Under the pieces are notes generated by a model. That model made no database searches, was not told where the DNA came from, and saw only the letters and a list, made by a program, of their open reading frames with translations. DNA of 64,000 bases from Neisseria yangbaofengii (GTDB taxonomy: Bacteria; Pseudomonadota; Gammaproteobacteria; Burkholderiales; Neisseriaceae), in NCBI RefSeq assembly GCF_014898075.1, contig NZ_CP062976.1, forward strand, positions 2,356,001-2,420,000. Reading direction: 5' to 3'. Each line of letters opens with the position of its first letter. The first letter of the stretch is position 1. Position numbers and translations under genes: made by a program. This document shows positions 1 to 64,000 of this stretch, piece by piece.

Positions 1-20
1 ATTTCCCATCAGGTCAAACC

Positions 21-254
21 ATGAAACTGCTTTTGTTCACCGCACTGATTTTACTCGGTGGCTGCGTATACCACGAAACGCCCTACGGCCGTACCGCCGT
101 GATTGATTTGCCGACGCGCTCGGAAACGGTGATTCGCAAAACCGTCAATGTCAACGCGCCGCCGGGCACGACCGTTATTTATCAAGACAGCACGCCGGCG
201 GGCTATCCGGCAGGCTATCCCGCGTATCCGCGCCGGTATGGGCGTTATGATTGA
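21..254 (+). CDS. Small Tyr/Pro-rich lipoprotein, unknown function
   Basis: Predicted 77-residue lipoprotein. The N-terminus MKLLLFTALILLGGC is a short signal peptide ending in a lipobox, with the acylated Cys at residue 15. The mature part is only about 62 residues, and its C-terminus is rich in Tyr, Pro, Gly and Arg (GYPAGYPAYPRRYGRYD). No catalytic motif or known domain is recognised. Such short lipoproteins are usually anchored to the outer membrane of Gram-negative bacteria. It stands alone, about 175 bp ahead of the ABC transporter gene, with an uptake-sequence hairpin between them. The reading frame is certain; the function is not. Confidence 0.75.
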   Translation: MKLLLFTALILLGGCVYHETPYGRTAVIDLPTRSETVIRKTVNVNAPPGTTVIYQDSTPAGYPAGYPAYPRRYGRYD

Positions 255-362
255 TGCGCCGCGGGGTGGTTTGCCGGTTTAGCATTCGCCTTGCCCCTGT
301 TTTTCCAGTAAAATTACCCATATCGTTTTCACAAATATTTTCTAAAACTTTTTCTCAAAATG

Positions 363-401
363 TTTCAGACGGCCTGCCCTATTGTAAAAGGCCGTCTGGA
401 A
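363..401 (+). terminator. Inverted uptake-sequence pair, likely terminator
   Basis: TTTCAGACGGCCT at 363-375 pairs with AGGCCGTCTGGAA at 389-401 around a 13-nt loop. It ends 27 bp before the ABC transporter start and probably terminates read-through from the lipoprotein gene. One arm deviates from the uptake core at its last positions. Confidence 0.6.
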
Positions 402-428
402 CATTTGATTTTAAAAACACATAACAAT

Positions 429-2285
429 ATGATTAATAAAATATTTTCATGGTTTGAGTCGCGTATCGATCCCTATCCGGCCGCTGCACCCGCTACGCCG
501 GAAAAAGGCTTATGGCGTTTCATTTGGAGCAGCATCGACGGCGTGCGCAAATGGATTGTCGTGCTGGCGTTGGCGACGGCAGTGATCGGCGTGATGGAAG
601 CCTTGCTGTTCCAATTCATGGGTAAAGTCGTCGATTGGCTCGGCCAATACACGCCCGAAACGCTGTTTGCCGAAAAAGGCCTGGCACTGGCGGGCATGGT
701 GGCGATGATGCTGTTTTCGATGGTGTGGACGTTTTTCGCGTCCAACCTGCGCCTGCAAACGCTGCAAGGCGTGTTCCCGATGCGCTTGCGTTGGAATTTC
801 CACCGCCTGATGCTCAATCAAAGCTTGGGCTTTTATCAAGACGAATTTGCCGGACGCGTGTCGGCCAAGGTGATGCAAACCGCGCTGGCCCTGCGCGATG
901 CGGTGATGACCATTGCCGATATGGTGGTGTATGTGCTGGTATATTTCATCACTTCCGGCGTAATTTTGGTGGCGCTTGATTCATGGCTGCTGCTGCCGTT
1001 TATCGGCTGGATTATCGGCTTCTCGCTGGTGATGCGCTTTTTAATTCCGAAGCTGGGCAAAACCGCCGCCGCGCAAGCCGATGCCCGCAGCCTGATGACC
1101 GGCCGCATCACCGATGCCTATTCCAACATCACCACTGTCAAACTCTTCTCCCACGGCGCACGTGAAGCAGCGTATGCCAAGCAGTCGATGCAGGAATTTA
1201 TGGTAACGGTACACGCGCAAATGCGTTTGGCGACACTGCTGCACACCTGCAGCTTCTTCGTGAACACCGCGCTGACCCTTTCCACCGCCGCTTTGGGCAT
1301 TTGGTTATGGCAGCAAGGTTCGGTCGGCGTGGGTGCTGTAGCGACTGCGACCGCCATGGCCTTGCGCGTGAACGGTTTGTCGCAATACATCATGTGGGAA
1401 TCGGCACGTCTGTTTGAAAACATCGGTACCGTCAACGACGGTATGTCTACCCTGACCAAGCCGCACACCATTCTCGACAAACCTAAAGCGCTGCCGCTTA
1501 AAGTGGATCATGGCCAGATTAAATTCGAGCATGTCGATTTCTCTTACGAAACCGGCAAGCCGCTGTTGAACGGTTTCAACCTCACCATCAAACCGGGTGA
1601 AAAAGTCGGCTTAATCGGCCGCAGCGGCGCGGGCAAATCGACCATCGTCAATCTGCTGTTGCGCTTTTACGAACCGCAAAGCGGCCGCATTTCGATTGAC
1701 GGCCAGAATGTGAATGATGTGACTCAAGAGAGCCTGCGCGCGCAAATCGGCTTGGTGACGCAAGACACGTCGCTGCTGCACCGTTCCGTGCGCGACAACA
1801 TCATCTACGGCCGTCCTGAAGCCACCGATGAAGAAATGCGTCAAGCTGCCGAGCGCGCCGAAGCTGCCGATTTCATTCCTAATCTTTCCGATTCCAAAGG
1901 CCGCCGCGGCTACGATGCCCATGTTGGCGAGCGCGGTGTCAAACTTTCCGGCGGCCAACGCCAACGCATCGCCATCGCCCGCGTGATGCTGAAAGATGCG
2001 CCGATTCTGTTGCTCGACGAAGCCACCAGCGCGTTGGATTCGGAAGTGGAAGTGGCGATTCAGGAAAGCCTCGACAAAATGATGGAAAACAAAACCGTCA
2101 TTGCCATCGCCCACCGCTTATCCACCATCGCTGCGATGGACCGCCTGATTGTGCTGGACAAAGGCCGCATCATCGAAGAAGGCTCACATGCCGAATTGTT
2201 GGCCAAAAATGGTCTGTATGCCAAATTGTGGTTGCACCAAAGCGGCGGTTTCCTGAGTGAAAACGTGGAATGGCATCAAAGCTAA
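429..2285 (+). CDS. ABC exporter, fused membrane and ATPase domains (MsbA-like half-transporter)
   Basis: A 618-residue ABC half-transporter that would act as a homodimer in the inner membrane. An N-terminal domain of about six membrane segments (roughly residues 35-330) is followed by a nucleotide-binding domain with Walker A GRSGAGKST near 397, signature LSGGQRQR near 506, Walker B ILLLDEATSALDS near 526 and the switch His in AHRLST near 561. This architecture is that of lipid, peptide or drug exporters; the substrate cannot be read from the sequence. An in-frame ATG at 360 lies inside the uptake-sequence hairpin, so the ATG at 429 is preferred. It is monocistronic. The sequence just downstream carries a small hairpin related to the 200-bp repeat family. 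Confidence 0.88.
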   Translation: MINKIFSWFESRIDPYPAAAPATPEKGLWRFIWSSIDGVRKWIVVLALATAVIGVMEALLFQFMGKVVDWLGQYTPETLFAEKGLALAGMVAMMLFSMVWTFFASNLRLQTLQGVFPMRLRWNFHRLMLNQSLGFYQDEFAGRVSAKVMQTALALRDAVMTIADMVVYVLVYFITSGVILVALDSWLLLPFIGWIIGFSLVMRFLIPKLGKTAAAQADARSLMTGRITDAYSNITTVKLFSHGAREAAYAKQSMQEFMVTVHAQMRLATLLHTCSFFVNTALTLSTAALGIWLWQQGSVGVGAVATATAMALRVNGLSQYIMWESARLFENIGTVNDGMSTLTKPHTILDKPKALPLKVDHGQIKFEHVDFSYETGKPLLNGFNLTIKPGEKVGLIGRSGAGKSTIVNLLLRFYEPQSGRISIDGQNVNDVTQESLRAQIGLVTQDTSLLHRSVRDNIIYGRPEATDEEMRQAAERAEAADFIPNLSDSKGRRGYDAHVGERGVKLSGGQRQRIAIARVMLKDAPILLLDEATSALDSEVEVAIQESLDKMMENKTVIAIAHRLSTIAAMDRLIVLDKGRIIEEGSHAELLAKNGLYAKLWLHQSGGFLSENVEWHQS

Positions 2286-2288
2286 AGT

Positions 2289-2313
2289 GTAGGAAATCCC
2301 GGCGGTTTCCTAC
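2289..2313 (+). repeat. Mini-hairpin resembling the ends of the 200-bp palindromic repeat
   Basis: GTAGGAAA (2289-2296) pairs perfectly with TTTCCTAC (2306-2313), enclosing TCCCGGCGG. The outer bases match the terminal repeats of the elements at 5308, 21352 and 50859 (GTAGGAAATC, then a CCCGGCG core). It looks like two element ends joined with the interior lost, or a seed copy. It could also simply be a terminator hairpin. Confidence 0.45.
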
Positions 2314-2340
2314 GGCTAAAGGCTTGCGATAACACATAAA

Positions 2341-2381
2341 ATGCCGTCTGAAAATTCAGATTAATTTTCAGACGGCATTTT
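2341..2381 (+). terminator. Uptake-sequence inverted repeat terminator (AT dialect)
   Basis: ATGCCGTCTGAAAATT (2341-2356) pairs with AATTTTCAGACGGCAT (2363-2378), a 16-bp perfect stem followed by TTT. It is one of the few ATGCCGTCTGAA copies in the window and lies downstream of the ABC exporter. Confidence 0.8.
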
Positions 2382-2445
2382 CGTTTTGTGCCATAATTTC
2401 ATTTTCCTTTACGACTGGATTATTCATAAAATGCCGTCTGAAATC

Positions 2446-3354
2446 ATGAACCTGTTCTCTACCGCATTCCGTTATGTGTTGATGTCTGCCGGCGTGTTGG
2501 CTTTAGCCGCCTGCACCGTCGATTCGCCGCAAAACCAACCGGTGACCGTGCAAAAACCTGTTGTCAAAGCCAAACCCAAAGCCGTCATCGGCCTTGCGCT
2601 CGGCGGCGGTGCATCGAAAGGCTTTGCCCACATCGGCATCATCAAAGTTTTGCAGGAAAACGGCATACCCGTGCATGTCGTGAGCGGCACATCGGCAGGT
2701 TCGATTGTCGGCAGCCTGTACGCTTCGGGTATGTCGCCCGACCGTTTGGAATTGGAAGCCGAAATCTTGGGCAAAACCGATTTGGTGGATTTAACACTGT
2801 CGACCAGCGGCTTCATCAAAGGCGAAAAACTGCAAACCTACATCAATCAAAAAGTGGGCAGCAAACCGATGGAACGTTTTCCGCGTAAATTTGCCGCCGT
2901 GGCCACCGATTTTGAAAGCGGTAAAGCGGTGGAATTCAGCCGCGGCAATGCCGGCCAAGCCGTGCGCGCATCGGCTTCGATTCCGAACGTATTCCAGCCT
3001 GCGGTCATCAATGGCCGCCGCTATGTTGACGGCGGTTTGTCGCAGCCCGTGCCGGTGACTGCCGCTAAAAACCTCGGCGCCAATTTCGTGATTGCGGTGG
3101 ATATTTCCGCCAAACCGGTGAAAAACGTCAGCCGCGATTTTTTCTCGTATCTCGACCAAACGCTCAACATCATGAGCACCACCTCGCTGCAGAACGAATT
3201 GGGTAAGGCCAGCGTAGTCATCAAGCCGCAGGTATTGGAATTGGGCTCTATCGGCGGTTTCGACCGGAAAAAACGCGCCATTCAATTGGGCGAACAAGCC
3301 GCCCGTGCCGCTTTGCCGGAAATCAAACGCAAATTGTCGGCGTATCGGTATTGA
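2446..3354 (+). CDS. Patatin-like phospholipase lipoprotein
   Basis: A 302-residue protein of the bacterial patatin/RssA-like family, predicted serine lipid acyl hydrolases. The signal peptide ends in lipobox LAAC with Cys 23, so the protein should be a lipoprotein facing the periplasm. The oxyanion-hole glycine motif GGGASKG is at 53-59, the nucleophile elbow GTSAG has Ser 83, and the second dyad residue is Asp 195 in DGG. All three are intact, so it should be an active hydrolase. The start at 2446 is chosen because it begins the signal peptide; the ATG at 2431 is part of an uptake sequence and would add five residues. It is flanked by hairpins on both sides, so is probably transcribed alone. 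The substrate is unknown. Confidence 0.85.
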   Translation: MNLFSTAFRYVLMSAGVLALAACTVDSPQNQPVTVQKPVVKAKPKAVIGLALGGGASKGFAHIGIIKVLQENGIPVHVVSGTSAGSIVGSLYASGMSPDRLELEAEILGKTDLVDLTLSTSGFIKGEKLQTYINQKVGSKPMERFPRKFAAVATDFESGKAVEFSRGNAGQAVRASASIPNVFQPAVINGRRYVDGGLSQPVPVTAAKNLGANFVIAVDISAKPVKNVSRDFFSYLDQTLNIMSTTSLQNELGKASVVIKPQVLELGSIGGFDRKKRAIQLGEQAARAALPEIKRKLSAYRY

Positions 3355-3360
3355 GGTTTG

Positions 3361-3393
3361 AGGCCGTCTGAAAAGCCATGTTTCAGACGGTCT
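3361..3393 (+). terminator. Uptake-sequence inverted repeat terminator
   Basis: AGGCCGTCTGAAA (3361-3373) pairs with TTTCAGACGGTCT (3381-3393) just after the patatin gene. One arm carries a base change (GGTCT) that keeps a G-T wobble. Confidence 0.7.
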
Positions 3394-3474
3394 GTTACTT
3401 GGCTTCGCCATATAGAAAAAAACACGCAAATCCAGTACAATACGCCCCTAAAATTTTGAAAGCACAAGAAAATC

Positions 3475-4578
3475 ATGGAAGCTGAAGTTATTAATCAGTT
3501 GAACAACACCTTAGACGATTTGGAACGGCGCAGCGCCGACATCCGCGTGTACATGGATTACCAAGGCAAGAAAGACCGTTTGGAAGAAGTCATCGGCCTG
3601 TCGGAAGATCCCGAATTGTGGAACGATCCGAAAAAAGCCCAAGAAATCGGCAAAGAACGCAAAATCCTCGAAGGCATCGTGCTGACGCTCGACACCATCG
3701 CCACCGGTATCGACGACAACCGCATGTTGATTGAAATGACGGTCGAAGAAAACGACGAAGAAGGTTTCTCCGCCGTGCAGAAAGACGTGGCCGGTTTGGA
3801 AAAACAAATGGCCGACCTCGAATTCAAACGGATGTTTAACCAGCCGGCCGACCCGAACAACTGCTTCATCGACATTACCGCCGGTGCGGGCGGCACGGAA
3901 GCGGAAGACTGGGCGGGCATGTTGCTGCGCATGTATTCGCGTTTTGCCGAACGCCGCGGTTTCAAAGTGGAAATTTTGGAAGAAGACGAAGGCGAAATCG
4001 CCGGCATCAACCGCGCGACCATCCGCTTGGAAGGCGAATACGCCTACGGCCTGTTGCGCACCGAAACCGGCGTGCACCGCTTGGTACGCTACTCGCCGTT
4101 TGACTCGAACAACAAACGCCACACATCGTTTTCATCGGTGTTTGTCTACCCCGAAATCGACGACAGTATCGAAGTGGAAATCAATCCCGCCGATTTGCGC
4201 ATCGACACCTACCGAGCATCCGGCGCCGGCGGTCAGCACATCAACAAAACCGACTCTGCCGTGCGCATCACCCACGAACCGACCGGTATCGTGGTGCAGT
4301 GCCAAAACGACCGTTCGCAACACGCCAACAAAGCGGCGGCGATGGACATGCTGAAAGCCAAGCTGTATGACTTGGAAATGCGCAAACGCAACGAAGAAAA
4401 ACAAGCCTTGGAAGAAGGCAAATCCGATGTGGGTTGGGGCAGCCAAATCCGTTCGTATGTGTTGGATTCGTCGCGCATTAAAGATTTGCGCACCGGCTAT
4501 GAAGTCGGCAACACCAAAGCCGTGTTGGACGGTGATTTGGACGGCTTTATCGAAGCCGGTTTGAAACAGGGTGTGTAA
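3475..4578 (+). CDS. prfB: Peptide chain release factor 2
   Basis: A 367-residue class I release factor that recognises UGA and UAA stop codons and triggers peptidyl-tRNA hydrolysis. The codon-recognition motif SPF is at residues 207-209 and the catalytic GGQ is at 252-254 within [10 protein letters not shown]. Length and alignment match RF2 rather than RF1. In many bacteria RF2 synthesis needs a programmed +1 frameshift at an in-frame UGA near codon 26. Here the equivalent stretch reads VYMDY without a stop codon, so the protein is encoded in a single frame and this autoregulation is absent. It is preceded and followed by uptake-sequence hairpins and appears monocistronic. Confidence 0.96.
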
Positions 4579-4593
4579 AGGCTCAATGATATA

Positions 4594-4626
4594 GAGGCCG
4601 TCTGAAACGTTTCAGACGGCCTTTTT
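4594..4626 (+). terminator. Uptake-sequence inverted repeat terminator of prfB
   Basis: AGGCCGTCTGAAAC and GTTTCAGACGGCCT (4595-4622) abut directly to form a stem with almost no loop, followed by TTTTT. It lies 16 bp after the prfB stop codon. Confidence 0.85.
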
Positions 4627-4686
4627 GGATTGAACTCAATCTGTGAATTATGTTCCAAACAAAGTTATTCCGTTTTTAATGAAATT

Positions 4687-5277
4687 ATGCTGAAAAAAAT
4701 TGCCGTATGTTTAGGGCTGGCCGTGTGGTCGGTTTTGTTGGTGTTTGTATGGCTGCTCTGGCAAGATTACAGTTATACCCGCCAAACCGTTGATTCAATC
4801 CGCCCTGCGGATAAGGCGGTGATTCTGTCGACCAAGGCGTATGAAAACGGCCGTCTGAATCCTTGTTTGGTGGCGCGGGTGCAGGCCGGTGCCGAATTGT
4901 ATCAAGCTGGAAAAGTGAAGGCACTGGTGATGAGCGGCGGAATTAACCGTGATCATCAATACGGTTCGCGCAATATGCAGGCTATTGCCGAGAAAATGGG
5001 TGTGCCGTCTTATGCCATCTTACAGGAAGATCAGTCTGCCAATACTTTTGAAAACATCATTTTCAGCCGCTCGAAAATTGAAGACAGCCGAAATGTGGTG
5101 ATTGTCAGCGCCGGTTTTCATCTGCCGCGCGCGCGTTGGATGGCGGAAAAACAATGGTCGCAGAACATCCAGCTTTATGCCGCACCGCATTGCACCGAGC
5201 CTCATGGCGGTTATGCCTATTCTCTGACCCGGGAAATTGCCGCTATTGTTAAAAACGGCTTAAAAGGGCATTATTAA
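4687..5277 (+). CDS. DUF218 (SanA/YdcF-like) membrane protein, copy 1
   Basis: A 196-residue protein of the DUF218/YdcF family, to which E. coli SanA (linked to envelope barrier function) belongs. One N-terminal membrane segment (about residues 5-27) precedes a Rossmann-like domain with the family motifs NPCLVARVQAGAELYQAGK, VMSGG and SAGFHLPRARWM. The biochemical activity of the family is not established. The ATG at 4687 starts the membrane anchor directly; a frame extension back to 4630 reads into the previous terminator and is not favoured. The second DUF218 gene at 5672 is clearly a paralogue, and the two are separated by a 200-bp palindromic repeat, suggesting a tandem duplication. Confidence 0.82.
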   Translation: MLKKIAVCLGLAVWSVLLVFVWLLWQDYSYTRQTVDSIRPADKAVILSTKAYENGRLNPCLVARVQAGAELYQAGKVKALVMSGGINRDHQYGSRNMQAIAEKMGVPSYAILQEDQSANTFENIIFSRSKIEDSRNVVIVSAGFHLPRARWMAEKQWSQNIQLYAAPHCTEPHGGYAYSLTREIAAIVKNGLKGHY

Positions 5278-5307
5278 CCTCTCGGTCGGTTTCAGACGGC
5301 CTGAGCT

Positions 5308-5509
5308 GTAGGAAATCGCCGGGTTGTTTACATTTTTTTATGCATAACGGCTTTTGTTTTTGCCTGAACGATTGTTTTAGGGTTTTCGGACGTTATCAAG
5401 AACCATGCGGCTTTGCCGTGCCTTTCGGCATTCTTGGCAACACCCGAAAATCCCGAAACCGGTCTTCAGACAAAAAAGGAAAAGTGTAAACAACGCCGGG
5501 ATTTTCTAC
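5308..5509 (+). repeat. 200-bp nested-palindrome repeat, copy A
   Basis: About 202 bp bounded by imperfect inverted ends: GTAGGAAATC at the left (5308) and GATTTTCTAC at the right, each followed inward by TTGTTTACA or its complement. An internal palindrome pairs 5380-5394 with 5439-5453 (two mismatches), nested around CAAGAA/TTCTTG and a GC-rich core. It is related to copies at 21352-21554 and 50859-51059. It begins 5 bp after an inverted uptake sequence. CCTGAG occurs on both sides (5300-5305 and 5511-5516), a possible target duplication. It carries no gene. It is not a Correia element, having different ends and interior. Confidence 0.8.
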
Positions 5510-5671
5510 ACCTGAGACTTGTGCAAACACTCCCCGTCTGTGGCACATTTCTTCGCTATGTGCCGCCCAAAAGCTTGTCTGTCTGGATGATACGTCTGCG
5601 CTTTCTGCGCTGCCCTCGTTTCGAACTGCACTTAAATCCAGGGTTTCCAAAGGCCTCTCCTTTTCCTTTTT
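5510..5671 (+). other. Leader region of the second DUF218 gene
   Basis: This 160-bp untranslated stretch follows repeat copy A. It contains a perfect 7-bp hairpin (GGCACAT 5542-5548 with ATGTGCC 5558-5564) and no convincing open reading frame. It may be the leader of the downstream gene or a decayed insertion; nothing more specific is visible. Confidence 0.35.
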
Positions 5672-6274
5672 ATGAAAATACACAAAATGTTGCTTTATCT
5701 TATCGTGATGGCGCTGCTGGCTTTTACTGCTGCGCTCTACGCCGTATACCGCGGCGAACAAAATGCCGTGCGCCAATCCGAGCATCATCCGCCTCACAAA
5801 GCCGATGTGGCGATGGTGTTGGGCAATATTGTCAACCGTCGCGGCAAGCCCAATCCGTGTTTGCGCAGCCGCGTGGAAGCCGGCGTGTGGCTTTATCGGG
5901 CGGGCAAAGCGGATTATCTGTTGATGAGCGGCGGCACGGATGCCGATGGCAGCAATCAAGCGGAAGTCATGCGTGATATGGCGGTGAAACTGGGCGTGCC
6001 GTCTGAAAACGTGTGGCTGGAAAACCAATCTGAAACCACCTATCAAAACATCAAATTCAGCACCCTGCTTCTAAAAGATCATCACGACATTATCATCGTC
6101 AGCGACGGTTTTCATTTACCGCGCGGCTTGTGGCTGGCACGGCATCAATGGCCGGAAAAAAACCTGCAAACCTTTGCCGGGCGTAATTGTGGCGATTCGG
6201 CGGCAGTGATGTGGCGCAAACGCGTTCGCGAAGTATCGGCGTGGGTGAAGGCGCTGGTGCTGGATCATGATTAA
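5672..6274 (+). CDS. DUF218 (SanA/YdcF-like) membrane protein, copy 2
   Basis: A 200-residue paralogue of the protein at 4687 with the same plan: an N-terminal membrane anchor (about residues 6-26) and a periplasm-facing DUF218 domain. Shared motifs are NPCLRSRVEAGVWLYRAGK, LMSGG and VSDGFHLPRGLWLARHQW. The two proteins are similar in length and motif spacing but diverged in sequence, so the duplication is not recent. The palindromic repeat and a 160-nt leader lie directly upstream. The role is inferred only from the family (envelope barrier or cell-wall precursor metabolism); no enzymatic motif can be assigned. Confidence 0.82.
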   Translation: MKIHKMLLYLIVMALLAFTAALYAVYRGEQNAVRQSEHHPPHKADVAMVLGNIVNRRGKPNPCLRSRVEAGVWLYRAGKADYLLMSGGTDADGSNQAEVMRDMAVKLGVPSENVWLENQSETTYQNIKFSTLLLKDHHDIIIVSDGFHLPRGLWLARHQWPEKNLQTFAGRNCGDSAAVMWRKRVREVSAWVKALVLDHD

Positions 6275-6284
6275 TCTAATCGTT

Positions 6285-6314
6285 AGGCCGTCCGAATGTT
6301 CAGACGGCCTTTGC
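6285..6314 (+). terminator. Uptake-sequence inverted repeat terminator
   Basis: AGGCCGTCCGAA (6285-6296) pairs with TTCAGACGGCCT (6299-6310), followed by TT. The left arm has a T-to-C change in the uptake core, so only the right arm is a perfect uptake sequence. Confidence 0.7.
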
Positions 6315-6492
6315 TTACCTAAAAACTATTGTCAAATCAGCCAAGCCGGACACATTAAGTTGGTCTGTCATCAGGATTTTTACGCAAAATTCGCGTATAA
6401 TTCCCACCAATTTCGTCGGCGGCCGGCCGAACCCGACACATCACGTTGGAAGCTGCCGCTTTTCCTGCTCCGAAATCCACATGTTCCCATAG

Positions 6493-7881
<1,389 letters not shown>

Positions 7882-7890
7882 AGCAACATC

Positions 7891-7932
7891 AAAGGCCGTC
7901 TGAAAACTAAGTTTTCAGACGGCCTTTTTATT
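7891..7932. terminator. Bidirectional uptake-sequence terminator between convergent genes
   Basis: AAAGGCCGTCTGAAAAC (7891-7907) pairs with GTTTTCAGACGGCCTTT, followed by a T run on the plus strand and preceded by an A run serving the minus strand. It lies between purB and the convergent hibernation-factor gene. Confidence 0.85.
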
Positions 7933-7949
7933 TAATCGCATGATTCAAA

Positions 7950-9035
7950 TCAATAACGAGTGACTACTGCCAAGCCGCGGTCGGTATATTCGCCCAAGGC
8001 TTCGCTGTCGACAAAACGTACACGGCCGCCGGCTGCCAATACTTTTTCAATCATTTCGTCGACGATGTCTTCATAAGCGTGTTCGCCTTTGGCATCTTCG
8101 ATGTTGATTTCGGTAAGCTTGCGGCCATCTTCGCTTACCTTGGCCGGAATGTGCAAATCCTCTTCCACCGCCAGCAATTCAGCGCGGCCGTCTGAAACAG
8201 CTTGCCATACTTCGTTCAGGCCGCCGACAAACAGTTTGTTGCCTTTGGCATTGTTTAATTCGTCGAACACTTTGGCGCGTTCGGCAGACAGCGCTTCTTT
8301 GATTTCCGGCCAAACGGTTTTGCCCAATTCATAGGGGTTGTCGCTGTTGCGGCCGCTGTGGATAGACAGCATCACTTGCTCGCCGATGCCTGCGCCATTG
8401 TTGAAGTGGCCGATGTTGCGGTCCACGCCCACCACCACAATCGGGGCGGACAATTGTTTTTTGGCCTCCAACAAGGCTTGGCCGACTTCGCGCATTTTAT
8501 CGGTGACGATTTGGTCGCGCACATGGCTGATGTCTTGGCCCGGGTTGGCTTCGGCGACTTCGTTTTCCACGCTGAACGGGAAACCGAAATTATGCACTTC
8601 GTCCAAATATTCTCGGCGGCCGACAAACAATCGAGTGCCGTGTTCGCTCAAAACAGTCAGCAAATACAGCGGGCTGCGGTTCATTGCAAACACCAAATCG
8701 CGGGTCAGGAAGTTGTCGGCGATGGTCACGCGCTCCGGAACACGGAAGGGCAGCCGGAATAATTCGGCATATTCCGCGCTGGCGAAAATCACCAAGCCGT
8801 CGAGGTTGTATTGGTTATCCACCGATTCGGCCAAGCGGTTGATTTCATCGACGATGTGCGCGGTTTCACGTTTGCCGAATTCTTCTTGCAGACGCGTTAC
8901 GGCTTCCGATACCAGATTTTTCAAACGGATAATGTCTTTTTCATTGTCGGGCGAGGTGCGGTAAGTCGGCAGCGTAATGGTCACGCTCGGGTAAGATTGC
9001 TTGGATTGGATGGTTTTAATGGTATTCAGATTCAT
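7950..9035 (-). CDS. baeRF/Balon-type ribosome-associated factor (candidate hibernation factor)
   Basis: A 361-residue protein resembling the bacterial homologues of archaeo-eukaryotic release factor 1 and Pelota (baeRF family). Balon, described from Psychrobacter, belongs to that group; it binds the ribosomal A site with EF-Tu during cold shock or stationary phase. Recognisable parts are the N-terminal YPSVTITLPTYRTSPDNEKD segment, a central domain with VLSEHGTRLFVGRR, and a C-terminal eRF1-like domain with AIVVVGVD-type strands and FVGGLNEVWQAVSDGRAELL. No GGQ motif is present, so it should not release peptides. The ATG at 9035 is favoured over a GTG at 9038 by spacing to AAAGGA. A long AT-rich upstream region suggests its own regulation. 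The family is fairly sure; the function is inferred. Confidence 0.72.
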   Translation of the reverse strand: MNLNTIKTIQSKQSYPSVTITLPTYRTSPDNEKDIIRLKNLVSEAVTRLQEEFGKRETAHIVDEINRLAESVDNQYNLDGLVIFASAEYAELFRLPFRVPERVTIADNFLTRDLVFAMNRSPLYLLTVLSEHGTRLFVGRREYLDEVHNFGFPFSVENEVAEANPGQDISHVRDQIVTDKMREVGQALLEAKKQLSAPIVVVGVDRNIGHFNNGAGIGEQVMLSIHSGRNSDNPYELGKTVWPEIKEALSAERAKVFDELNNAKGNKLFVGGLNEVWQAVSDGRAELLAVEEDLHIPAKVSEDGRKLTEINIEDAKGEHAYEDIVDEMIEKVLAAGGRVRFVDSEALGEYTDRGLAVVTRY

Positions 9036-9110
9036 CACATGATCCTTTCGGTCTGATGGGGATGGGAGACGTTTCCGGCAAAGTGTCCGGCAAACTGCGT
9101 AAGGCTGATG

Positions 9111-9139
9111 TGAATATTAAAAAATTGATTCGGCATCAA
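9111..9139 (-). promoter_or_regulatory. Candidate promoter of the baeRF/Balon-like gene
   Basis: On the minus strand TTGATG (9134-9139) and TATTCA (9111-9116) are separated by 17 bp, giving a leader of about 70 nt. It is a reasonable sigma-70 match, but inferred from sequence alone. Confidence 0.4.
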
Positions 9140-9400
9140 GGAATTAGGCCGAAGTTGAAAAGCAGTGTGTCGGTATCGGCCGGATGGCTTTAAGTTAACA
9201 TTCGACACCGCAAGCCGCAATTACGCACAATTACATTAACAAACACTTGGCACTGCCGTTTGCTTCAGAATAATTATTTTTGGTTTTAATAAATTGAAAA
9301 TAAAAGATAAATACATTTCTTTGCACAATGCTGACAAAATTTGTTTGATTACTTTTATTTACGGAACTTAAAACGTTAAACCCTAAATCACATCAAATCA
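9140..9400. other. AT-rich intergenic region without a gene
   Basis: Divergent intergenic space between the Balon-like gene and rsgA. It is clearly more AT-rich than the flanking genes, particularly 9230-9380, and holds no open reading frame with a plausible start and codon usage. Promoters for both neighbours probably lie here. Confidence 0.5.
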
Positions 9401-9437
9401 GCAGGCCGTCTGAAAGCCAAGTTTTCAGACGGCCTGC
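9401..9437 (+). terminator. Uptake-sequence hairpin upstream of rsgA
   Basis: GCAGGCCGTCTGAAA (9401-9415) pairs with TTTTCAGACGGCCTGC (9422-9437). There is no T run after it, and no gene is visible upstream on the plus strand, so it may be an uptake site only rather than a working terminator. Confidence 0.5.
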
Positions 9438-9481
9438 TGCATATTCCTGTAAAATAAGCTTTTTCCAAACCCAAGCCAGAT

Positions 9482-10348
9482 ATGAGCCACACCGCCCAAA
9501 TCATCACCAGCTACGGCCGCCGCTATATCGTCCGCACTCAAGACGGCAAAACTTATGATGCCACCACACGCAAAAAACGCGTTGATTTTGCTTGTGGCGA
9601 CCAAGTCGAAATCAGCCCGATTAATGCCGAGCAGGCGGTGATTGAAGATTTTCTGCCGCGCCAAAGCCTGCTTTACCGCCAAGACGCTTGGAAAACCAAG
9701 CTGATTGCGGCCAATGTCAGCCAATTGCTGATTGTGACCGCTGCTGTTCCAGGCCCGAGCGAAGCCCTGCTGCAACGCGCCTTATTGGCGGCGGAAGCGG
9801 CTGACATTGAAGCGGTGATCGTGTTGAACAAGGCCGATTTGCCCGAAACCGCCGCATGGCGCGAAAAACTCGCTTTTTACGGAACCTTGGGCTACCGCGT
9901 GCTGGAAACGTGTGCACCGGAAGGGGCGGAAACCTTAAAGCCGATTCTGCAAGGCCACACCAATATCTTTTTGGGGCAAAGCGGCATGGGCAAATCCACG
10001 CTCACCAATGCGCTGTTGGGTAACCAAGCCGCGCGTACCGGCGACATTTCCACCGCGCTCGATTCCGGCAAACACACCACCACTCATGCGCAATTGTATG
10101 ATTTAAATGACGAAACCCGGCTCATCGATTCGCCGGGCTTGCAGGAATTCGGTTTGCACCATTTAGAAGCCGCTGATTTGCTGCACTATTTCCCCGACTT
10201 GCGCCACTTGGCAGGCCAATGCCGCTTCCACAACTGCACCCACCGCGCCGAACCCAACTGTGCCGTGAAAGCCGCCGCCGAAGCCGGCGAAGTGAAAACC
10301 GAACGCGTGGAATTTTTGCGGCGTGTGACGGATGAATTGCTGCGTTAA
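9482..10348 (+). CDS. rsgA: Ribosome small-subunit-dependent GTPase A
   Basis: A 288-residue circularly permuted GTPase that helps mature the 30S ribosomal subunit. An N-terminal OB-fold (about 1-70) is followed by the permuted G motifs: NKAD (G4) at 116-119, then P-loop GQSGMGKST (G1) at 165-173, then DSPG (G3) near 216. A C-terminal zinc-binding domain contains CRFHNCTHRAEPNC. All ligands and nucleotide-binding residues look intact, and the length is typical. It is monocistronic; an uptake-sequence terminator follows. Its position beside a putative ribosome-hibernation gene on the opposite strand is suggestive but may be coincidence. Confidence 0.95.
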   Translation: MSHTAQIITSYGRRYIVRTQDGKTYDATTRKKRVDFACGDQVEISPINAEQAVIEDFLPRQSLLYRQDAWKTKLIAANVSQLLIVTAAVPGPSEALLQRALLAAEAADIEAVIVLNKADLPETAAWREKLAFYGTLGYRVLETCAPEGAETLKPILQGHTNIFLGQSGMGKSTLTNALLGNQAARTGDISTALDSGKHTTTHAQLYDLNDETRLIDSPGLQEFGLHHLEAADLLHYFPDLRHLAGQCRFHNCTHRAEPNCAVKAAAEAGEVKTERVEFLRRVTDELLR

Positions 10349-10360
10349 GGATTCTATAAA

Positions 10361-10399
10361 AAAAGGCCGTCTGAAAACGATTCTTTCAGACGGCCTTTT
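10361..10399 (+). terminator. Uptake-sequence terminator of rsgA
   Basis: AAAAGGCCGTCTGAAA (10361-10376) pairs with TTTCAGACGGCCTTTT (10384-10399), a 16-bp stem ending in T residues. Confidence 0.85.
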
Positions 10400-10433
10400 C
10401 GCGTTTAAAAATGCTACAATAAGCCTTTGATTT

Positions 10434-10443
10434 CCCCCCCCCC
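10434..10443 (+). repeat. Homopolymeric C10 tract in the xseB leader
   Basis: Ten consecutive C residues lie 7 bp ahead of the xseB ATG (10451) and 13 bp after a TACAAT -10-like box at 10415-10420. Tracts of this length slip during replication in Neisseria and commonly drive phase variation. An in-frame ATG at 10427 would place the tract inside the coding frame. Confidence 0.75.
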
Positions 10444-10450
10444 GATACCC

Positions 10451-10678
10451 ATGAAAAAAGCCGCCCCGAAATCCTTTGAAGAAGCCCTGAAACGCTTGGA
10501 AACCTTAACCCAATCCATGCAGAGCAGCGATATGCCGCTGGAAGATGCGCTCGCTGCCTATCAGGAAGGCAACGAATTGGTGCAGTATTGCCAAGAAAAA
10601 CTGGCCGAAGTCGAACAAAAATTGCAGGTTTTGGATGCCGGCGAATTAAAGGAGCTCAACCTTGATCCAAGCGAATGA
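10451..10678 (+). CDS. xseB: Exodeoxyribonuclease VII small subunit
   Basis: A 75-residue subunit of exonuclease VII, which degrades single-stranded DNA together with the large subunit XseA (not in this window). The family core [18 protein letters not shown] and the helical segment around [19 protein letters not shown] are present. The ATG at 10451 matches the usual N-terminus; an upstream in-frame ATG at 10427 would add eight residues encoded partly by the C10 tract. Its stop codon overlaps the start region of ispA by 17 bp, so the two are translationally coupled, the usual xseB-ispA arrangement. Confidence 0.92.
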
Positions 10679-11558
10679 TTTAAAAGCATGGCAGCAAAAA
10701 GCCCAAGCGCAAACCGAATTGCTGCTGGAGCGTTTTTTGCCGTCTGAACACACCAAACCGGCCAAGCTGCACGAAGCCATGCGTTATGTCACGCTCGGCG
10801 GCGGCAAGCGTTTGCGTCCGCTGCTGGTGTTGGCTGCATCCGAATTGGGCGAGGCCGACAATGCCGCGGTCGAACAAGCCATGGGTGCGATTGAGATGGT
10901 ACACGTTTATTCCTTGGTACACGACGATATGCCGCCGATGGACAACGACAGCCTGCGCCGCGGCAAACCGACCTGCCATGTGCAATACGACGAAGCCACT
11001 GCGCTGCTGGTCGGCGATGCGCTGCAAGCACAGGCATTTGACGTATTGAGCCGCGCCACCGGATTGCCTGCCGCACGCCAGTTGGCCATGTTGGCGACAC
11101 TCGCCAAAGCCAGCGGCAGCTTGGGCATGGCCGGCGGTCAGGCGATTGACTTGGCCAATGTCGGCAAAGCGATGAACCAAGCCGGATTGGAAGAAATGCA
11201 CGGTCTGAAAACCGGCGCGCTGATTCGTGCTGCCGTGGTATTGGGTGCGCTGGCCTGCCCCGATTTGGGCGACGGACACATCGCCCGGCTCGACCAATAC
11301 GCCGCTAAACTGGGCTTGGCTTTCCAAGTGATTGACGATGTGCTCGACTGCGAAGCCGACACCGCCACACTCGGCAAAACGGCAGGTAAAGATGCCGACA
11401 ATGACAAGCCGACTTATGTCAAACTGATGGGCTTAACCGAAGCGCGCGCCTATGCCGAAAAACTGAGCGCCGAAGCCGCGGCCTTGTTGCAGCCGTTCGG
11501 CGACAAAGCCGCTCATTTGCGCCGTTTGGCGGAATTTGTGACTGCGCGTAAGAATTGA
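10662..11558 (+). CDS. ispA: Farnesyl diphosphate synthase
   Basis: A 298-residue trans-isoprenyl diphosphate synthase that condenses IPP with DMAPP and GPP to make farnesyl diphosphate, the precursor of undecaprenyl carriers and quinone side chains. The first Asp-rich motif DDMPPMDND starts near residue 88 and the second, DDVLD, near 225. GGGKRLRP and the TGALI motif are also present. Translation appears to begin at a TTG (10662), 7 nt after a clear AAAGGAG site. No in-frame ATG lies near this position; the ATG at 10675 reads into a stop after two codons. It overlaps the end of xseB. Confidence 0.93.
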
Positions 11559-11582
11559 GTTTGCCGGTGTGAAGTGAAACAA

Positions 11583-11622
11583 AACCGTCTGAAACTGCTA
11601 ACCCCAAATTTCAGACGGCCTT
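11583..11622 (+). terminator. Uptake-sequence terminator of xseB-ispA
   Basis: AACCGTCTGAAA-type left arm (11583-11594) pairs with TTTCAGACGGCCTT (about 11609-11622). The left arm lacks the first bases of the uptake core. It ends just before the rnpB promoter. Confidence 0.7.
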
Positions 11623-11626
11623 GTGT

Positions 11627-11632
11627 TATAAT
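11627..11632 (+). promoter_or_regulatory. -10 box of rnpB
   Basis: A perfect TATAAT lies 8 bp before the deduced 5' end of RNase P RNA. The -35 region falls in the preceding hairpin and does not match consensus well. Confidence 0.7.
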
Positions 11633-11639
11633 CGCTTCC

Positions 11640-12090
11640 GCATACAGGCCAGACAGACAGTCGCCGCGTAACGCGTAAGGCTTACGGGGAGGAAAGTCCG
11701 GGCTCCAAAGAGCAGAATGCCGGCTAACGGCCGGGCGTGGTAACACGACGGAAAGTGGAACAGAGAGCAGAACCGCCGATGGCCATGATTCCCGCCGGCC
11801 TTTTGTGCCGTTGCAAAACGGAATGCCGCAGTCATTAATATGGCGGGGCAAGCAGGGTGCAAAAGGCCGGCGGGAAGGCACAGGTAAGGGTGAAAAGGTG
11901 CGGTAAGAGCGCACCGTGCGGCTGGTAACAGTCCGCAGCAGGCCAAACCCCATTCGGAGCAAGACCAAACAGAACGCATTGACGCGGCTCGCCGAGCGTT
12001 CGGGTAGGTTGCTGGAGCGTATCAGCAATGGTGCGACTAGAGGAATGACTGTCCAACGACAGAACCCGGCTTATCGTTTGACCTGTGTGC
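11640..12090 (+). ncRNA. rnpB: RNase P RNA (class A)
   Basis: The catalytic RNA of RNase P, which matures tRNA 5' ends. Conserved blocks are readable: GACAGTCGCCGC near the start, GGGGAGGAAAGTCCGGGCTCC, ACAGAGAGCAGAACCGCCGATG, GGGTGAAAAGGTGCGGTAAG, GCGCACCG, and the 3' block GACAGAACCCGGCTTATCG. The ends were set by helix P1, pairing GCATACAGG at 11640-11648 with CCTGTGTGC at 12082-12090. The RNA is about 450 nt, longer than the E. coli one, because the variable arm at roughly 11790-11880 is extended into a long GC-rich hairpin containing CCCGCCGGCCTTTTG and its complement. A dedicated terminator follows. Confidence 0.96.
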
Positions 12091-12102
12091 ACAGAATGAA
12101 TC

Positions 12103-12140
12103 AAGGCCGTCTGAATGTATTGTATTCAGACGGCCTTTTA
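12103..12140 (+). terminator. Uptake-sequence terminator of rnpB
   Basis: AAGGCCGTCTGAATG (from 12103) pairs with TATTCAGACGGCCTT, followed by TTA, 12 bp after the mature 3' end of RNase P RNA. Confidence 0.85.
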
Positions 12141-12194
12141 CTAGGTAATAATCAATGGAGATTGTTGAGACTGAATTTGCAGCGTGTTTGGAAG

Positions 12195-12300
12195 TATAGT
12201 GAATCCACTTTAAAATAGTACGGCGTTGGTTCGCCTAACCGTATTATCTATACTGTCTTCGGCTCACCGCCTTGTCCTATTTTAAAGCGAATCCACTATA
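12195..12300. mobile_element. Correia-type element (intact, 106 bp)
   Basis: Inverted ends TATAGTGAATCCACTTTAAAATA and its complement (with GCGAATCCACTATA at the right) flank an interior AGTACGGCGTTGG...CCGTATTATCTATACTGTCT...GCCTTGTCCT. That interior matches the core of the Neisseria Correia repeat enclosed element in sequence order and length. The ends differ from the classical TATAGTGGATTAA form, so this is a lineage variant. It lies between rnpB and sstT. Known properties of the class are promoter activity and RNase III-sensitive hairpins. Confidence 0.85.
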
Positions 12301-12320
12301 CATCTGATGGTTCAGTGAAA

Positions 12321-12364
12321 AAGGCCGTCTGAAAATCAACAGCGGATTTTCAGACGGCCTTTTA
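12321..12364. terminator. Uptake-sequence terminator of sstT
   Basis: AAGGCCGTCTGAAAATC (12321-12337) pairs with GATTTTCAGACGGCCTT, with T and A runs on either side. It sits 14 bp beyond the sstT stop codon on the minus strand. Confidence 0.8.
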
Positions 12365-12377
12365 TATATCATCGCAT

Positions 12378-13598
12378 TTATTCGCGGTTGCGGCTCATGT
12401 CGGCTGCGGCGGTAAACAGCACGTCGGTTGACGAGTTCAGCGCGGTTTCGGCTGAATCTTGCAACACGCCGATGATGAAGCCGACGGCCACCACTTGCAT
12501 GGCCACATCGTTGGGAATGCCGAACAAGGCACACGCCATCGGAATCAGCAGCAGCGAGCCGCCTGCCACACCGGAAGCGCCGCAGGCGCCGGCCGTTGCC
12601 ACTAAGCTCAGCAACAGTGCGGTCAGGAAGTCAACTTGAATGCCCAAGGTGTGCGCTGCCGCCAGCGACAATACGGCAATGGTAATCGCCGCGCCGCCCA
12701 TGTTGATGGTGGCACCCAATGGAATCGAGATGGAGTAGGTGTCTTCATGCAAACCGAGTTTCTTGGCCAGAGCCATGTTCACTGGAATATTGGCGGCAGA
12801 AGAGCGGGTGAAGAAGGCAGTCACACCGCTTTCACGCAAGCAGGTCAGTACCAACGGATACGGATTGCGGCGGATTTTCCACCACACAATCAGCGGGTTC
12901 ACCACTAATGCGATAAACAGCATGCAGCCGAGCAACACGGTAAGCAGTTGGGCGTAGCTGGCCAAGGCACCGAAGCCGGTTTCGGCTACGGTAGAGGCGA
13001 CCAAGCCGAAAATACCCAAAGGCGCGAATTTAATCACCCATTTCACCACGGTGGAAATTGCATCAGCCAAATCGGCCACTACTTGACGGGTGGTGTCTGA
13101 ACCATGGTTGCGGATGGCAAAGCCCAACACCAAGCCCCATGCCAGAATGCCGATGTAGTTGGCATTGGCCACGGCGTTCACCGGATTGGCAACCAAGTTC
13201 ATCAATAAGGTTTTCAACACTTCGACAATGCCGGAAGGCGGGGCAGTGGAAACATCGCCGGCGCTGGATAAAACGATGTGGGTCGGGAACGTCATGCTGG
13301 CAATCACGGCCACCAAAGCGGCGGCGAAGGTGCCGATGATGTACAGACCGATAATAGGTTTGATGTAGGCTTCGTTGCCTTTGCGGTGTTGCGAAATGGC
13401 GGCCACCACCAAGATAAACACCAAAACCGGTGCCACGGCTTTCAATGCGCCGACAAACAGACTGCCGAGCAAGCCGACGGCCAAGCCTGCATTAGGCGCA
13501 ATCCAGCCGACAATAATACCGAGCGCCAAGCCGATGGCGATTTGTTTCACCAGGCTGACGCTGTTGACTGCGTTGAGAAGAGGGTTTTCACTGGACAT
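12378..13598 (-). CDS. sstT: Serine/threonine:sodium symporter
   Basis: A 406-residue transporter of the dicarboxylate/amino acid:cation symporter (DAACS) family that imports serine and threonine with sodium across the inner membrane. About eight membrane segments, a re-entrant loop with the Ser-rich stretch [13 protein letters not shown], and the signature region [15 protein letters not shown] are visible. [22 protein letters not shown] tail matches SstT rather than glutamate carriers. It is monocistronic; its promoter should lie in the AT-rich gap shared divergently with tamA. Confidence 0.93.
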
Positions 13599-13702
13599 CG
13601 TTCATCCTTGTGTTAAAAGTATGTTAAGAATAAATTACATTCTAAAATAAAACCTTACTATCGGTGGAGATTTTGAGAGAAAATCCGATAATTTAGCATA
13701 AA

Positions 13703-13722
13703 ATTTCTAATTTATTAGAAAT
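13703..13722. promoter_or_regulatory. Perfect 8-bp inverted repeat between divergent sstT and tamA
   Basis: ATTTCTAA, spacer TTTA, TTAGAAAT. It lies about 105 bp ahead of sstT and 225 bp ahead of tamA in a very AT-rich intergenic region. A perfect palindrome with a 4-bp spacer suits a dimeric regulator, but no regulator can be named. Confidence 0.35.
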
Positions 13723-13808
13723 AGAAAAATTTATGATTGATAATATTGCCGTATTAATATTAGATTGTGTGGCTAATTTGCATAATATATAGCATGGGTG
13801 AAAAATTG

Positions 13809-13838
13809 TTGACGATTTTTATGCCCGATAAAGATATA
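13809..13838 (+). promoter_or_regulatory. Candidate promoter of tamA-tamB
   Basis: TTGACG (13809-13814) and GATATA (13833-13838) with an 18-bp spacer, about 110 bp ahead of tamA. It is a modest sigma-70 match. The rest of the 350-bp gap (13599-13947) is AT-rich and holds no gene. Confidence 0.35.
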
Positions 13839-13947
13839 CCGATTTTCAGACGGCCCGAAGCAATGTAAGCGCAGGATTCGGCTGTTAAAAGAAGGTATAA
13901 ATAGTGTTAGAATCAGAAACCTCCGAATTTCCGTAATATTTGGCAAT

Positions 13948-15795
13948 ATGAACAAACTGACCCCGCCGATTCTCTTTACCACGCTGTCGATGGCCTGTAT
14001 GCAGGCATTTGCGGCCGATGCGTTTGTGCCCCGGGCCGATGATTACGAGCCTGTGCCCGAATCGGAACGTACGCCGCCAAGTATGAGCACGGAAACGGTT
14101 AAGCTCGATCCGAAATATCCGGTCAAAGTCGAAACCGACAACAGCGAAGTCAAAGAAATGGTGGAAACCCATTTGCCGCTGATTACCCAGCAACAACAAG
14201 AAGAGCTGGATAAAGAGCAAGTCGGTTTCTTGGCGGAGGAAGCGCCGCAAAACGTAACGGCCATGTTGCGCACCAAAGGCTATTTCAACAGTCAAACCAG
14301 CATCCGCGACGATCTCGCCACCGACGGCTATGTGGTCAACATCACCCCGGGCCCGCGCACCAAAATCGACAACGTCAGCGTGGCGATTATCGGCGATGTG
14401 TTGTCTGAAGGCGATGTCGGCGATTATTACAAAAACGCCATGCAAAACTGGCAGCAGCCGGTCGGCGACAATTTCGATCAAGACCGCTGGAGCAGCAGCA
14501 AAACTTCTGTGCTCTCGGCGGTGACGCGTAAAAAATATCCGCTTGCCAAAATCACTAATTCACAGGCCACCATCGACCCTAACCGCAATGCGGCCGATTT
14601 GGAAGTGATGGTCGAGAGCAACCGGCCGATTTATTTCGGCGATTTTCAGATTACCGGCACCAAACGCTATCCGGTGAATGTCGTTTCCGGCATGGCGCGT
14701 TTTGGGCCGGGCGATCCTTACGATTTGGATAAACTGCTTGATTTTCAGCAAGCCTTGGAGCAAAACGGCCATTATTCCGGCGCTTCGGTGCAGGCGGATT
14801 TTGATAACCTGAGCCAAGACCGAGTGCCGGTGAAGGTGAATGTGAGCGAAGTGAAGCTGCATAAATTGGAAACCGGTATCCGTTACGATTCGGAATACGG
14901 TTTGGGCGGCCGCATCGCTTACGATTATTACAATTTGTTCAACCGCGGCTACATCGGTTCGGCGGTATGGGACATGGACAAATACGAAACCACTTTGGCT
15001 GCAGGTATCAGCCAGCCGCGTAAGAGCAACGGCAAATACTGGACCACCAATCTGGCCTATAACCGTTCGACCACGCAAAATCTGGAAAAACACGCCCTCA
15101 CCAGCGGGGTGTGGTATGTGCGCGACCGTAATAATATTGATGCCCGCGTCGGTTTGGAATTCATCATTGAAGAGCGCAAAGTACCCGACACCGATTATGA
15201 TTTAGGCCGCAGCCACGCCACCATGCTCACCGCCTCATGGAAGCGCCAAGACATTGAAACCACGCTGCGCCCTGAAAACGGTTACTATCTTGACGGCAAA
15301 ATCGGCGCGACTTTAGGCAAAGTGCTGTCATCCACCATGATGGCGAGCGCTCATGCCCGAGCCGGCTATTTCTTCACGCCGGAAAACAAAAAAATCGGCA
15401 CCTTCATCGTGCGCGGCCAAACCGGCTATGTATATGCCAACGAAGATGAAGAAGTGCCTTCAAGCTTATTGTTCCGTACCGGTGGTGCATCGTCGATTCG
15501 CGGTTATGAGCTCGACAGTATCGGTTTGGCCGGCCCGAACGACTCGGTATTGCCGGAGCGCGCGATGTTGGTCGGCAGCTTTGAATACCAATATCCGGTA
15601 ACTAAAAGTTTCTCTGCCGCAGTTTTCCATGATGTCGGTGATGCGGCACTAAACTTCAAAAAAATGACCATGAAACACGGTACCGGCTTGGGTGTGCGCT
15701 GGTTTAGCCCGGTGGCACCGTTTTCATTCGACGTGGCTTACGGCCATCAGGACAAAAAACTTCGCTGGCACATCAGCTTAGGCACGCGTTTTTAA
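13948..15795 (+). CDS. tamA: Translocation and assembly module outer-membrane protein TamA
   Basis: A 615-residue Omp85-family outer-membrane protein. A signal peptide ending in AFA (cleaved near residue 22) is followed by POTRA-like domains to about residue 300, then a 16-stranded barrel typical of the family. The conserved barrel motif appears as FRTGGASSIRGYELDSIG near residue 515, and the C-terminus ends in a beta strand with terminal Phe (WHISLGTRF), the BAM-recognition signal. With TamB it helps insert outer-membrane proteins or move phospholipids. It is first of the tamA-tamB pair; a paired uptake sequence lies in the 64-bp gap. Confidence 0.93.
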   Translation: MNKLTPPILFTTLSMACMQAFAADAFVPRADDYEPVPESERTPPSMSTETVKLDPKYPVKVETDNSEVKEMVETHLPLITQQQQEELDKEQVGFLAEEAPQNVTAMLRTKGYFNSQTSIRDDLATDGYVVNITPGPRTKIDNVSVAIIGDVLSEGDVGDYYKNAMQNWQQPVGDNFDQDRWSSSKTSVLSAVTRKKYPLAKITNSQATIDPNRNAADLEVMVESNRPIYFGDFQITGTKRYPVNVVSGMARFGPGDPYDLDKLLDFQQALEQNGHYSGASVQADFDNLSQDRVPVKVNVSEVKLHKLETGIRYDSEYGLGGRIAYDYYNLFNRGYIGSAVWDMDKYETTLAAGISQPRKSNGKYWTTNLAYNRSTTQNLEKHALTSGVWYVRDRNNIDARVGLEFIIEERKVPDTDYDLGRSHATMLTASWKRQDIETTLRPENGYYLDGKIGATLGKVLSSTMMASAHARAGYFFTPENKKIGTFIVRGQTGYVYANEDEEVPSSLLFRTGGASSIRGYELDSIGLAGPNDSVLPERAMLVGSFEYQYPVTKSFSAAVFHDVGDAALNFKKMTMKHGTGLGVRWFSPVAPFSFDVAYGHQDKKLRWHISLGTRF

Positions 15796-15797
15796 TG

Positions 15798-15829
15798 CTT
15801 CAGACGGCATTAAAAGGCCGTCTGAAAAC
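15798..15829 (+). terminator. Uptake-sequence hairpin between tamA and tamB
   Basis: TTCAGACGGC (15799-15808) can pair with GCCGTCTGAA (15817-15826). It has no T run immediately after it and lies inside an expected operon, so it may attenuate rather than end transcription. Confidence 0.5.
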
Positions 15830-15859
15830 CGAACTTTTATTTTTTTGTATCGTATCACC

Positions 15860-18800
15860 ATGACCACAGAACAAGCATCTACCGCTGCGACGGGCACACC
15901 GCCAACCGATAACAGGCCTCCTGAAACGCCGCCTAAGCGCAAACGCCTCCGGCTGCGTGTTTTGGCATGGCTGGTGTTGTGCGCGTTGTTGTGCCTGTTC
16001 GGCTTGGCGGGGTGGGTGGCCGGCACCGAATCCGGCTTGCGTTTCGGTCTCTACAAAATTCCGTCGTGGTTCGGCGTGAACATCAGCTCAAAAACCTTGC
16101 AAGGCACCTTGATTGACGGCGTGCGCGGCGACGAATGGCTGATTGAAACCAAAGGCGCCGACATCAAAATCAGCAAGCTTACGCTGCAATGGGTGCCGTC
16201 TGAACTGACCCGCCCGAGCCTGCACATCAAAAAATTAATTGCCGGCGATATCGCCATTGCCACCAAGCCCGCCCCGCCGAAAGAAGACAAACCTTCAGAC
16301 GGCCTGCCCGATAGCATCGACTTGCCGGTGACCGTGTTCATTGACCATGCCGAAACCGGCAAAATCACACTAGGCCCGAGCTTTGATGAGCAAACCGTTT
16401 ACATCGAAAAACTCAAAGCCGCCTATCATTACGACCGTAAAGAGCATCGTTTGGATTTGGCCGAAGCCAAAACACCGTGGAGCGAATCGGCCGGTGCGGC
16501 GGTGTTGGGTTTGCAAAGCCCGTTTTCACTCAATACCGCGATTTACACCAAAGGCGAATTGGAAGGAGAAACCATCCACGGCACCACCCGCTTTTGGGGC
16601 AGCCTGCAAGACGTGAATACGCAAATCCTGCTCGATGGCGAGAATGTGCATCTGCACGCCGATTCCATCATGCATCCATTTGCCAAGCAGCTGAACGAGA
16701 TGGTCGGCGAAGTGCATGTGAAGGGCATCAACATTAATCCGGTGGCATTTATGCCGTCGCTGCCCAAAGCCAACCTGACCTTTGATGCCATTCTCGTGCC
16801 ATCGTTTACCGACGGCATTACCTTAGACGGCTCTCTGGATTTAGGCAATACTCAAGCCGATTTTGCCGACAACAACGGCATTCCCGTGCGTACCGCCTTG
16901 GCGGAATTTACTGTTGACGAGCAAGGCATGGTCAAAATCAATGAAGCACTGTTCGGCTTGCTGCAACAAGGCCGTCTGAAAGCAGCGGGCAGCATCGACA
17001 CCGTCAAGCAGCAATTGGATTTGGCCATCGGCGTGGAAAACATTGTTGCCGCCGATGCGGTGCAACAAAATATTGCAGGCCGTCTGAACGGCAATATCAA
17101 CGTCAAAGGCGAGACCGCATCGCCTGACATCGATTGGTCGCTCGACAGCGGTTTTGCCCGCACTACCGGCCTGCTTTCCATCCTTACCGACAAGCTGCAA
17201 GGCCAGCGCGCGCTCAAGCTTTCGGATGTGAAATTAACGCCGCAGGAAGGCGGCGAAATTACAGCCGGAGGCGAGATTCAGCTATTTAAAAATCAACTGC
17301 TTAAGCTCGATATTGTGAGTAAAAATTTCAATCCGGGCAAGATGGATAAGCAGCTTCCGGTAGGCAATATCAACGGCAATATCACGCTGACGGGAGAATT
17401 GGGCAAGCAAAAATTCGGCGGCAAAATGCAGTTTGGCCCGAGCATGCTCAACGGCGTGTCATTGAGCGGTAAGGCCGATATTCTGTATGAAGACCAACAT
17501 CTGCCGCGTGCGCTGGCCGATCTCAAACTCGGCACCAACGTTATCAATACCAGCGGCAGTTTCGGCAAAAAAGGCGACCGCCTGAATCTGAATATCAGTG
17601 CGCCTGATTTGTCGCGCTTCGGTTTCGGCTTGAGCGGTTTACTCAATGCCAAAGGTTATTTGGGCGGCGATCTTTCAGGCGGCATCAAAACCTTGGAAAC
17701 CGATTTGTCCGGCGAAGCACGCGCCCTGCGTGTGGGCGGTTTGCTGAATGTGCGCGATTTGGATTTCAAACTCAAAGGCTCTCCCGATGTAACCAAGCCG
17801 TTGACTGCCGAAATTGCCGGCGGCCGGATTGTGTTCGCAGGCGAAACGCCGACCGTGATTGATGCCATCAACCTGAGCATGAACGGTACCGGCCTGAACC
17901 ACCGTATTCGCGGCGCCGGCAATATGGTTTTGGACAGCAAACCCTACAAGCTCGACCTTGATGCCAACGGCGGACTGAATCAAGACCTCGACCAATGGAA
18001 AGGTGTGGTGAATGTGCTCGACATCAGCGGCGCATTTAACCTTAAATTGCAAAACCGCATGAACTTGGAAGCCGGCGCCGAACGCGTGGCGATGAGTCCG
18101 GCGCGATGGGCGGCGATGGGCGGCGTGTTGAACCTGCAAAGTTTCGTGTGGGACAAGCAGACCGGCATCACCACCAAAGGCAGCGCGCAAAACCTGCACA
18201 TGGCCGAACTGCATAATTTTTACCGGCCGCCTGTCAGCCATAATCTGGTGTTGGGCGGTGATTGGGATATGTCGTACAGCGAAAACGCGCGTGGTTATTT
18301 GAATATCGTGCGCCAAGGCGGCGATGTGATTCTGCCGCAAAACAACCAGCCTTTGGGCTTGGGCAACTTATCTTTGCGCACCCGTTTCCAAAACAACCGC
18401 ATCGATGCGCAACTCGACAGCCACAGCCGCTTCGGCCGCGTGGATGCCGATGTCGGCATTAACCAGCAGTTCGGCGGCGATTTGGCCAATGCGCCGCTCA
18501 CCGGCCGCGTGAACGCCAATATTTCAGATTTGACCGCATTACGTCCGCTCTTGCCGCCATCGGCACAAAGTTTGAGCGGCAGCTTCAGCGGCACCGCTGT
18601 GTTGGGCGGCCGGGTGGCGGCACCGAGCATTCTCTCTAATCTGAAGCTTAACACCAATTATGGCAACGGCGACGGTACCATTAATATCGGCCAAGGCAAC
18701 AGCTTGGATACTTCGCCTTTGAGCGGCCGCATTAATCTGAATGTCGCCAACTTGGAAGTATTCCGCAATTTCATTCCGGTCGGCCAAACCATCAAAGGCC

Positions 18801-20032
18801 GTCTGATTGGTGCGGTGAATTTGGGCGGCAGCGTCGGCGATCCGCTGTTTAACGGCACGCTCAACGGCGACAATCTGTATTACCGCAATCAGGCGCAAGG
18901 TCTGATTCTGGACAACGGCGTATTGCGCTCGCGTCTGCAAGGCCGCCATTGGCTGATCGACAGCCTGAAATTCTATCGCGGCGGCACGGTCGAACTGAAA
19001 GGCCGTGTCGAATTGGAAGACGTGAATCCCGATGTCGATGTGGATATCGTGTTCGACAAATACCGCACGCTTTCCCGCCCGAACCGACGTTTAGCGTTAA
19101 GCGGCAAAGCCAAAGTGCTGTATAACGTGCAGCGCGGTGTGTCTTTGGTAGGCGGATTGAAAGCCGACTTCGGCCAATTCGGTTTCCAAGAATCGTCCAT
19201 GCCGACTTTGGATGACGATGTGGTGGTGTTGGGCGAGCCGCCGAAAGAGCAAGCCGCCACCACGCCGATTTTCATGGATTTGGATTTGGACTTAAACGAC
19301 AGCGTGCGCTTTGTCGGCGAAGGCTTGAACGTCACCCTGGGCGGTACATTGAAACTGACTGCCCGGCCGGGTGAAACAGTGCAGGGCATCGGTACGGTCA
19401 GGGTCATTAAAGGCCGGTATAAAGCCTATGGTCAGGATTTGGACATCACCAAAGGCACGATTTCCTTTGTCGGCCCTTTGAGCGACCCCAACCTCAATAT
19501 CCGCGCCGAACGCCGCCTGTCGCCGGTTGGGGCGGGCGTAGAGGTGTTGGGCAATTTAAGCAATCCGCGCATTACCTTGGTGGCGAATGAAGCCATGAGC
19601 GAAAAAGACAAACTCTCGTGGCTGATTCTCAACCGTGCCAGCAGCGGCAGCGACGGCGACGAAGCCGCCCTTTCCGCAGCCGCCGGCGCCCTGTTAGCCG
19701 GTCAAATCAACGACCGCTTAGGCTTGGTGGACGATTTGGGCTTTACCAGCCGCCGCAGTCGCAACGCCCAAACCGGCGAACTCAATCCGGCCGAGCAGGT
19801 ATTGACCGTGGGCAAACAATTGTCGCAAGAATTGTATCTTGGTTACGAATACGGCTTAACCAGCGCCGATCAGTCGGTGAAACTGATTTACCAACTGACC
19901 CGCTCTATCCAAGCGATTGCCCGCGTCGGCAGCGAATCTTCCGGCGGCGAATTGAAATACACCATTCGCTTTGACCGCTGGTTTAAAAAATCCGACAAAG
20001 AAGTAGATTCGGAAAAAGAAAAACAACCTTAA
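15860..20032 (+). CDS. tamB: Translocation and assembly module protein TamB
   Basis: A 1390-residue inner-membrane-anchored protein that spans the periplasm as a long hydrophobic beta-taco groove and partners TamA. One N-terminal membrane segment lies at about residues 33-55, after a Pro/Thr-rich cytoplasmic tail. The body is made of repetitive beta-strand segments, and the C-terminal TamB domain (formerly DUF490) is recognisable in LTARPGETVQGIGTVRV, LDITKGTISFVGPLSDPNL and ILNRASSGSDGDEAALSAAA. The ATG at 15860 is preferred to a TTG at 15845. The internal uptake sequences fall where Gly/Leu codons tolerate them. Length is in the family range. Confidence 0.93.
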   Translation: MTTEQASTAATGTPPTDNRPPETPPKRKRLRLRVLAWLVLCALLCLFGLAGWVAGTESGLRFGLYKIPSWFGVNISSKTLQGTLIDGVRGDEWLIETKGADIKISKLTLQWVPSELTRPSLHIKKLIAGDIAIATKPAPPKEDKPSDGLPDSIDLPVTVFIDHAETGKITLGPSFDEQTVYIEKLKAAYHYDRKEHRLDLAEAKTPWSESAGAAVLGLQSPFSLNTAIYTKGELEGETIHGTTRFWGSLQDVNTQILLDGENVHLHADSIMHPFAKQLNEMVGEVHVKGININPVAFMPSLPKANLTFDAILVPSFTDGITLDGSLDLGNTQADFADNNGIPVRTALAEFTVDEQGMVKINEALFGLLQQGRLKAAGSIDTVKQQLDLAIGVENIVAADAVQQNIAGRLNGNINVKGETASPDIDWSLDSGFARTTGLLSILTDKLQGQRALKLSDVKLTPQEGGEITAGGEIQLFKNQLLKLDIVSKNFNPGKMDKQLPVGNINGNITLTGELGKQKFGGKMQFGPSMLNGVSLSGKADILYEDQHLPRALADLKLGTNVINTSGSFGKKGDRLNLNISAPDLSRFGFGLSGLLNAKGYLGGDLSGGIKTLETDLSGEARALRVGGLLNVRDLDFKLKGSPDVTKPLTAEIAGGRIVFAGETPTVIDAINLSMNGTGLNHRIRGAGNMVLDSKPYKLDLDANGGLNQDLDQWKGVVNVLDISGAFNLKLQNRMNLEAGAERVAMSPARWAAMGGVLNLQSFVWDKQTGITTKGSAQNLHMAELHNFYRPPVSHNLVLGGDWDMSYSENARGYLNIVRQGGDVILPQNNQPLGLGNLSLRTRFQNNRIDAQLDSHSRFGRVDADVGINQQFGGDLANAPLTGRVNANISDLTALRPLLPPSAQSLSGSFSGTAVLGGRVAAPSILSNLKLNTNYGNGDGTINIGQGNSLDTSPLSGRINLNVANLEVFRNFIPVGQTIKGRLIGAVNLGGSVGDPLFNGTLNGDNLYYRNQAQGLILDNGVLRSRLQGRHWLIDSLKFYRGGTVELKGRVELEDVNPDVDVDIVFDKYRTLSRPNRRLALSGKAKVLYNVQRGVSLVGGLKADFGQFGFQESSMPTLDDDVVVLGEPPKEQAATTPIFMDLDLDLNDSVRFVGEGLNVTLGGTLKLTARPGETVQGIGTVRVIKGRYKAYGQDLDITKGTISFVGPLSDPNLNIRAERRLSPVGAGVEVLGNLSNPRITLVANEAMSEKDKLSWLILNRASSGSDGDEAALSAAAGALLAGQINDRLGLVDDLGFTSRRSRNAQTGELNPAEQVLTVGKQLSQELYLGYEYGLTSADQSVKLIYQLTRSIQAIARVGSESSGGELKYTIRFDRWFKKSDKEVDSEKEKQP

Positions 20033-20037
20033 TGAGC

Positions 20038-20080
20038 AGGCCGTCCGGAAAGCTAAAAACAGCTTTTCAGACGGCCTTTA
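20038..20080 (+). terminator. Uptake-sequence terminator of tamB
   Basis: AGGCCGTCCGGAAAGCT (20038-20054) pairs with AGCTTTTCAGACGGCCT (20061-20077), starting 5 bp after the tamB stop codon. The left arm carries two changes from the uptake sequence. Confidence 0.75.
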
Positions 20081-20109
20081 TGATTGAACCGCTTATCAGA
20101 AAGACAAAC

Positions 20110-21000
20110 ATGAAACCCATTATTTTAGACGGCGGCATGGGGCGCGAGCTGCACCGCCGCGGCGCACCGTTCCGCCAACCCGAATGGTCGGCGTTGGCCT
20201 TGACCGAAGCCCCCGATATTGTGCGTGAAACCCATGCCGACTATATCCGCGCCGGAGCCCAAGTGATTACCGCCAACAGCTATGCTGTGGTGCCGTTTCA
20301 TATCGGCGGACAACGCTTTGCCCAAGAAGCCGAAAGCTTGGCCGCTACCGCCGGTAAACTTGCCCGCGAAGCCGCCGGCCAAAGCGGCAAGCCGGTGAAA
20401 GTAGCCGCCTCGTTGCCGCCGTTGTTTGGCTCATACCGCCCTGATTTATTTGATGCCGCTGCTGCGCCTGAATTGGCGCGCCCGTTAATCAACGGCTTGG
20501 AAGCCTATACCGATATTTGGTTGGCAGAAACGCAAAGCAGCATTGCCGAAGCCGCATTTTGGAAGACCCGCCTGCCGGACGACGGCAAACCGTTTTGGGT
20601 GTCGTTTACCTTGGAAGACACGCACGAACACGATGAGCCGGTATTGCGTTCGGGTGAGCCGGTGGCGGAAGCAGCGCGGGCAGTAGCGGCCTTGGGTGCG
20701 CAGGCATTGCTGTTTAATTGCAGCCGTCCGGAAGTAATGCTGGCGGCGGTGGAATGCGCTAAATTAGCGTTGGAAAAGCAAGATAAGTCATTGAAAATAG
20801 GCGTATATGCCAACGCCTTCGAACCGGCAGAAGACGGAATGAATGCCGCCAACGAGGGCTTGGACGAAATTCGTTCCGACACCACACCGTCGAACTATTT
20901 GCGTTGGGCGCAAGAATGGGTGGCGGCCGGTGCCGACATTATCGGCGGCTGCTGCGGCATTGGTCCTGAGCATATTCGGGTGTTGGCCGAAAAATTATAA
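20110..21000 (+). CDS. Homocysteine S-methyltransferase family protein
   Basis: A 296-residue (beta/alpha)8-barrel enzyme of the MmuM type, expected to transfer a methyl group from S-methylmethionine or S-adenosylmethionine to homocysteine, giving methionine in the cytosol. The N-terminal LDGGMGRELHRRG motif is present, and the zinc ligands are visible as the Cys of LFNCSRPE and the Cys pair in IIGGCCGIGPEHI. No fused cobalamin domain is present, so it is the short cobalamin-independent form. The ATG at 20110 is chosen because the upstream frame is built from the terminator hairpin. A Correia element begins 2 bp after the stop codon. Confidence 0.86.
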   Translation: MKPIILDGGMGRELHRRGAPFRQPEWSALALTEAPDIVRETHADYIRAGAQVITANSYAVVPFHIGGQRFAQEAESLAATAGKLAREAAGQSGKPVKVAASLPPLFGSYRPDLFDAAAAPELARPLINGLEAYTDIWLAETQSSIAEAAFWKTRLPDDGKPFWVSFTLEDTHEHDEPVLRSGEPVAEAARAVAALGAQALLFNCSRPEVMLAAVECAKLALEKQDKSLKIGVYANAFEPAEDGMNAANEGLDEIRSDTTPSNYLRWAQEWVAAGADIIGGCCGIGPEHIRVLAEKL

Positions 21001-21001
21001 A

Positions 21002-21097
21002 TATAGTGAATCCACTTTAAAATAGTACGGCGTTGGTTCGCCTAGCCGTATTATCTATACTGTCTGGCTCACCGCCTTGTTCTATTTTAAAGTGAAT
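21002..21097. mobile_element. Correia-type element, right end truncated
   Basis: It starts TATAGTGAATCCACTTTAAAATAG one base after the methyltransferase stop codon and keeps the AGTACGGCGTTGG, TATCTATACTGTCT and GCCTTGTTCTATTTTAAAGTGAAT blocks. The right terminal repeat is then replaced by an uptake sequence at 21098. A 4-bp deletion relative to the intact copy at 12195 is seen after CTGTCT. Confidence 0.8.
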
Positions 21098-21133
21098 TTC
21101 AGACGGCCTCGTTTTCATGCGAGGCCGTCTGAA
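21098..21133 (+). terminator. Inverted uptake-sequence pair fused to the Correia end
   Basis: TTCAGACGGCCTC (21098-21110) pairs with GAGGCCGTCTGAA (21121-21133). It would terminate transcription from the methyltransferase gene, although no long T run follows. Confidence 0.6.
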
Positions 21134-21157
21134 CACAGATACTCAAAACGGATAAAC

Positions 21158-21328
21158 ATGCGCCCTACTCTTGTGATCAATATCATCGGCAACCTCATCG
21201 GTTGGGGGCTTTATTTCCTACTGCTGCGACGGTTGGCCTTGCCCGGTATCGTGCAAATTGTATTGGCGTTTGCACTGTGTTTTGCCGGGATTAAAATCTC
21301 CAAAAAAATCTACCGCCGATTGAACTGA
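21158..21328 (+). CDS. Small two-helix membrane protein, unknown function
   Basis: A 56-residue hydrophobic protein beginning MRPTLVINIIGNLIGWGLYF, with two predicted membrane helices (about 5-22 and 28-47) and a short basic C-terminus SKKIYRRLN. The ATG at 21158 follows an uptake sequence by 24 bp. No family is recognised. Clean composition and a positive-inside tail support it as real, but its shortness keeps confidence moderate. The palindromic repeat copy B starts 24 bp after its stop codon. Confidence 0.55.
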   Translation: MRPTLVINIIGNLIGWGLYFLLLRRLALPGIVQIVLAFALCFAGIKISKKIYRRLN

Positions 21329-21351
21329 ATAATTTTCAGACGGCCTAAGGT

Positions 21352-21554
21352 GTAGGAAATCGCCGGGTTGTCACACTTTTTATGCAAAACAGTTTTTGTT
21401 TTTTGCCCGAATAATTGTTTCAGGATTTTTGAGCGTTATCAAGAGCCATGCGGCTTTGCCGTACCCTTCGGCATTCTTGGCAACACTCGGAAATCTCCAA
21501 ACGGGTCTTCAGGGGGAAAAAAGAAAAAGTGTAAACAACGCTGGGATTTCCTGC
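21352..21554 (+). repeat. 200-bp nested-palindrome repeat, copy B
   Basis: The same family as 5308-5509: left end GTAGGAAATCGCCGGGTTGT, right end ending GGATTTCCTGC. The internal stem pairs 21423-21437 with 21482-21496, with one mismatch and several G-T wobbles. It lies between the small membrane protein and the tannase-family lipoprotein, ending 43 bp before that gene's start codon. An inverted uptake sequence (21336-21347) abuts the left end, as at the other two copies. Confidence 0.8.
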
Positions 21555-21597
21555 ATCAATGATGGTTGGTACTTTCTTAAAATCAAAAGGTGAACCT

Positions 21598-23202
21598 ATG
21601 AACCCGAAACTTGCTTTTGCACTCTCCGCTGTCTTTGCAGCCACCGCCTGCAGCAGCCCGAATCAACCTGACAGTGCGAACAATCCGCCTGCGGCCGAAC
21701 AATGCTTTGCCTTAAAACAAGCGCAGATTGAAAACACTCGAATCACCAAGGCAGAATGGTCAAACGATGGATTGGTGGGCGCTGACCGCATGTCATCACT
21801 GACCGGAGGCTCGGCCACCGATAGGCAGGCAGGGGCGCATTGTGTGGTGGAGGGCGAAATTGGCGCACGCACGGGTGCGGACGGCAAACCTTACGGCACC
21901 AAGTTCCAAATGCGTTTGCCGCAAAACTGGAACCGCAAGTTTCTGTTCCAAGGCGGTGGCGGGGTGGACGGTTTTGTCGCGCCGGCTTTGGGCAGCATTC
22001 CGGTGCGCACGTCAACCGCCATGCCTGCTTTGACGCGCGGCTATGCCGTGGTCAGTATGGACGGCGGCCACCCGATGCCGACACCTGATTTCGGTGCCGA
22101 CCCGCAGGCGCGTTTGGATTTTGCCTATCAATCGACCGGCAAAGTGACGCAAGTGGCCAAGCAGTTGATTCGGAAACTCTACCAAAGCGCACCGCAACAC
22201 AGCTATTTTATGGGCTGTTCCAACGGCGGCCGAGAAGCGATGATTGCGGCGCAACGCTACCCGACCGAGTTTGACGGCGTGATTGCCGCCAATCCGGGTT
22301 TCCGTTTGTCGCGCGCGGCGGTGGCCGAAGTGTGGGACACGCAACAATTGATGAAAATCGCACCGAAAAATTCAGACGGCCACAAAATCTTGGCCAACGC
22401 CCTCACCCAAGCCGATTTGGATAAAGTCAGCCAAGCAGTATTGAACCGCTGCGATGCCAAAGACGGCTTGAAAGACGGCGTGATTAACGCGTGGGAAAGT
22501 TGCGGCTTCCGCCCTGAAATGGCCGGACTGAGCCCTGCCAAAACCGCCGCACTCAAAGCCGTGTTTGACGGTGCGAAAAACAGCAAGGGCGAGCAGATTT
22601 ACAGCGGCTGGTTTTACGATTCGGGCATCAACGGCGAAGACTGGCGCCGCTGGAAATTGGGCACATCGCAAACCGCCGAACCGAATGCCCGCAATGTTAC
22701 GCTTGGCTACGGTTCGCTAAAATGGTATTTCATGACGCCGCCTGTGCCTGATTTTGATTTGAGCCGTTTCGATTTCGACACCGATACGCCGAAAACCTAC
22801 GCCACCGGCAAAATCAACGATGCTACGGATACCGACATGAGTGCATTCCGGCAAAACGGCGGCAAGTTCATCATCGTAACCGGTATTTCCGATCCGGTGT
22901 TTTCCGCCAAAGACCAACGTGATTGGTTTGCCGCCATGCAGCGCGATACGCCGAATGCAGAAAACTTCAGCCGCATGTTTATGGTGCCGGGCATGAACCA
23001 TTGCGGCGGCGGCAAAGCGTTTGATGATTTCGACCCGCTTACCGCCTTGGAAAACTGGCACGACAAAGGCCAAGCGCCGGAATTGATGCTCGCGAAAGGC
23101 AAATCCTTCCCCGGCCGCAGCATGCCGCTGTGTGCTTATCCGAAAATTGCTGTGTACAAAGGCGGCGATGAGAAGAGGGCGGAAAGTTTTGTGTGTGAAT
23201 AG
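21598..23202 (+). CDS. Tannase/feruloyl esterase family lipoprotein
   Basis: A 534-residue serine esterase of the tannase/feruloyl esterase family, which cleaves aromatic ester bonds. The signal peptide ends in lipobox AATAC, so the enzyme is a lipoprotein. Catalytic residues can be placed: Ser 208 in GCSNGG, Asp 432 in ISDPV, and His 468 in NHCGGG. The family's adjacent disulfide Cys 207 and Cys 469, which ties Ser and His together, is conserved. A calcium-binding-type loop DAKDGLKDGVI is also present. The ATG at 21598 follows AAAAGGTGAACCT. The natural substrate in a host-associated Neisseria is not obvious. The upstream region is formed by repeat copy B. Confidence 0.88.
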   Translation: MNPKLAFALSAVFAATACSSPNQPDSANNPPAAEQCFALKQAQIENTRITKAEWSNDGLVGADRMSSLTGGSATDRQAGAHCVVEGEIGARTGADGKPYGTKFQMRLPQNWNRKFLFQGGGGVDGFVAPALGSIPVRTSTAMPALTRGYAVVSMDGGHPMPTPDFGADPQARLDFAYQSTGKVTQVAKQLIRKLYQSAPQHSYFMGCSNGGREAMIAAQRYPTEFDGVIAANPGFRLSRAAVAEVWDTQQLMKIAPKNSDGHKILANALTQADLDKVSQAVLNRCDAKDGLKDGVINAWESCGFRPEMAGLSPAKTAALKAVFDGAKNSKGEQIYSGWFYDSGINGEDWRRWKLGTSQTAEPNARNVTLGYGSLKWYFMTPPVPDFDLSRFDFDTDTPKTYATGKINDATDTDMSAFRQNGGKFIIVTGISDPVFSAKDQRDWFAAMQRDTPNAENFSRMFMVPGMNHCGGGKAFDDFDPLTALENWHDKGQAPELMLAKGKSFPGRSMPLCAYPKIAVYKGGDEKRAESFVCE

Positions 23203-23298
23203 TCTTTAAAAATAAAAATAATACGGCATTGCCGGCTCCCTTATATACTGGGTGTACACGGCGGTCGCTGTCGCCTTGTCTTATTTCTATTTTAAACG
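23203..23298. mobile_element. Degenerate Correia-type element
   Basis: Blocks AATACGGCATTGCC, TATACTGGGTG, GTCGCCTTGTCTTATTT and TATTTTAAACGA follow the order of the Correia interior. Both terminal repeats are eroded, with no TATAGTG ends left. It immediately follows the tannase gene stop codon. Confidence 0.5.
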
Positions 23299-23320
23299 AC
23301 TATCAAACACGTCAATGGCA

Positions 23321-23358
23321 AAAGGCCGTCTGAAAAATCATCTTTCAGACGGCCTTTT
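23321..23358. terminator. Bidirectional uptake-sequence terminator
   Basis: AAAGGCCGTCTGAAA pairs with TTTCAGACGGCCTTT, with a T run after it on the plus strand and an A run on the other side. It separates the convergent tannase-family and DUF533 genes. Confidence 0.8.
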
Positions 23359-23380
23359 GCTATCGGCAGCTATCGGCGGA

Positions 23381-24010
23381 TTACAAACCCAACTGCTGTT
23401 CCAGTTTTTCCACCAATTCTTCGTCCAGATTCAGTGCTTCGGCCAGTTGGGCGAGGAACACGATTTCTTTGCGCGACATTCCGTCACACACCACCCGTGC
23501 GGCAAGGTAGGCGCCGGAAGCCAAAGCGCGGTCGTTGCCGACGGCTTGGGCGATGTCGGCGATACCGGCCGGATTGGCGTATTCGGCAGCTAACCAACGC
23601 AAAGTGGCCGGATCGTCGCCGCTCTCGTTGCTGATGAGCTGTTTCTCGTTTTCATCAATCAGGCCGTCTGAAGCGGCGGCGGCAATCATGGTGCGCAATA
23701 ACACGCGGCTTTGCTCTTCGGCTTTGCTTTCATTCGGCTCGAAATCACTTTTCAGCGGCGCAGGCTTGGTCGGATTGTTTTTCTGCCAGCCTTGGTAGGC
23801 TTGGTAGGCCAACATGCCCAGCGCGGCCAATGAGCCTACTTTGGCCAGCGGGCCGGTGTTTTTCTTTTTCAACAACATCGACACCAAGCTGGCCGCCACG
23901 GCACTGCCGCCCAATGAACCGAGCAAACTGCCGTTGTTGGCACCTGCGGCAGGTGTGTGATTTTTCTGAACGCTGTTCAAAACCAAATTCAATAAGCTGT
24001 TTAAGTTCAT
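23381..24010 (-). CDS. DUF533 (YebE/TerB-like) protein
   Basis: A 209-residue protein with an N-terminal MNLNSLLNLVLNSV helix, Gly-rich and hydrophobic segments (GSLLGSLGGSAVAASLVSMLL and a second near residues 60-72), and a C-terminal all-helical TerB-like domain from about residue 95. The TerB-like features are RTMIAAAASDGLIDENEK, with acidic residues placed as in TerB, and LDEELVEKLEQQL at the end. This is the layout of the DUF533/YebE family, probably anchored in the inner membrane and linked in some species to envelope stress. No catalytic residues are known. It is monocistronic. Confidence 0.8.
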   Translation of the reverse strand: MNLNSLLNLVLNSVQKNHTPAAGANNGSLLGSLGGSAVAASLVSMLLKKKNTGPLAKVGSLAALGMLAYQAYQGWQKNNPTKPAPLKSDFEPNESKAEEQSRVLLRTMIAAAASDGLIDENEKQLISNESGDDPATLRWLAAEYANPAGIADIAQAVGNDRALASGAYLAARVVCDGMSRKEIVFLAQLAEALNLDEELVEKLEQQLGL

Positions 24011-24112
24011 GGTCGGTCTTTCTTTGAGTGAGTTGTGTTCCCAACATATCGGTTTTCCGTGTCATTGCCAAGCTGGGCGAAGGTTAAGTATTTGAAAAGT
24101 CTGTTTACATTA

Positions 24113-24166
24113 GAGGCCGTCTGAAAATGATTCCTGCGCTAAGGGTATGTTTCAGACGGCCTTTTT
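24113..24166 (+). terminator. Uptake-sequence inverted pair ahead of the antiporter gene
   Basis: AGGCCGTCTGAAA (from 24114) and TTTCAGACGGCC (ending 24162) are separated by a 24-nt loop and followed by TTTTT. It lies in the divergent gap between the DUF533 and antiporter genes, so its termination role is uncertain. Confidence 0.5.
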
Positions 24167-24228
24167 AAGCAGATTTTGTGTAAATCGGTTAAAATTGCCG
24201 CCCCCGTAAAAAATTCAGAAAGAGATTG

Positions 24229-25659
24229 ATGTCTTCCAAATCCACAATCGGGCTGACCGCGCTCACGGCGTTGGTGATCAGCTCCATGATCGGATCGGGC
24301 ATTTTCAGCCTGCCGCAAAACATGGCCTCGGTAGCCGGATCGAAAGCCCTGCTTATCGGCTGGCTGATTACCGGTGTCGGGATTATTTTCTTGGGCATGT
24401 CGTTTGCGGTGTTGGCCCGTTTGCGTCCCGACCTTGACGGCGGTATCTACACTTATGCGCGCGAAGGCTTCGGCGGCATGATCGGTTTCTTCTCGGCTTG
24501 GGGTTATTGGTTGTGCACCACGGTGGGTATTGTCGGTTATCTGGTGGTGGCGTTTGAAGCGGTCGGCACGTTTACCGATACACCGGATTTTGTGCTGTTC
24601 GGCAAGGGCAATACCTTTTGGGCATTTCTCGGCGAATCGGCGGCGGCATGGCTGATTTATTGGCTGGTGGCGCGCGGTATCAAAGAAGCAGCAGGCGTGA
24701 ACTTGGCGGCGACGTTTGTGAAAGTGTTTCCGTTGATTCTGTTTATCGGCTTGGCCGCTTATTTCTTCAAAAGCGATGTGTTTATGGCCGATTGGACGGG
24801 TGCGGGTTTGGCCACGCCGGAAAATCCCGATACCGGCATCATGAACCAAGTGAAAAACACCATGCTGATTACGTTGTGGGTATTTACCGGCATTGAGGGC
24901 GCGGCGGTGTTGTCGAAACACGCGAAAAGCCGTGCCGATGTCGGCAAAGCGACCGTGTTGGGCGTGGTGTCGGTATTGCTGATGTATGTGGCGATTACCG
25001 TATTGGCGCAGGGCATTTTGCCGCGTGCGCAGATTGCCGCGATGGCCAACCCTTCGATGGCGGGCGTGTTGGCGCACATGGTCGGGCAATGGGGCAAAGT
25101 GTTGATCAGCGTGTGTTTGATTGTGTCGGTGTTGTCGTCGTATTTGAGTTGGACGCTGTATGCCACAGAAATCCCGCACTTGGGCGCGAAAAACGGCGCA
25201 TTTCCGCCGTCGTTTGTGAAGTTGAACCAAAACAGTGTGGCGCACGGCTCGTTATTGTTTACCACGCTGACGGTGCAATTGTGCCTGTTTTTGGTTTGGC
25301 AGACCGGCAACAGCTATGAAACGCTGCTGCTGGTTTCCACCTCGATGATTCTGATTCCGTATTTCCTCATCGGCGCGTTTTTGCTGAAACTCGCGTTCGC
25401 GCAAAATTTAAGCTTAGGCATCAAAATCACCGGCCTGATTGCTACCGTGTATGCACTGTGGATTGTGTATGCGGCGGGTACGGAATATCTGCTGTTTTCC
25501 GTGTTGCTGTATCTGCCGGGTGTGCTGCTGTATCTTTATTCGCAATACAAGCATCATGGCCGTCTGAAACTCAAGGGCTTTGAAAAAGCGATTCTGCTGG
25601 TGTTGGCGGTATTGGCCGTGCCGGCGGTGCAGCAATTGGTAGCCGGCCTGTCGGCTTAA
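24229..25659 (+). CDS. Basic amino acid antiporter (ArcD-like, APC superfamily)
   Basis: A 476-residue inner-membrane protein with about 12-13 membrane segments. The APC hallmark in helix 1, ISSMIGSGIFSLPQ, is present. The sequence fits the arginine:ornithine/lysine antiporter group (ArcD, YdgI-like), including PDLDGGIYTYAREGFG and the helix WVFTGIEGAAVLSKHAKSR. Exchange of arginine for ornithine or of lysine for cadaverine are both possible; no arginine deiminase or decarboxylase gene is adjacent to decide. The ATG at 24229 is preferred to a TTG just before it, with AAAGAG as the ribosome site. A non-uptake-sequence hairpin follows. Confidence 0.85.
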   Translation: MSSKSTIGLTALTALVISSMIGSGIFSLPQNMASVAGSKALLIGWLITGVGIIFLGMSFAVLARLRPDLDGGIYTYAREGFGGMIGFFSAWGYWLCTTVGIVGYLVVAFEAVGTFTDTPDFVLFGKGNTFWAFLGESAAAWLIYWLVARGIKEAAGVNLAATFVKVFPLILFIGLAAYFFKSDVFMADWTGAGLATPENPDTGIMNQVKNTMLITLWVFTGIEGAAVLSKHAKSRADVGKATVLGVVSVLLMYVAITVLAQGILPRAQIAAMANPSMAGVLAHMVGQWGKVLISVCLIVSVLSSYLSWTLYATEIPHLGAKNGAFPPSFVKLNQNSVAHGSLLFTTLTVQLCLFLVWQTGNSYETLLLVSTSMILIPYFLIGAFLLKLAFAQNLSLGIKITGLIATVYALWIVYAAGTEYLLFSVLLYLPGVLLYLYSQYKHHGRLKLKGFEKAILLVLAVLAVPAVQQLVAGLSA

Positions 25660-25673
25660 TAAAGAACAAAAAA

Positions 25674-25695
25674 CGCCTGCTTTTCAGGGCAGGCG
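25674..25695 (+). terminator. Intrinsic terminator of the antiporter gene
   Basis: CGCCTGC (25674-25680) pairs with GCAGGCG (25689-25695) around an 8-nt loop. A T-rich run (TTTTTTTATTTTT) follows about 10 nt later. It is one of the few terminators here not built from uptake sequences. Confidence 0.6.
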
Positions 25696-25938
25696 GTAAC
25701 CGTAGTTTTTTTATTTTTAGGCTGCTTCGTTATTGACCAAACAGCGGCACAAGTATTTAAGATGAGTCCAATGGCTGTACTGAGTTTCAGCCTGAAATAG
25801 CCTTGAGCAGAGGGCTGCTTCATTTCGAAACAGTCCTTTCCTGATTCGGTTTCGCAACAAAAGTCCCGCTGCCATGGGGCTTTTGTTGTTTCCGGCCCCG
25901 CACGCATTATGTTGGTTTTATTTATGCGTATCAAACAT
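25696..25938. other. Non-coding stretch with a 13-bp hairpin, possible small RNA or gene relic
   Basis: Intergenic region of about 290 bp between the antiporter and RNB genes. It contains a 13-bp stem, CAACAAAAGTCCC (25855-25867) with GGGGCTTTTGTTG (25876-25888), closed by an 8-nt loop. A minus-strand frame through the region encodes a peptide with a hydrophobic segment but has no clear ribosome site or family resemblance. GGCTGCTTC occurs twice. I cannot decide between a small RNA and a decayed gene. Confidence 0.3.
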
Positions 25939-25939
25939 T

Positions 25940-25975
25940 AAAAGGCCGTCTGAAAACGTTTTCAGACGGCCTTTG
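25940..25975. terminator. Uptake-sequence terminator of the RNB gene
   Basis: AAAGGCCGTCTGAAAAC pairs with GTTTTCAGACGGCCTTT with no spacer (25941-25974). It lies 15 bp beyond the stop codon of the minus-strand RNB gene. Confidence 0.85.
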
Positions 25976-25989
25976 TGTATGTTCGCAAA

Positions 25990-27852
25990 TCAAACCTTCG
26001 GCGCAATCGCTTTTACATAATTCAAACCGATAAACTGCTTCTCCGAATCCAGTCCGGTGATGTTGAGCAGCACTTGCGATTTCGGCAGTGTGTCAAACGG
26101 AATGCCCGTCGCGCGGGTCACCAGCGGCAGCCCTTCGATGCGCACCAAGTCTTCTTTCAACACCGTGGCAGTGAGTTCTTTCGTGCCTTGCTGCTCCAAA
26201 TACACCAAGCTCCAGTAAGCTTCCATTTGGCGTTGGAAATCGGCGTAGGCGGAATAGGCAGTGTCGAAATCACGCAGCGCAGCGAAGAGCCCGGCATCGT
26301 TTTTGTGGAACAGGGCTTCGCTGTGTTCGTCAATCAGGCTGATGAGCTGCTTTTGGTTAATGTAGTCGGCGGCGCGGCGCAGCGGCGAGGTGAACCAGCC
26401 GTAATGCTGCACGCCCATGCCGATGTGCGGCTCGGATTGGGTGCTCATGCGTACTTTACCGCTCGGTTGCACGCGGAATAAGCCCGGCAAATCGTTTTCG
26501 TCGAGCATTTGCGCCCAACTGCTGTTGGCCAGAATCATCATTTCGCTCACCAACGTGTCGATTGGCGAACCGCGTTCGCGGCGCACCACCGATACGAGGC
26601 CGTCTGAAGCCACTTCTACGCTGTAATCGTATTGCGGCGTGCGGTTTTCTTCGTATTTGCCGCGTACTTTTTGGCGTGCAACGGCAAATTGATGGAGCCA
26701 AATCAAATCCTGATGGTGGTCGAACATGGCTTCGCCGGCGGCATCCAAACCGGTTTCGGCATTGAAATGCGGCTCAATCGCCTGAATACGCAGGTTTTCG
26801 GCGATGTTGACCGCTTCGATTTTATTCACGGGTTCGCCAACCAAGTTGAACTCGGCATCAACATCGAAATAAATGCTTACGGCCGGGCGGTATGCGCCTT
26901 TGTCCAAGCTGAACGCGGCAATCCAGTTTTCCGGTAACATAGTGATTTTGCCGTCGGGGAAATAGGCCGTGCTCAAGCGGCTCATCACGGTTTTTTCAAT
27001 CGCGCTGCCCGATTCAATCGCCAACGACGGCGCGGCAATGTGAATGCCCACGCGTTTCAAGCCGTTGCCCAAATCGGTCAGGCTCAAGGCATCGTCCACT
27101 TCGGTGGTGGATTCGTCGTCAATCGAAAACGCCGCCGCATCGGCTTTCGGCAATTCAGGCAGCGGCGCAACCGCCATATGCGCCAACACCGTACCCTGCG
27201 GATAATGCTTCATTTCAAACGCATCGAGCAGGTATTGCGGCAGGGAGGCCACTGCACCGGTTTGCTTGGCCAAATCATAAGGCTGCAATTTCAACGCATC
27301 CGCCGCCTTGATAAACGCCTTATAGGTCAAAGCCTGCTTGTCGGGTGCGTGTAAAATCGTTTTCAAATCCGCCGCGATTTCAGACGGCATCTCTCCTGTC
27401 TGCAAGGCCGCCGCCCACGCATCAATCTGCGCATCCTGCTGTTTTTTGCGCTCAATCGCCGCCAAGGCTTGTTTCAAGGTTTCTTCCGGCGCGGCTTTAA
27501 ACACGCCTTTGGCCTTTTTGTAGAAATACATCGGCGCGGCATAAAGCGCAATCAAAGTCGCCGCCAATTCCGATTGGCTCGGCGCATGACCGAAATATTC
27601 TTCCGCAATCGCTTCGGCGGAAAACTCGTCTTCCCCGCACACTTCCCACAGCAAATCCGTGTCAATCTCGGCCGCATCAGCCTGCGCTTTTTCCAAAAAC
27701 GCCGCCATGTCGCCGCTAAACTCGGTAAACACATTATTCGCCTTCACCTTCGTGCGCTTGCCGTGTTGGGTATCGACTTGGTAAGTGGCGTCGTTTTTCT
27801 GCACGACGGCAGCGACTTTAAACTGGCCGGATTCTTCGTAAAAAATATTCAT
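25990..27852 (-). CDS. RNB-domain exoribonuclease (RNase II/R family)
   Basis: A 620-residue 3'-5' exoribonuclease of the RNB family, acting in cytosolic RNA decay. The N-terminal region (1-235) is not the classical cold-shock-domain pair of E. coli RNase II/R. The RNB catalytic core begins near residue 240 with FSIDDESTTEVDDALSL; Asp 245, Asp 253 and Asp 254 match metal ligands, while Glu 251 replaces one Asp, a substitution seen in other RNB lineages. The RNA-contacting Arg region FTSPLRRAADYINQKQL is present near 490. It is shorter than RNase R and lacks a basic S1 tail. It is monocistronic, divergent from vapBC. Confidence 0.88.
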   Translation of the reverse strand: MNIFYEESGQFKVAAVVQKNDATYQVDTQHGKRTKVKANNVFTEFSGDMAAFLEKAQADAAEIDTDLLWEVCGEDEFSAEAIAEEYFGHAPSQSELAATLIALYAAPMYFYKKAKGVFKAAPEETLKQALAAIERKKQQDAQIDAWAAALQTGEMPSEIAADLKTILHAPDKQALTYKAFIKAADALKLQPYDLAKQTGAVASLPQYLLDAFEMKHYPQGTVLAHMAVAPLPELPKADAAAFSIDDESTTEVDDALSLTDLGNGLKRVGIHIAAPSLAIESGSAIEKTVMSRLSTAYFPDGKITMLPENWIAAFSLDKGAYRPAVSIYFDVDAEFNLVGEPVNKIEAVNIAENLRIQAIEPHFNAETGLDAAGEAMFDHHQDLIWLHQFAVARQKVRGKYEENRTPQYDYSVEVASDGLVSVVRRERGSPIDTLVSEMMILANSSWAQMLDENDLPGLFRVQPSGKVRMSTQSEPHIGMGVQHYGWFTSPLRRAADYINQKQLISLIDEHSEALFHKNDAGLFAALRDFDTAYSAYADFQRQMEAYWSLVYLEQQGTKELTATVLKEDLVRIEGLPLVTRATGIPFDTLPKSQVLLNITGLDSEKQFIGLNYVKAIAPKV

Positions 27853-27897
27853 TTGCTTGATTTGGGGTAATTTTTTGAGTGGGGAATTTTAGCAGAA

Positions 27898-27932
27898 AGG
27901 CCGTCTGAAAGCTGAGAAATTTTTAGACGGCA
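27898..27932. terminator. Imperfect uptake-sequence inverted repeat between rnb and vapBC
   Basis: AGGCCGTCTGAAA (27898-27910) faces TTTTTAGACGGCAT (27919-27932). The right arm lacks the C of TTCAGACGGC, so only one arm is a true uptake sequence. It lies in a divergent promoter region, so a terminator role is doubtful. Confidence 0.4.
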
Positions 27933-27981
27933 TGCGGAATTTGTGATGAATCGGGCAAACTGTGCTACACTACCAAAACGT

Positions 27982-28000
27982 ATCTACACGGAGTGTATAT
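27982..28000. promoter_or_regulatory. Candidate VapB operator overlapping the vapB ribosome site
   Basis: TACAC (27985-27989) and GTGTA (27993-27997) form an inverted repeat around GGA, extended by AT on both sides. The centre carries the GGAG ribosome-binding bases, 9 nt before the vapB ATG. VapBC loci are normally autorepressed by VapB-VapC binding to such palindromes. Confidence 0.5.
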
Positions 28001-28001
28001 C

Positions 28002-28226
28002 ATGATGCAAGCCACTATTTTTAAAAGTAATCAGACACAAGCACTACGCTTGCCTAAGGCTGTTGCCTTTCCCGACAACGTGAAAAAAGTGGATGTGGTA
28101 GTGCTCGGCAAAACGCGTCTGCTTACGCCCAGCGAAAATTTGTGGGACGATTGGTTTGCGCTGCTTGATGCTGCCGATTTCCCCGACCGCGAACCTACTT
28201 TTCAAGCCGAACGGGAAAGTTTCTAA
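28002..28226 (+). CDS. vapB: VapB-type antitoxin
   Basis: A 74-residue antitoxin. The N-terminal half MMQATIFKSNQTQALRLPKAVAFPDNVKKVDVVV folds as a swapped-hairpin (AbrB/MazE-like) DNA-binding domain, with the typical NQTQALRLPKA motif. The acidic, aromatic C-terminus DWFALLDAADFPDREPTFQAER is the part expected to wrap around and neutralise the toxin. A GTG at 27993 could add three residues, but ATG 28002 sits better after GGAG. Its stop codon TAA shares its last base with the vapC ATG, so the pair is translationally coupled. Confidence 0.9.
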   Translation: MMQATIFKSNQTQALRLPKAVAFPDNVKKVDVVVLGKTRLLTPSENLWDDWFALLDAADFPDREPTFQAERESF

Positions 28227-28630
28227 TGATACTGCGCTATATGCTCGATACCAATATCTGTATTTACACGATTAAAAACAACCCGGCCGCCGTGCGCGAA
28301 AAATTCGGGCGGCACCAGCATCATCTGTGCATCAGCAGCATTGTGTTGAGCGAGCTGCTTTATGGCGCGGAAAAATCAGCCAATCCCGAAAAATCATTGG
28401 CGATTGTGGAAGGCTTGGCTGCTCGGCTGGAAGTGCAGGATTTTGACGATACCGCTGCCGCGCACGCTGCCGATATTCGCGCGGCATTGGCAAAAAAAGG
28501 CACACCCATCGGGCATTACGATGTGTTGATTGCCGGACACGCGCGCAGCCGCGGCTTGGTGTTGGTCAGCAATAATATGCGCGAATTTGAGCGTGTGGAT
28601 GGTTTGCTTTTGGAAAATTGGGCTGAGTGA
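28226..28630 (+). CDS. vapC: VapC-type PIN-domain ribonuclease toxin
   Basis: A 134-residue PIN-domain toxin expected to cleave RNA (initiator tRNA or rRNA loops in studied homologues) when freed from VapB. Metal-binding acidic residues are present: Asp 8 in MLDTNICIY, a Glu in VLSELLYGAEKS near residue 43, and Asp in HYDVLIAGHA near 96. The C-terminal LVLVSNNMREFERVDGLLLENW is typical of the FitB/VapC group. All active-site positions appear intact. It is followed at once by an uptake-sequence terminator, so the operon is only vapB-vapC. Confidence 0.93.
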   Translation: MILRYMLDTNICIYTIKNNPAAVREKFGRHQHHLCISSIVLSELLYGAEKSANPEKSLAIVEGLAARLEVQDFDDTAAAHAADIRAALAKKGTPIGHYDVLIAGHARSRGLVLVSNNMREFERVDGLLLENWAE

Positions 28631-28650
28631 AGTTGAGTTGGATAGTTGAC

Positions 28651-28684
28651 AAAGGCCGTCTGAAAAATTTTTCAGACGGCCTTT
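28651..28684 (+). terminator. Uptake-sequence terminator of vapBC
   Basis: AAAGGCCGTCTGAAAAA and TTTTTCAGACGGCCTTT abut to form a 17-bp stem with almost no loop, 20 bp after the vapC stop codon. Confidence 0.85.
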
Positions 28685-28712
28685 GTTTACCTTACTAGAG
28701 TACTGTTATCAA

Positions 28713-29008
28713 TTAATTAGGTGGAAAATTGGCAAAATGTTCTTGAATGTCTTTAGCAATTGATTTTATCTGGGCGGTATTTAACTGAGCTTCTGAAGGC
28801 AAGCTATATTGTGCTGCAATATTATCTAATTGCCAAAGGTTTTCTTCCCCGCTTGGAATGTTATATATTTCGTTAACTGCTTCTTTTGTGGTAGCAATAG
28901 ATGTTGCTCTGTCTTTACCGATTGAAATGAAATAGGCTGCATAATGACAGGCTTGTTCTCGTTGTTTACTTAGTATTCTGCGTGAGCTAAATCGTAGTTA
29001 TCAGACAT
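28713..29008 (-). pseudogene. Frameshifted AT-rich gene, about 98 codons, unknown family
   Basis: On the minus strand a strong AAAAGGAGG site precedes ATG at 29006-29008. The frame reads MSDNYDLAHAEY and stops at 28970-28972. Reading on in the next frame gives a continuous sequence, RILSKQREQACHYAAYF to HFANFPPN, ending at 28713. Restoring one A after codon 10 (HAR instead of HAE) rebuilds a 98-residue soluble, mostly helical protein. Codons are AT-rich (AAA, TTA, ATA, CAA) unlike neighbouring core genes, which suggests recent acquisition. It sits next to vapBC. I do not recognise the family. A sequencing error or slippage would also explain the shift. Confidence 0.6.
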
Positions 29009-29062
29009 ACTTACCTCCTTTTACTTTAAGATTTATATCTTAGGAGTGGCGTTAGAGTGAAG

Positions 29063-29797
29063 TCAACTTGATTGCATCGGGGTGAGTCTTAGAATTTGCA
29101 TCATTTTTAACCAAACCGCCCACTCTTCATCCACGGGAGCACTGATGTTCACCCTTTCCCCGTTTTCCAAACTCTGAAACGACAATTCCCGCGCGTGCAG
29201 CATCAAGCGGTTGGTGCCCAAGTGTTCGGCCACGGCGTGGTTTTGGCGCAGATCGCCGTAGTTGGTGTCGCCGACGATGGGGTGGAAGATGTGTTTCATG
29301 TGGCGGCGCAGCTGGTGTTTGCGGCCGGTGTGCGGGGTGAGTTCTGCCCATGAATAGCGCGATGTGGGATAACGTAAGGCGGATTGGAACGGTAATTCGG
29401 TTTGCGCCAAGCAGCGGTAGTCGGTGACGGCATCTTGCAAGGTGGCTTCGGTGCGGCTTTCGGCGATTTGGTCGGGCTGGTATTTGAGCGGATAGTCGAT
29501 GCGGCCGTGTTCGGGCAAGTGGCCGCGCACAATCGCCCAATAAGTTTTGGCGACGGTTTTGCGTTCGAATTGTTGGGTGAGCGCGCGGGCGGACTCGGGG
29601 TCGAGGGCAAACAGCAACACGCCGGAAGTCGGGCGGTCGAGGCGGTGCACGGGGTAAACGTGTTGGCCGATTTGGTCACGCAGGATCTGCATGACAAAGC
29701 GGGTTTCGCGGCGGTCAAGCCATGAGCGGTGAACGAGCATACCGGCCGGTTTGTTGACGGCGATGCTGTGGCGGCCGTGGTGGAGAATGTCGAGCAT
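29063..29797 (-). CDS. truC: tRNA pseudouridine synthase C
   Basis: A 244-residue pseudouridine synthase of the RluA superfamily, closely similar over its length to E. coli TruC, which modifies uridine 65 in tRNA. Shared motifs are VNKPAGMLVHRSWLDRRET, the catalytic-Asp loop HRLDRPTSGVLLF (Asp near residue 53) and TPHTGRKHQLRRHMKHI. NRLMLHA completes the family pattern. No S4 domain is present. The ATG at 29797 starts the canonical MLDILHHG sequence; a 25-residue upstream extension is encoded by the uptake-sequence hairpin and is not credible. Confidence 0.93.
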   Translation of the reverse strand: MLDILHHGRHSIAVNKPAGMLVHRSWLDRRETRFVMQILRDQIGQHVYPVHRLDRPTSGVLLFALDPESARALTQQFERKTVAKTYWAIVRGHLPEHGRIDYPLKYQPDQIAESRTEATLQDAVTDYRCLAQTELPFQSALRYPTSRYSWAELTPHTGRKHQLRRHMKHIFHPIVGDTNYGDLRQNHAVAEHLGTNRLMLHARELSFQSLENGERVNISAPVDEEWAVWLKMMQILRLTPMQSS

Positions 29798-29812
29798 GTT
29801 ATAGGCTTTGGA

Positions 29813-29850
29813 TTTCAGACGGCCTATATTGTAAATGAGGCCGTCTGAAA
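29813..29850. terminator. Outward uptake-sequence pair between divergent genes
   Basis: TTTCAGACGGCCT (29813-29825) pairs with AGGCCGTCTGAAA (29838-29850). It sits between the divergent truC and LOG-family genes, where terminators are not expected, so it probably serves as an uptake signal. Confidence 0.45.
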
Positions 29851-29882
29851 AGCTGCGGTTTTTTTTGCACAACCTTTGGGCG

Positions 29883-29910
29883 TTGTATTTTCAGCCAAAT
29901 CCGTTACAAT
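29883..29910 (+). promoter_or_regulatory. Promoter of the LOG-family gene
   Basis: TTGTAT (29883-29888) and TACAAT (29905-29910), 16 bp apart, about 20 bp before the expected transcription start and 27 bp before the start codon. Confidence 0.5.
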
Positions 29911-29936
29911 CGGTTGAAACAGTTGGAGGGGATGAG

Positions 29937-30668
29937 ATGACGCTGCATAAAAAATTGCCGATGCCGGTGTTGACCGATGAAACGCGCCGCGAAATTCACG
30001 GCCGCGAGTCGTATCATGTGTTGAAGATTATTTCTGAGTTTGTCGAGTCGGGCGAGGAATTGCGGGCGATTCAGCCCGCGGTGAGTATCTACGGCAGCGC
30101 GCGCACGCCGGTGGATCATGCGGATTATCTGTTTGCCGAACGTTTGTCGCGCAAATTGTCTGATGCCGGTTTCTCGGTGATCTCGGGAGGCGGGCCGGGC
30201 ATTATGGAGGCGGCGAATAAAGGTGCGTTTGCCGGTGCCAGCCCTGCGGTGGGTTTGAATATTGTGTTGCCGCATGAGCAGCATGCCAATCCGTATCAGG
30301 ATTTGTCGATTAAATTTCAACATTTTTTCCCGCGCAAGGTGATGTTTGTGAAGCACGCGGTGGCTTATGTGGTGATGCCGGGCGGGTTCGGCACCTTGGA
30401 TGAATTGTTTGAGAGCCTGACTTTGGTGCAAACGGGCAAAATCCCGAACCGCCCGATTATTTTGGTCGGCAAAGCGTTTTGGGCGGGGCTGCTCGATTGG
30501 ATTAAAGACCAGCTTTTGGGCAGCCGCCTGATTTTGCCGGAAGACATGGATTTGATTCAATTGATTGATGATGAAGACGAAATCGTGGAATACATTTTTG
30601 CGCATTACGAAAATCGGTTGGAAGATTTGTCGGAACAAGGCAACGATACTTGGTCGTTGGGCTTATGA
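29937..30668 (+). CDS. LOG-family (TIGR00730-type) nucleotide phosphoribohydrolase
   Basis: A 243-residue Rossmann-fold protein of the Lonely Guy family. The two family motifs are clear: GGGPGIMEAANKGA near residues 82-95 and PGGFGTLDELFE near 146-157, which bind the nucleotide and carry the catalytic Arg/Glu. Studied relatives split nucleoside monophosphates (cytokinin ribotides or AMP) into base and ribose 5-phosphate. In Neisseria the substrate is probably an ordinary purine or pyrimidine nucleotide. The ATG at 29937 follows GGAGG at good spacing; a longer frame from 29835 begins inside an uptake sequence. Confidence 0.87.
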   Translation: MTLHKKLPMPVLTDETRREIHGRESYHVLKIISEFVESGEELRAIQPAVSIYGSARTPVDHADYLFAERLSRKLSDAGFSVISGGGPGIMEAANKGAFAGASPAVGLNIVLPHEQHANPYQDLSIKFQHFFPRKVMFVKHAVAYVVMPGGFGTLDELFESLTLVQTGKIPNRPIILVGKAFWAGLLDWIKDQLLGSRLILPEDMDLIQLIDDEDEIVEYIFAHYENRLEDLSEQGNDTWSLGL

Positions 30669-30673
30669 TGAAA

Positions 30674-30691
30674 TATAATGAATCCACTTTA
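30674..30691. repeat. Solo Correia-like end
   Basis: TATAATGAATCCACTTTA matches the left terminal repeat of the Correia elements at 12195, 21002 and 54876 with one change. The interior and the other end are absent. It starts 6 bp after the LOG gene stop codon. Confidence 0.5.
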
Positions 30692-30707
30692 TAACTAAGT
30701 TATTGAA

Positions 30708-30752
30708 AAGGCCGTCTGAAAAATCATGAATGTGGTTTTCAGACGGCCTTTT
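30708..30752 (+). terminator. Uptake-sequence terminator of the LOG-family gene
   Basis: AAGGCCGTCTGAAAA (from 30708) pairs with TTTTCAGACGGCCTT, with TTTGTTT after it. The loop is 15 nt. Confidence 0.8.
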
Positions 30753-30927
30753 GTTTATGAGTGCCAAATGGGCGGCTGATTGGGTAAAACATATCATCGC
30801 CTAAAGGTTGGTATACGGGTAATCCTAAAGCATTAGGCTCATATGTCGGAAAGTTTAAAAATGAATACAAACAATAATCGTTATCAAAAAATAATTGAAT
30901 TTATTGAGGATTTTTTGTGCTTTTCAC
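30739..30927 (-). pseudogene. Possible small AT-rich gene relic with an in-frame TAA
   Basis: A minus-strand frame starts at GTG (30925-30927) and reads VKSTKNPQ, then TAA at 30901-30903. It continues in the same frame as IQLFFDNDYCLY...PTYEPNALGLPVYQ...FYPISRPFGTH and ends at a TGA supplied by the uptake sequence. The second part has protein-like composition, so a small gene with one nonsense codon is plausible. No ribosome site is convincing and no family is recognised. Confidence 0.3.
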
Positions 30928-31112
30928 AATATTAATCTTTAAATGGCTTATAATTTTAGATAAAATGACCAATTATTTTTCGGTATTTTGTGTTATCGGC
31001 CAAAGCGGCGGCGGACGGACGGATGTTTTCTTGCTTGCCGTAGTTGCGGCCTGCTGTTTGGGCGAACGAAATACCTTGACCATGTTGCTAATCCACACAC
31101 TCAGGTGCAACC
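30928..31112 (+). promoter_or_regulatory. Leader region of the nuo operon
   Basis: About 185 bp with no credible gene. A perfect TATAAT at 30949-30954 is the best -10 candidate for nuoA, but no good -35 is spaced correctly. An alternative frame from 30917 over this region would start upstream of nuoA in another phase and is not protein-like. Confidence 0.35.
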
Positions 31113-31469
31113 ATGTTAGCCAGTTACTTTCCCGTTCTCATCTTTATCCTCGTCGGCCTGATTGCCGGTGTGGCCTTTCTCTTATTGGGCTCGATTCTGG
31201 GGCCGAAAAACCACTACCACGAAAAAGATACGCCGTTTGAGTGCGGCTTCGAAGCGTTTGAAAACGCCCGCATGAAGTTTGACGTGCGCTACTATCTGGT
31301 GGCGATTCTCTTTATTCTCTTTGATTTGGAAGTGGCATTTATGTTCCCTTGGGCGGTGGTGTTCAAGGATTTGGGCATGTTCGGATTTTGGTCCATGCTG
31401 GTGTTTATTGCCGTGCTGACGGTCGGCTTCGTGTACGAATGGAAAAAAGGAGCGTTGGAATGGGAATAG
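31113..31469 (+). CDS. nuoA: NADH-quinone oxidoreductase subunit A
   Basis: A 118-residue membrane subunit of complex I, which couples NADH oxidation by quinone to proton pumping. Three membrane helices are predicted (about 9-30, 64-84, 92-111). The conserved loop [36 protein letters not shown] carries the acidic and Cys residues of the quinone-site region. It is the first gene of the 14-gene nuo locus, and nuoB begins before its stop codon. Confidence 0.96.
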
Positions 31470-31939
31470 AAGGCGTATTGAAAAAAGGGTTTGTTACCAC
31501 CAGCGCCGACACGGTATTGAACTATATGCGTACCGGTTCGCTGTGGCCGGTAACTTTCGGCTTGGCATGCTGCGCCGTGGAAATGATGCACGCCGGTATG
31601 GCACGTTACGACCTTGACCGTTTCGGCATTATTTTCCGCCCGTCGCCTCGCCAGTCGGACTTGTTGATTGTCGCCGGCACGCTGACCAATAAAATGGCAC
31701 CCGCCCTGCGCCGTGTGTACGACCAAATGGCCGAGCCGCGCTGGGTATTGTCTATGGGTTCGTGTGCCAACGGCGGCGGTTATTACCATTATTCTTATTC
31801 GGTGGTGCGTGGAGCAGATCGGGTTGTGCCGGTCGATGTGTACGTGCCGGGCTGCCCGCCGACTGCCGAAGCCTTGATTTACGGTCTGATTCAGCTTCAG
31901 CAGAAAATCAAACGCACATCAACCATCGCACGGGACTGA
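31460..31939 (+). CDS. nuoB: NADH-quinone oxidoreductase subunit B
   Basis: A 159-residue peripheral subunit that holds iron-sulfur cluster N2, the last electron carrier before quinone. Cluster ligands are the Cys pair in [12 protein letters not shown] and the Cys residues in [10 protein letters not shown] and [11 protein letters not shown]. The true start is ATG 31460, inside the end of nuoA (10-bp overlap) and preceded by AAAGGAG. This indicates coupled translation. Confidence 0.96.
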
Positions 31940-31943
31940 GAGC

Positions 31944-32537
31944 ATGGCAACTTTAAGCAACTTCCAGCAAACAGTATCCGATATTCTGGGTGATAAAATC
32001 CTGAATATCATCAACCGTTTGGGTGAAATTACCATCGAATGTCTGCCGCAACACTACCGTGAAGTGATGACGGTGTTGAAAGAAAACGAAGCGCTGCATT
32101 TCGAATCTCTGGTCGATCTTTGCGGCGTGGATTACAGCAGTTACCGCAATCAGACTTGGCAAGGCAAACGTTTTGCCGTGGTCAGCCAATTATTGTCGGT
32201 AAAAAACAACCGGCGTATCCGTGTCCGAGTGTGGGCGCAGGACGATGATTTCCCTTTGGTGGAATCGGTGGTGGATATTTACAACAGTGCCGACTGGTAC
32301 GAGCGGGAAGCCTTCGATATGTACGGCATTCTGTTCAACAACCACCCTGATTTGCGCCGCATTCTGACCGATTACGGCTTTGTCGGCCATCCGTTCCGCA
32401 AAGATTTTCCGGTTTCCGGCTATGTGGAAATGCGTTACGACGAAGCGGAAAAACGGGTGGTTTACCAGCCGGTAACCATCGAACCTCGTGAAATTACGCC
32501 GCGTATTGTGCGTGAGGAGCATTTCGGTGAGCAATAA
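31944..32537 (+). CDS. nuoC: NADH-quinone oxidoreductase subunit C
   Basis: A 197-residue subunit of the hydrogenase-like arm of complex I. The 30-kDa subunit signature is present as [40 protein letters not shown] near residues 108-147. It is a separate NuoC, not the fused NuoCD of E. coli. It starts 4 bp after nuoB and its end overlaps the nuoD start by 11 bp. Confidence 0.96.
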
Positions 32538-33783
32538 ATTAAGAAACTACACCATCAACTTCGGCCCGCAACACCCTGCGGCGCACGGCGTGTTGCGTAT
32601 GATTTTGGAGTTGGAAGGCGAAACCATCGTCCGTGCCGACCCGCATATCGGCCTTTTGCACCGTGGTACGGAAAAGCTGGCGGAAACCAAAACCTATCTG
32701 CAGGCACTGCCGTATATGGACCGCTTGGACTACGTTTCCATGATGGTCAATGAGCAGGCGTATTGTCTGGCGGTAGAAAAGCTGGCCGGGATTGATGTGC
32801 CGATCCGTGCCAAATATATCCGTACTATGTTTGCCGAAGTAACCCGCATTCTCAACCATTTGATGGGTGTCGGCTCGCACGCTCTCGACATCGGCGCCAT
32901 GACCGCCATTCTCTATGCCTTCCGTGACCGTGAAGAGCTGATGGACTTATACGAAGCGGTTTCCGGCGCACGGATGCACGCTGCTTATTTCCGTCCGGGC
33001 GGCGTTTATCGGGATTTACCCGACTTTATGCCGAAATACGAAAGCAGCAAGTTCCGCAACGGCAAAGTCTTAAAACAGCTCAACGAAACCCGTGAAGGCA
33101 CCATGCTCGACTTTATCGACGCTTTCTGCGAACGTTTCCCGAAAAACATCGACACGCTGGAAACCCTGCTGACCGACAACCGTATTTGGAAACAGCGTAC
33201 CGTCGGCATCGGCGTGGTGTCGCCCGAGCGTGCCATGCAGAAAGGTTTTACCGGCGTAATGTTGCGCGGTTCCGGCGTGGCGTGGGATATCCGCAAAACC
33301 CAGCCGTATGAAGTGTACGACCAAATGGATTTCGATATTCCGGTCGGCGTGAACGGCGACTGCTACGACCGTTATCTGTGCCGCATGGCGGAAATGCGCC
33401 AGTCGGTACGCATCATCAAACAATGTTCCGAATGGCTGCGTGCCAATCCGGGGCCGGTGATTACCGAAAACCACAAATTCGCCCCGCCCAAACGCAGCGA
33501 AATGAAAACCGGCATGGAAGACTTAATCCACCATTTCAAACTGTTTACCGAAGGCATGCACGTTCCCGAAGGCGAAACCTATACCGCCGTCGAGCATCCG
33601 AAAGGCGAATTTGGTGTTTATATTATTTCAGACGGCGCCAACAAGCCTTACCGTCTGAAAATCCGTGCGCCGGGCTTTGCCCACCTGCAAGGTATGGACG
33701 AAATGGCAAAAGGCCATATGCTGGCCGACGTGGTGGCGATTATCGGCACGCAAGACATCGTATTCGGGGAGGTTGACCGCTAA
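32527..33783 (+). CDS. nuoD: NADH-quinone oxidoreductase subunit D
   Basis: A 418-residue subunit that forms the quinone-binding cavity with NuoB. The N-terminal [18 protein letters not shown] carries the quinone-head His region, and [10 protein letters not shown] and [13 protein letters not shown] are the other family blocks. Translation begins at a GTG (32527) within the end of nuoC, 8 nt after GGAG, giving [10 protein letters not shown] as in other Neisseria-type sequences. The stop codon TAA overlaps the nuoE ATG. Confidence 0.96.
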
Positions 33784-34256
33784 TGTTATCCGCAGAATCT
33801 TTACAACTGATTGATGTCGAGCTGGCAAAATATCCCGCTGACCAACGCCGTTCCGCCACCATGAGCGCCCTGCGGATTGCGCAGGAAGAAAAGGGCTGGC
33901 TCGCTCCCGAAACCATCGCCTTTGTTGCCGACTATATCGGCATCAGCGCAGCGCAGGCGTATGAAGTCGCCACGTTTTACAATATGTACCAACTCGAGCC
34001 GGTGGGCAAATACAAACTCACCGTCTGCACCAACCTGCCCTGCGCCCTACGGGGGGGCGTGGATGCCGGCGAATACCTGAAACAGAAACTCGGCATCGGC
34101 TACGGCGAAACCACGCCCGACGGTAAATTTACCCTGATTGAAGGCGAATGTATGGGTGCCTGCGGCGATGCGCCGGTGATGTTGGTGAACAACCACAAAA
34201 TGTGCAGCTTTATGAGTGCCGAAGCGATTGAAGCCAAACTGGCGGAGTTGCAATAG
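33783..34256 (+). CDS. nuoE: NADH-quinone oxidoreductase subunit E
   Basis: A 157-residue thioredoxin-fold subunit holding [2Fe-2S] cluster N1a. The four ligands lie in CTNLPC and GECMGACGDAP. Its ATG overlaps the nuoD stop. A run of seven G residues at 34051-34057 sits inside the coding sequence between the two Cys pairs; the frame is intact here. The stop codon is followed immediately by an uptake-sequence hairpin that may weaken transcription into the next genes. Confidence 0.95.
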   Translation: MLSAESLQLIDVELAKYPADQRRSATMSALRIAQEEKGWLAPETIAFVADYIGISAAQAYEVATFYNMYQLEPVGKYKLTVCTNLPCALRGGVDAGEYLKQKLGIGYGETTPDGKFTLIEGECMGACGDAPVMLVNNHKMCSFMSAEAIEAKLAELQ

Positions 34257-34285
34257 GCCGTCTGAAAACCGCTTTTCAGACGGCA
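34256..34285 (+). terminator. Uptake-sequence hairpin after nuoE
   Basis: GGCCGTCTGAAAA pairs with TTTTCAGACGGC around ACCGC-type loop bases. It begins inside the nuoE stop codon. No T run follows, so partial termination at most. Confidence 0.55.
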
Positions 34286-34328
34286 TCGGCCGAAAAAAGC
34301 AGTGGCTATGGCGCAAACAGGACAAAAC

Positions 34329-34646
34329 ATGAGCCACCAAACCATCCGCAGCGCCGAATTTACCGCCGACAGAGCATGGGGCGCACTGGATATCGCCAAT
34401 ATGAACGGTATCACCGTACGCCTGCATTGGACGGATCAGCCTTACCGTTGGCACATCAACGACGGCGAAGAAGTGTTTGCCGTCATGAGCGGCACAGTCG
34501 ATATGCACTATCGGGAACACGGCGCAGAACAAGTGGTACGTTTGCAGGCGGGCGATATTTTCTTCGCCGCCGTCGGCACCGAACACCTTGCCCGTCCGCA
34601 GGGAGCGGCACGGATTCTGGTGATTGAAAAAGAAGGCAGCGTATAA
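34329..34646 (+). CDS. Cupin-domain protein inserted in the nuo locus
   Basis: A 105-residue single-domain cupin. The beta-barrel motifs are visible as RWHINDGEEVFAVMSGTVDMHY (cupin motif 1, with His 39-type and Glu ligands) and LQAGDIFFAAVGTEHLARP (motif 2, with a His). These residues would bind one metal ion. The substrate is unknown; small cupins may be isomerases, dioxygenases or sensors. Alternative starts exist at 34302 (GTG) and 34308. It lies between nuoE and nuoF with hairpins on both sides and has no known link with complex I. Confidence 0.78.
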   Translation: MSHQTIRSAEFTADRAWGALDIANMNGITVRLHWTDQPYRWHINDGEEVFAVMSGTVDMHYREHGAEQVVRLQAGDIFFAAVGTEHLARPQGAARILVIEKEGSV

Positions 34647-34665
34647 ACAAAGTTGCAGAAAACAG

Positions 34666-34697
34666 AGGCCGTCTGAAAAGCGGTTTTCAGACGGCCT
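34666..34697 (+). terminator. Uptake-sequence hairpin after the cupin gene
   Basis: AGGCCGTCTGAAAA (from 34666) pairs with TTTTCAGACGGCCT around AGCGG-type loop bases. No T run follows. Confidence 0.55.
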
Positions 34698-34730
34698 AGC
34701 AAGCCAAGCGGCAGACCAACGGAGCAAATA

Positions 34731-35015
34731 ATGGGCGACCTCAAACAAGTCCGGCAAGCCATCGACGGCTTGGACATGCAGCTGATTAAGCTGCTGGCCG
34801 AGCGGCAGAAACTGGTGGAGCAGGCCGGAAAACTGAAGCCGAAAAATGATGCACAGGCCGTTGCCGCCCCCGAGAGAGTCGCCCAAGTGCTTGCCGCCCG
34901 ACGTTCGCAGGCAGAAGCGGCGGGGCTGTCGCCCGATGTGGCCGAAGCCGTATGGCAGGCGATGATTGAAGCGTTTATCCGCTTGGAAATCGAAGTGAAC
35001 AAACACACAGTCTGA
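34731..35015 (+). CDS. Chorismate mutase type II (AroQ-like) protein
   Basis: A 94-residue all-helical protein of the AroQ/PchB fold. The N-terminal QVRQAIDGLDMQLIKLLAERQKLV matches helix 1, with the catalytic Arg-type and Lys positions, and PERVAQVLAARRSQA and EAVWQAMIEAFIRLE match helices 2 and 3. It could convert chorismate to prephenate, or act as an isochorismate-pyruvate lyase. Stand-alone forms of this size are found in several Proteobacteria. Its position between the cupin gene and nuoF is unrelated to respiration as far as is known, apart from chorismate being the precursor of ubiquinone. Confidence 0.8.
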   Translation: MGDLKQVRQAIDGLDMQLIKLLAERQKLVEQAGKLKPKNDAQAVAAPERVAQVLAARRSQAEAAGLSPDVAEAVWQAMIEAFIRLEIEVNKHTV

Positions 35016-35120
35016 CACGGTTCAGGCATTTGATTTAACAAACAAAACCAACCCGAAGCAATTCAGACGGCCGCAAACCGCCGTCCGGACAGAAAACCGA
35101 AATACCCGAGATAAAGCAAA

Positions 35121-36416
35121 ATGGCTATTTACCAATCAGGCGTGATTTTCGACCAAGTCGATACCGCCCAATACGATTGCTGGAAACTGGAAGAATACGT
35201 CAAACGGGGCGGCTACCAAGCCCTGCGCCGTATTCTGACCCAGCCTATGACCCAAGACGACGTCATTTCCGAAGTCAAAACCTCAGCGCTGCGCGGGCGC
35301 GGCGGTGCGGGCTTCCCCACCGGTTTGAAATGGAGCTTTATGCCCCGTTCGTTTCCGGGCGAAAAATACGTTGTCTGCAATACCGACGAGGGCGAGCCGG
35401 GTACGTTTAAAGACCGCGACATCATCATGTTCAACCCCCATGCTCTGATTGAAGGCATGATTATTGCCGGTTTCGCCATGGGCTGCCGGGCGGGTTACAA
35501 CTATATCCACGGTGAAATTTTCGAGGGCTACCAACGCTTTGAAGCCGCTCTCGCCGAAGCCCGTGCCGCCGGATTTTTGGGCAGCAACATTCTGGGAACG
35601 GATTTCTCATTTGAACTCCACGCCCACCACGGCTACGGTGCCTACATCTGCGGCGAAGAAACCGCACTGCTCGAATCGCTGGAAGGCAAAAAAGGCCAAC
35701 CCCGCTTCAAACCGCCTTTCCCTGCTTCATTCGGCTTATACGGAAAACCGACTACCATCAACAACACGGAAACGTTTGCGTCCGTCCCGTTTATCATCCG
35801 CGACGGCGGTCAAAAATTCTTAGAGCAAGGCGTGGAAGGCGCAGGCGGCACCAAACTGTTTTCCATCTCCGGCCATGTCGAACGCCCCGGCAACTACGAA
35901 GTGCCGCTGGGTACGCCGTTTGCCGAACTCTTAAAAATGGCGGGCGGAATGCGCGGCGGCAAAAAACTCAAAGCCGTGATTCCGGGCGGATCGTCCGCCC
36001 CCGTGCTGCCCGCCGACATCATGATGAATACCAATATGGACTACGATTCGGTCGCCAAAGCCGGTTCGATGCTCGGTTCGGGTGCGATTATCGTGATGGA
36101 CGAAGACGTGTGCATGGTCAAAGCCTTGGAGCGGTTGAGCTACTTCTATTTTGAAGAATCCTGCGGCCAATGCACCCCGTGCCGTGAAGGAACGGGCTGG
36201 CTGTACCGCATTGTCCACCGCATTGTCGAAGGTAAAGGCCGCATGGAAGATTTGGAACTTTTGGATTCCGTCGGCAACCAAATGGCCGGCCGCACCATCT
36301 GCGCCCTCGCCGATGCCGCCGTGTTCCCCGTACGCAGCTTCACCAAACATTTCCGTGACGAATTTGTGCATTACATCGAACACGGCAAACCGGCAAAGGC
36401 GCACAAGTGGTGTTAA
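35121..36416 (+). CDS. nuoF: NADH-quinone oxidoreductase subunit F
   Basis: A 431-residue subunit that binds NADH and FMN and holds [4Fe-4S] cluster N3. The NADH/FMN site shows as [15 protein letters not shown] and [12 protein letters not shown]-type blocks plus [18 protein letters not shown]. The cluster ligands are in [15 protein letters not shown] and near the downstream Cys of [10 protein letters not shown]. The gene is separated from nuoE by two unrelated genes and about 860 bp. A single inverted uptake sequence at about 35061-35073 lies in its leader. Confidence 0.96.
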
Positions 36417-36490
36417 AACTGTTTGCATACAGTCGAAAGCACATTCGTTATTGATGTCGCATAACAAACGATAATAAAACGATAATTAAA

Positions 36491-37453
36491 GTGAAAACAA
36501 AAAAACTTTTCCATATGGTCGGCGGGTTTGCGCTGGCGGTGCTGACCGCTTTTCCCGTAGTCGCGCAGGCGGCGGTATGCAGCAACCGCAATCTCGATGT
36601 CGTCGTACTCGGTTCGGGCGGTCCGGAGCTGGACGACAAACGTGCTTCGGTAGGTTATTTGGTGCGGGAAAACGGCCGTGCCGCCGTATTGGTGGATTTC
36701 GGTTCGGGTACATCGCTGAATTTCGAGCGGGCGGGTGCGAAAATAGAAGACTTGCAGGCAGTGTTGCTCAGTCAGTTCCACGTTGATCATGTAAATGATT
36801 TTCCCGCTTTGGTCAAAGGCGCGTTTTTTACGGGGCGCAGCCGTGATTTGCCTGTTTACGGTCCTTCCGGCAACCATATCGTGCCGGATTTGCCGCAGTA
36901 TTTGGCGCGTTTGATCGGTACTAACGGCGCGTATTCTTACCTGTCGGGCTTTTTGGACGGCGGCGAGTCGTTCCGTCTCAAACCTGTTACTGTGGCGGCC
37001 GACGCATCGCAGCCGAAAGTATTCACCGCTGCGGAGGGCGGATTCCGCATCCGTGCCGTCCCCGTAACGCACAGCATTATTCCCGCGCTGGGCTGGCGGG
37101 TGGAAAAAGACGGCTGTGCAGTCGTGTTTTCCAGCGGTACAAGCAATATGGGTCGGACTTTGGACAAAATCATCGCCGATACGGATTTGTTCGTGGCACA
37201 TAATGCGGTACCAGAAGACAGCACCGACCGCATCGCTTTGAAACTGCACATGAAGCCGTCTGAAATCGGACGCATAGCCGCTGCCAACGCAAAAAGTGTG
37301 GTGCTGTCGCACTTTATGAACCGCACTGAAAACGTCATGCAGGAAACAGCCTCCGCCATCGGCCGCCGATACAAAGGCAGGCTGGCGTTTGCGCGGGACT
37401 GCGATATTTACGCCGTACACAGCGGCGAAAAAACCGGAAGTTGCGCCCGCTGA
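36491..37453 (+). CDS. Exported MBL-fold protein with altered metal site
   Basis: A 320-residue metallo-beta-lactamase-fold protein with a cleavable signal peptide (MKTKKLFHMVGGFALAVLTAFPVVAQA), so periplasmic or secreted. The fold motif normally HxHxDH reads Gln 95-Phe-His 97-Val-Asp 99-His 100, so the first His is lost. The usual Ser-Gly-Asp-Thr turn reads Ser-Ser-Gly 216-Thr, losing the bridging Asp. Other expected His residues (VTHSI near 197, VAHNAV near 240, LSHFM near 277) remain. It may use one metal or be catalytically dead. GTG 36491 is the start. It sits between nuoF and nuoG. Confidence 0.78.
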   Translation: MKTKKLFHMVGGFALAVLTAFPVVAQAAVCSNRNLDVVVLGSGGPELDDKRASVGYLVRENGRAAVLVDFGSGTSLNFERAGAKIEDLQAVLLSQFHVDHVNDFPALVKGAFFTGRSRDLPVYGPSGNHIVPDLPQYLARLIGTNGAYSYLSGFLDGGESFRLKPVTVAADASQPKVFTAAEGGFRIRAVPVTHSIIPALGWRVEKDGCAVVFSSGTSNMGRTLDKIIADTDLFVAHNAVPEDSTDRIALKLHMKPSEIGRIAAANAKSVVLSHFMNRTENVMQETASAIGRRYKGRLAFARDCDIYAVHSGEKTGSCAR

Positions 37454-37519
37454 CTGCCGCACCCGAATAAGCGCGGGTTGGGTTGAAAGTCGGGTTCTGT
37501 ATCCAAAATATCTAAAATA

Positions 37520-37547
37520 CCCGTCTGAAGACTTTTTTCAGACGACC
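37520..37547 (+). terminator. Degenerate uptake-sequence terminator before nuoG
   Basis: CCGTCTGAAG (37521-37530) pairs with the downstream TTTTTTCAGACGACC. Both arms lack parts of the standard sequence, and a T-rich loop lies between them. It lies 40 bp ahead of nuoG. Confidence 0.5.
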
Positions 37548-37588
37548 TGATCAAGAAACCTTAAAAATCCGTAACTAGGAAACTTACC

Positions 37589-39850
37589 ATGTTACAAATC
37601 GAAATCGATGGCAAACAGCTTGCGGTAGAGCAGGGGACGACGGTAATCGAAGCTGCCCACCGGCTCGGCACGTATATCCCGCATTTCTGTTACCACAAAA
37701 AACTCTCTATCGCCGCCAACTGCCGTATGTGTCTGGTGGAAGTGGAAAAAGCGCCCAAGCCTTTGCCGGCCTGCGCCACGCCGGTAACCGACGGCATGGT
37801 GGTGCGCACCCATTCGCCAAAGGCTAAAGAAGCGCAGTCGGGCGTGATGGAATTTCTGCTGATCAACCACCCGCTGGATTGTCCCGTGTGCGATCAAGGC
37901 GGCGAATGCCAGTTGCAGGATTTGGCGATGGGCTACGGCAAAACGGCCAGCCGTTATACCGAAGAAAAACGCTCCGTTGCCGGTAAAGACATGGGGCCGC
38001 TGGTGTCTGCCGAAGAAATGAGCCGCTGTATCCACTGCACCCGCTGCGTGCGCTTTACCGAAGAAATCGCCGGTGTGCAGGAAATTGCCATGGCAGGGAG
38101 GGGCGAGCATTCCGAAATCATGCCGTTTATCGGCAAGGCAGTGGAAACCGAATTGTCGGGCAACGTGATTGATTTGTGTCCGGTCGGCGCATTGACCAGC
38201 AAACCGTTCCGCTTCGATGCCCGAAGCTGGGAACTCAACCGCCGCAAATCGGTTTCGGCGCATGATTCGCTGGGCAGCAATCTGATTGTGCAAACCAAAG
38301 AACACACCGTCCGTCGTGTATTGCCGCTGGAAAACGAAGCCATCAACGAATGCTGGCTTTCCGACCGCGACCGTTTCGCCTACGAAGGCCTGTATCACGA
38401 AAGCCGTCTGAAAACGCCGAAAATCAAACAGGGCGGCGAGTGGATTGATGTCGATTGGAAAACCGCCCTCGAATATGTCCGCAATGCGGTGGAATGTATC
38501 GCCAAAGACGGCAACCAAGACCAAATCGGCATTTGGGCAAACCCGATGAATACGGTGGAAGAGCTGTATCTGGCGAAAAAACTCGCCGCCGGTTTGGGTA
38601 TCGGCAATATCGATACCCGACTGCAACAGCAAGACCACCGTCTTTCAGACGGCCTTAAAGGTGCGCAATGGTTGGGACAAAGCATTCAGGATTTGGCTGC
38701 CAACGATGCCGTTTTGGTTGTCGGTGCCAATCTGCGCCAAGAGCAGCCGCTGCTGACCGCCCGCCTGCGTGTGGCAACCCACGGTTCTTTGAAACTGAGC
38801 GTATTGGGCAGCCGCAAGGAAACGCTGAATATGCCGCTGCTGGCACAAGAAGCGCTGCACCCTGCCGAGTGGGCAGACCGTCTGAAAAAATGGGCGACCG
38901 AAATCGACAATGCCACTTTTATCAGTCTCAAGCAGGCTGAAAAAGCTGCGATTATTTTGGGTGCGGAAGTGCAAAACCACCCTGATTACGCTGCCGTTTA
39001 TGCCGCCGCACAAGAGCTGGCCGCCGCAACCGGCGCCGTATTGGGCATTTTGCCGCAGGCGGCAAACAGCGTCGGTGCCGCCGCACTGAATATCGACAGC
39101 GGTGCAAGCATTCAGCAAATGATTGCCGGGCCGAAACAGGCGGTTATTTTGTTGAATGTCGAACCTGAAATCGATGTGGCCAACGCTGCGCAGGCCGTGG
39201 CGGCGTTGAAACAGGCAAAAAGCGTGATGGCGTTCACCCCGTATGTCAGCGATACCCTGCTCGAAGTTTGTGATGTGCTGCTGCCGATTGCACCGTTTAC
39301 CGAAACCTCGGGTAGTCTGGTGAATATGGAAGGCCGGCTGCAATCCTTCCACGGCGTGGTGCAGGCTTACGGCGAAGCCCGTCCGTTGTGGAAAGTATTG
39401 CGGGTATTGGGCAATCTGTTCGGCTTGAACGGGTTTGACTATCACCACAGCGAAGAAGTTTTGAAAGAAAGCGGTTTGGCCGAAACACTGGCCTCAAAAC
39501 TCGACAACCGCAGCACTTGGGCGGGCGAAGCGCATTTTCAGACGGCCTCGATCCTGATGCGTACCGGCGGTATCGGCATTTACCATAGCGATGCCATTGT
39601 CCGCCGTTCTGCGCCGTTGCAGGCAACCGGCCATGCCGCCGTGCCTGCCGCCCGTATCCATCCGAATACCTTGGCTGCGCTCGGTTTGCAGGACGGCGGT
39701 TTTGCCGTTGCCAAACAAAACACCGAAAGCCTGCGGGTGGCCGTGGTTGCCGATAAAAATATCGCCGAAAACGTGGTACATCTGCCGCTGCACAGCGAAA
39801 ATGCAGCGTTGGGCGCATTGATGTACCCGATTGAACTGGTAGGGGAATAA
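37589..39850 (+). CDS. nuoG: NADH-quinone oxidoreductase subunit G
   Basis: A 753-residue subunit carrying most iron-sulfur clusters of complex I. The N-terminal ferredoxin-like domain has [2Fe-2S] ligands in [16 protein letters not shown] and ACATPV. Next come the His/Cys cluster in [18 protein letters not shown] and the [4Fe-4S] ligands in [13 protein letters not shown] with CPVGALTS. The rest is a molybdopterin-oxidoreductase-like domain without a cofactor. The sequence includes internal uptake sequences (for example 38643 and 39538). Its stop codon overlaps the nuoH start. Confidence 0.96.
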
Positions 39851-40929
39851 TGATGCAGGAATGGTTTGAAAACCTGTTTGCCGTAACATTGGGCATGGGC
39901 GGTTTGGGCGTAACGGTCGGTTTGGTGGTATCGGTGCTGCTCAAAATCGTGATTATCTTAATCCCGCTGATTCTCACCGTGGCTTACCTGACCTATTTCG
40001 AGCGTAAAGTCATCGGCTTTATGCAGCTGCGCGTCGGCCCCAACGTAACCGGCCCGTGGGGTCTGATTCAGCCGTTTGCCGACGTGTTCAAGCTGCTGTT
40101 TAAAGAAGTTACCCGCCCGAAACTGTCCAACAAAGCCCTGTTCTACATCGGCCCGATTCTCTCGCTTGCCCCTTCGTTTGCGGCGTGGGCGGTGATTCCG
40201 TTTTCCGAAGAATGGGTGCTGACCAACATCAATCTGGGTTTGCTGTATATCCTGATGATTACCTCGTTGTCGGTGTACGGCGTGATTATTGCCGGTTGGG
40301 CTTCCAACTCGAAATATTCCTTCCTTGGCGCCATGCGTTCTTCCGCACAAAGCATTTCCTACGAAATTGCCATGAGTGCGGCGCTGGTGTGCGTGGTGAT
40401 GGTGTCGGGAAGCATGAACTTTTCCGACATTGTGGCCGAACAGGCCAAAGGCATTGCCGGCGGTTCGGTATTGTCGTGGAACTGGCTGCCGCTGTTTCCG
40501 GTGTTTATCGTTTATCTGATTTCCGCCGTGGCCGAAACCAACCGTGCGCCGTTTGACGTGGCCGAGGGCGAATCCGAAATCGTGGCCGGTTTCCACGTCG
40601 AATATTCCGGCTTCGCTTTTGCCCTGTTTTTCCTTGCCGAATACATCTTCATGATTCTGATTGCCGCCCTGACGGCGCTGATGTTCCTCGGCGGCTGGCT
40701 GTCGCCGTTCCCGCAAAGCTGGGGCATTATCGGTGCACCGAGCGCCCTGTGGATGTTTGCCAAAATGGCATTCGTGTTATACGGCTACCTGTGGATTCGT
40801 GCCACTTTCCCGCGTTACCGCTACGACCAAATCATGCGTTTGGGCTGGAAAATCCTGATTCCGATCGGCTTTGCCTATATCGTGATACTGGCATTGTGGA
40901 TGGTTTCGCCGCTGAGTTTGTGGAAATAA
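39850..40929 (+). CDS. nuoH: NADH-quinone oxidoreductase subunit H
   Basis: A 359-residue membrane subunit with about eight helices that links the quinone cavity to the proton-pumping arm. Conserved landmarks are [18 protein letters not shown], the acidic loop [27 protein letters not shown], and [15 protein letters not shown]. The start is ATG 39850, or the next codon, also ATG, overlapping the nuoG stop. Confidence 0.96.
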
Positions 40930-40949
40930 AGATTCAGGTGTAAACAATT

Positions 40950-41429
40950 ATGGCTAATTTATTCAAAACCTTCCTGCTCGGCGAATTGGTAAAAGGCATG
41001 GGCGTAACGCTCAAAAACTTTTTCGCCCGCAAAGACACGATTTATTTCCCCGAAGAGAAAACGCCGCAGTCGGTGCGTTTCCGGGGTTTGCACGCCCAGC
41101 GGCGTTATCCCAACGGCGAAGAGCGCTGCATTGCCTGCAAACTGTGCGAAGCGGTTTGTCCGGCGATGGCAATCAACATCGAATCGGAAGAACGTGAAGA
41201 CGGCACCCGCCGCACCACTCGCTACGATATTGATTTAACCAAATGTATTTTCTGCGGTTTCTGCGAAGAAGCCTGTCCGACCGATGCGATTGTGGAAACC
41301 CATATTTTTGAGTACCACGGCGAGAAAAAAGGCGATCTGCATATGACCAAGCCGATTCTCTTGGCCATCGGCGACCAATACGAAGCCGAGATTGCCAAAC
41401 GCAAAGCGGCCGACGCGCCGTACCGCTGA
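40950..41429 (+). CDS. nuoI: NADH-quinone oxidoreductase subunit I
   Basis: A 159-residue ferredoxin-like subunit with two [4Fe-4S] clusters (N6a and N6b). The ligands are in [16 protein letters not shown] (about residues 60-75) and [16 protein letters not shown] (about 99-114). An N-terminal amphipathic helix docks on the membrane arm. An uptake-sequence hairpin directly follows the stop codon, before nuoJ. Confidence 0.96.
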
Positions 41430-41430
41430 T

Positions 41431-41470
41431 GCCGTCTGAAAATTGATAATCCTTGTTTTCAGACGGCCTG
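41431..41470 (+). terminator. Uptake-sequence hairpin between nuoI and nuoJ
   Basis: GCCGTCTGAAAA (from 41432) pairs with TTTTCAGACGGC (ending 41469). It lies inside the nuo operon with no T run, so attenuation or RNA processing is more likely than full termination. Confidence 0.5.
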
Positions 41471-41506
41471 CAACGGTTTGTTGAATATTAAGAAAGAGCG
41501 GAAATC

Positions 41507-42160
41507 ATGACTTTCTCCCTCATTATGTTTTATATTTTTGCCGCCATCATTCTCTATGGCGCAGTGCGGACCGTAACCGCCAAAAACCCCGTCCATGCCA
41601 CGCTGCATCTGGTGCTGACCTTCTGCGTGTCGGCGATGATGTGGCTGCTGATGCAGGCGGAGTTTTTGGGCATTACGCTGGTGGTGGTGTACGTGGGCGC
41701 CGTGATGGTACTGTTTTTGTTTGTGGTGATGATGCTGAACATCGACATCGAAGAAATGCGTGCCGGATTTTGGCGGCATGCACCGGTGGCGGGCATTGTC
41801 GGCGCATTGTTTGCCGTAGCGCTGATTCTGATTCTGATTAATCCGCAAACCAATCTGGCGGCATTCGGCGAAATGAAAGACATTCCCGCCGATTACAACA
41901 ATATCCGTGATTTGGGCAGCCGCATTTACACCACTTATCTGTTGCCGTTCGAACTGGCGGCGGTGCTGCTGGTGTTGGGCATGGTGGCGGCGATTGTTTT
42001 GGTGCACCGCAAATCCACCAATCCGAAATACATCAATCCGGGCGATCAGGTTAAAGTTACCGCAGACGAAAGCCGTATGCGTCTGGTCAAAATGGCAGCG
42101 GTGAAGCCGTCTGAAAATCAAGAAGAAGCCGGAGCCGGCAAACAGGAGGGCGGAGCATGA
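41507..42160 (+). CDS. nuoJ: NADH-quinone oxidoreductase subunit J
   Basis: A 217-residue membrane subunit with five predicted helices. The third helix contains the pi-bulge region [20 protein letters not shown], important in the conformational coupling of complex I. The last ~25 residues are hydrophilic, and part of that tail is encoded by an uptake sequence (KPSENQEE). It overlaps nuoK by 4 bp. Confidence 0.95.
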
Positions 42161-42462
42161 TTACCCTGACACATTATCTGGTATTGGGTGCGTTACTGTT
42201 CGGTATCAGCGCCATGGGCATTTTTATGAACCGCAAAAACGTGCTGGTTCTGCTGATGTCGATCGAGCTGATGCTGCTGGCGGTGAATTTCAACTTTATC
42301 GCCTTTTCCCAATATCTGGGCGACACCGCCGGACAGATTTTCGTATTTTTCGTATTGACCGTAGCCGCCGCAGAATCCGCCATCGGTTTGGCAATTATGG
42401 TATTGGTGTACCGCAACCGCCAAAGCATTAACGTGGCAGAGTTGAACGAGCTGAAAGGCTGA
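42157..42462 (+). CDS. nuoK: NADH-quinone oxidoreductase subunit K
   Basis: A 101-residue MrpC-like membrane subunit with three helices. The two conserved membrane glutamates essential for proton transfer are seen in [15 protein letters not shown] (about residue 34) and [16 protein letters not shown] (about residue 70). Its ATG overlaps the end of nuoJ. Confidence 0.96.
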
Positions 42463-42475
42463 CGGGCGTGGCCTG

Positions 42476-42493
42476 AATGCGGCATACCGCATT
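42476..42493 (+). terminator. Hairpin plus uptake sequence between nuoK and nuoL
   Basis: AATGCGG and CCGCATT form a perfect 7-bp stem with a 4-nt loop (42476-42493), running directly into an inverted uptake sequence TTTTCAGACGGCCT. It could pause transcription or be an RNA-processing site inside the operon. Confidence 0.45.
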
Positions 42494-42543
42494 TTCAGAC
42501 GGCCTGAAACCGAAAAGTTTCCTAAATTAAAAGGTTCAATCAA

Positions 42544-44577
42544 ATGAACGAGATGACTTTATATTTAACCATCGCACTCACGCCGCTTCTGGGCTGCCTG
42601 CTGGCGGGTCTGTTCGGCAACAAAATCGGCAGGGCAGGGGCGCATACGGCGACCATTCTCGGCGTGGCGGTGTCGGCGGTATTGTCGGCTTATGTGCTGT
42701 GGGGCTTTATCGACGGCACACGCACCAAGTTTGACGAAAACGTCTATACTTGGCTGACAATGGGCGGCTTGGATTTTTCAGTCGGCTTTCTGGTGGACAG
42801 CCTGACCGCCATGATGATGGTGGTGGTAACCAGCGTGTCGCTGATGGTGCATATCTACACCATCGGCTATATGCACGACGAAGAAACCGGCTACCAACGC
42901 TTTTTCAGCTATATTTCCCTGTTTACATTCAGCATGTTGATGCTGATTATGAGCAACAACTTTATCCAGCTCTTCTTCGGCTGGGAAGCCGTGGGCTTGG
43001 TGTCTTACCTGCTGATCGGTTTCTACTTCAAAAAAGAAAGCGCCACATTTGCCAATCTGAAAGCATTTTTAGTGAATCGTGTCGGCGACTTCGGCTTTAT
43101 TCTCGGTATCGGTTTGGTGTTGGCGTATTTCGGCGGCAGCCTGCGCTATCAAGACGTATTTGCCTATTTGCCGAATGTGCAAAACGCCACGATTCAGCTT
43201 TTCCCCGGTATCGAATGGTCGCTGATGACCGTAACCTGCATTCTGCTGTTTGTCGGCGCAATGGGTAAATCCGCCCAATTCCCGCTGCACGTCTGGCTGC
43301 CGGATTCGATGGAAGGCCCGACCCCGATTTCGGCACTGATTCACGCCGCAACCATGGTAACGGCGGGTCTGTTTATGGTGTCCCGTATGTCGCCGATGTA
43401 CGAATTGAGCGATACCGCCTTGAACTTCATCATGATTATCGGTGCAATTACCGCCCTGTTTATGGGTTTCTTGGGCGTGATTCAAAACGACATCAAACGG
43501 GTGGTGGCATATTCCACGCTGTCGCAGCTGGGCTATATGACGGTTGCGCTGGGTGCGTCCGCCTACTCGGTTGCCATGTTCCATGTAATGACCCACGCAT
43601 TTTTCAAAGCCCTGCTGTTTTTGGCGGCGGGCAGTGCCATTATCGGTATGCACCACGACCAAGACATGCGCCACATGGGCAATCTGAAAAAATATATGCC
43701 GATTACTTGGCTGACGATGTTGATTGGCAATCTGTCGCTGATCGGCACGCCGTTTTTCTCCGGTTTTTATTCCAAAGATTCGATTATCGAAGCAGCAAAA
43801 GCCAGCACTTTGCCGGGCAGCGGTTTCGCCTATTTTGCCGTGCTGGCAAGCGTGTTTGTTACCGCATTTTATGCCTTCCGCCAATACTTTATGGTATTCC
43901 ACGGCAAAGAAAAATGGCGTGAAATCCAACACGGCCACCATCACGATGATGCCCATCATCACGGTTTGGGCAAAAACGACAATCCGCACGAAAGCCCGCT
44001 GGTTGTAACCCTGCCGCTGCTGGTTCTGGCCGTGCCGTCGGTGATTATCGGCTACATTGCCATTGAGCCGCTGCTGTACGGCGACTTTTTCAAAGACGTG
44101 ATTTTCGTGAATCATCAAGCCCATCCGGTGATGAGCGAAATGGCACATGAATTTGCCCACCACGGCGGCGCATTGGGCATGGTGGCACACAGTTTCACTT
44201 CGCCCGTGCTGTATCTTGCCTTGGCAGGCGTGGCAACGGCTTGGCTGCTGTATGTCAAAGCGCCGCATCTGCCGGCAAAAATTGCCGCCGCTTTCAGCCC
44301 GGTTTATAAGCTGTTGGACAACAAATACTTTTTGGATACCGTATATTTTGCCGTATTCGCCAAAGGTTCGAGAGCGTTGGGCAACTTCTTCTGGAAAGTC
44401 GGCGATGTGGCCATTATCGACAACGGCATCGTGAACAACGCCGCCAAACTGGTCGGCGGTGTCGCCGCCCAAGTGCGCAAAGCCCAAACCGGCTTTATCT
44501 ATACCTACGCCGCAGCGATGGTGGTCGGTGTATTGGTGCTGATCGGCGTAACGTTCTGGCGGCTGTTTGCCGGATAA
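42544..44577 (+). CDS. nuoL: NADH-quinone oxidoreductase subunit L
   Basis: A 677-residue antiporter-like subunit at the far end of the membrane arm, with about 14 helices plus the long lateral helix in the C-terminal part. The channel motifs include FFGWEAVGLVSYLLIGF (Glu) and KSAQFPLHVWLPDSMEGPTPISALIHAATMV (Lys and His). A His-rich loop HGHHHDDAHHHG lies near residues 461-475 and may bind metal; similar loops are known in other betaproteobacterial NuoL. Confidence 0.96.
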   Translation: MNEMTLYLTIALTPLLGCLLAGLFGNKIGRAGAHTATILGVAVSAVLSAYVLWGFIDGTRTKFDENVYTWLTMGGLDFSVGFLVDSLTAMMMVVVTSVSLMVHIYTIGYMHDEETGYQRFFSYISLFTFSMLMLIMSNNFIQLFFGWEAVGLVSYLLIGFYFKKESATFANLKAFLVNRVGDFGFILGIGLVLAYFGGSLRYQDVFAYLPNVQNATIQLFPGIEWSLMTVTCILLFVGAMGKSAQFPLHVWLPDSMEGPTPISALIHAATMVTAGLFMVSRMSPMYELSDTALNFIMIIGAITALFMGFLGVIQNDIKRVVAYSTLSQLGYMTVALGASAYSVAMFHVMTHAFFKALLFLAAGSAIIGMHHDQDMRHMGNLKKYMPITWLTMLIGNLSLIGTPFFSGFYSKDSIIEAAKASTLPGSGFAYFAVLASVFVTAFYAFRQYFMVFHGKEKWREIQHGHHHDDAHHHGLGKNDNPHESPLVVTLPLLVLAVPSVIIGYIAIEPLLYGDFFKDVIFVNHQAHPVMSEMAHEFAHHGGALGMVAHSFTSPVLYLALAGVATAWLLYVKAPHLPAKIAAAFSPVYKLLDNKYFLDTVYFAVFAKGSRALGNFFWKVGDVAIIDNGIVNNAAKLVGGVAAQVRKAQTGFIYTYAAAMVVGVLVLIGVTFWRLFAG

Positions 44578-44610
44578 GCGGTTTTGGCTGCGAAAAATCC
44601 GCCGGCTTAT

Positions 44611-44639
44611 TTTCAGACGGCCTTGAGGCCGTCTGAAAA
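44611..44639 (+). terminator. Uptake-sequence hairpin between nuoL and nuoM
   Basis: TTTCAGACGGCC (44611-44622) pairs with GGCCGTCTGAAA (44628-44639) around TTGAG. It lies within the operon without a T run. Confidence 0.5.
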
Positions 44640-44689
44640 CCCGGGCAGGACATCATTCAAGAATTAAAATAGAGAAAACAGGTAAAACG

Positions 44690-46189
44690 ATGTTTTTCAA
44701 TAACTTGCTTAGTTTGTCAATATGGGTGCCGATACTGGCGGGCCTGCTGGTGCTGGCAACGGGATCAGACAGGCGTGCGCCGCTGGCCCGTGTGATTGCC
44801 TTAATCGGTGCGGCGGCCGGATTTTTGGTAACGCTGCCGCTGTTTACGCAGTTTGACCGTTTGAGCGGCGGCTATCAGTTTACCGAGTTTCACGAGTGGA
44901 TTCCGCTCTTGAAAATCAATTACGCTTTGGGCGTGGACGGCATTTCCGTGCTGTTTATTATCCTGAATGCGTTTATCACGCTGATGGTGGTGTTGGCGGG
45001 CTGGGAAGTGATTAAGAAGCGTGCAGCGCAGTATATGGCGGCGTTTTTGGTGATGTCAGGCCTGATTAACGGCGCATTTGCGGCGCAGGATGCCATTCTG
45101 TTTTATGTATTCTTCGAGGGTATGCTGATTCCGCTGTATCTGATTATCGGCGTGTGGGGCGGCCCGCGCAGGGTGTATGCTTCGGTGAAACTGTTCCTCT
45201 ATACCCTGATGGGTTCGCTGCTGATGCTGGTGGCGATGGTGTATCTTTCCTATCAGGCGGGCGGCAGCTTTGCGATTGCCGATTTCCAAAATCTGAAACA
45301 GATTCCGATGGGTGTGCAACAGCTTTTGTTTGTGGCGTTTTTCCTGTCGTTTGCGGTGAAAGTACCGATGTTCCCCGTGCATACCTGGCTGCCCGATGCT
45401 CACGTTGAAGCACCGACCGGCGGCTCGATGGTGCTGGCGGCAATTACGCTGAAACTGGGCGCATACGGCTTTTTGCGCTTTATCCTGCCGATTTTGCCCG
45501 ACGCTTCCCGCTATTTTGCGCCGGTAATTATCGTATTGAGCCTGATTGCCGTGATTTACATCGGCATGGTGGCACTGGTGCAGACCGATATGAAAAAACT
45601 GGTGGCGTATTCTTCCATCAGCCATATGGGTTTCGTAACGCTGGGCATGTTCCTGTTTGTCGGCGGCGAGCTGAACGATTGGGCGCTCAAAGGTGCCGTC
45701 ATCCAAATGATTTCGCACGGTTTCGTGTCGGCGGCAATGTTTATGTGTATCGGCGTGATGTATGACCGGCTGCACACCCGCAACATCGCCGATTACGGCG
45801 GTGTGGTGAACGTGATGCCGAAATTTGCCGCCTTTATGATGCTGTTCGGCATGGCAAACGCAGGTTTGCCGGCAACTTCTGGTTTTGTCGGCGAATTTAT
45901 GGTGATTATGGGTTCGGTGGAAGTTAATTTCTGGATTGGTGCGCTGGCGGCGCTGACACTGATTTACGGTGCGTCTTATACCTTGTGGATGTACAAACGG
46001 GTGATTTTCGGCGCTGTCAATAATCCGCACGTTGCCGAAATGAAAGACATCAACTGCCGCGAATTTCTGATTTTGGCGGTTCTGGCAGTTGCCGTATTGG
46101 GCATGGGTTTGTATCCGCAAGCCTTTATCGAAGTGGTTCATCAGGCGGCAAACGACCTGATTACGCAAGTCGCGCAAAGTAAGATTTGA
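44690..46189 (+). CDS. nuoM: NADH-quinone oxidoreductase subunit M
   Basis: A 499-residue antiporter-like proton-pumping subunit with about 14 helices. Key residues are the Glu in FFEGMLIPLYLIIGVWGG (about residue 144) and Lys in KVPMFPVHTWLPDAHVEAPT (about residue 224), which form the central proton channel. It is followed by nuoN after 9 bp. Confidence 0.96.
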   Translation: MFFNNLLSLSIWVPILAGLLVLATGSDRRAPLARVIALIGAAAGFLVTLPLFTQFDRLSGGYQFTEFHEWIPLLKINYALGVDGISVLFIILNAFITLMVVLAGWEVIKKRAAQYMAAFLVMSGLINGAFAAQDAILFYVFFEGMLIPLYLIIGVWGGPRRVYASVKLFLYTLMGSLLMLVAMVYLSYQAGGSFAIADFQNLKQIPMGVQQLLFVAFFLSFAVKVPMFPVHTWLPDAHVEAPTGGSMVLAAITLKLGAYGFLRFILPILPDASRYFAPVIIVLSLIAVIYIGMVALVQTDMKKLVAYSSISHMGFVTLGMFLFVGGELNDWALKGAVIQMISHGFVSAAMFMCIGVMYDRLHTRNIADYGGVVNVMPKFAAFMMLFGMANAGLPATSGFVGEFMVIMGSVEVNFWIGALAALTLIYGASYTLWMYKRVIFGAVNNPHVAEMKDINCREFLILAVLAVAVLGMGLYPQAFIEVVHQAANDLITQVAQSKI

Positions 46190-46198
46190 GGTGTGTGA

Positions 46199-47641
46199 AT
46201 GAACTGGACTGATTTGAATTTACTCCCTGCCATGCCTGAAATCGTTTTGCTGGCGGTGTTGTGTGTGGTGTTGCTGGCTGATTTGTGGATCAGTGATGAC
46301 AAGCGTTTTCTCACCCATACCATGAGCTTAATCGGCATTGTGATTGTGACGCTGGTGCAATTGGCGGTGTGGGAAAAGGGCAGCACGTCTTCCTTCCACG
46401 GCATGTATATTGCCGACGGTATGTCGCGTTTGGCCAAACTCACGCTCTATGGTCTGACGGCGGGTCTGTTTATTTACAGCAAACCCTACAATCAGGCGCG
46501 TGCGCTGTTTAAAGGCGAGTTTTACACGCTGTCGATGTTTGCCCTGCTGGGCATGAGCGTGATGATTAGCGCGGGTCATTTTCTGACGGCCTATATCGGC
46601 TTGGAACTGTTGTCGCTGTCGCTGTATGCCATGATTGCGCTGCGCCGCGATTCGGCCGCTTCCGCCGAAGCCGCCTTAAAATATTTCGTGCTCGGCGCTT
46701 TGGCTTCGGGCTTGCTGCTCTATGGCATTTCCATGGTGTACGGCGCGACCGGTTCGCTGGAATTTGCCAGCGTACTGGCCACGGCGTTTAACGAAGAAGC
46801 CAACGATTGGCTGCTGAAATTGGGCTTGGTGTTTATCGTGGTGGCGATTGCGTTCAAACTCGGTGCCGTGCCGTTTCACATGTGGGTGCCGGATGTGTAT
46901 CACGGCGCGCCGACTTCGGTGACCGCCTTTGTCGGTACTGCCCCGAAAATTGCCGCCGTGGTGTTTGCCTTCCGCATTTTGGTGACCGGTTTGGGCACGA
47001 CATTCCAAGACTGGTCGCAAATGCTGGCGATTTTGGCGGTGGCATCGCTGTTGGTCGGTAACTTGGCCGCCATCATGCAGACCAACATCAAGCGCATGTT
47101 GGCCTATTCGACCATTTCGCACATGGGCTTTATCCTGCTGGCGTTTATGGCGGGTGCGGTCGGTTTTGCCGCCGGTCTGTATTACGCAATTACCTATGCT
47201 GTGATGAGCGCGGTCGGCTTCGGCGTGTTGATGGTATTGTCGAGTGAAACCATCGAATGCGAAGACATCAAAGATTTGGCCGGTCTGAACCAACGCCATG
47301 CGTGGTATTCATTTTTGATGTTGTTGTGTATGTTCTCGATGGCCGGTATTCCGCCGCTTATGGGCTTTTACGCCAAATTTGCCGTAATTAAGGCGCTGTT
47401 GTCACAAGGCTATGTCGGCCTGTCGGTGTTTGCCGTCATCATGAGTTTGATTGGCGCGTTCTACTACCTGCGTGTGGTGAAAACCATTTACTTCGACGAA
47501 GCCGGCCACGACCAACCTGTCGGCGGCAACTACGCGGTGAAATTCGTGCTGACCGTTAATGCCTTGCTGCTGCTGCTGTGGGGCATCATGCCGCAAACCG
47601 TCATCGACTGGTGCGCGGCGGCTTTGAATAATACTTTGTAA
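46199..47641 (+). CDS. nuoN: NADH-quinone oxidoreductase subunit N
   Basis: A 480-residue antiporter-like subunit, the third proton pump of complex I. The conserved Lys/His region reads FKLGAVPFHMWVPDVYHGAPTSVTAF near residues 218-243, and the upstream Glu lies in GLELLSLSLYAMIAL. It is the last gene of the nuo locus; a classical terminator follows at 47657. Confidence 0.96.
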   Translation: MNWTDLNLLPAMPEIVLLAVLCVVLLADLWISDDKRFLTHTMSLIGIVIVTLVQLAVWEKGSTSSFHGMYIADGMSRLAKLTLYGLTAGLFIYSKPYNQARALFKGEFYTLSMFALLGMSVMISAGHFLTAYIGLELLSLSLYAMIALRRDSAASAEAALKYFVLGALASGLLLYGISMVYGATGSLEFASVLATAFNEEANDWLLKLGLVFIVVAIAFKLGAVPFHMWVPDVYHGAPTSVTAFVGTAPKIAAVVFAFRILVTGLGTTFQDWSQMLAILAVASLLVGNLAAIMQTNIKRMLAYSTISHMGFILLAFMAGAVGFAAGLYYAITYAVMSAVGFGVLMVLSSETIECEDIKDLAGLNQRHAWYSFLMLLCMFSMAGIPPLMGFYAKFAVIKALLSQGYVGLSVFAVIMSLIGAFYYLRVVKTIYFDEAGHDQPVGGNYAVKFVLTVNALLLLLWGIMPQTVIDWCAAALNNTL

Positions 47642-47656
47642 TCCGTTAATAAAAGC

Positions 47657-47688
47657 AACGGCAACCTGTAAAAGGTTGCCGTTTTTTG
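47657..47688 (+). terminator. Intrinsic terminator of the nuo operon
   Basis: AACGGCAACCT pairs with AGGTTGCCGTT around GTAAA, followed by TTTTTTG. It is a textbook terminator not derived from uptake sequences, and the strongest stop signal in the nuo locus. Confidence 0.9.
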
Positions 47689-47704
47689 TTAAGATGGCAG
47701 GCGT

Positions 47705-47758
47705 ATTGTTCAGACGGCCTTTGGCGCGATTGGCTAAAATGTAGGTCATCTGAACAAT
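47705..47758. repeat. Long imperfect inverted repeat built on an uptake sequence
   Basis: ATTGTTCAGACGGCCT (47705-47720) pairs with AGGTCATCTGAACAAT (47743-47758) with one mismatch and one wobble. Only the left arm is an uptake sequence. It lies between nuoN and the DUF2818 gene and may be a second terminator. Confidence 0.5.
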
Positions 47759-47818
47759 ATTTAGATCACAACCCAATCGATTTAGGTCTATTTATTTAAA
47801 ATAAACCAAAAACAATTT

Positions 47819-47857
47819 GTTTCAGACGGCCTAAAATACCATCAGGCCGTCTGAAAC
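47819..47857 (+). terminator. Uptake-sequence inverted pair ahead of the DUF2818 gene
   Basis: GTTTCAGACGGCCT (47819-47832) pairs with AGGCCGTCTGAAAC (47844-47857), 13 bp before the gene start. It is placed as a leader hairpin rather than a terminator. Confidence 0.5.
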
Positions 47858-47870
47858 CCGAAAGACCAAA

Positions 47871-48170
47871 ATGACTGCATCCATGTATATTCTGTTGCTG
47901 TTGGCGCTGATTTTTGCCAACGCACCTTTTCTAACCAATAAGCTCTTGGGCGTGATTCCCGTGGCCAAAAAGCATTTCGGCCATCACCTGCTGGAACTCT
48001 TTATCGGCTTCGGCATCACCGCCGGGCTGGCGTATCTGCTTGAATCCCGCGCCGGAGCCGTGCATCCGCAGGAATGGGAATTTTACGCCGTGACCGTGTG
48101 CCTGTATCTGATTTTAGCGTTCCCTTGTTTTGTGTGGTGTTATTTTTGGAACGCACGCAACGTTCAATAA
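47871..48170 (+). CDS. DUF2818 family membrane protein
   Basis: A 99-residue inner-membrane protein with three predicted helices (about 5-24, 40-60 and 74-92) and the DUF2818 pattern IFANAPFLTNKLLGV, HHLLELFIGFG and WEFYAVTVCLYLILAFPCFVWCYFW. Genes of this family commonly lie just after nuoN in betaproteobacteria, as here, so a link with complex I assembly or stability is often suspected but unproven. It has its own leader hairpin, so it may be transcribed separately. Confidence 0.82.
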   Translation: MTASMYILLLLALIFANAPFLTNKLLGVIPVAKKHFGHHLLELFIGFGITAGLAYLLESRAGAVHPQEWEFYAVTVCLYLILAFPCFVWCYFWNARNVQ

Positions 48171-48172
48171 TT

Positions 48173-48214
48173 GTTCAGACGGCATGTTTGTAATATGTGA
48201 AAGGCCGTCTGAAA
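48173..48214 (+). terminator. Uptake-sequence inverted pair between DUF2818 gene and proB
   Basis: TTCAGACGGC (48174-48183) pairs with GCCGTCTGAA (48204-48213) across a 20-nt loop. No T run follows. Confidence 0.5.
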
Positions 48215-48275
48215 CCAATCTATAGGCAGTTACAGCCGCGCGGCAAACCGCCCAAACTTCCCAGCGAGACCAATC

Positions 48276-49400
48276 ATGACCATCCAAAATCTGTCGCAAG
48301 CCAAACTCATTGTCGTCAAAGTCGGCTCCAGCCTTGTTACCGCCGAGGGCAAAGGCATCGACCAAATCGCACTCAACCGTTGGGCGACGCAAATTGCCGA
48401 ACTGAAAGCCAAAGGCGTGCAGGTGATTTTTGTCTCCAGCGGCGCAATTGCCGAGGGCATCAAGCGTTTGGGCTGGACGAAACGCCCTACCGCCATCAAT
48501 GAATTGCAAGCGGCGGCGGCAGTCGGGCAGATGGGCATTGCGCAGGCTTACGAATATGCCTTTGCCTACCACGGCATCCAAACCGCGCAAATCTTGCTCA
48601 CGCATGAAGACTTGAGTAACCGCACCCGCTATCTCAACGCCCGCAGCACCTTGCTGACCTTGGTTGAAAAAGGCATGGTGCCGATTATCAATGAAAACGA
48701 CACCGTCACCACTCACGAAATCAAACTCGGCGACAACGACACCTTGGCCGCGCTCGTGACCAACTTGGTCGATGCCGATGCACTGGTGATTCTCACCGAC
48801 CAAAGCGGCTTATACGACAGTGACCCGCGCAAAAATCCGCAAGCCGAGTTTATCCGCCAAATCGAAGCCGACCATCCCGAACTCGAAGCCATGGCAGGCG
48901 GCGCAGGCAGCAGCGTCGGCACCGGCGGCATGTACACCAAAGTTACCGCCGCCAAACGCGCAGCCTTAAGCGGAGCCGCCACCGTGGTCGCCGGCGGCCG
49001 CGAGCCGAACGTACTGGTGCGCCTGCAGCAAGGCGAATCCATCGGCACGCTGTTTACCAGCACCCGCAGCCGTGTTGCCGCCCGCAAACAATGGCTGCTC
49101 GGCCATGTCCAACTGGCCGGAAAAATCACCGTGGACGGCGGTGCCGAACGTGCCTTAACCGAAAAACACGCCAGCCTGCTGCCTGTGGGCTGCATCGGTG
49201 TAGACGGCCATTTCCATCGTGGCGAACTGGTGGCCGTCGTCAATCAAAACGGCGACGAAATCGCCCGGGGCCTGATCAATTACAGCAGCGACGAAACCGC
49301 CAAAATCCTGCAAACCGATTCGCATCATATCCATGACAAACTGGGTTATGCGCAGGAAGAAGAGCTGATTCACCGCGACAATATGGCCTTGCGCCGATAG
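48276..49400 (+). CDS. proB: Glutamate 5-kinase
   Basis: A 374-residue amino-acid kinase that phosphorylates glutamate in the first step of proline synthesis. The kinase domain shows [17 protein letters not shown] (phosphate binding), [33 protein letters not shown] and [17 protein letters not shown]-terminal PUA domain runs from about residue 285 ([13 protein letters not shown] onward). This is the two-domain form subject to proline feedback in relatives. It is monocistronic here; proA is not adjacent. Confidence 0.95.
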
Positions 49401-49407
49401 TGAAAAG

Positions 49408-49456
49408 CAAAGGCCGTTCTGAAGGTAAGGGTTGTGTGCTTTTCAGACGGCCTTTT
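49408..49456 (+). terminator. Uptake-sequence terminator with a one-base bulge
   Basis: AAAGGCCGTTCTGAA (left arm) contains an extra T in the uptake core and pairs with TTTTCAGACGGCCTTTT. The insertion should abolish uptake function of that arm but keeps the stem. Confidence 0.65.
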
Positions 49457-49535
49457 ATTCCGCTAAATCAATCTATTATTCAATAAAACCGAATTTTGCT
49501 AAAATCACTTTTCTTGATTTCAGACAGCCTAAGCT

Positions 49536-50822
49536 ATGCAAAAAATCACCTTGATTTGGTTTCGCCGCAATTTACGTCTGTCCGACAATGCCGTGCTGCA
49601 ACACGCTTTGGCGCGTGGTTTGCCGCTGGCTGCGATGTATGCTTGGCAGCGGCCGTCTGAAAGTGTGAATCCGCGCCAAACGGCGTTTCATCATCAGGCG
49701 GCGGCAGAAATACTGGCGGCCTTGGCAGCCAAAGGTGTGCCGCTGTTTGCCGTGCAGGGTAACGTAGCGGAGGCTGTACTCGATTTGGCCATGCGTTTGA
49801 ACGCAAAAAGTGTGTTGGCCGACGAAGCCTATACGCCGTCTGAAACCGAGCGCGACAACCGCATTTGGCGGCTGTTGGATGCGCAAGGCATTGCCTTCGA
49901 GCGTTTCAACGACCGCACCGTCTTTGCTAAGGCCGGCATCATGAGCGAACACGGCCGGCCGTATCTTGAATTTGCCCCGTATAAACAGGCTTGGTTGCAG
50001 GCCTTTTCGCAGCGGATTGCGGAACAAAGGCCGTCTGAACAGCCCGATATTCCGTTTCAGACGGCCTTTGCCGATTTGCCGCCGTTCCCCGATATGGAGC
50101 CGGCCGCATTGATGCAGCAAGGCGGCGAACAGGCGGCGTGGCGGCAATGGCGGCAGTTTGCACCGCAATCGGGCATGTATTCATTGCTGAAAGACTTCCC
50201 CGCCAAAAAAGCTACGTCGCAATTGGGCGCGTATTTGTCCGCCGGCTGTATTTCACCGCGCGTGTTGGCCGCAGAAGCCGTTGCACGCGGTGCGCATGAT
50301 TGGCTGGAGAACCTGATTCGGCGCGATTTTTACCAGCAATGGATGTTTCACCATCCCGAAGCGGCGCAGCAGCTTGATGAAGAGAGCACCGTCGATGCCG
50401 AATTTTTCCGCCGCTGGACACAAGGCGTAACCGGTTTTCCCCTCATCGATGCCGCCATGCGCTGTTTACAGCGCAGCGGCTGGTTGCCGCCGGTGTTGCG
50501 GCAGGCGGCCGCGCAGTTTTGGTGCGTGACCTTGCAGCAACCTTGGCAGCACGGTGCGCGTTGGTTTGCGCAAAATCAGTTGGACGATGATGTTGCCGCT
50601 AATATCGGCAATTGGCAAACTGTTGCCGGATTATTGTCGCTGTGCGCACCGCGCGTATTGCATCCGACTGTCACCGCGCAACAGTTCGATCCCGACGGCA
50701 CGTTTATCCGCCGCCACCTGCCCGAGCTTGCCCATTTGCCCAAAGACGTGATTCACGCACCGTGGCTGGCACGTGCTGATGTCGATCGGCATGGTTATCC
50801 GCTGCCGATGGTGGAGATTTAA
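49536..50822 (+). CDS. phrB: Deoxyribodipyrimidine photolyase (divergent)
   Basis: A 428-residue photolyase/cryptochrome-family flavoprotein, expected to split cyclobutane pyrimidine dimers using light. The N-terminal antenna-binding domain begins LIWFRRNLRLSDNAVL. The FAD-binding region shows GCISPR, NLIRRDFYQQWMFHHP, TGFPLIDAAMRCL and LDDDVAANIGNWQT. Compared with the E. coli enzyme the usual NGGWQW-type segment reads NIGNWQT, and the following block (AGLLSLCAPRVLHPT) departs from the normal FNPxxQ pattern. The Asn and first Trp are retained. It is probably functional but diverged. Two internal uptake sequences lie in the linker near residues 168-180. Confidence 0.82.
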   Translation: MQKITLIWFRRNLRLSDNAVLQHALARGLPLAAMYAWQRPSESVNPRQTAFHHQAAAEILAALAAKGVPLFAVQGNVAEAVLDLAMRLNAKSVLADEAYTPSETERDNRIWRLLDAQGIAFERFNDRTVFAKAGIMSEHGRPYLEFAPYKQAWLQAFSQRIAEQRPSEQPDIPFQTAFADLPPFPDMEPAALMQQGGEQAAWRQWRQFAPQSGMYSLLKDFPAKKATSQLGAYLSAGCISPRVLAAEAVARGAHDWLENLIRRDFYQQWMFHHPEAAQQLDEESTVDAEFFRRWTQGVTGFPLIDAAMRCLQRSGWLPPVLRQAAAQFWCVTLQQPWQHGARWFAQNQLDDDVAANIGNWQTVAGLLSLCAPRVLHPTVTAQQFDPDGTFIRRHLPELAHLPKDVIHAPWLARADVDRHGYPLPMVEI

Positions 50823-50858
50823 ACCATATTGCCAATTAAAAAGGCCGTCTGAAATAAT

Positions 50859-51059
50859 GTAGGAAATCTCGGGTTGTTGATACTTTGTATGCAAAACAGC
50901 TTTTGTTTTTTGACTTAACGATTGTTTTAGGATTTTCGGGCGTTATCAAGAACCATGCGGCTTTGCCGTGTTTTTCGGCATTCTTGGCAACGCCCGGAAA
51001 TCCCAACACCGGCCTTCGGGCAAAAAAGAAAAAGTGTAAACAACGCTGGGATTTTCTAC
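50859..51059 (+). repeat. 200-bp nested-palindrome repeat, copy C
   Basis: Left end GTAGGAAATCTCGGGTTGTT, right end GATTTTCTAC. The inner stem pairs 50930-50944 with 50989-51003 (15 positions, all pairable if one G-U is allowed), then CAAGAA (50947-50952) with TTCTTG (50981-50986). It ends 87 bp before the FUSC-family gene and begins 5 bp after an uptake sequence at about 50842-50853. Of the three copies this has the best-preserved inner palindrome. Confidence 0.8.
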
Positions 51060-51146
51060 AGAATAGATCGACAGCAAATATCGATGCTTTTTCAGACGGA
51101 CTGGAGATTCCGTTTTAAAAACAATAAACCCCAAACCTTAATCTTT

Positions 51147-52352
51147 ATGCGCTCTTTCACATTCAAAAAACCGTCTTTCTTCAAAACTTCCGCCTTTTCA
51201 CGCCGCCGTACCCCCGAGCGTGCGCATTTTGTCGAAAGCTGGCTTAATTCTTACGAACGCTACCGTTACCGCCGCCTGATTCACGCCGTGCGTTTGGGCT
51301 TGGCAGTGGTATTCGCCACGCTGCTGGCGCGTTTGCCGCAGGTCGAACACGGCGAATGGATCGGCATGACGGTGTTCATCGTATTGGGTATGCTGCAGTT
51401 TCAGGGGGCGATTTATTCCAAGGCGGTGGAACGGATGATCGGCACGGTCATCGGTTTGGGCGTGGGTTTAAGTGTATTGTGGCTGAACCAGCATTATTTT
51501 CACGGCGGCATTTTGTTTTATGTGGCGGTGGGTGTGTTGAGTGCGTTGTCGGGCTGGGCGGCGGTCGGTAAAAACGGCTATATGCCGATGTTGGTCGGTC
51601 TGACCATGTGTATGCTGATTGGCGACAGCGGCATGGATTGGCTCGACAGCGGCGTGATTCGTGCGTTGAATGTGTTGATTGGTGCATTGGTCGCGATTGG
51701 CGCGGCCAAATTGCTGCCCTTGCGCTCGACTTTGATGTGGCGCTTTATGTTGGCGGATAATCTGACCGAGTGCAGCCGCATCATCTCTGAAGTGAGCAAC
51801 GGCCAACGCATGACGCGCGAACGTCTGGCGCAAAACCGCGCCAAGATGAAGCAAATTAACGCGCGTTTGGTAAAAAGCCGCAGCCATCTCGATGCGATGT
51901 CGGGCGAAAGCCACATCAGTAAACCAATGATGGAATCGATGCAGTTGGCGCATCGCAAAATCGTCAACAGCACCGAATTGCTGCTCACCACTTCGGCCAA
52001 ATTGCAGCAGCCGGAAATCAGCGAAGACGAAGCCCGACTTGTCAGCCGCCAGTTTGCCCAATTGCAGCGTGAATTGCGTTTGACCGTGCGCTTGATTAAA
52101 GGCCACTATGCGCGCCGCATCCGCTTCGACAACGGCCCGAATCCCGAATTGGAAAAACTGGCGCAGCATTTGCCCTTTGATTGGCAGGGCTTTTTATGGC
52201 TGGGTGCGAATACCCGCAACGAAGTCGCCGGCTTGGTGATTTTGCTGCAGCGCACCCGCCGCCGCTGGCTGGATGGCTATGAGTTGCAACGTTTGCGCAC
52301 TTATTTACTGGAAAGTAGGGCGGGCGAAGTTTCGGAAGAACAGGCCGTCTGA
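51147..52352 (+). CDS. FUSC-family (YccS/AaeB-like) membrane transporter
   Basis: A 401-residue membrane protein. About six helices (roughly residues 50-200) carry FUSC-family features such as RLGLAVVFATLLARLPQVEHGEWIGMTVFIVLG, AVERMIGTVIGLGVG and RALNVLIGALVAIGAAKLLPLR. A long helical cytoplasmic domain follows. Relatives export aromatic acids or fusaric acid, but many are uncharacterised, and this short version has a single membrane domain. Upstream in-frame codons come from repeat copy C, so ATG 51147 is taken. The last residues and the TGA stop are encoded by an uptake sequence. Confidence 0.83.
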   Translation: MRSFTFKKPSFFKTSAFSRRRTPERAHFVESWLNSYERYRYRRLIHAVRLGLAVVFATLLARLPQVEHGEWIGMTVFIVLGMLQFQGAIYSKAVERMIGTVIGLGVGLSVLWLNQHYFHGGILFYVAVGVLSALSGWAAVGKNGYMPMLVGLTMCMLIGDSGMDWLDSGVIRALNVLIGALVAIGAAKLLPLRSTLMWRFMLADNLTECSRIISEVSNGQRMTRERLAQNRAKMKQINARLVKSRSHLDAMSGESHISKPMMESMQLAHRKIVNSTELLLTTSAKLQQPEISEDEARLVSRQFAQLQRELRLTVRLIKGHYARRIRFDNGPNPELEKLAQHLPFDWQGFLWLGANTRNEVAGLVILLQRTRRRWLDGYELQRLRTYLLESRAGEVSEEQAV

Positions 52353-52355
52353 AAA

Positions 52356-52373
52356 TATAGTGGATTCACTATA
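52356..52373. repeat. 18-bp Correia end-to-end palindrome
   Basis: TATAGTGGATTCACTATA is a near-perfect palindrome joining two Correia-type termini with nothing between them. It lies 3 bp after the FUSC gene. A nearly identical copy is at 63328. It may be an excision footprint or the minimal unit of the element. Confidence 0.6.
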
Positions 52374-52462
52374 AATTTGATTTTGTCATCAAAAACAGGG
52401 CGGGCGATTGTTGGTAATGCCCTTTCGAGAAAACAATAATCTGTTAACATCAGCTTATTCGC

Positions 52463-52506
52463 AAGGCCGTCTGAAAGCCGATGATCCATGTTTTCAGACG
52501 GCTTTT
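52463..52506 (+). terminator. Uptake-sequence inverted pair before waaA
   Basis: AAGGCCGTCTGAAA (from 52463) pairs with TTTCAGACGGCTTTT. The last G of the right-arm core is preserved but one C is lost. It probably terminates the FUSC gene. Confidence 0.65.
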
Positions 52507-52574
52507 GTTTTCTGTTTGCGATTAAATAAGCTAGAATATCAACCGGACAACGACAACCACAAAGCAGAAATAGC

Positions 52575-53909
52575 ATGATAAGCCGTTGGCTTTACACACA
52601 ACTTTGGAAAACCGCACCGCCGCTGATTCGCCGGTATCTGAAAAAACGTGCCGGCAAATCGCCTGCTTATTTGGATAACTGGGACGAACGCTTCGGCGCA
52701 TCTCTGCACAATCCGGTGCAGCAGCCGATTTGGATACACGCCGTGTCGGTGGGTGAAACCCGCGCCGCGCAGCCGTTGATTGCCGCCTTGCGCCGTTATT
52801 TTGCCGATGTGCCGCTGCTGCTGACGCAGATGACACCGACCGGCCGCGCCGCCGCTGAAGAATTGTTCCCCGATGCGCAATGCCGCTACTTGCCGTATGA
52901 CAAGCCGGAATGGATTGAGCAGTTTTTGAGCGAACACAAGCCGCGGTTCGGTATATTGATGGAAACCGAAATCTGGCCGAATCTGATTTACGGTTGCGCC
53001 GAGCAGGGCGTGCCGCTGTTTTTGGCCAATGCGCGTTTGTCGGAAAAGTCGCAAAACGGCTATTTGAAAATCCGCCGTTTGGTTGCGCCTGCCATGCAGA
53101 CCTTGAGCGGCTGCTTTGCCCAAACCGCCGCCGATGCCGAGCGCCTGCACTTAATCGGCGCATCGAATGTACATGTGTGCGGCAACACCAAATACGACAT
53201 CACGCCGCCGGAAGGTATGCGCGCTTTGGCCGCGGCATTTAAGGAACGCATCGGCAACCGGCCGGTGGTGTTGTGTGCCAGTACACGTGCGCACAAAGGT
53301 ACCGATGAAGCCGAATTATTACTGAAAGCATGGCAGCAATACCAAGGCGATGCCTTATTGGTGGTGGTGCCGCGCCATCCCGAGCGTTTTCAGACGGCCT
53401 TTGATACCGCGGCCAGCTTGGGCTTTGCCGTGCAAAAACGCAGCGACAATGAATTGGTATCGCCGCAAACGCAGGTTTGGATCGGCGACAGCATGGGCGA
53501 ATTGTTTGCCTATTATTTGAGCGCGGATGTGGCTTTTGTCGGCGGTAGCTTGGTCGATACCGGCTGTCAAAACATCATCGAGCCGATTGCCTGCGGCGTG
53601 CCGACTTTGTTCGGGCCTTCTACTTATAATTTTGCCGCTGCGTGTGATTTGGCGGTCAAAGCCGATGCGGCGCAACAAGTTAGGAGTGCGCAAGAGTGGC
53701 TGAAAGCCGCCGAAACATGTTTGAATGATGCGGAAGTGAGCAACCGTTTTAGAGGCAATGCCGAAGCGTTTGTGTCGGCACACCGCGGTGCAAGCGAGCG
53801 CATGGCCTATGAAATCGGCAAAATGATTTTGAAAAAAGAAGTGTTGCGCTTTAAGAAAGACGATGCGGAAGAAACCGCGCCGGCGGGCAAACAAGATTTT
53901 TCAGCATAA
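52575..53909 (+). CDS. waaA: 3-deoxy-D-manno-octulosonic acid (Kdo) transferase
   Basis: A 444-residue inner-membrane-associated glycosyltransferase (GT30) that adds Kdo to lipid A precursor during lipooligosaccharide synthesis. The N-terminal anchor MISRWLYTQLW is followed by WIHAVSVGETRAAQPLI with the catalytic Glu, LTQMTPTGRAAA, METEIWPNL and GNTKYDITPP. The C-terminal nucleotide-sugar domain shows RHPERF and GGSLVDTGCQNIIEPIACG. Length fits the family, with about 20 extra residues at the C-terminus. It is monocistronic; the terminator is shared with the convergent lipoprotein gene. Confidence 0.95.
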   Translation: MISRWLYTQLWKTAPPLIRRYLKKRAGKSPAYLDNWDERFGASLHNPVQQPIWIHAVSVGETRAAQPLIAALRRYFADVPLLLTQMTPTGRAAAEELFPDAQCRYLPYDKPEWIEQFLSEHKPRFGILMETEIWPNLIYGCAEQGVPLFLANARLSEKSQNGYLKIRRLVAPAMQTLSGCFAQTAADAERLHLIGASNVHVCGNTKYDITPPEGMRALAAAFKERIGNRPVVLCASTRAHKGTDEAELLLKAWQQYQGDALLVVVPRHPERFQTAFDTAASLGFAVQKRSDNELVSPQTQVWIGDSMGELFAYYLSADVAFVGGSLVDTGCQNIIEPIACGVPTLFGPSTYNFAAACDLAVKADAAQQVRSAQEWLKAAETCLNDAEVSNRFRGNAEAFVSAHRGASERMAYEIGKMILKKEVLRFKKDDAEETAPAGKQDFSA

Positions 53910-53910
53910 G

Positions 53911-53955
53911 AAAAGGCCGTCTGAAACCAACCGGAGAAGGTTTCAGACGGCCTTT
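53911..53955. terminator. Bidirectional uptake-sequence terminator
   Basis: AAAAGGCCGTCTGAAACC pairs with GGTTTCAGACGGCCTTT around AACCGGAGAA-type loop bases. It lies between convergent waaA and the glycine-zipper lipoprotein gene. Confidence 0.85.
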
Positions 53956-53969
53956 GCCGTTTGGCCGGA

Positions 53970-54176
53970 TTAACGGTTTACCTGGCTGCCGATCACGCCG
54001 CCTAAGGCCGCACCGCCCAAAGTAGAAGCGGTATCGCCGCCCAACAGGTTACCTGCTACGCCGCCGACAACGGCGCCGGTTGCAGTATTGCGTTGAGAAG
54101 TCGACATGCCGGCACATGCGCTCAAAGACGCGGCAACGGCAATCAGGGCAAAGGTTTTGGTAATCATCGATTTCAT
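53970..54176 (-). CDS. Glycine-zipper lipoprotein (small 17-kDa-antigen/OsmB-like)
   Basis: A 68-residue lipoprotein. The signal peptide MKSMITKTFALIAVAASLSAC ends in a lipobox with Cys 21. The mature part is a glycine-zipper two-helix motif, GAVVGGVAGNLLGG and LGGAALGGVIGSQVNR, like OsmB and other small outer-membrane-associated lipoproteins. ATG 54176 begins the signal peptide; a longer frame back to 54236 is not supported. The function is unknown, probably envelope-related. It stands alone, convergent with waaA. Confidence 0.82.
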   Translation of the reverse strand: MKSMITKTFALIAVAASLSACAGMSTSQRNTATGAVVGGVAGNLLGGDTASTLGGAALGGVIGSQVNR

Positions 54177-54363
54177 AAAAGTCTCCAATCCAAAAGGATT
54201 TTTGTTGTTCGGTGTTGTGCAGCTAGTATGGCACAAACTTGGTTTAATAATATCTTGTAAAAGTAAAGACTCTTTAAACTAAGAAAATTTTTTTATGCGT
54301 GGCGCTTCTTTTGCAGCGGGTGTACACTATGGCGGCAATTTTACGAAGAATAGAGAATCAGCG

Positions 54364-54813
54364 ATGAGTATTTATGCAGTGGCACACATTGTGCATTTGT
54401 TTTGTGCGATTGCTTTTGTCGGCGGCGTGTTTTTTGAAATGCTGGTGTTGTCGGTCATGCACACCAAGCGCGTATCGCGCGAGGCCAGGCGCGAAGTGGA
54501 AAAAGCGATGTCGTATCGTGCCGTACGGGTAATGCCGCCGGTGGTGATTGTGTTGTTTTTGTCCGGCTTGGTGATGGTGTTTGAGCGCTATGTGCCGGTG
54601 TTCCATCAGCCGTTTGCATCGTCTTTCGGCACCATGCTGTTTCTCAAAGTTTTGCTGGCGTTCAGCGTGTTGCTGCATTTTGCCATCGCCGTGGTCAAAA
54701 TGGCGCGCGGCACGTTAACCGTGGGTTGGTCGAAATACATTCATGCCGTGGTGTTTACCCACATGCTGCTGATTGTGTTTTTCGCCAAAGCGATGTTTTA
54801 TTGGGTGTTGTAA
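54364..54813 (+). CDS. CopD-like four-helix membrane protein
   Basis: A 149-residue inner-membrane protein with four predicted helices. His residues recur on the membrane faces (AHIVHLF near the start, MHTKR, LLHFAIA, IHAVVFTHMLL), a pattern seen in the CopD/copper-resistance-D and related haem-binding membrane families. Which function applies is not decidable. ATG 54364 is preferred over an upstream in-frame ATG at 54295, because the extra 23 residues are hydrophilic and precede the first helix. It is monocistronic with an uptake-sequence terminator. Confidence 0.7.
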   Translation: MSIYAVAHIVHLFCAIAFVGGVFFEMLVLSVMHTKRVSREARREVEKAMSYRAVRVMPPVVIVLFLSGLVMVFERYVPVFHQPFASSFGTMLFLKVLLAFSVLLHFAIAVVKMARGTLTVGWSKYIHAVVFTHMLLIVFFAKAMFYWVL

Positions 54814-54830
54814 TACCGAGATTAAAAAGG

Positions 54831-54863
54831 AAAAGGCCGTCTGAATGTTCAGACGGCCTTTTT
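54831..54863 (+). terminator. Uptake-sequence terminator of the CopD-like gene
   Basis: AAAAGGCCGTCTGAA pairs with TTCAGACGGCCTTTT around TG, followed by TT. It lies 18 bp after the stop codon. Confidence 0.85.
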
Positions 54864-54875
54864 TCAGCAGGGTAC

Positions 54876-54982
54876 TATAGTGAATCCACTTTAAAATAGT
54901 ACGGCGTTGGTTCGCCTAACCGTATTATCTATACTGTTTTCGGCTCACCGCCTTGTCCTATTTTTAAAGTGAATCCACGATA
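54876..54982. mobile_element. Correia-type element (near-intact)
   Basis: Starts TATAGTGAATCCACTTTAAAATAG and ends GTGAATCCACGATA, with the same interior as the copy at 12195 (one extra T in the right arm, and GTTTTC for GTCTTC). Its right end lies 4 bp from the stop codon of the Ala-rich lipoprotein gene, so that gene's transcripts probably run into the element. Confidence 0.85.
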
Positions 54983-54985
54983 AAA

Positions 54986-55309
54986 TTATTTAGTGGCTGC
55001 GTCTTTGGCTTCTTGAGCCGCGTCTTTCGCTGCTTCAACGGCGTTTTCCGCTGCATTTTTTGCATCAGCCGCTGCTTCTTTGGCTGCGTCAGCTGCATCG
55101 TTTGCCGCAGCTTTGGCATCGTTTTTGGCATCAGTCATTGCCGAAGCAGCGTTATCAGTCGCTTCTTTTACCGCAGCGGCTGCATCGTTTGCAGCGTTTT
55201 TGGCATCAGAGGCTACGGCTTGAGCCGCTTCTTTAGATTCTTGTTTGGCTTCTTGTGAACAAGCCGCCAAACCGGCTACCATCATCGCAGCAATCAGAAA
55301 TTTTTTCAT
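54986..55309 (-). CDS. Ala-rich coiled-coil lipoprotein
   Basis: A 107-residue lipoprotein. Signal peptide MKKFLIAAMMVAGLAAC has the lipobox Cys at 17. The mature part is almost entirely Ala, Lys, Asp, Glu and Asn in repeating blocks such as SDAKNAANDAAAAVKEA, TDAKNDAKAAANDAADA and KEAAADAKNAAENA. The periodicity of about 11 residues resembles LEA-like or Lpp-like amphipathic helices. It probably forms a long outer-membrane-tethered helix. No function is recognised. A longer upstream frame to 55426 overlaps the tRNA promoter and is rejected. The Correia element abuts its stop codon. Confidence 0.78.
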   Translation of the reverse strand: MKKFLIAAMMVAGLAACSQEAKQESKEAAQAVASDAKNAANDAAAAVKEATDNAASAMTDAKNDAKAAANDAADAAKEAAADAKNAAENAVEAAKDAAQEAKDAATK

Positions 55310-55433
55310 ATTTTGTCCTTTCATTATCAACGTATCGGTTTCGAGCCGATGGAAAATCATAGCACAGCGTATGCTTTGCGACAGCTTTATTTCGATAAAA
55401 AACGCCTGAAATAAAAATTTTTTCAAAAAAGTG

Positions 55434-55462
55434 TTGACAGTAAAAAAGCGGGTCTCTATAAT
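55434..55462 (+). promoter_or_regulatory. Consensus promoter of tRNA-Lys
   Basis: A perfect TTGACA (55434-55439) and a perfect TATAAT (55457-55462) with the ideal 17-bp spacer, ending 12 bp before the mature tRNA. It is the strongest sigma-70 promoter seen in the window. Confidence 0.92.
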
Positions 55463-55474
55463 AAGCGTCTTGTC

Positions 55475-55550
55475 GGGTCGTTAGCTCAGTCGGTAGAGCA
55501 GCGGACTTTTAATCCGTTGGTCGAAGGTTCGAATCCTTCACGACCCACCA
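55475..55550 (+). tRNA. tRNA-Lys (anticodon TTT)
   Basis: A 76-nt tRNA with all arms: acceptor GGGTCGT pairing ACGACCC, D-arm GCTCAGTCGGTAGAGC, anticodon stem GCGGA/TCCGT with loop CTTTTAA (anticodon TTT at 55508-55510), and T-arm with GGTTCGAATCC. CCA is encoded. It decodes AAA and AAG. It lies 190 bp ahead of lysS, the enzyme that charges it. Confidence 0.98.
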
Positions 55551-55558
55551 GATAAAGA

Positions 55559-55588
55559 AAACCTGCTTAGCAATAGGCAGGTTTTTTT
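55559..55588 (+). terminator. Intrinsic terminator of tRNA-Lys
   Basis: AAACCTGC (from 55558) pairs with GCAGGTTT around TTAGCAATAG, followed by a run of T. It lies 8 bp after the CCA end, so the tRNA is probably a separate transcript from lysS. Confidence 0.85.
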
Positions 55589-55737
55589 ACGCCTGTTGGA
55601 AAGGTTGTACGCGATTTCAGACGGCCTTTACCTTTACTAGATAAAACAAGCGGTTTCGCGTAAAATATGCGCAATTTTATTGATCTTCTCAAAAGGCTGT
55701 CTGAACCCGCGGCCTGTCTTTATTTTTGGAAAACACC

Positions 55738-57249
55738 ATGAGTGAACAGCACAATCCGTCTGTCGAGCCGCAACTTGACGAAAACCAAATCATGGCTTTG
55801 CGCCGTGAAAAACTCAACGATATCCGCAAAGTACGCAATGCCTATCCCAACGATTTCAAACGCGACAGCTTTGCCGCCGATTTGCACAACCAATACGATG
55901 CCTTAAGCAAAGAAGAGCTTGATTCGCAAGCCGTGCCGGTCAAAGTCGCCGGCCGCATGATGCTCAAACGCGCGATGGGTAAAGCCAGCTTTGCCACCAT
56001 TCAAGATGCCGGCGGCCAAATCCAGCTGTACATCAACAATCAAGGCGTGGGCGAAGCGGCGCACGATGATTTCAAACATTGGGATATGGGCGACATCGTC
56101 GGCGCGGAAGGGACTTTGTTCAAAACCAACCATGGCGAATTGACCGTGCGCGTGTCGGCGATTCATCTGTTAAGCAAATCGCTGCGCCCGATGCCGGACA
56201 AACACAAAGGTTTGGCAGATCAGGAAACCAAATACCGCCAGCGTTATGTGGATTTGATTGCCAACGAAGAATCACGCCGAACCTTCATCAAACGCAGCCG
56301 GATTATCCAATCGGTGCGCAATTTCATGGTGGGCGAGCAATATTTGGAAGTGGAAACGCCGATGATGCATCCGATTCCGGGCGGTGCTACGGCCAAACCG
56401 TTCGTCACCCATCACAATGCTTTGGATATTCCGCTGTATCTGCGTATCGCGCCGGAACTGTATCTGAAACGCTTGGTGGTCGGCGGCTTGGAGCGCGTGT
56501 TTGAGATTAACCGCAGCTTCCGCAACGAAGGTATGTCGGTGCGCCACAATCCCGAATTCACCATGATTGAGTTCTATGAAGCATTTTCCGATTACGAGCG
56601 CATGATGCAGATGGCGGAAGATATCATCCGCAGCGCATCGATGACCGTCAACGGCACCGCCAAAATCAGCTACAACGGCAAAGAAGTCGATTTGGAAAGC
56701 CCGTTTGAGCGCCTGACGATTTTGGATGCGATTAAAAAATACAACCCGCACTACACGGACGAGCAGTTGAACGATGCCGAATGGCTGAAAAAAGAAATCG
56801 TCAAACACGGCGAAAGCCTACCGCCTTCACCGGGCATCGGCAGCTTGCAATTGGCTTTGTTTGAAGGTTGCACCGAGCGCAAATTGTGGAATCCGACCTT
56901 CATCGTGGATTATCCGGTAGAAGTGTCGCCATTGGCACGCGCATCCGACAGTAAACCGGGCTTGACCGAGCGTTTTGAGCTGTTTGTGGTCGGCCGCGAA
57001 TTGGCCAACGGCTATTCCGAGTTGAACGATCCGGAAGACCAAGCCAACCGCTTCAAATCGCAAGTGGCGCAAAAAGATGCCGGCGATGATGAAGCCATGC
57101 ACTACGATGCCGACTACATCCGCGCGATGGAATACGGTTTGCCGCCGACCGGCGGTTGCGGTATCGGCATTGACCGCTTGGTGATGCTGCTGACCGATGC
57201 GCAAACCATCCGCGATGTGATTTTGTTCCCGCAAATGCGTCCGGAATAA
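55738..57249 (+). CDS. lysS: Lysyl-tRNA synthetase, class II
   Basis: A 503-residue cytosolic enzyme that charges tRNA-Lys. An N-terminal OB-fold anticodon-binding domain (about 50-170, with [21 protein letters not shown]) precedes the class II catalytic core. Motif 2 shows [21 protein letters not shown] and motif 3 [15 protein letters not shown]. Length and motifs match the standard bacterial class II LysRS. ATG 55738 is chosen over an upstream TTG at 55726. A degenerate uptake sequence with a C-to-T change lies at about 55693. Confidence 0.97.
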
Positions 57250-57260
57250 GTTTTGTTTTC

Positions 57261-57292
57261 AAGGCCGTCTGAAACGTTTCAGACGGCCTTTT
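57261..57292 (+). terminator. Uptake-sequence terminator of lysS
   Basis: AAGGCCGTCTGAAAC and GTTTCAGACGGCCTT are contiguous, giving a 15-bp stem followed by TT, 12 bp after the stop codon. Confidence 0.85.
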
Positions 57293-57363
57293 AGCGTAAA
57301 TCACCGTATGTGACAGCATTAAAGATGTTGGCATTTCTGAAAATACAACCGTTTAAACAGTCG

Positions 57364-57393
57364 TTTACACAAATATCAACAATCTGATACAAT
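57364..57393 (+). promoter_or_regulatory. Promoter of the AGCS symporter gene
   Basis: TTTACA (57364-57369) and TACAAT (57388-57393), 18 bp apart, with a TG at 57385-57386 that makes an extended -10. A full uptake-sequence hairpin lies between this promoter and the gene. Confidence 0.6.
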
Positions 57394-57413
57394 TGTTTAC
57401 AATTCATTATTCA

Positions 57414-57445
57414 TTCAGACGGCCTGATTTAAAAGGCCGTCTGAA
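57414..57445 (+). promoter_or_regulatory. Uptake-sequence hairpin in the symporter leader
   Basis: TTCAGACGGCCT (57414-57425) pairs with AGGCCGTCTGAA (57434-57445). It would form in the 5' untranslated RNA, 26 nt before the start codon, and could affect transcript elongation or translation. Confidence 0.45.
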
Positions 57446-57471
57446 ACCGTTTTTGATTTTGAAAGGTGATT

Positions 57472-58890
57472 ATGACCGAATCTTTACACCAATGGGTCAC
57501 GGCTATTAACGAGCCGCTTTGGAACGGCCTGATTTTCTTGTTGCTGGGCGCGGGTTTGTTTTTTACCGTAGCGACCGGCTTTGTACAGTTCCGCCTGTTT
57601 GGGCAAAGTGTCAAAGCAATGCTCGGCGGCCGCAAACAGGGCGATGACCCGCACGGGATTACGCCGTTTCAGGCGTTTGTAACCGGCTTGGCGAGCCGTG
57701 TCGGTGTCGGCAATATTGCCGGTGTGGCGATTGCCATCAGCGTCGGCGGCCCGGGTGCGGTGTTTTGGATGTGGCTGGTGGCTTTAATCGGCATGAGTTC
57801 TGCTTTTGCCGAATCCTCGCTGGCGCAGTTGTTTAAAATCCGCGATTACGACAACCATCATTTCCGCGGTGGCCCGGCGTATTATATTACCCAAGGTTTG
57901 GGTCAGCGCTGGTTGGGTGTATTGTTCGCCCTGAGCCTGATTTTCTGTTTCGGCTTTGTGTATGAAGCGGTGCAGGCCAACTCGATTGTGGCGGCGGCCG
58001 AAGTGGCGTGGGGCTGGAACAAACACGCTGTCGGCGTGGGTTTGGTGATTCTGACAGCTCCGATTATTTTCGGCGGTATCCGCCGTGTGGCCCGTTGGTC
58101 GGAAGCGATTGTGCCGGTGATGGCAACGCTGTATCTGCTGATGGCGCTGTATGTGATTGCGACCAATATTTCTATGGTGCCGCACGTGTTTGCGCTGATT
58201 TTCAACAATGCCTTCCATTGGGATTCGGCCGGCGGCGGCCTGTTGGGCGGTTTGATTTCGCAAACCATGATGATGGGCATCAAGCGGGGTCTGTATTCTA
58301 ACGAAGCCGGTCAGGGTTCGGCACCGAATGCGGCGGCAGCGGCCGAGGTAAAACACCCGGTGTCGCAAGGTATGATTCAAATGCTGGGCGTGTTTGTCGA
58401 TACCATGATTGTCTGCTCGTGTACCGCCTTTATCGTGTTGATGTCGGATGTTCAGTTCGGATCGGACTTGAGCGGCGTGCAGCTGACACAGGCGGCGATT
58501 GTCAGCCATGTGGGCAACTGGGGCGCCGATTTCTTGGCGGTGGTGCTGTTTATGTTTGCCTTCTCGACCATTATCGGCAACTATGCCTACGCTGAATCGA
58601 ATGTTCAGTTTATCAAGAGCAACTGGCTGATTCTGACTATCTTCCGCATGGGCGTGCTGGGCATGGTGTATTTCGGCTCGGTTACCAGTGTGCCGCTGGT
58701 GTGGGACATGGCGGATATGGCGATGGGTACGATGGCGTGGATTAACCTGATTGCGATTTTGCTGCTGTCACCGCTGGTGTTCCTGCTGTTGAAAGACTAC
58801 ACCGCTAAGTTGAAAATGGGCAGAGAGCCTGAATTCAAATTGTCGGAACATCCGGGTTTGAAGCGCAAAGTTAAATCGGATATTTGGTAA
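57472..58890 (+). CDS. Sodium:alanine symporter (AGCS family)
   Basis: A 472-residue inner-membrane carrier of the alanine/glycine:cation symporter family, importing alanine or glycine with sodium. About 10-11 helices. Family motifs are GDDPHGITPFQAFVTGLASRVGVGNIAGVA, GPGAVFWMWLVALIGMSSAFAE, RGGPAYYI and GLYSNEAGQGSAPNAAAAA. ATG 57472 follows GAAAGGTG; a GTG two codons earlier is possible. It is monocistronic, with its own promoter and terminator. Confidence 0.92.
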   Translation: MTESLHQWVTAINEPLWNGLIFLLLGAGLFFTVATGFVQFRLFGQSVKAMLGGRKQGDDPHGITPFQAFVTGLASRVGVGNIAGVAIAISVGGPGAVFWMWLVALIGMSSAFAESSLAQLFKIRDYDNHHFRGGPAYYITQGLGQRWLGVLFALSLIFCFGFVYEAVQANSIVAAAEVAWGWNKHAVGVGLVILTAPIIFGGIRRVARWSEAIVPVMATLYLLMALYVIATNISMVPHVFALIFNNAFHWDSAGGGLLGGLISQTMMMGIKRGLYSNEAGQGSAPNAAAAAEVKHPVSQGMIQMLGVFVDTMIVCSCTAFIVLMSDVQFGSDLSGVQLTQAAIVSHVGNWGADFLAVVLFMFAFSTIIGNYAYAESNVQFIKSNWLILTIFRMGVLGMVYFGSVTSVPLVWDMADMAMGTMAWINLIAILLLSPLVFLLLKDYTAKLKMGREPEFKLSEHPGLKRKVKSDIW

Positions 58891-58901
58891 GAGCAATCAA
58901 C

Positions 58902-58936
58902 AAAGGCCGTCTGAAAACGTTTTCAGACGGCCTTTT
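58902..58936 (+). terminator. Uptake-sequence terminator of the symporter gene
   Basis: AAAGGCCGTCTGAAAAC and GTTTTCAGACGGCCTTT are contiguous, followed by TT, 12 bp after the stop codon. Confidence 0.85.
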
Positions 58937-59007
58937 TATGTTTCGCTGCTTGCTCAAATGATTGAATAATCACATAATATTCATATTGTTTAGTTAGGGG
59001 GAATGTC

Positions 59008-59454
59008 ATGCCGTTACCCACACGCAGCAAAACGTTGATACAAGATGACAGTAGCGGATTTGAGTTTGCACAAGACATGCTGCAAGGCGATGCGACTTAT
59101 GCCATTAATTTTGACCGGATTCAGTTTCACCCTAAAAAGGGTTATCTGATTTTTGAATATTTGCGCTGCCACGAATCGCAATCGGTCAATCCGCATACCT
59201 CACATCCTAATCGCTATTTTCAGAAAAACAAATTCAAATTTTTATCCTTATTCAAAATCGCCCAAGATTTAAACGCCACTTTATATTTGGTTAATTACGC
59301 CGCAAAAGGAACGCCGCATGCGGACAAAGTACGTTTGATGAAGGTGGTGAACGTGGATGAAGTGCGCAGCGAGCCGGTAGAAACCATTAATGTCGAAACC
59401 ACACGTAAAGCATTCAGTGCATGGTTTCGTAAGCTAAATCGGGAGTGCTGTTGA
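59008..59454 (+). CDS. Unassigned 148-residue protein
   Basis: A soluble 148-residue protein without signal peptide or membrane segment. A strong GGGGGA ribosome site precedes the ATG. The layout INFDRIQFHPKKGYLIFEYLRC, then KNKFKFLSLFKIAQDLNATLYLVNYA, then VRLMKVVNVDEV vaguely recalls an Asp...Glu...Lys nuclease-like core with alternating strands and helices, but no convincing motif can be shown. Codon use is less GC-rich than neighbouring genes. It is convergent with oxyR. I do not recognise the family; a horizontally acquired gene is possible. Confidence 0.6.
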   Translation: MPLPTRSKTLIQDDSSGFEFAQDMLQGDATYAINFDRIQFHPKKGYLIFEYLRCHESQSVNPHTSHPNRYFQKNKFKFLSLFKIAQDLNATLYLVNYAAKGTPHADKVRLMKVVNVDEVRSEPVETINVETTRKAFSAWFRKLNRECC

Positions 59455-59461
59455 AAACAAT

Positions 59462-59494
59462 AAAAAGGCCGTCTGAATTTCAGACGGCCTTTTT
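59462..59494. terminator. Bidirectional uptake-sequence terminator
   Basis: AAAAAGGCCGTCTGAA pairs with TTCAGACGGCCTTTTT with a minimal loop. It separates the convergent unassigned gene and oxyR. Confidence 0.85.
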
Positions 59495-59506
59495 TGATGA
59501 ATCCAC

Positions 59507-60427
59507 TTAATCTTTCACAAACGACACACCGTTTAATTGCGAATTCAAAATAGCGGCGCGCAAAGCGGTCAAGGCTTTCGGGCGCACGAAATTGCGGCGG
59601 TAAGCCAGCACCACGCGGCGGGCGGGTGCAGTGCCCTCAAACGGAATGATGCTAAACAATAAGTGATCGTTTTCCGTCAGGGCGGTAGCCGGCATCACGC
59701 TGATGGCCAAGCCACTGGCAACCATGTGGCGGATGGTGTTGATGGAGCTGCCCTGCAAGGTATTGGTCAAGCCTTGGATTTTTTGCTTGGCGGCCAATTC
59801 CGAGCAGCTCGACAATACCTGGTCACGCAAGCAGTTGCCTTCGGTCAAAAGCAATACTTGTTCTTCGGCCAACATACTTGGGGTGATGGCATCCAGCTCT
59901 TCAAACAGATGGCCTTTGGGTACAATCACGAAGAACGGTTCGTCATACAATGGCTCGGTCACAATACCCGGCTCTTGGAAAGGTTCCGCCACCACGATGG
60001 CATCCAAATCGCCGCGTTTGAGCGATTCGGTCAGCGTGTAGGTGTAGTGTTCTTCGAGCATCAGCGGCATTTTCGGCGCGGTGTCGCGCAGCGAAACAAT
60101 CAGCTTCGGCAACAAATAAGGGGCAACGGTGAAAATCAGACCCAGCTTGAATGCGCCTTCCAATTCGTTTTGTTCTTCATTGGCCAAATGCTTGATTAAA
60201 TCGGCTTCTTCCAATACACGGCGGGCTTGGGCAACAATGCGTTCGCCCGCTTCGGTGGTGATGATGTCGTTGCTGCTGCGGTCAAACAGAGAAACCGACA
60301 GCTCTTCTTCCAGCTTTTTAATCGCAATGGAAAGGGTAGGCTGGCTGACAAAGCAGCGTCGCGCCGCGCGGCCGAAATGGCGCTCTTGGGCAACGGCTAC
60401 GATGTAACGCAATTCGGTTAAAGTCAT
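59507..60427 (-). CDS. oxyR: Hydrogen peroxide-sensing LysR-type regulator
   Basis: A 306-residue LysR-family regulator. The N-terminal winged helix-turn-helix spans about 1-60 ([37 protein letters not shown]). The redox switch is intact: Cys 199 and Cys 208 lie in [13 protein letters not shown], exactly the E. coli OxyR positions. Peroxide forms a disulfide that alters binding at antioxidant promoters such as katA. Its ATG overlaps the minE stop codon (ATGA), so it is the last gene of a minC-minD-minE-oxyR operon, an arrangement known from Neisseria. Confidence 0.96.
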
Positions 60428-60699
60428 TCAGCGGCCTTTTTTTGTTCAGGCAGGGTAATGTTCAATTCAAGAACGTCCAAGCCGTCTTGTTTCTCTTGAG
60501 AAATGCGGATATCGTCTAAGGAAACATTCACATACTTAGACAGAACTTCCAGCAGCTCTTTGCGTAGTGTCGGCAGGTAATCCGGCGCTCCGTTACCGTT
60601 TTCATTGGCACGTTCTTGCGCAATGATGATTTGCAGGCGGTCGCGTGCCACTTCGGCGGTTTTCGGTTTTCTGCCGAACAGGATATCTAACAAAGACAT
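60424..60699 (-). CDS. minE: Division-site topological factor MinE
   Basis: A 91-residue protein that stimulates MinD ATPase and restricts MinCD inhibition away from mid-cell. The N-terminal membrane-targeting and MinD-binding part ([31 protein letters not shown]) and the C-terminal dimerisation domain ([25 protein letters not shown]) are both typical. It is the third gene of the operon, 3 bp after minD, and overlaps oxyR by 4 bp. Confidence 0.96.
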
Positions 60700-60702
60700 G
60701 GC

Positions 60703-61518
60703 TTAACCTCCGAACAAGCGTTTGAAGAAGCCTTTTTTCTCTGCTTCGAGGAAACGCATTTCGCGATTTTCACCCAGCAGACGGGCAATCACGTCTTTAT
60801 AGGCTTCGGCAGCTGCCGCGCTGTTTTGGTGAATCACCGGTTCGCCGGCATTGGAAGCCTGCAAAACATTTTGTGATTCAGGAATCACGCCCAACAACGG
60901 AATACGCAAGATGTCGCAAATGTCTTGCACCGACAGCATTTCGCCTTTTTCCACGCGCTCAGGCGAGTAGCGGGTAATCAGCAAATGCTCTTTCACGCTG
61001 CCGCCTTGTTCGGCTTTGCGCGATTTGCTCTGCAAAATGCCCAAGATGCGGTCAGAGTCGCGCACGCTTGATACTTCAGGGTTGGTGGTGATGATGGCTT
61101 CGTCGGCAAAATACAAGGCCATCAATGCGCCTTGTTCGATACCGGCAGGCGAGTCGCAGATGATGTATTCGAAGCCCAGTTTTTTACCGGCCAATTCTTC
61201 CATTACTTTTTCCACGCCTTCGCGGCTCAAGGCATCTTTGTCGCGGGTTTGCGAAGCCGGCAGAATAAACAGGTTTTCGCAGTTTTTGTCTTTAATCAGG
61301 GCTTGGTTCAGCGTGGCTTCGCCTTGAATCACGTTGATTAAGTCGTACACAACGCGGCGTTCGCAGCCCATAATCAAGTCAAGGTTACGCAAGCCGACGT
61401 CGAAGTCGATCACGGCGGTTTTGTGGCCGCGCAAGGCCAAACCGGTTGCAATGCTGGCGCTGGTGGTGGTTTTGCCCACGCCGCCTTTACCTGAGGTTAC
61501 TACAATAATTTTTGCCAC
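60703..61518 (-). CDS. minD: Septum site-determining ATPase MinD
   Basis: A 271-residue ParA-type ATPase that binds the membrane with ATP and recruits MinC. The deviant Walker A GKGGVGKTT is at 10-18, with Lys 11 and Lys 16. The switch regions DFDVGLRNLD and CDSPAGIEQGA are intact. The C-terminal amphipathic membrane-targeting helix is FLEAEKKGFFKRLFGG. It is the second gene of the operon, 42 bp after minC. Confidence 0.97.
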   Translation of the reverse strand: MAKIIVVTSGKGGVGKTTTSASIATGLALRGHKTAVIDFDVGLRNLDLIMGCERRVVYDLINVIQGEATLNQALIKDKNCENLFILPASQTRDKDALSREGVEKVMEELAGKKLGFEYIICDSPAGIEQGALMALYFADEAIITTNPEVSSVRDSDRILGILQSKSRKAEQGGSVKEHLLITRYSPERVEKGEMLSVQDICDILRIPLLGVIPESQNVLQASNAGEPVIHQNSAAAAEAYKDVIARLLGENREMRFLEAEKKGFFKRLFGG

Positions 61519-61560
61519 GATATTTCCTTTTCAGATACTCAAATTTAAGATTTTAAAACA

Positions 61561-62271
61561 TTATTCGGTGTCGATTGCGCTGATGACCAAGCGGTTGTCT
61601 TGCAGTGAAACTTGCACCGCGCGTTTGTGCAGGTGTTCGGGTAAATCCTGCTCGAAATTGCGGTAAATGCCGGCTACGGAAACCAATTCGGCCTGCATGG
61701 AATGGATGAAAATACGTGCGTTGGCGTTGCCTTTGGCACCGGCCAATGCACGGCCGCGCATAGGGGCGTAAATGTGGATGTTGCCGTCGGCAATCAGTTC
61801 CGCGCCTTGGCTGACGATACCGGTGACGATTAAATCGCCGTTTTCCGCGTAAACCTGCTGACCTGTGCGCACAGGGGTGCTGATCAATACGGTCGGATTA
61901 CTGATGACGGTGGCGGATACGGCTTTAATGCCGGCCGGTTGCAATTGCGGCGGCTGCGGCGTATCCGATTTCTCTCCGCGGCTGAACACCAAATGATAGC
62001 GTGCGGCATAGGCTGCCCATGCTTCATTGTCGTGGCGCAAGCCCAAAATCTGCATGCCGTAGCGGGCAAACAGTGAAATCACAGCGGCCAAATCCAATGA
62101 TTCCGGATGCTCGAAATCCTGTACATCCAAAACAAACGGCACAATTTCCAAGCCTTGATATTGGCCGGTACGCTGGCGCAGAAATTCTTCCAATTCAGTT
62201 AAATCTGCGGTGTGCAGATGAATAGCCAACACATCCAATCGTGCCGACTTAACGTCAAACGCGGGTTTCAT
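61561..62271 (-). CDS. minC: Septum formation inhibitor MinC
   Basis: A 236-residue FtsZ-assembly inhibitor. The N-terminal domain (1-105) binds FtsZ. A Pro/Gln-rich linker (about 118-126) leads to the C-terminal right-handed beta-helix, which binds MinD: TPVRTGQQVYAENGDLIVTG, GAELIADGNIHIYAPMRGRALAG and ARIFIHSMQAELVSVAG. It heads the minCDE-oxyR operon; the promoter lies within the 81-bp divergent gap with the next gene. Confidence 0.96.
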   Translation of the reverse strand: MKPAFDVKSARLDVLAIHLHTADLTELEEFLRQRTGQYQGLEIVPFVLDVQDFEHPESLDLAAVISLFARYGMQILGLRHDNEAWAAYAARYHLVFSRGEKSDTPQPPQLQPAGIKAVSATVISNPTVLISTPVRTGQQVYAENGDLIVTGIVSQGAELIADGNIHIYAPMRGRALAGAKGNANARIFIHSMQAELVSVAGIYRNFEQDLPEHLHKRAVQVSLQDNRLVISAIDTE

Positions 62272-62352
62272 AGTGAGTAAACAATAAAAAAATTTAATGA
62301 CGTAAGTTTACCGTGTTAATCTAAGCTATTCAATCCGTTTAGGCCGTCTGAA

Positions 62353-63210
62353 ATGAAAAAAATATTCCATATCGTAGGCGCAGGTCGCGTTGGACAAACT
62401 TTTGCCGCTTTATTGAGCCGTCATCCCGATTGGCAGCTTTCCCACATCGTCAGCAGCAGCCTGCCGCCGAATGCTTTTGGGGCAACGGTTTTAGCGGATA
62501 TGGCTGATTTGCCGCCGGCGGATGTGGTGGTGATTGCCACGCCGGACAATGCCATCGAAGCCACTGCCGAGCGCCTTGCCCATAAGGTCGAATTGAGCCC
62601 GCAAACCGTGGTACTGCACTTGAGCGGCGCCAAAACCATACAGGTTTTACAAGCGGTTACGGAACGCGGCGCGTTGGCGGGCAGCCTGCATCCGGTGTTT
62701 GCTTTTGCCGATGCCGAACGCTCGGTGGCGCATCTGGCCGGAAATTTGTGCGCCATCGAAGCGGAGCAGCCTCAGGCTGTCGAGATTTTGCAACAATTGG
62801 CCGGCGCTTTGGGTTTAACCGCGTTTGCGATGCCGTCTGAATATAAAGCACGTTACCATGCGGCTTTGTCGGCGGCTTCCAATTTCAGCGTAACTTTGGC
62901 TGCGTTTGCCCAAAATCTGCTCGCGCCTTTGGTCTTGCCAGAAGCCTTATCGCGCCGTTTGGTCGGCAGTTTGATGCAGCAGAGTATCGATAATTTGAGC
63001 AAACTACCGCCATTGCAAGCCCTGACCGGACCGATTGTGCGCGGCGACGACGGCACAGTGGCGGCACACTTGGCAGCGATGACGGCAGAAGAGCGGGCGG
63101 CATACCGTGTGTGGGCGCAGGCTACCTTGAATTTGGCCGCAGCAAGATTGGATAGACAATCGGTGGAAAAAGTTCAGGCGGCCTTGGATTCGGGAACGGA
63201 ATCTGTTTGA
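62353..63210 (+). CDS. Rossmann-like and DUF2520 domain protein
   Basis: A 285-residue two-domain protein. The N-terminal NAD(P)-binding fold shows HIVGAGRVGQTFAALL (residues 6-21) and VVVIATPDNAIEATAE. The C-terminal DUF2520 domain is helical with YKARYHAALSAASNFSVTLAAFAQNLL, as in ketopantoate-reductase-like or prephenate-dehydrogenase-like dimers. The reaction is unknown. An uptake sequence ends at the base before the ATG, so it lies within the ribosome-binding region. It is divergent from minC and monocistronic. Confidence 0.85.
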   Translation: MKKIFHIVGAGRVGQTFAALLSRHPDWQLSHIVSSSLPPNAFGATVLADMADLPPADVVVIATPDNAIEATAERLAHKVELSPQTVVLHLSGAKTIQVLQAVTERGALAGSLHPVFAFADAERSVAHLAGNLCAIEAEQPQAVEILQQLAGALGLTAFAMPSEYKARYHAALSAASNFSVTLAAFAQNLLAPLVLPEALSRRLVGSLMQQSIDNLSKLPPLQALTGPIVRGDDGTVAAHLAAMTAEERAAYRVWAQATLNLAAARLDRQSVEKVQAALDSGTESV

Positions 63211-63269
63211 GGCCGTCTGAAACATATCGCTGCATGGTGGATTGATGCGCCGGTCAATTTAAACCAAAC

Positions 63270-63306
63270 CCAGGCTGTTTGAAACCATGTTTCAGACGGC
63301 CTTGGT
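63270..63306 (+). terminator. Diverged uptake-sequence terminator
   Basis: CAGGCTGTTTGAAAC (left arm, two changes in the core) pairs with GTTTCAGACGGCCTTG. The left arm keeps stem pairing through G-T wobbles although it is no longer an uptake sequence. An intact uptake sequence also overlaps the DUF2520 stop codon at 63210. Confidence 0.65.
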
Positions 63307-63327
63307 TCATTGATTAACACATCAAAT

Positions 63328-63344
63328 TATAGTGGATTCACTAT
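63328..63344. repeat. Correia end-to-end palindrome, second copy
   Basis: TATAGTGGATTCACTAT, the same sequence as 52356-52373 minus the last base. It lies about 55 bp beyond the stop of the Spy/CpxP-like relic. Confidence 0.6.
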
Positions 63345-63399
63345 GGTTTTGCGGCATTGGCGGCATATCAGAGTGTGGTTCGCCTTGCATATTCGGCTG

Positions 63400-63939
63400 T
63401 CACGGTTGGCCGTGTTGGGCTTTGCGGTGGGTACGTTCTTGTTGGCGTTTTTGCCGGTTTTCCAGCAATTGTTTTTGCTGCTTGGCCGTCAACACTTGGA
63501 AAATGCCGTGACGCTCTTTCAAGCGTTTCACTTCCATGTCGGCCATGTGCTGTTTGCGCTCGGCAGCGTGTTGTTCAAATTCGGCCTGACGTTCGTTGAT
63601 CAAGCGGCGGGCAGCGGCTTCATTGAAGTTTTTGCCGGTAATCAAGGCTTGTTCGGAGGCGCGGCATTGCTGTATTTTTTGTTGGCATTCGGCGCGGTTG
63701 GCGGCATAAAGTGCCTGACGTGAGTCGGTTTGTTGCGGACGGTTGGCTTCCATGATTTTTTGGATTTGTGCTTTTTGTTTGCTGCCCAGATTCAATGCTT
63801 GCAAACCGCAAGGCAATTTGCCTTTTTGATGCATTTTCTGGCCGTGTTTGTGCATGTGGCTCTGTTTGACCGGACAGCTGTTTTGCGATACGGCTCAGCG
63901 ACCGGTCAAACCGATTAAAGAAGCAGCGGTAACGGCAAT
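63400..63939 (-). pseudogene. Spy/CpxP-like (LTXXQ) periplasmic protein, broken at the signal peptide
   Basis: The 3' part reads as a 151-residue LTXXQ-family protein from ATG 63855: LGSKQKAQIQKIM, then helical segments rich in Glu/Gln/Arg, and LTAKQQKQLLENRQKRQ. Relatives are periplasmic chaperones or metal/stress sensors with a signal peptide. Here the upstream frame still reads IAVTAASLIGLTGR (a signal-peptide core), then TGA at 63895-63897, then AVSQNSCPVKQSH running into ATG 63855. The codons before the core are replaced by a Correia element at 63941. Both lesions remove export, so the gene is probably non-functional. Confidence 0.7.
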
Positions 63940-63940
63940 A

Positions 63941-64000
63941 TATAGTGAATCTACTTTAAAATAGTACGGCGTTGGCTCGCAGCTGTATATCTATACTGTC
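63941..64000. mobile_element. Correia-type element, cut by the window end
   Basis: Begins TATAGTGAATCTACTTTAAAATAG, then ACGGCGTTGGCTCGC, and reaches TATCTATACTGTC at base 64000. The interior is shortened by a few bases compared with the copy at 12195. It is inserted in the signal-peptide region of the Spy/CpxP-like gene. Confidence 0.8.

Follow-up and report, generated by a model that had tools for sequence, protein, structure and literature searches.

The three near-palindromic elements of about 204 bp that lie in the window, i. e., the 64,000-nucleotide stretch of Neisseria yangbaofengii DNA analysed here, are copies of a non-autonomous MITE family, and in some lineages this family has a strong, register-exact preference for the edges of uptake sequences (DUS), the short DNA tags by which Neisseria recognises its own DNA for uptake. 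Taken together, the observations are with good probability explained by a MITE that is mobilised by an IS481-like element through a 7-bp cut, with its insertions concentrated at DUS edges.

Elements and family

A preliminary description had recognised the three elements by their imperfect inverted ends and a nested inner palindrome, and both features hold. The elements can be aligned over their whole length, reach one base further at each end than first noted (Table 1), carry TGTAG...CTACA-type ends, and fold far beyond shuffled sequences (−93.7, −86.3, and −83.0 kcal/mol for the 221-nt stretches holding copies 1, 2, and 3; z-scores of −8.8, −6.9, and −6.6 against dinucleotide shuffles). Their GC content is 43–44 % vs 52.6 % for the window, and they contain no transposase gene, as is usual for a MITE; two plus-strand frames of 64–65 aa are listed within or overlapping copy 2. 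An uptake sequence adjoins the start of each element, an adjacency that had been seen at the outset, whereas its role as an insertion target was missed. The orientation shared by the three copies is a property of the window and not of the genome, where the 30 best loci are divided into 18 on the plus and 12 on the minus strand.

Table 1. Positions of the MITE copies in the window, with their flanking heptamers, uptake sequences, and downstream genes.
Feature	Position	Strand	Remarks
MITE copy 1	5307..5510	+	204 bp, ends TGTAG...CTACA
Left target heptamer, copy 1	5300..5306		CCTGAGC; matches the right heptamer at 6/7
Right target heptamer, copy 1	5511..5517		CCTGAGA
AG-type uptake sequence TTCAGACGGCCT, copy 1	5291..5302	-	core abuts the heptamer, in register
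Gene 3' of copy 1	ATG 5672	+	161 bp past the copy; DUF218
MITE copy 2	21351..21555	+	205 bp, right end CTGCA
Uptake sequence TTCAGACGGCCT, copy 2	21335..21346	-	in register, identical to the copy 1 register
Heptamers, copy 2			left CCTAAGG, right TCAATGA; 3/7 match, duplication not preserved
Gene 3' of copy 2	ATG 21598	+	42 bp past the copy; earlier in-frame ATG at 21559
MITE copy 3	50858..51060	+	203 bp
Flanking heptamers, copy 3			GAAATAA / GAATAGA; 4/7 match
Uptake sequence AGGCCGTCTGAA, copy 3	50842..50853	+	opposite orientation, out of register
Gene 3' of copy 3	ATG 51147	+	86 bp past the copy; start picked by eye inside a longer open frame

A sequence profile found 28 full-length copies and seven partial matches in the 2.65 Mb genome of N. 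yangbaofengii (G000), where BLAST returned 45 matches, a number that includes hits to the second arm of the same element. Of 46 Neisseria genomes, 17 have BLAST matches, as do 4 of 37 from other Neisseriaceae genera (21/83 overall), although some of these matches are just fragments; N. weixii and N. dentiae are rich in the element. By BLAST and profile search it is absent from G020, a genome whose 655 dRS3 matches point to N. meningitidis. Other species were sampled by scoring at most 17 candidates per genome and taking 60 places. Copies that were partial (L011, L045, L136, L153) and those that were truncated or internally deleted (L026, L030, L058–L060) were omitted, leaving 89 full copies; a set of 87, without L098 and L099 of N. 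weixii, served for the background, reverse orientation, CTNAG, paired-DUS, age, and DUS-tail tests.

Some further repeats were observed beside the family. L058, L059, and L060 (G000 positions 1050684, 1909705, and 47388) are short derivatives, two of which measure about 90 bp and have a similar central deletion ending in GGATTTTCTACA or GGATTTTCTGCA. At L061 (G000, ~1684000), a lone right end of the MITE stands beside an element that looks Correia-like by eye (TATAGTGAATTC...), so that two MITE families lie side by side. Element 1 is directly followed (~5514–5657 of the window) by a second repeat, some 145–155 bp long and with ends like GAGACCTTTGCAAAA, which is often abutted by the MITE. The corresponding stretch has 42 matches in N. 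weixii (G043), and 18 of the 42 start at query position 210–215, with the DUS included in the same register (TTCAGACGGCCTGA/GACC).

Target duplication, empty sites, and a candidate parent

Exact 7-bp target duplications flank 13 of the 89 full copies (shuffles: mean 0.92, maximum 6), and exact agreement of the flanks at 6 or 8 bp is found in none of them. The other 76 copies lack an exact duplication, perhaps as a result of recombination between copies. Empty sites were found for two copies that have exact duplications, L019 (in N. weixii) and L022 (in both N. weixii and G016); in these, the joined flanks align through the junction, the heptamer is present in a single copy, and the DUS is intact. 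Where window copy 1 would lie, the upstream gene and TTCAGACGGCCT are present in G016 and the next gene starts eight bases on, the element and the adjoining second repeat both being absent. At the place of copy 3, G016 has both flanking genes with other DNA between them and no MITE, and the flanks of copy 2 gave no match in this genome. Owing to the duplications, the empty sites, the candidate parent described below, and the occurrence of copies on both strands, the elements are assigned to the MITEs, one of the options that had been offered in the preliminary description.

Following unpaired element-like ends in G000 led to copies of an insertion sequence (IS), all those found in this genome being degraded, and relatives of its transposase occur in 25 of the 46 genomes, several with open frames. 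Copies with paired ends mostly measure 873–878 bp (~876; range 852–944) and end in TGTARGAAA...GTTGTTTACA; TGT...ACA ends are a trait of the IS481 family. The transposase has integrase-core domains and matches IS481 best among NCBIfam families, with 180.7–193.1 bits for three near-complete proteins and 109.4 for a fragment, all of which lie below the curated cut-off of 224, hence the term IS481-like. The 26-bp ends are shared between the two elements, as expected of a MITE and its autonomous transposon: in N. dentiae, the left MITE end agrees with the 3' end of the IS at 25/26 and the right one with its 5' end at 23/26 positions, and in G000 the agreement is 21/26 at each end. The IS set comprised 59 loci, six without an end pair, and its 53 rows contained two duplicates (L076/L266 and L096/L275), giving 51 distinct places; at eight of these the flanking bases agree at 6 or 7 of 7 positions, a count that has no shuffle control. 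Judging from the ends and the length of the duplication, the IS481-like element probably moves the MITE in trans. Whereas IS481 is the closest transposase family, the candidate parent differs from it in its score, its length of ~876 bp, its 7-bp duplication, and, in some lineages, its preference for DUS edges. An IS481 element is mentioned for N. canis in PMC6202450. Degraded relatives of the IS481-like transposase also lie at 1835953–1836388 of G020, the probable N. meningitidis genome, in which the MITE has no match.

Insertion in register with uptake sequences

A copy was scored as in register if CCGTCTGAA, with one mismatch allowed, started directly beyond the heptamer in one or both flanks. 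This applies to 35 of the 89 copies and to 11 of the 13 with an exact duplication, as compared to 370 out of 96,438 windows taken between genes in the same loci (0.38 %, i. e., about 0.34 of 89 copies expected; these windows include the unmasked L098 and L099 and a few partial copies). The copies in register come from G000 (15/27), N. weixii (11/17), G016 (4/9), N. dentiae (4/13), and G045 (1/3), with none in G011 (0/7), G021 (0/7), or five further genomes (0/6); 54 of the 89 are out of register, and none of the three near-complete copies in other genera (G048, G057) is in DUS register by eye. An exact pattern search of the 46 genomes for a DUS, 0–30 bases, and an element or IS end gave a spacer of 7 in 29 of 56 inward matches, the next being 5 bases with five matches, and the reverse DUS orientation gave no comparable peak among the 87 copies. 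It is the left MITE end that mostly faces the in-register DUS (26 vs 10 for the right end in the 89 copies, p = 0.011), so the orientation seems directed.

One way to obtain such a pattern would be random insertion, with the DUS-adjacent copies surviving or spreading by transformation, and the preferential uptake of DUS-bearing DNA (PMC2397512) would favour this. Selection after insertion, however, should not set a register to the single base (spacer 7 in 29/56), the DUS is already present at the empty sites, and copies in register are not clearly younger than the others (mean divergence 0.088 vs 0.106, p = 0.28, 27 G000 copies), all of which makes this account highly improbable.

A stronger competitor is a MITE that merely prefers a short palindrome, NCTNAGN flanked by GG and CC, and hits DUS for their AGGCC and their abundance between genes. 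The heptamers do often fit CTNAG (CCTGAGA in 15 of the 29 spacer-7 matches), and two-thirds of the background intergenic AGGCC half-sites (248/368) are themselves DUS. Since AGGCC lies within the DUS, the half-site was also tested as the sole cause, and the remaining DUS tail is still enriched both with it (26:1 vs 248:120 in the background, p = 5e-4) and without it (11:136 vs 393:188,165, p = 3e-14; 11/147 vs 393/188,558); this background, too, includes L098, L099, and a few partial copies unmasked. Moreover, among the 34 copies of the 87-copy set that are in register, 19 have a CTNAG heptamer on neither side, and L016 and L027, which have exact duplications, sit at ATGCCGTCTGAA. This alternative is accordingly considered unlikely, albeit deserving of attention. 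Targeting of paired DUS (hairpins) was rejected, with an inverted partner at 15 of 35 in-register sides vs 94 of 226 background DUS.

For a MITE directed to DUS edges, the sequence of events may be pictured as follows. An IS481-like transposase would act in trans on the common 26-bp ends and insert the MITE by a 7-bp staggered cut, as evidenced by the duplications and empty sites. The target would be loosely palindromic, approximately GG-NCTNAGN-CC, with the DUS providing one half (AGG/CC) and its remainder (GTCTGAA) further raising the chance of insertion, such that insertions gather at the exact edge of an uptake sequence that is left intact. Because the register is fixed, we infer direct reading of the DUS by the transposition complex.

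For the IS, six of the 51 distinct places are in register, two of them beside the variant TTCAGACAG, and 45 are out of register, including 10 of the 11 in G006. In G006, one of the IS copies adjoins TTCAGACAG in this register and is flanked by an exact duplication, and the variant is the commoner form there (GCCTGTCTGAA 11 times vs GCCGTCTGAA three times in 26.9 kb of fetched DNA, overlapping loci counted). In G042, a copy without a duplication likewise abuts TTCAGACAG in register; both DUS forms occur twice each in 3.5 kb there, which does not establish a dialect. PMC3630211 describes a wadDUS dialect, in which a T is inserted into AT-DUS. It is conceivable, although tentative, that a transposon lineage evolved to read the host DUS as a landing signal and tracked its dialect between species, with new copies travelling beside the intact tag by transformation.

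Gene context, known repeats, and implications

The preliminary description had also considered a leader RNA or regulatory cassette, i. e., a transcribed, structured 5' region ahead of envelope genes. A plus-strand gene does follow each of the three window copies, which all lie in tandem ahead of it, and the hairpins are strong (z −6.6 to −8.8). Across 30 copies in G000, with genes called by a codon-usage script, 10 are in tandem with the element's direction (nine called and L008 by hand), seven opposed, nine between convergent and three between divergent genes, and one is unresolved. None lies inside a gene save L008, whose called frame crosses the element; there is a 38-bp overlap between L024 and a called gene, and L026 sits in what is presumably the remnant of an IS5-type transposase. 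A Pfam scan of 10 of the 20 gene starts within 400 bp of copies gave five neighbours that look envelope-related, three cytoplasmic ones, and two without a family. The families include DUF218, TonB plug, RDD, glycine zipper, and periplasmic binding protein as well as M24 peptidase, YiiD thioesterase, and P5C reductase, and a position ahead of envelope genes is thus no rule of the family. Two DUF218/SanA-like genes in tandem flank element 1 (4630–5277, recognised by eye, and 5672–6274).

Covariation, measured over 40 copies against shuffles by five measures, is weak and mixed as a sign of RNA function. Two measures are at the shuffled mean (pairs changed on both sides, 11 vs 11.5; pair types, 70 vs 72) and three are above it, two of them barely and all in a way that relatedness alone can produce: cells changed on both sides, 37 vs 20.7; covariation score, 0.118 vs 0.107; cells paired, 86.6 vs 86.1 %. 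The RNAalifold consensus reaches just −7.3 kcal/mol. Consensus scans gave one promoter-like site at copy 1 (0.5 expected) and two at copy 3 (0.6 expected) and no terminators around these copies, and the sole Rfam matches in the window at gathering score were RNase P and a tRNA, none at the elements. Gene context thus led to the rejection of the leader RNA, covariation being weak and mixed, and neither it nor the regulatory cassette is likely to hold; copies in both orientations, empty sites, and mixed contexts are largely the pattern that the preliminary description had named as speaking against it.

Correia/NEMIS elements are also short, palindromic, non-autonomous, and intergenic with a target duplication, which in their case is TA instead of 7 bp, and we know of no DUS register for them. 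They were ruled out by this duplication and by the ends, TGTAG...CTACA here as opposed to the TATAGTGGATTA type (PMC5039591); the preliminary description had not recognised them as Correia elements either. The ATR repeat of N. meningitidis resembles the MITE in being intergenic, about 183–206 bp long, present in 13–14 copies, and able to form a stem-loop (PMC2267715). It was compared by description, and the MITE profile has no relative in G020. GTAG REP/REPIN sequences are described as a GTAG tag on a palindrome of 20–40 bp. They are not known to leave a target duplication; GTAG is present in the MITE, but its palindrome of ~200 bp and its 7-bp duplications set it apart from them. Insertion sequences targeting REP palindromes, including IS1106 of the meningococcus (type 2 association), are similarly aimed at abundant intergenic repeats (PMC1525189); unlike these, the MITE is aimed at the DUS, in a single-base register and with no preference for paired DUS.

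The literature searched, which did not cover subscription papers, contains no report of DUS-aimed transposons or of this repeat, and neither is mentioned in the accessible parts of PMC3733652, PMC1525189, PMC3898611, PMC6202450, PMC2397512, PMC3630211, PMC7371117, PMC5039591, and PMC2267715. The MITE accounts for a repeat in several non-meningococcal Neisseria for which no name was found in this literature. DUS have been viewed as guardians that exclude foreign and selfish DNA (PMC2397512), and a transposon landing at the exact edge of a DUS that stays unbroken would make this barrier a vehicle. Its fixed distance from the DUS could let the MITE travel with natural transformation, and the preference may further aid its spread if the flanking DNA is taken up in this way. 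It would also be an example from nature of a target chosen through a short signal that is specific to the host and has dialects, and part of the debate on whether DUS are selfish or protective becomes testable by insertion assays. If true, this would be a selfish element that exploits its host's own signal for sexual isolation.
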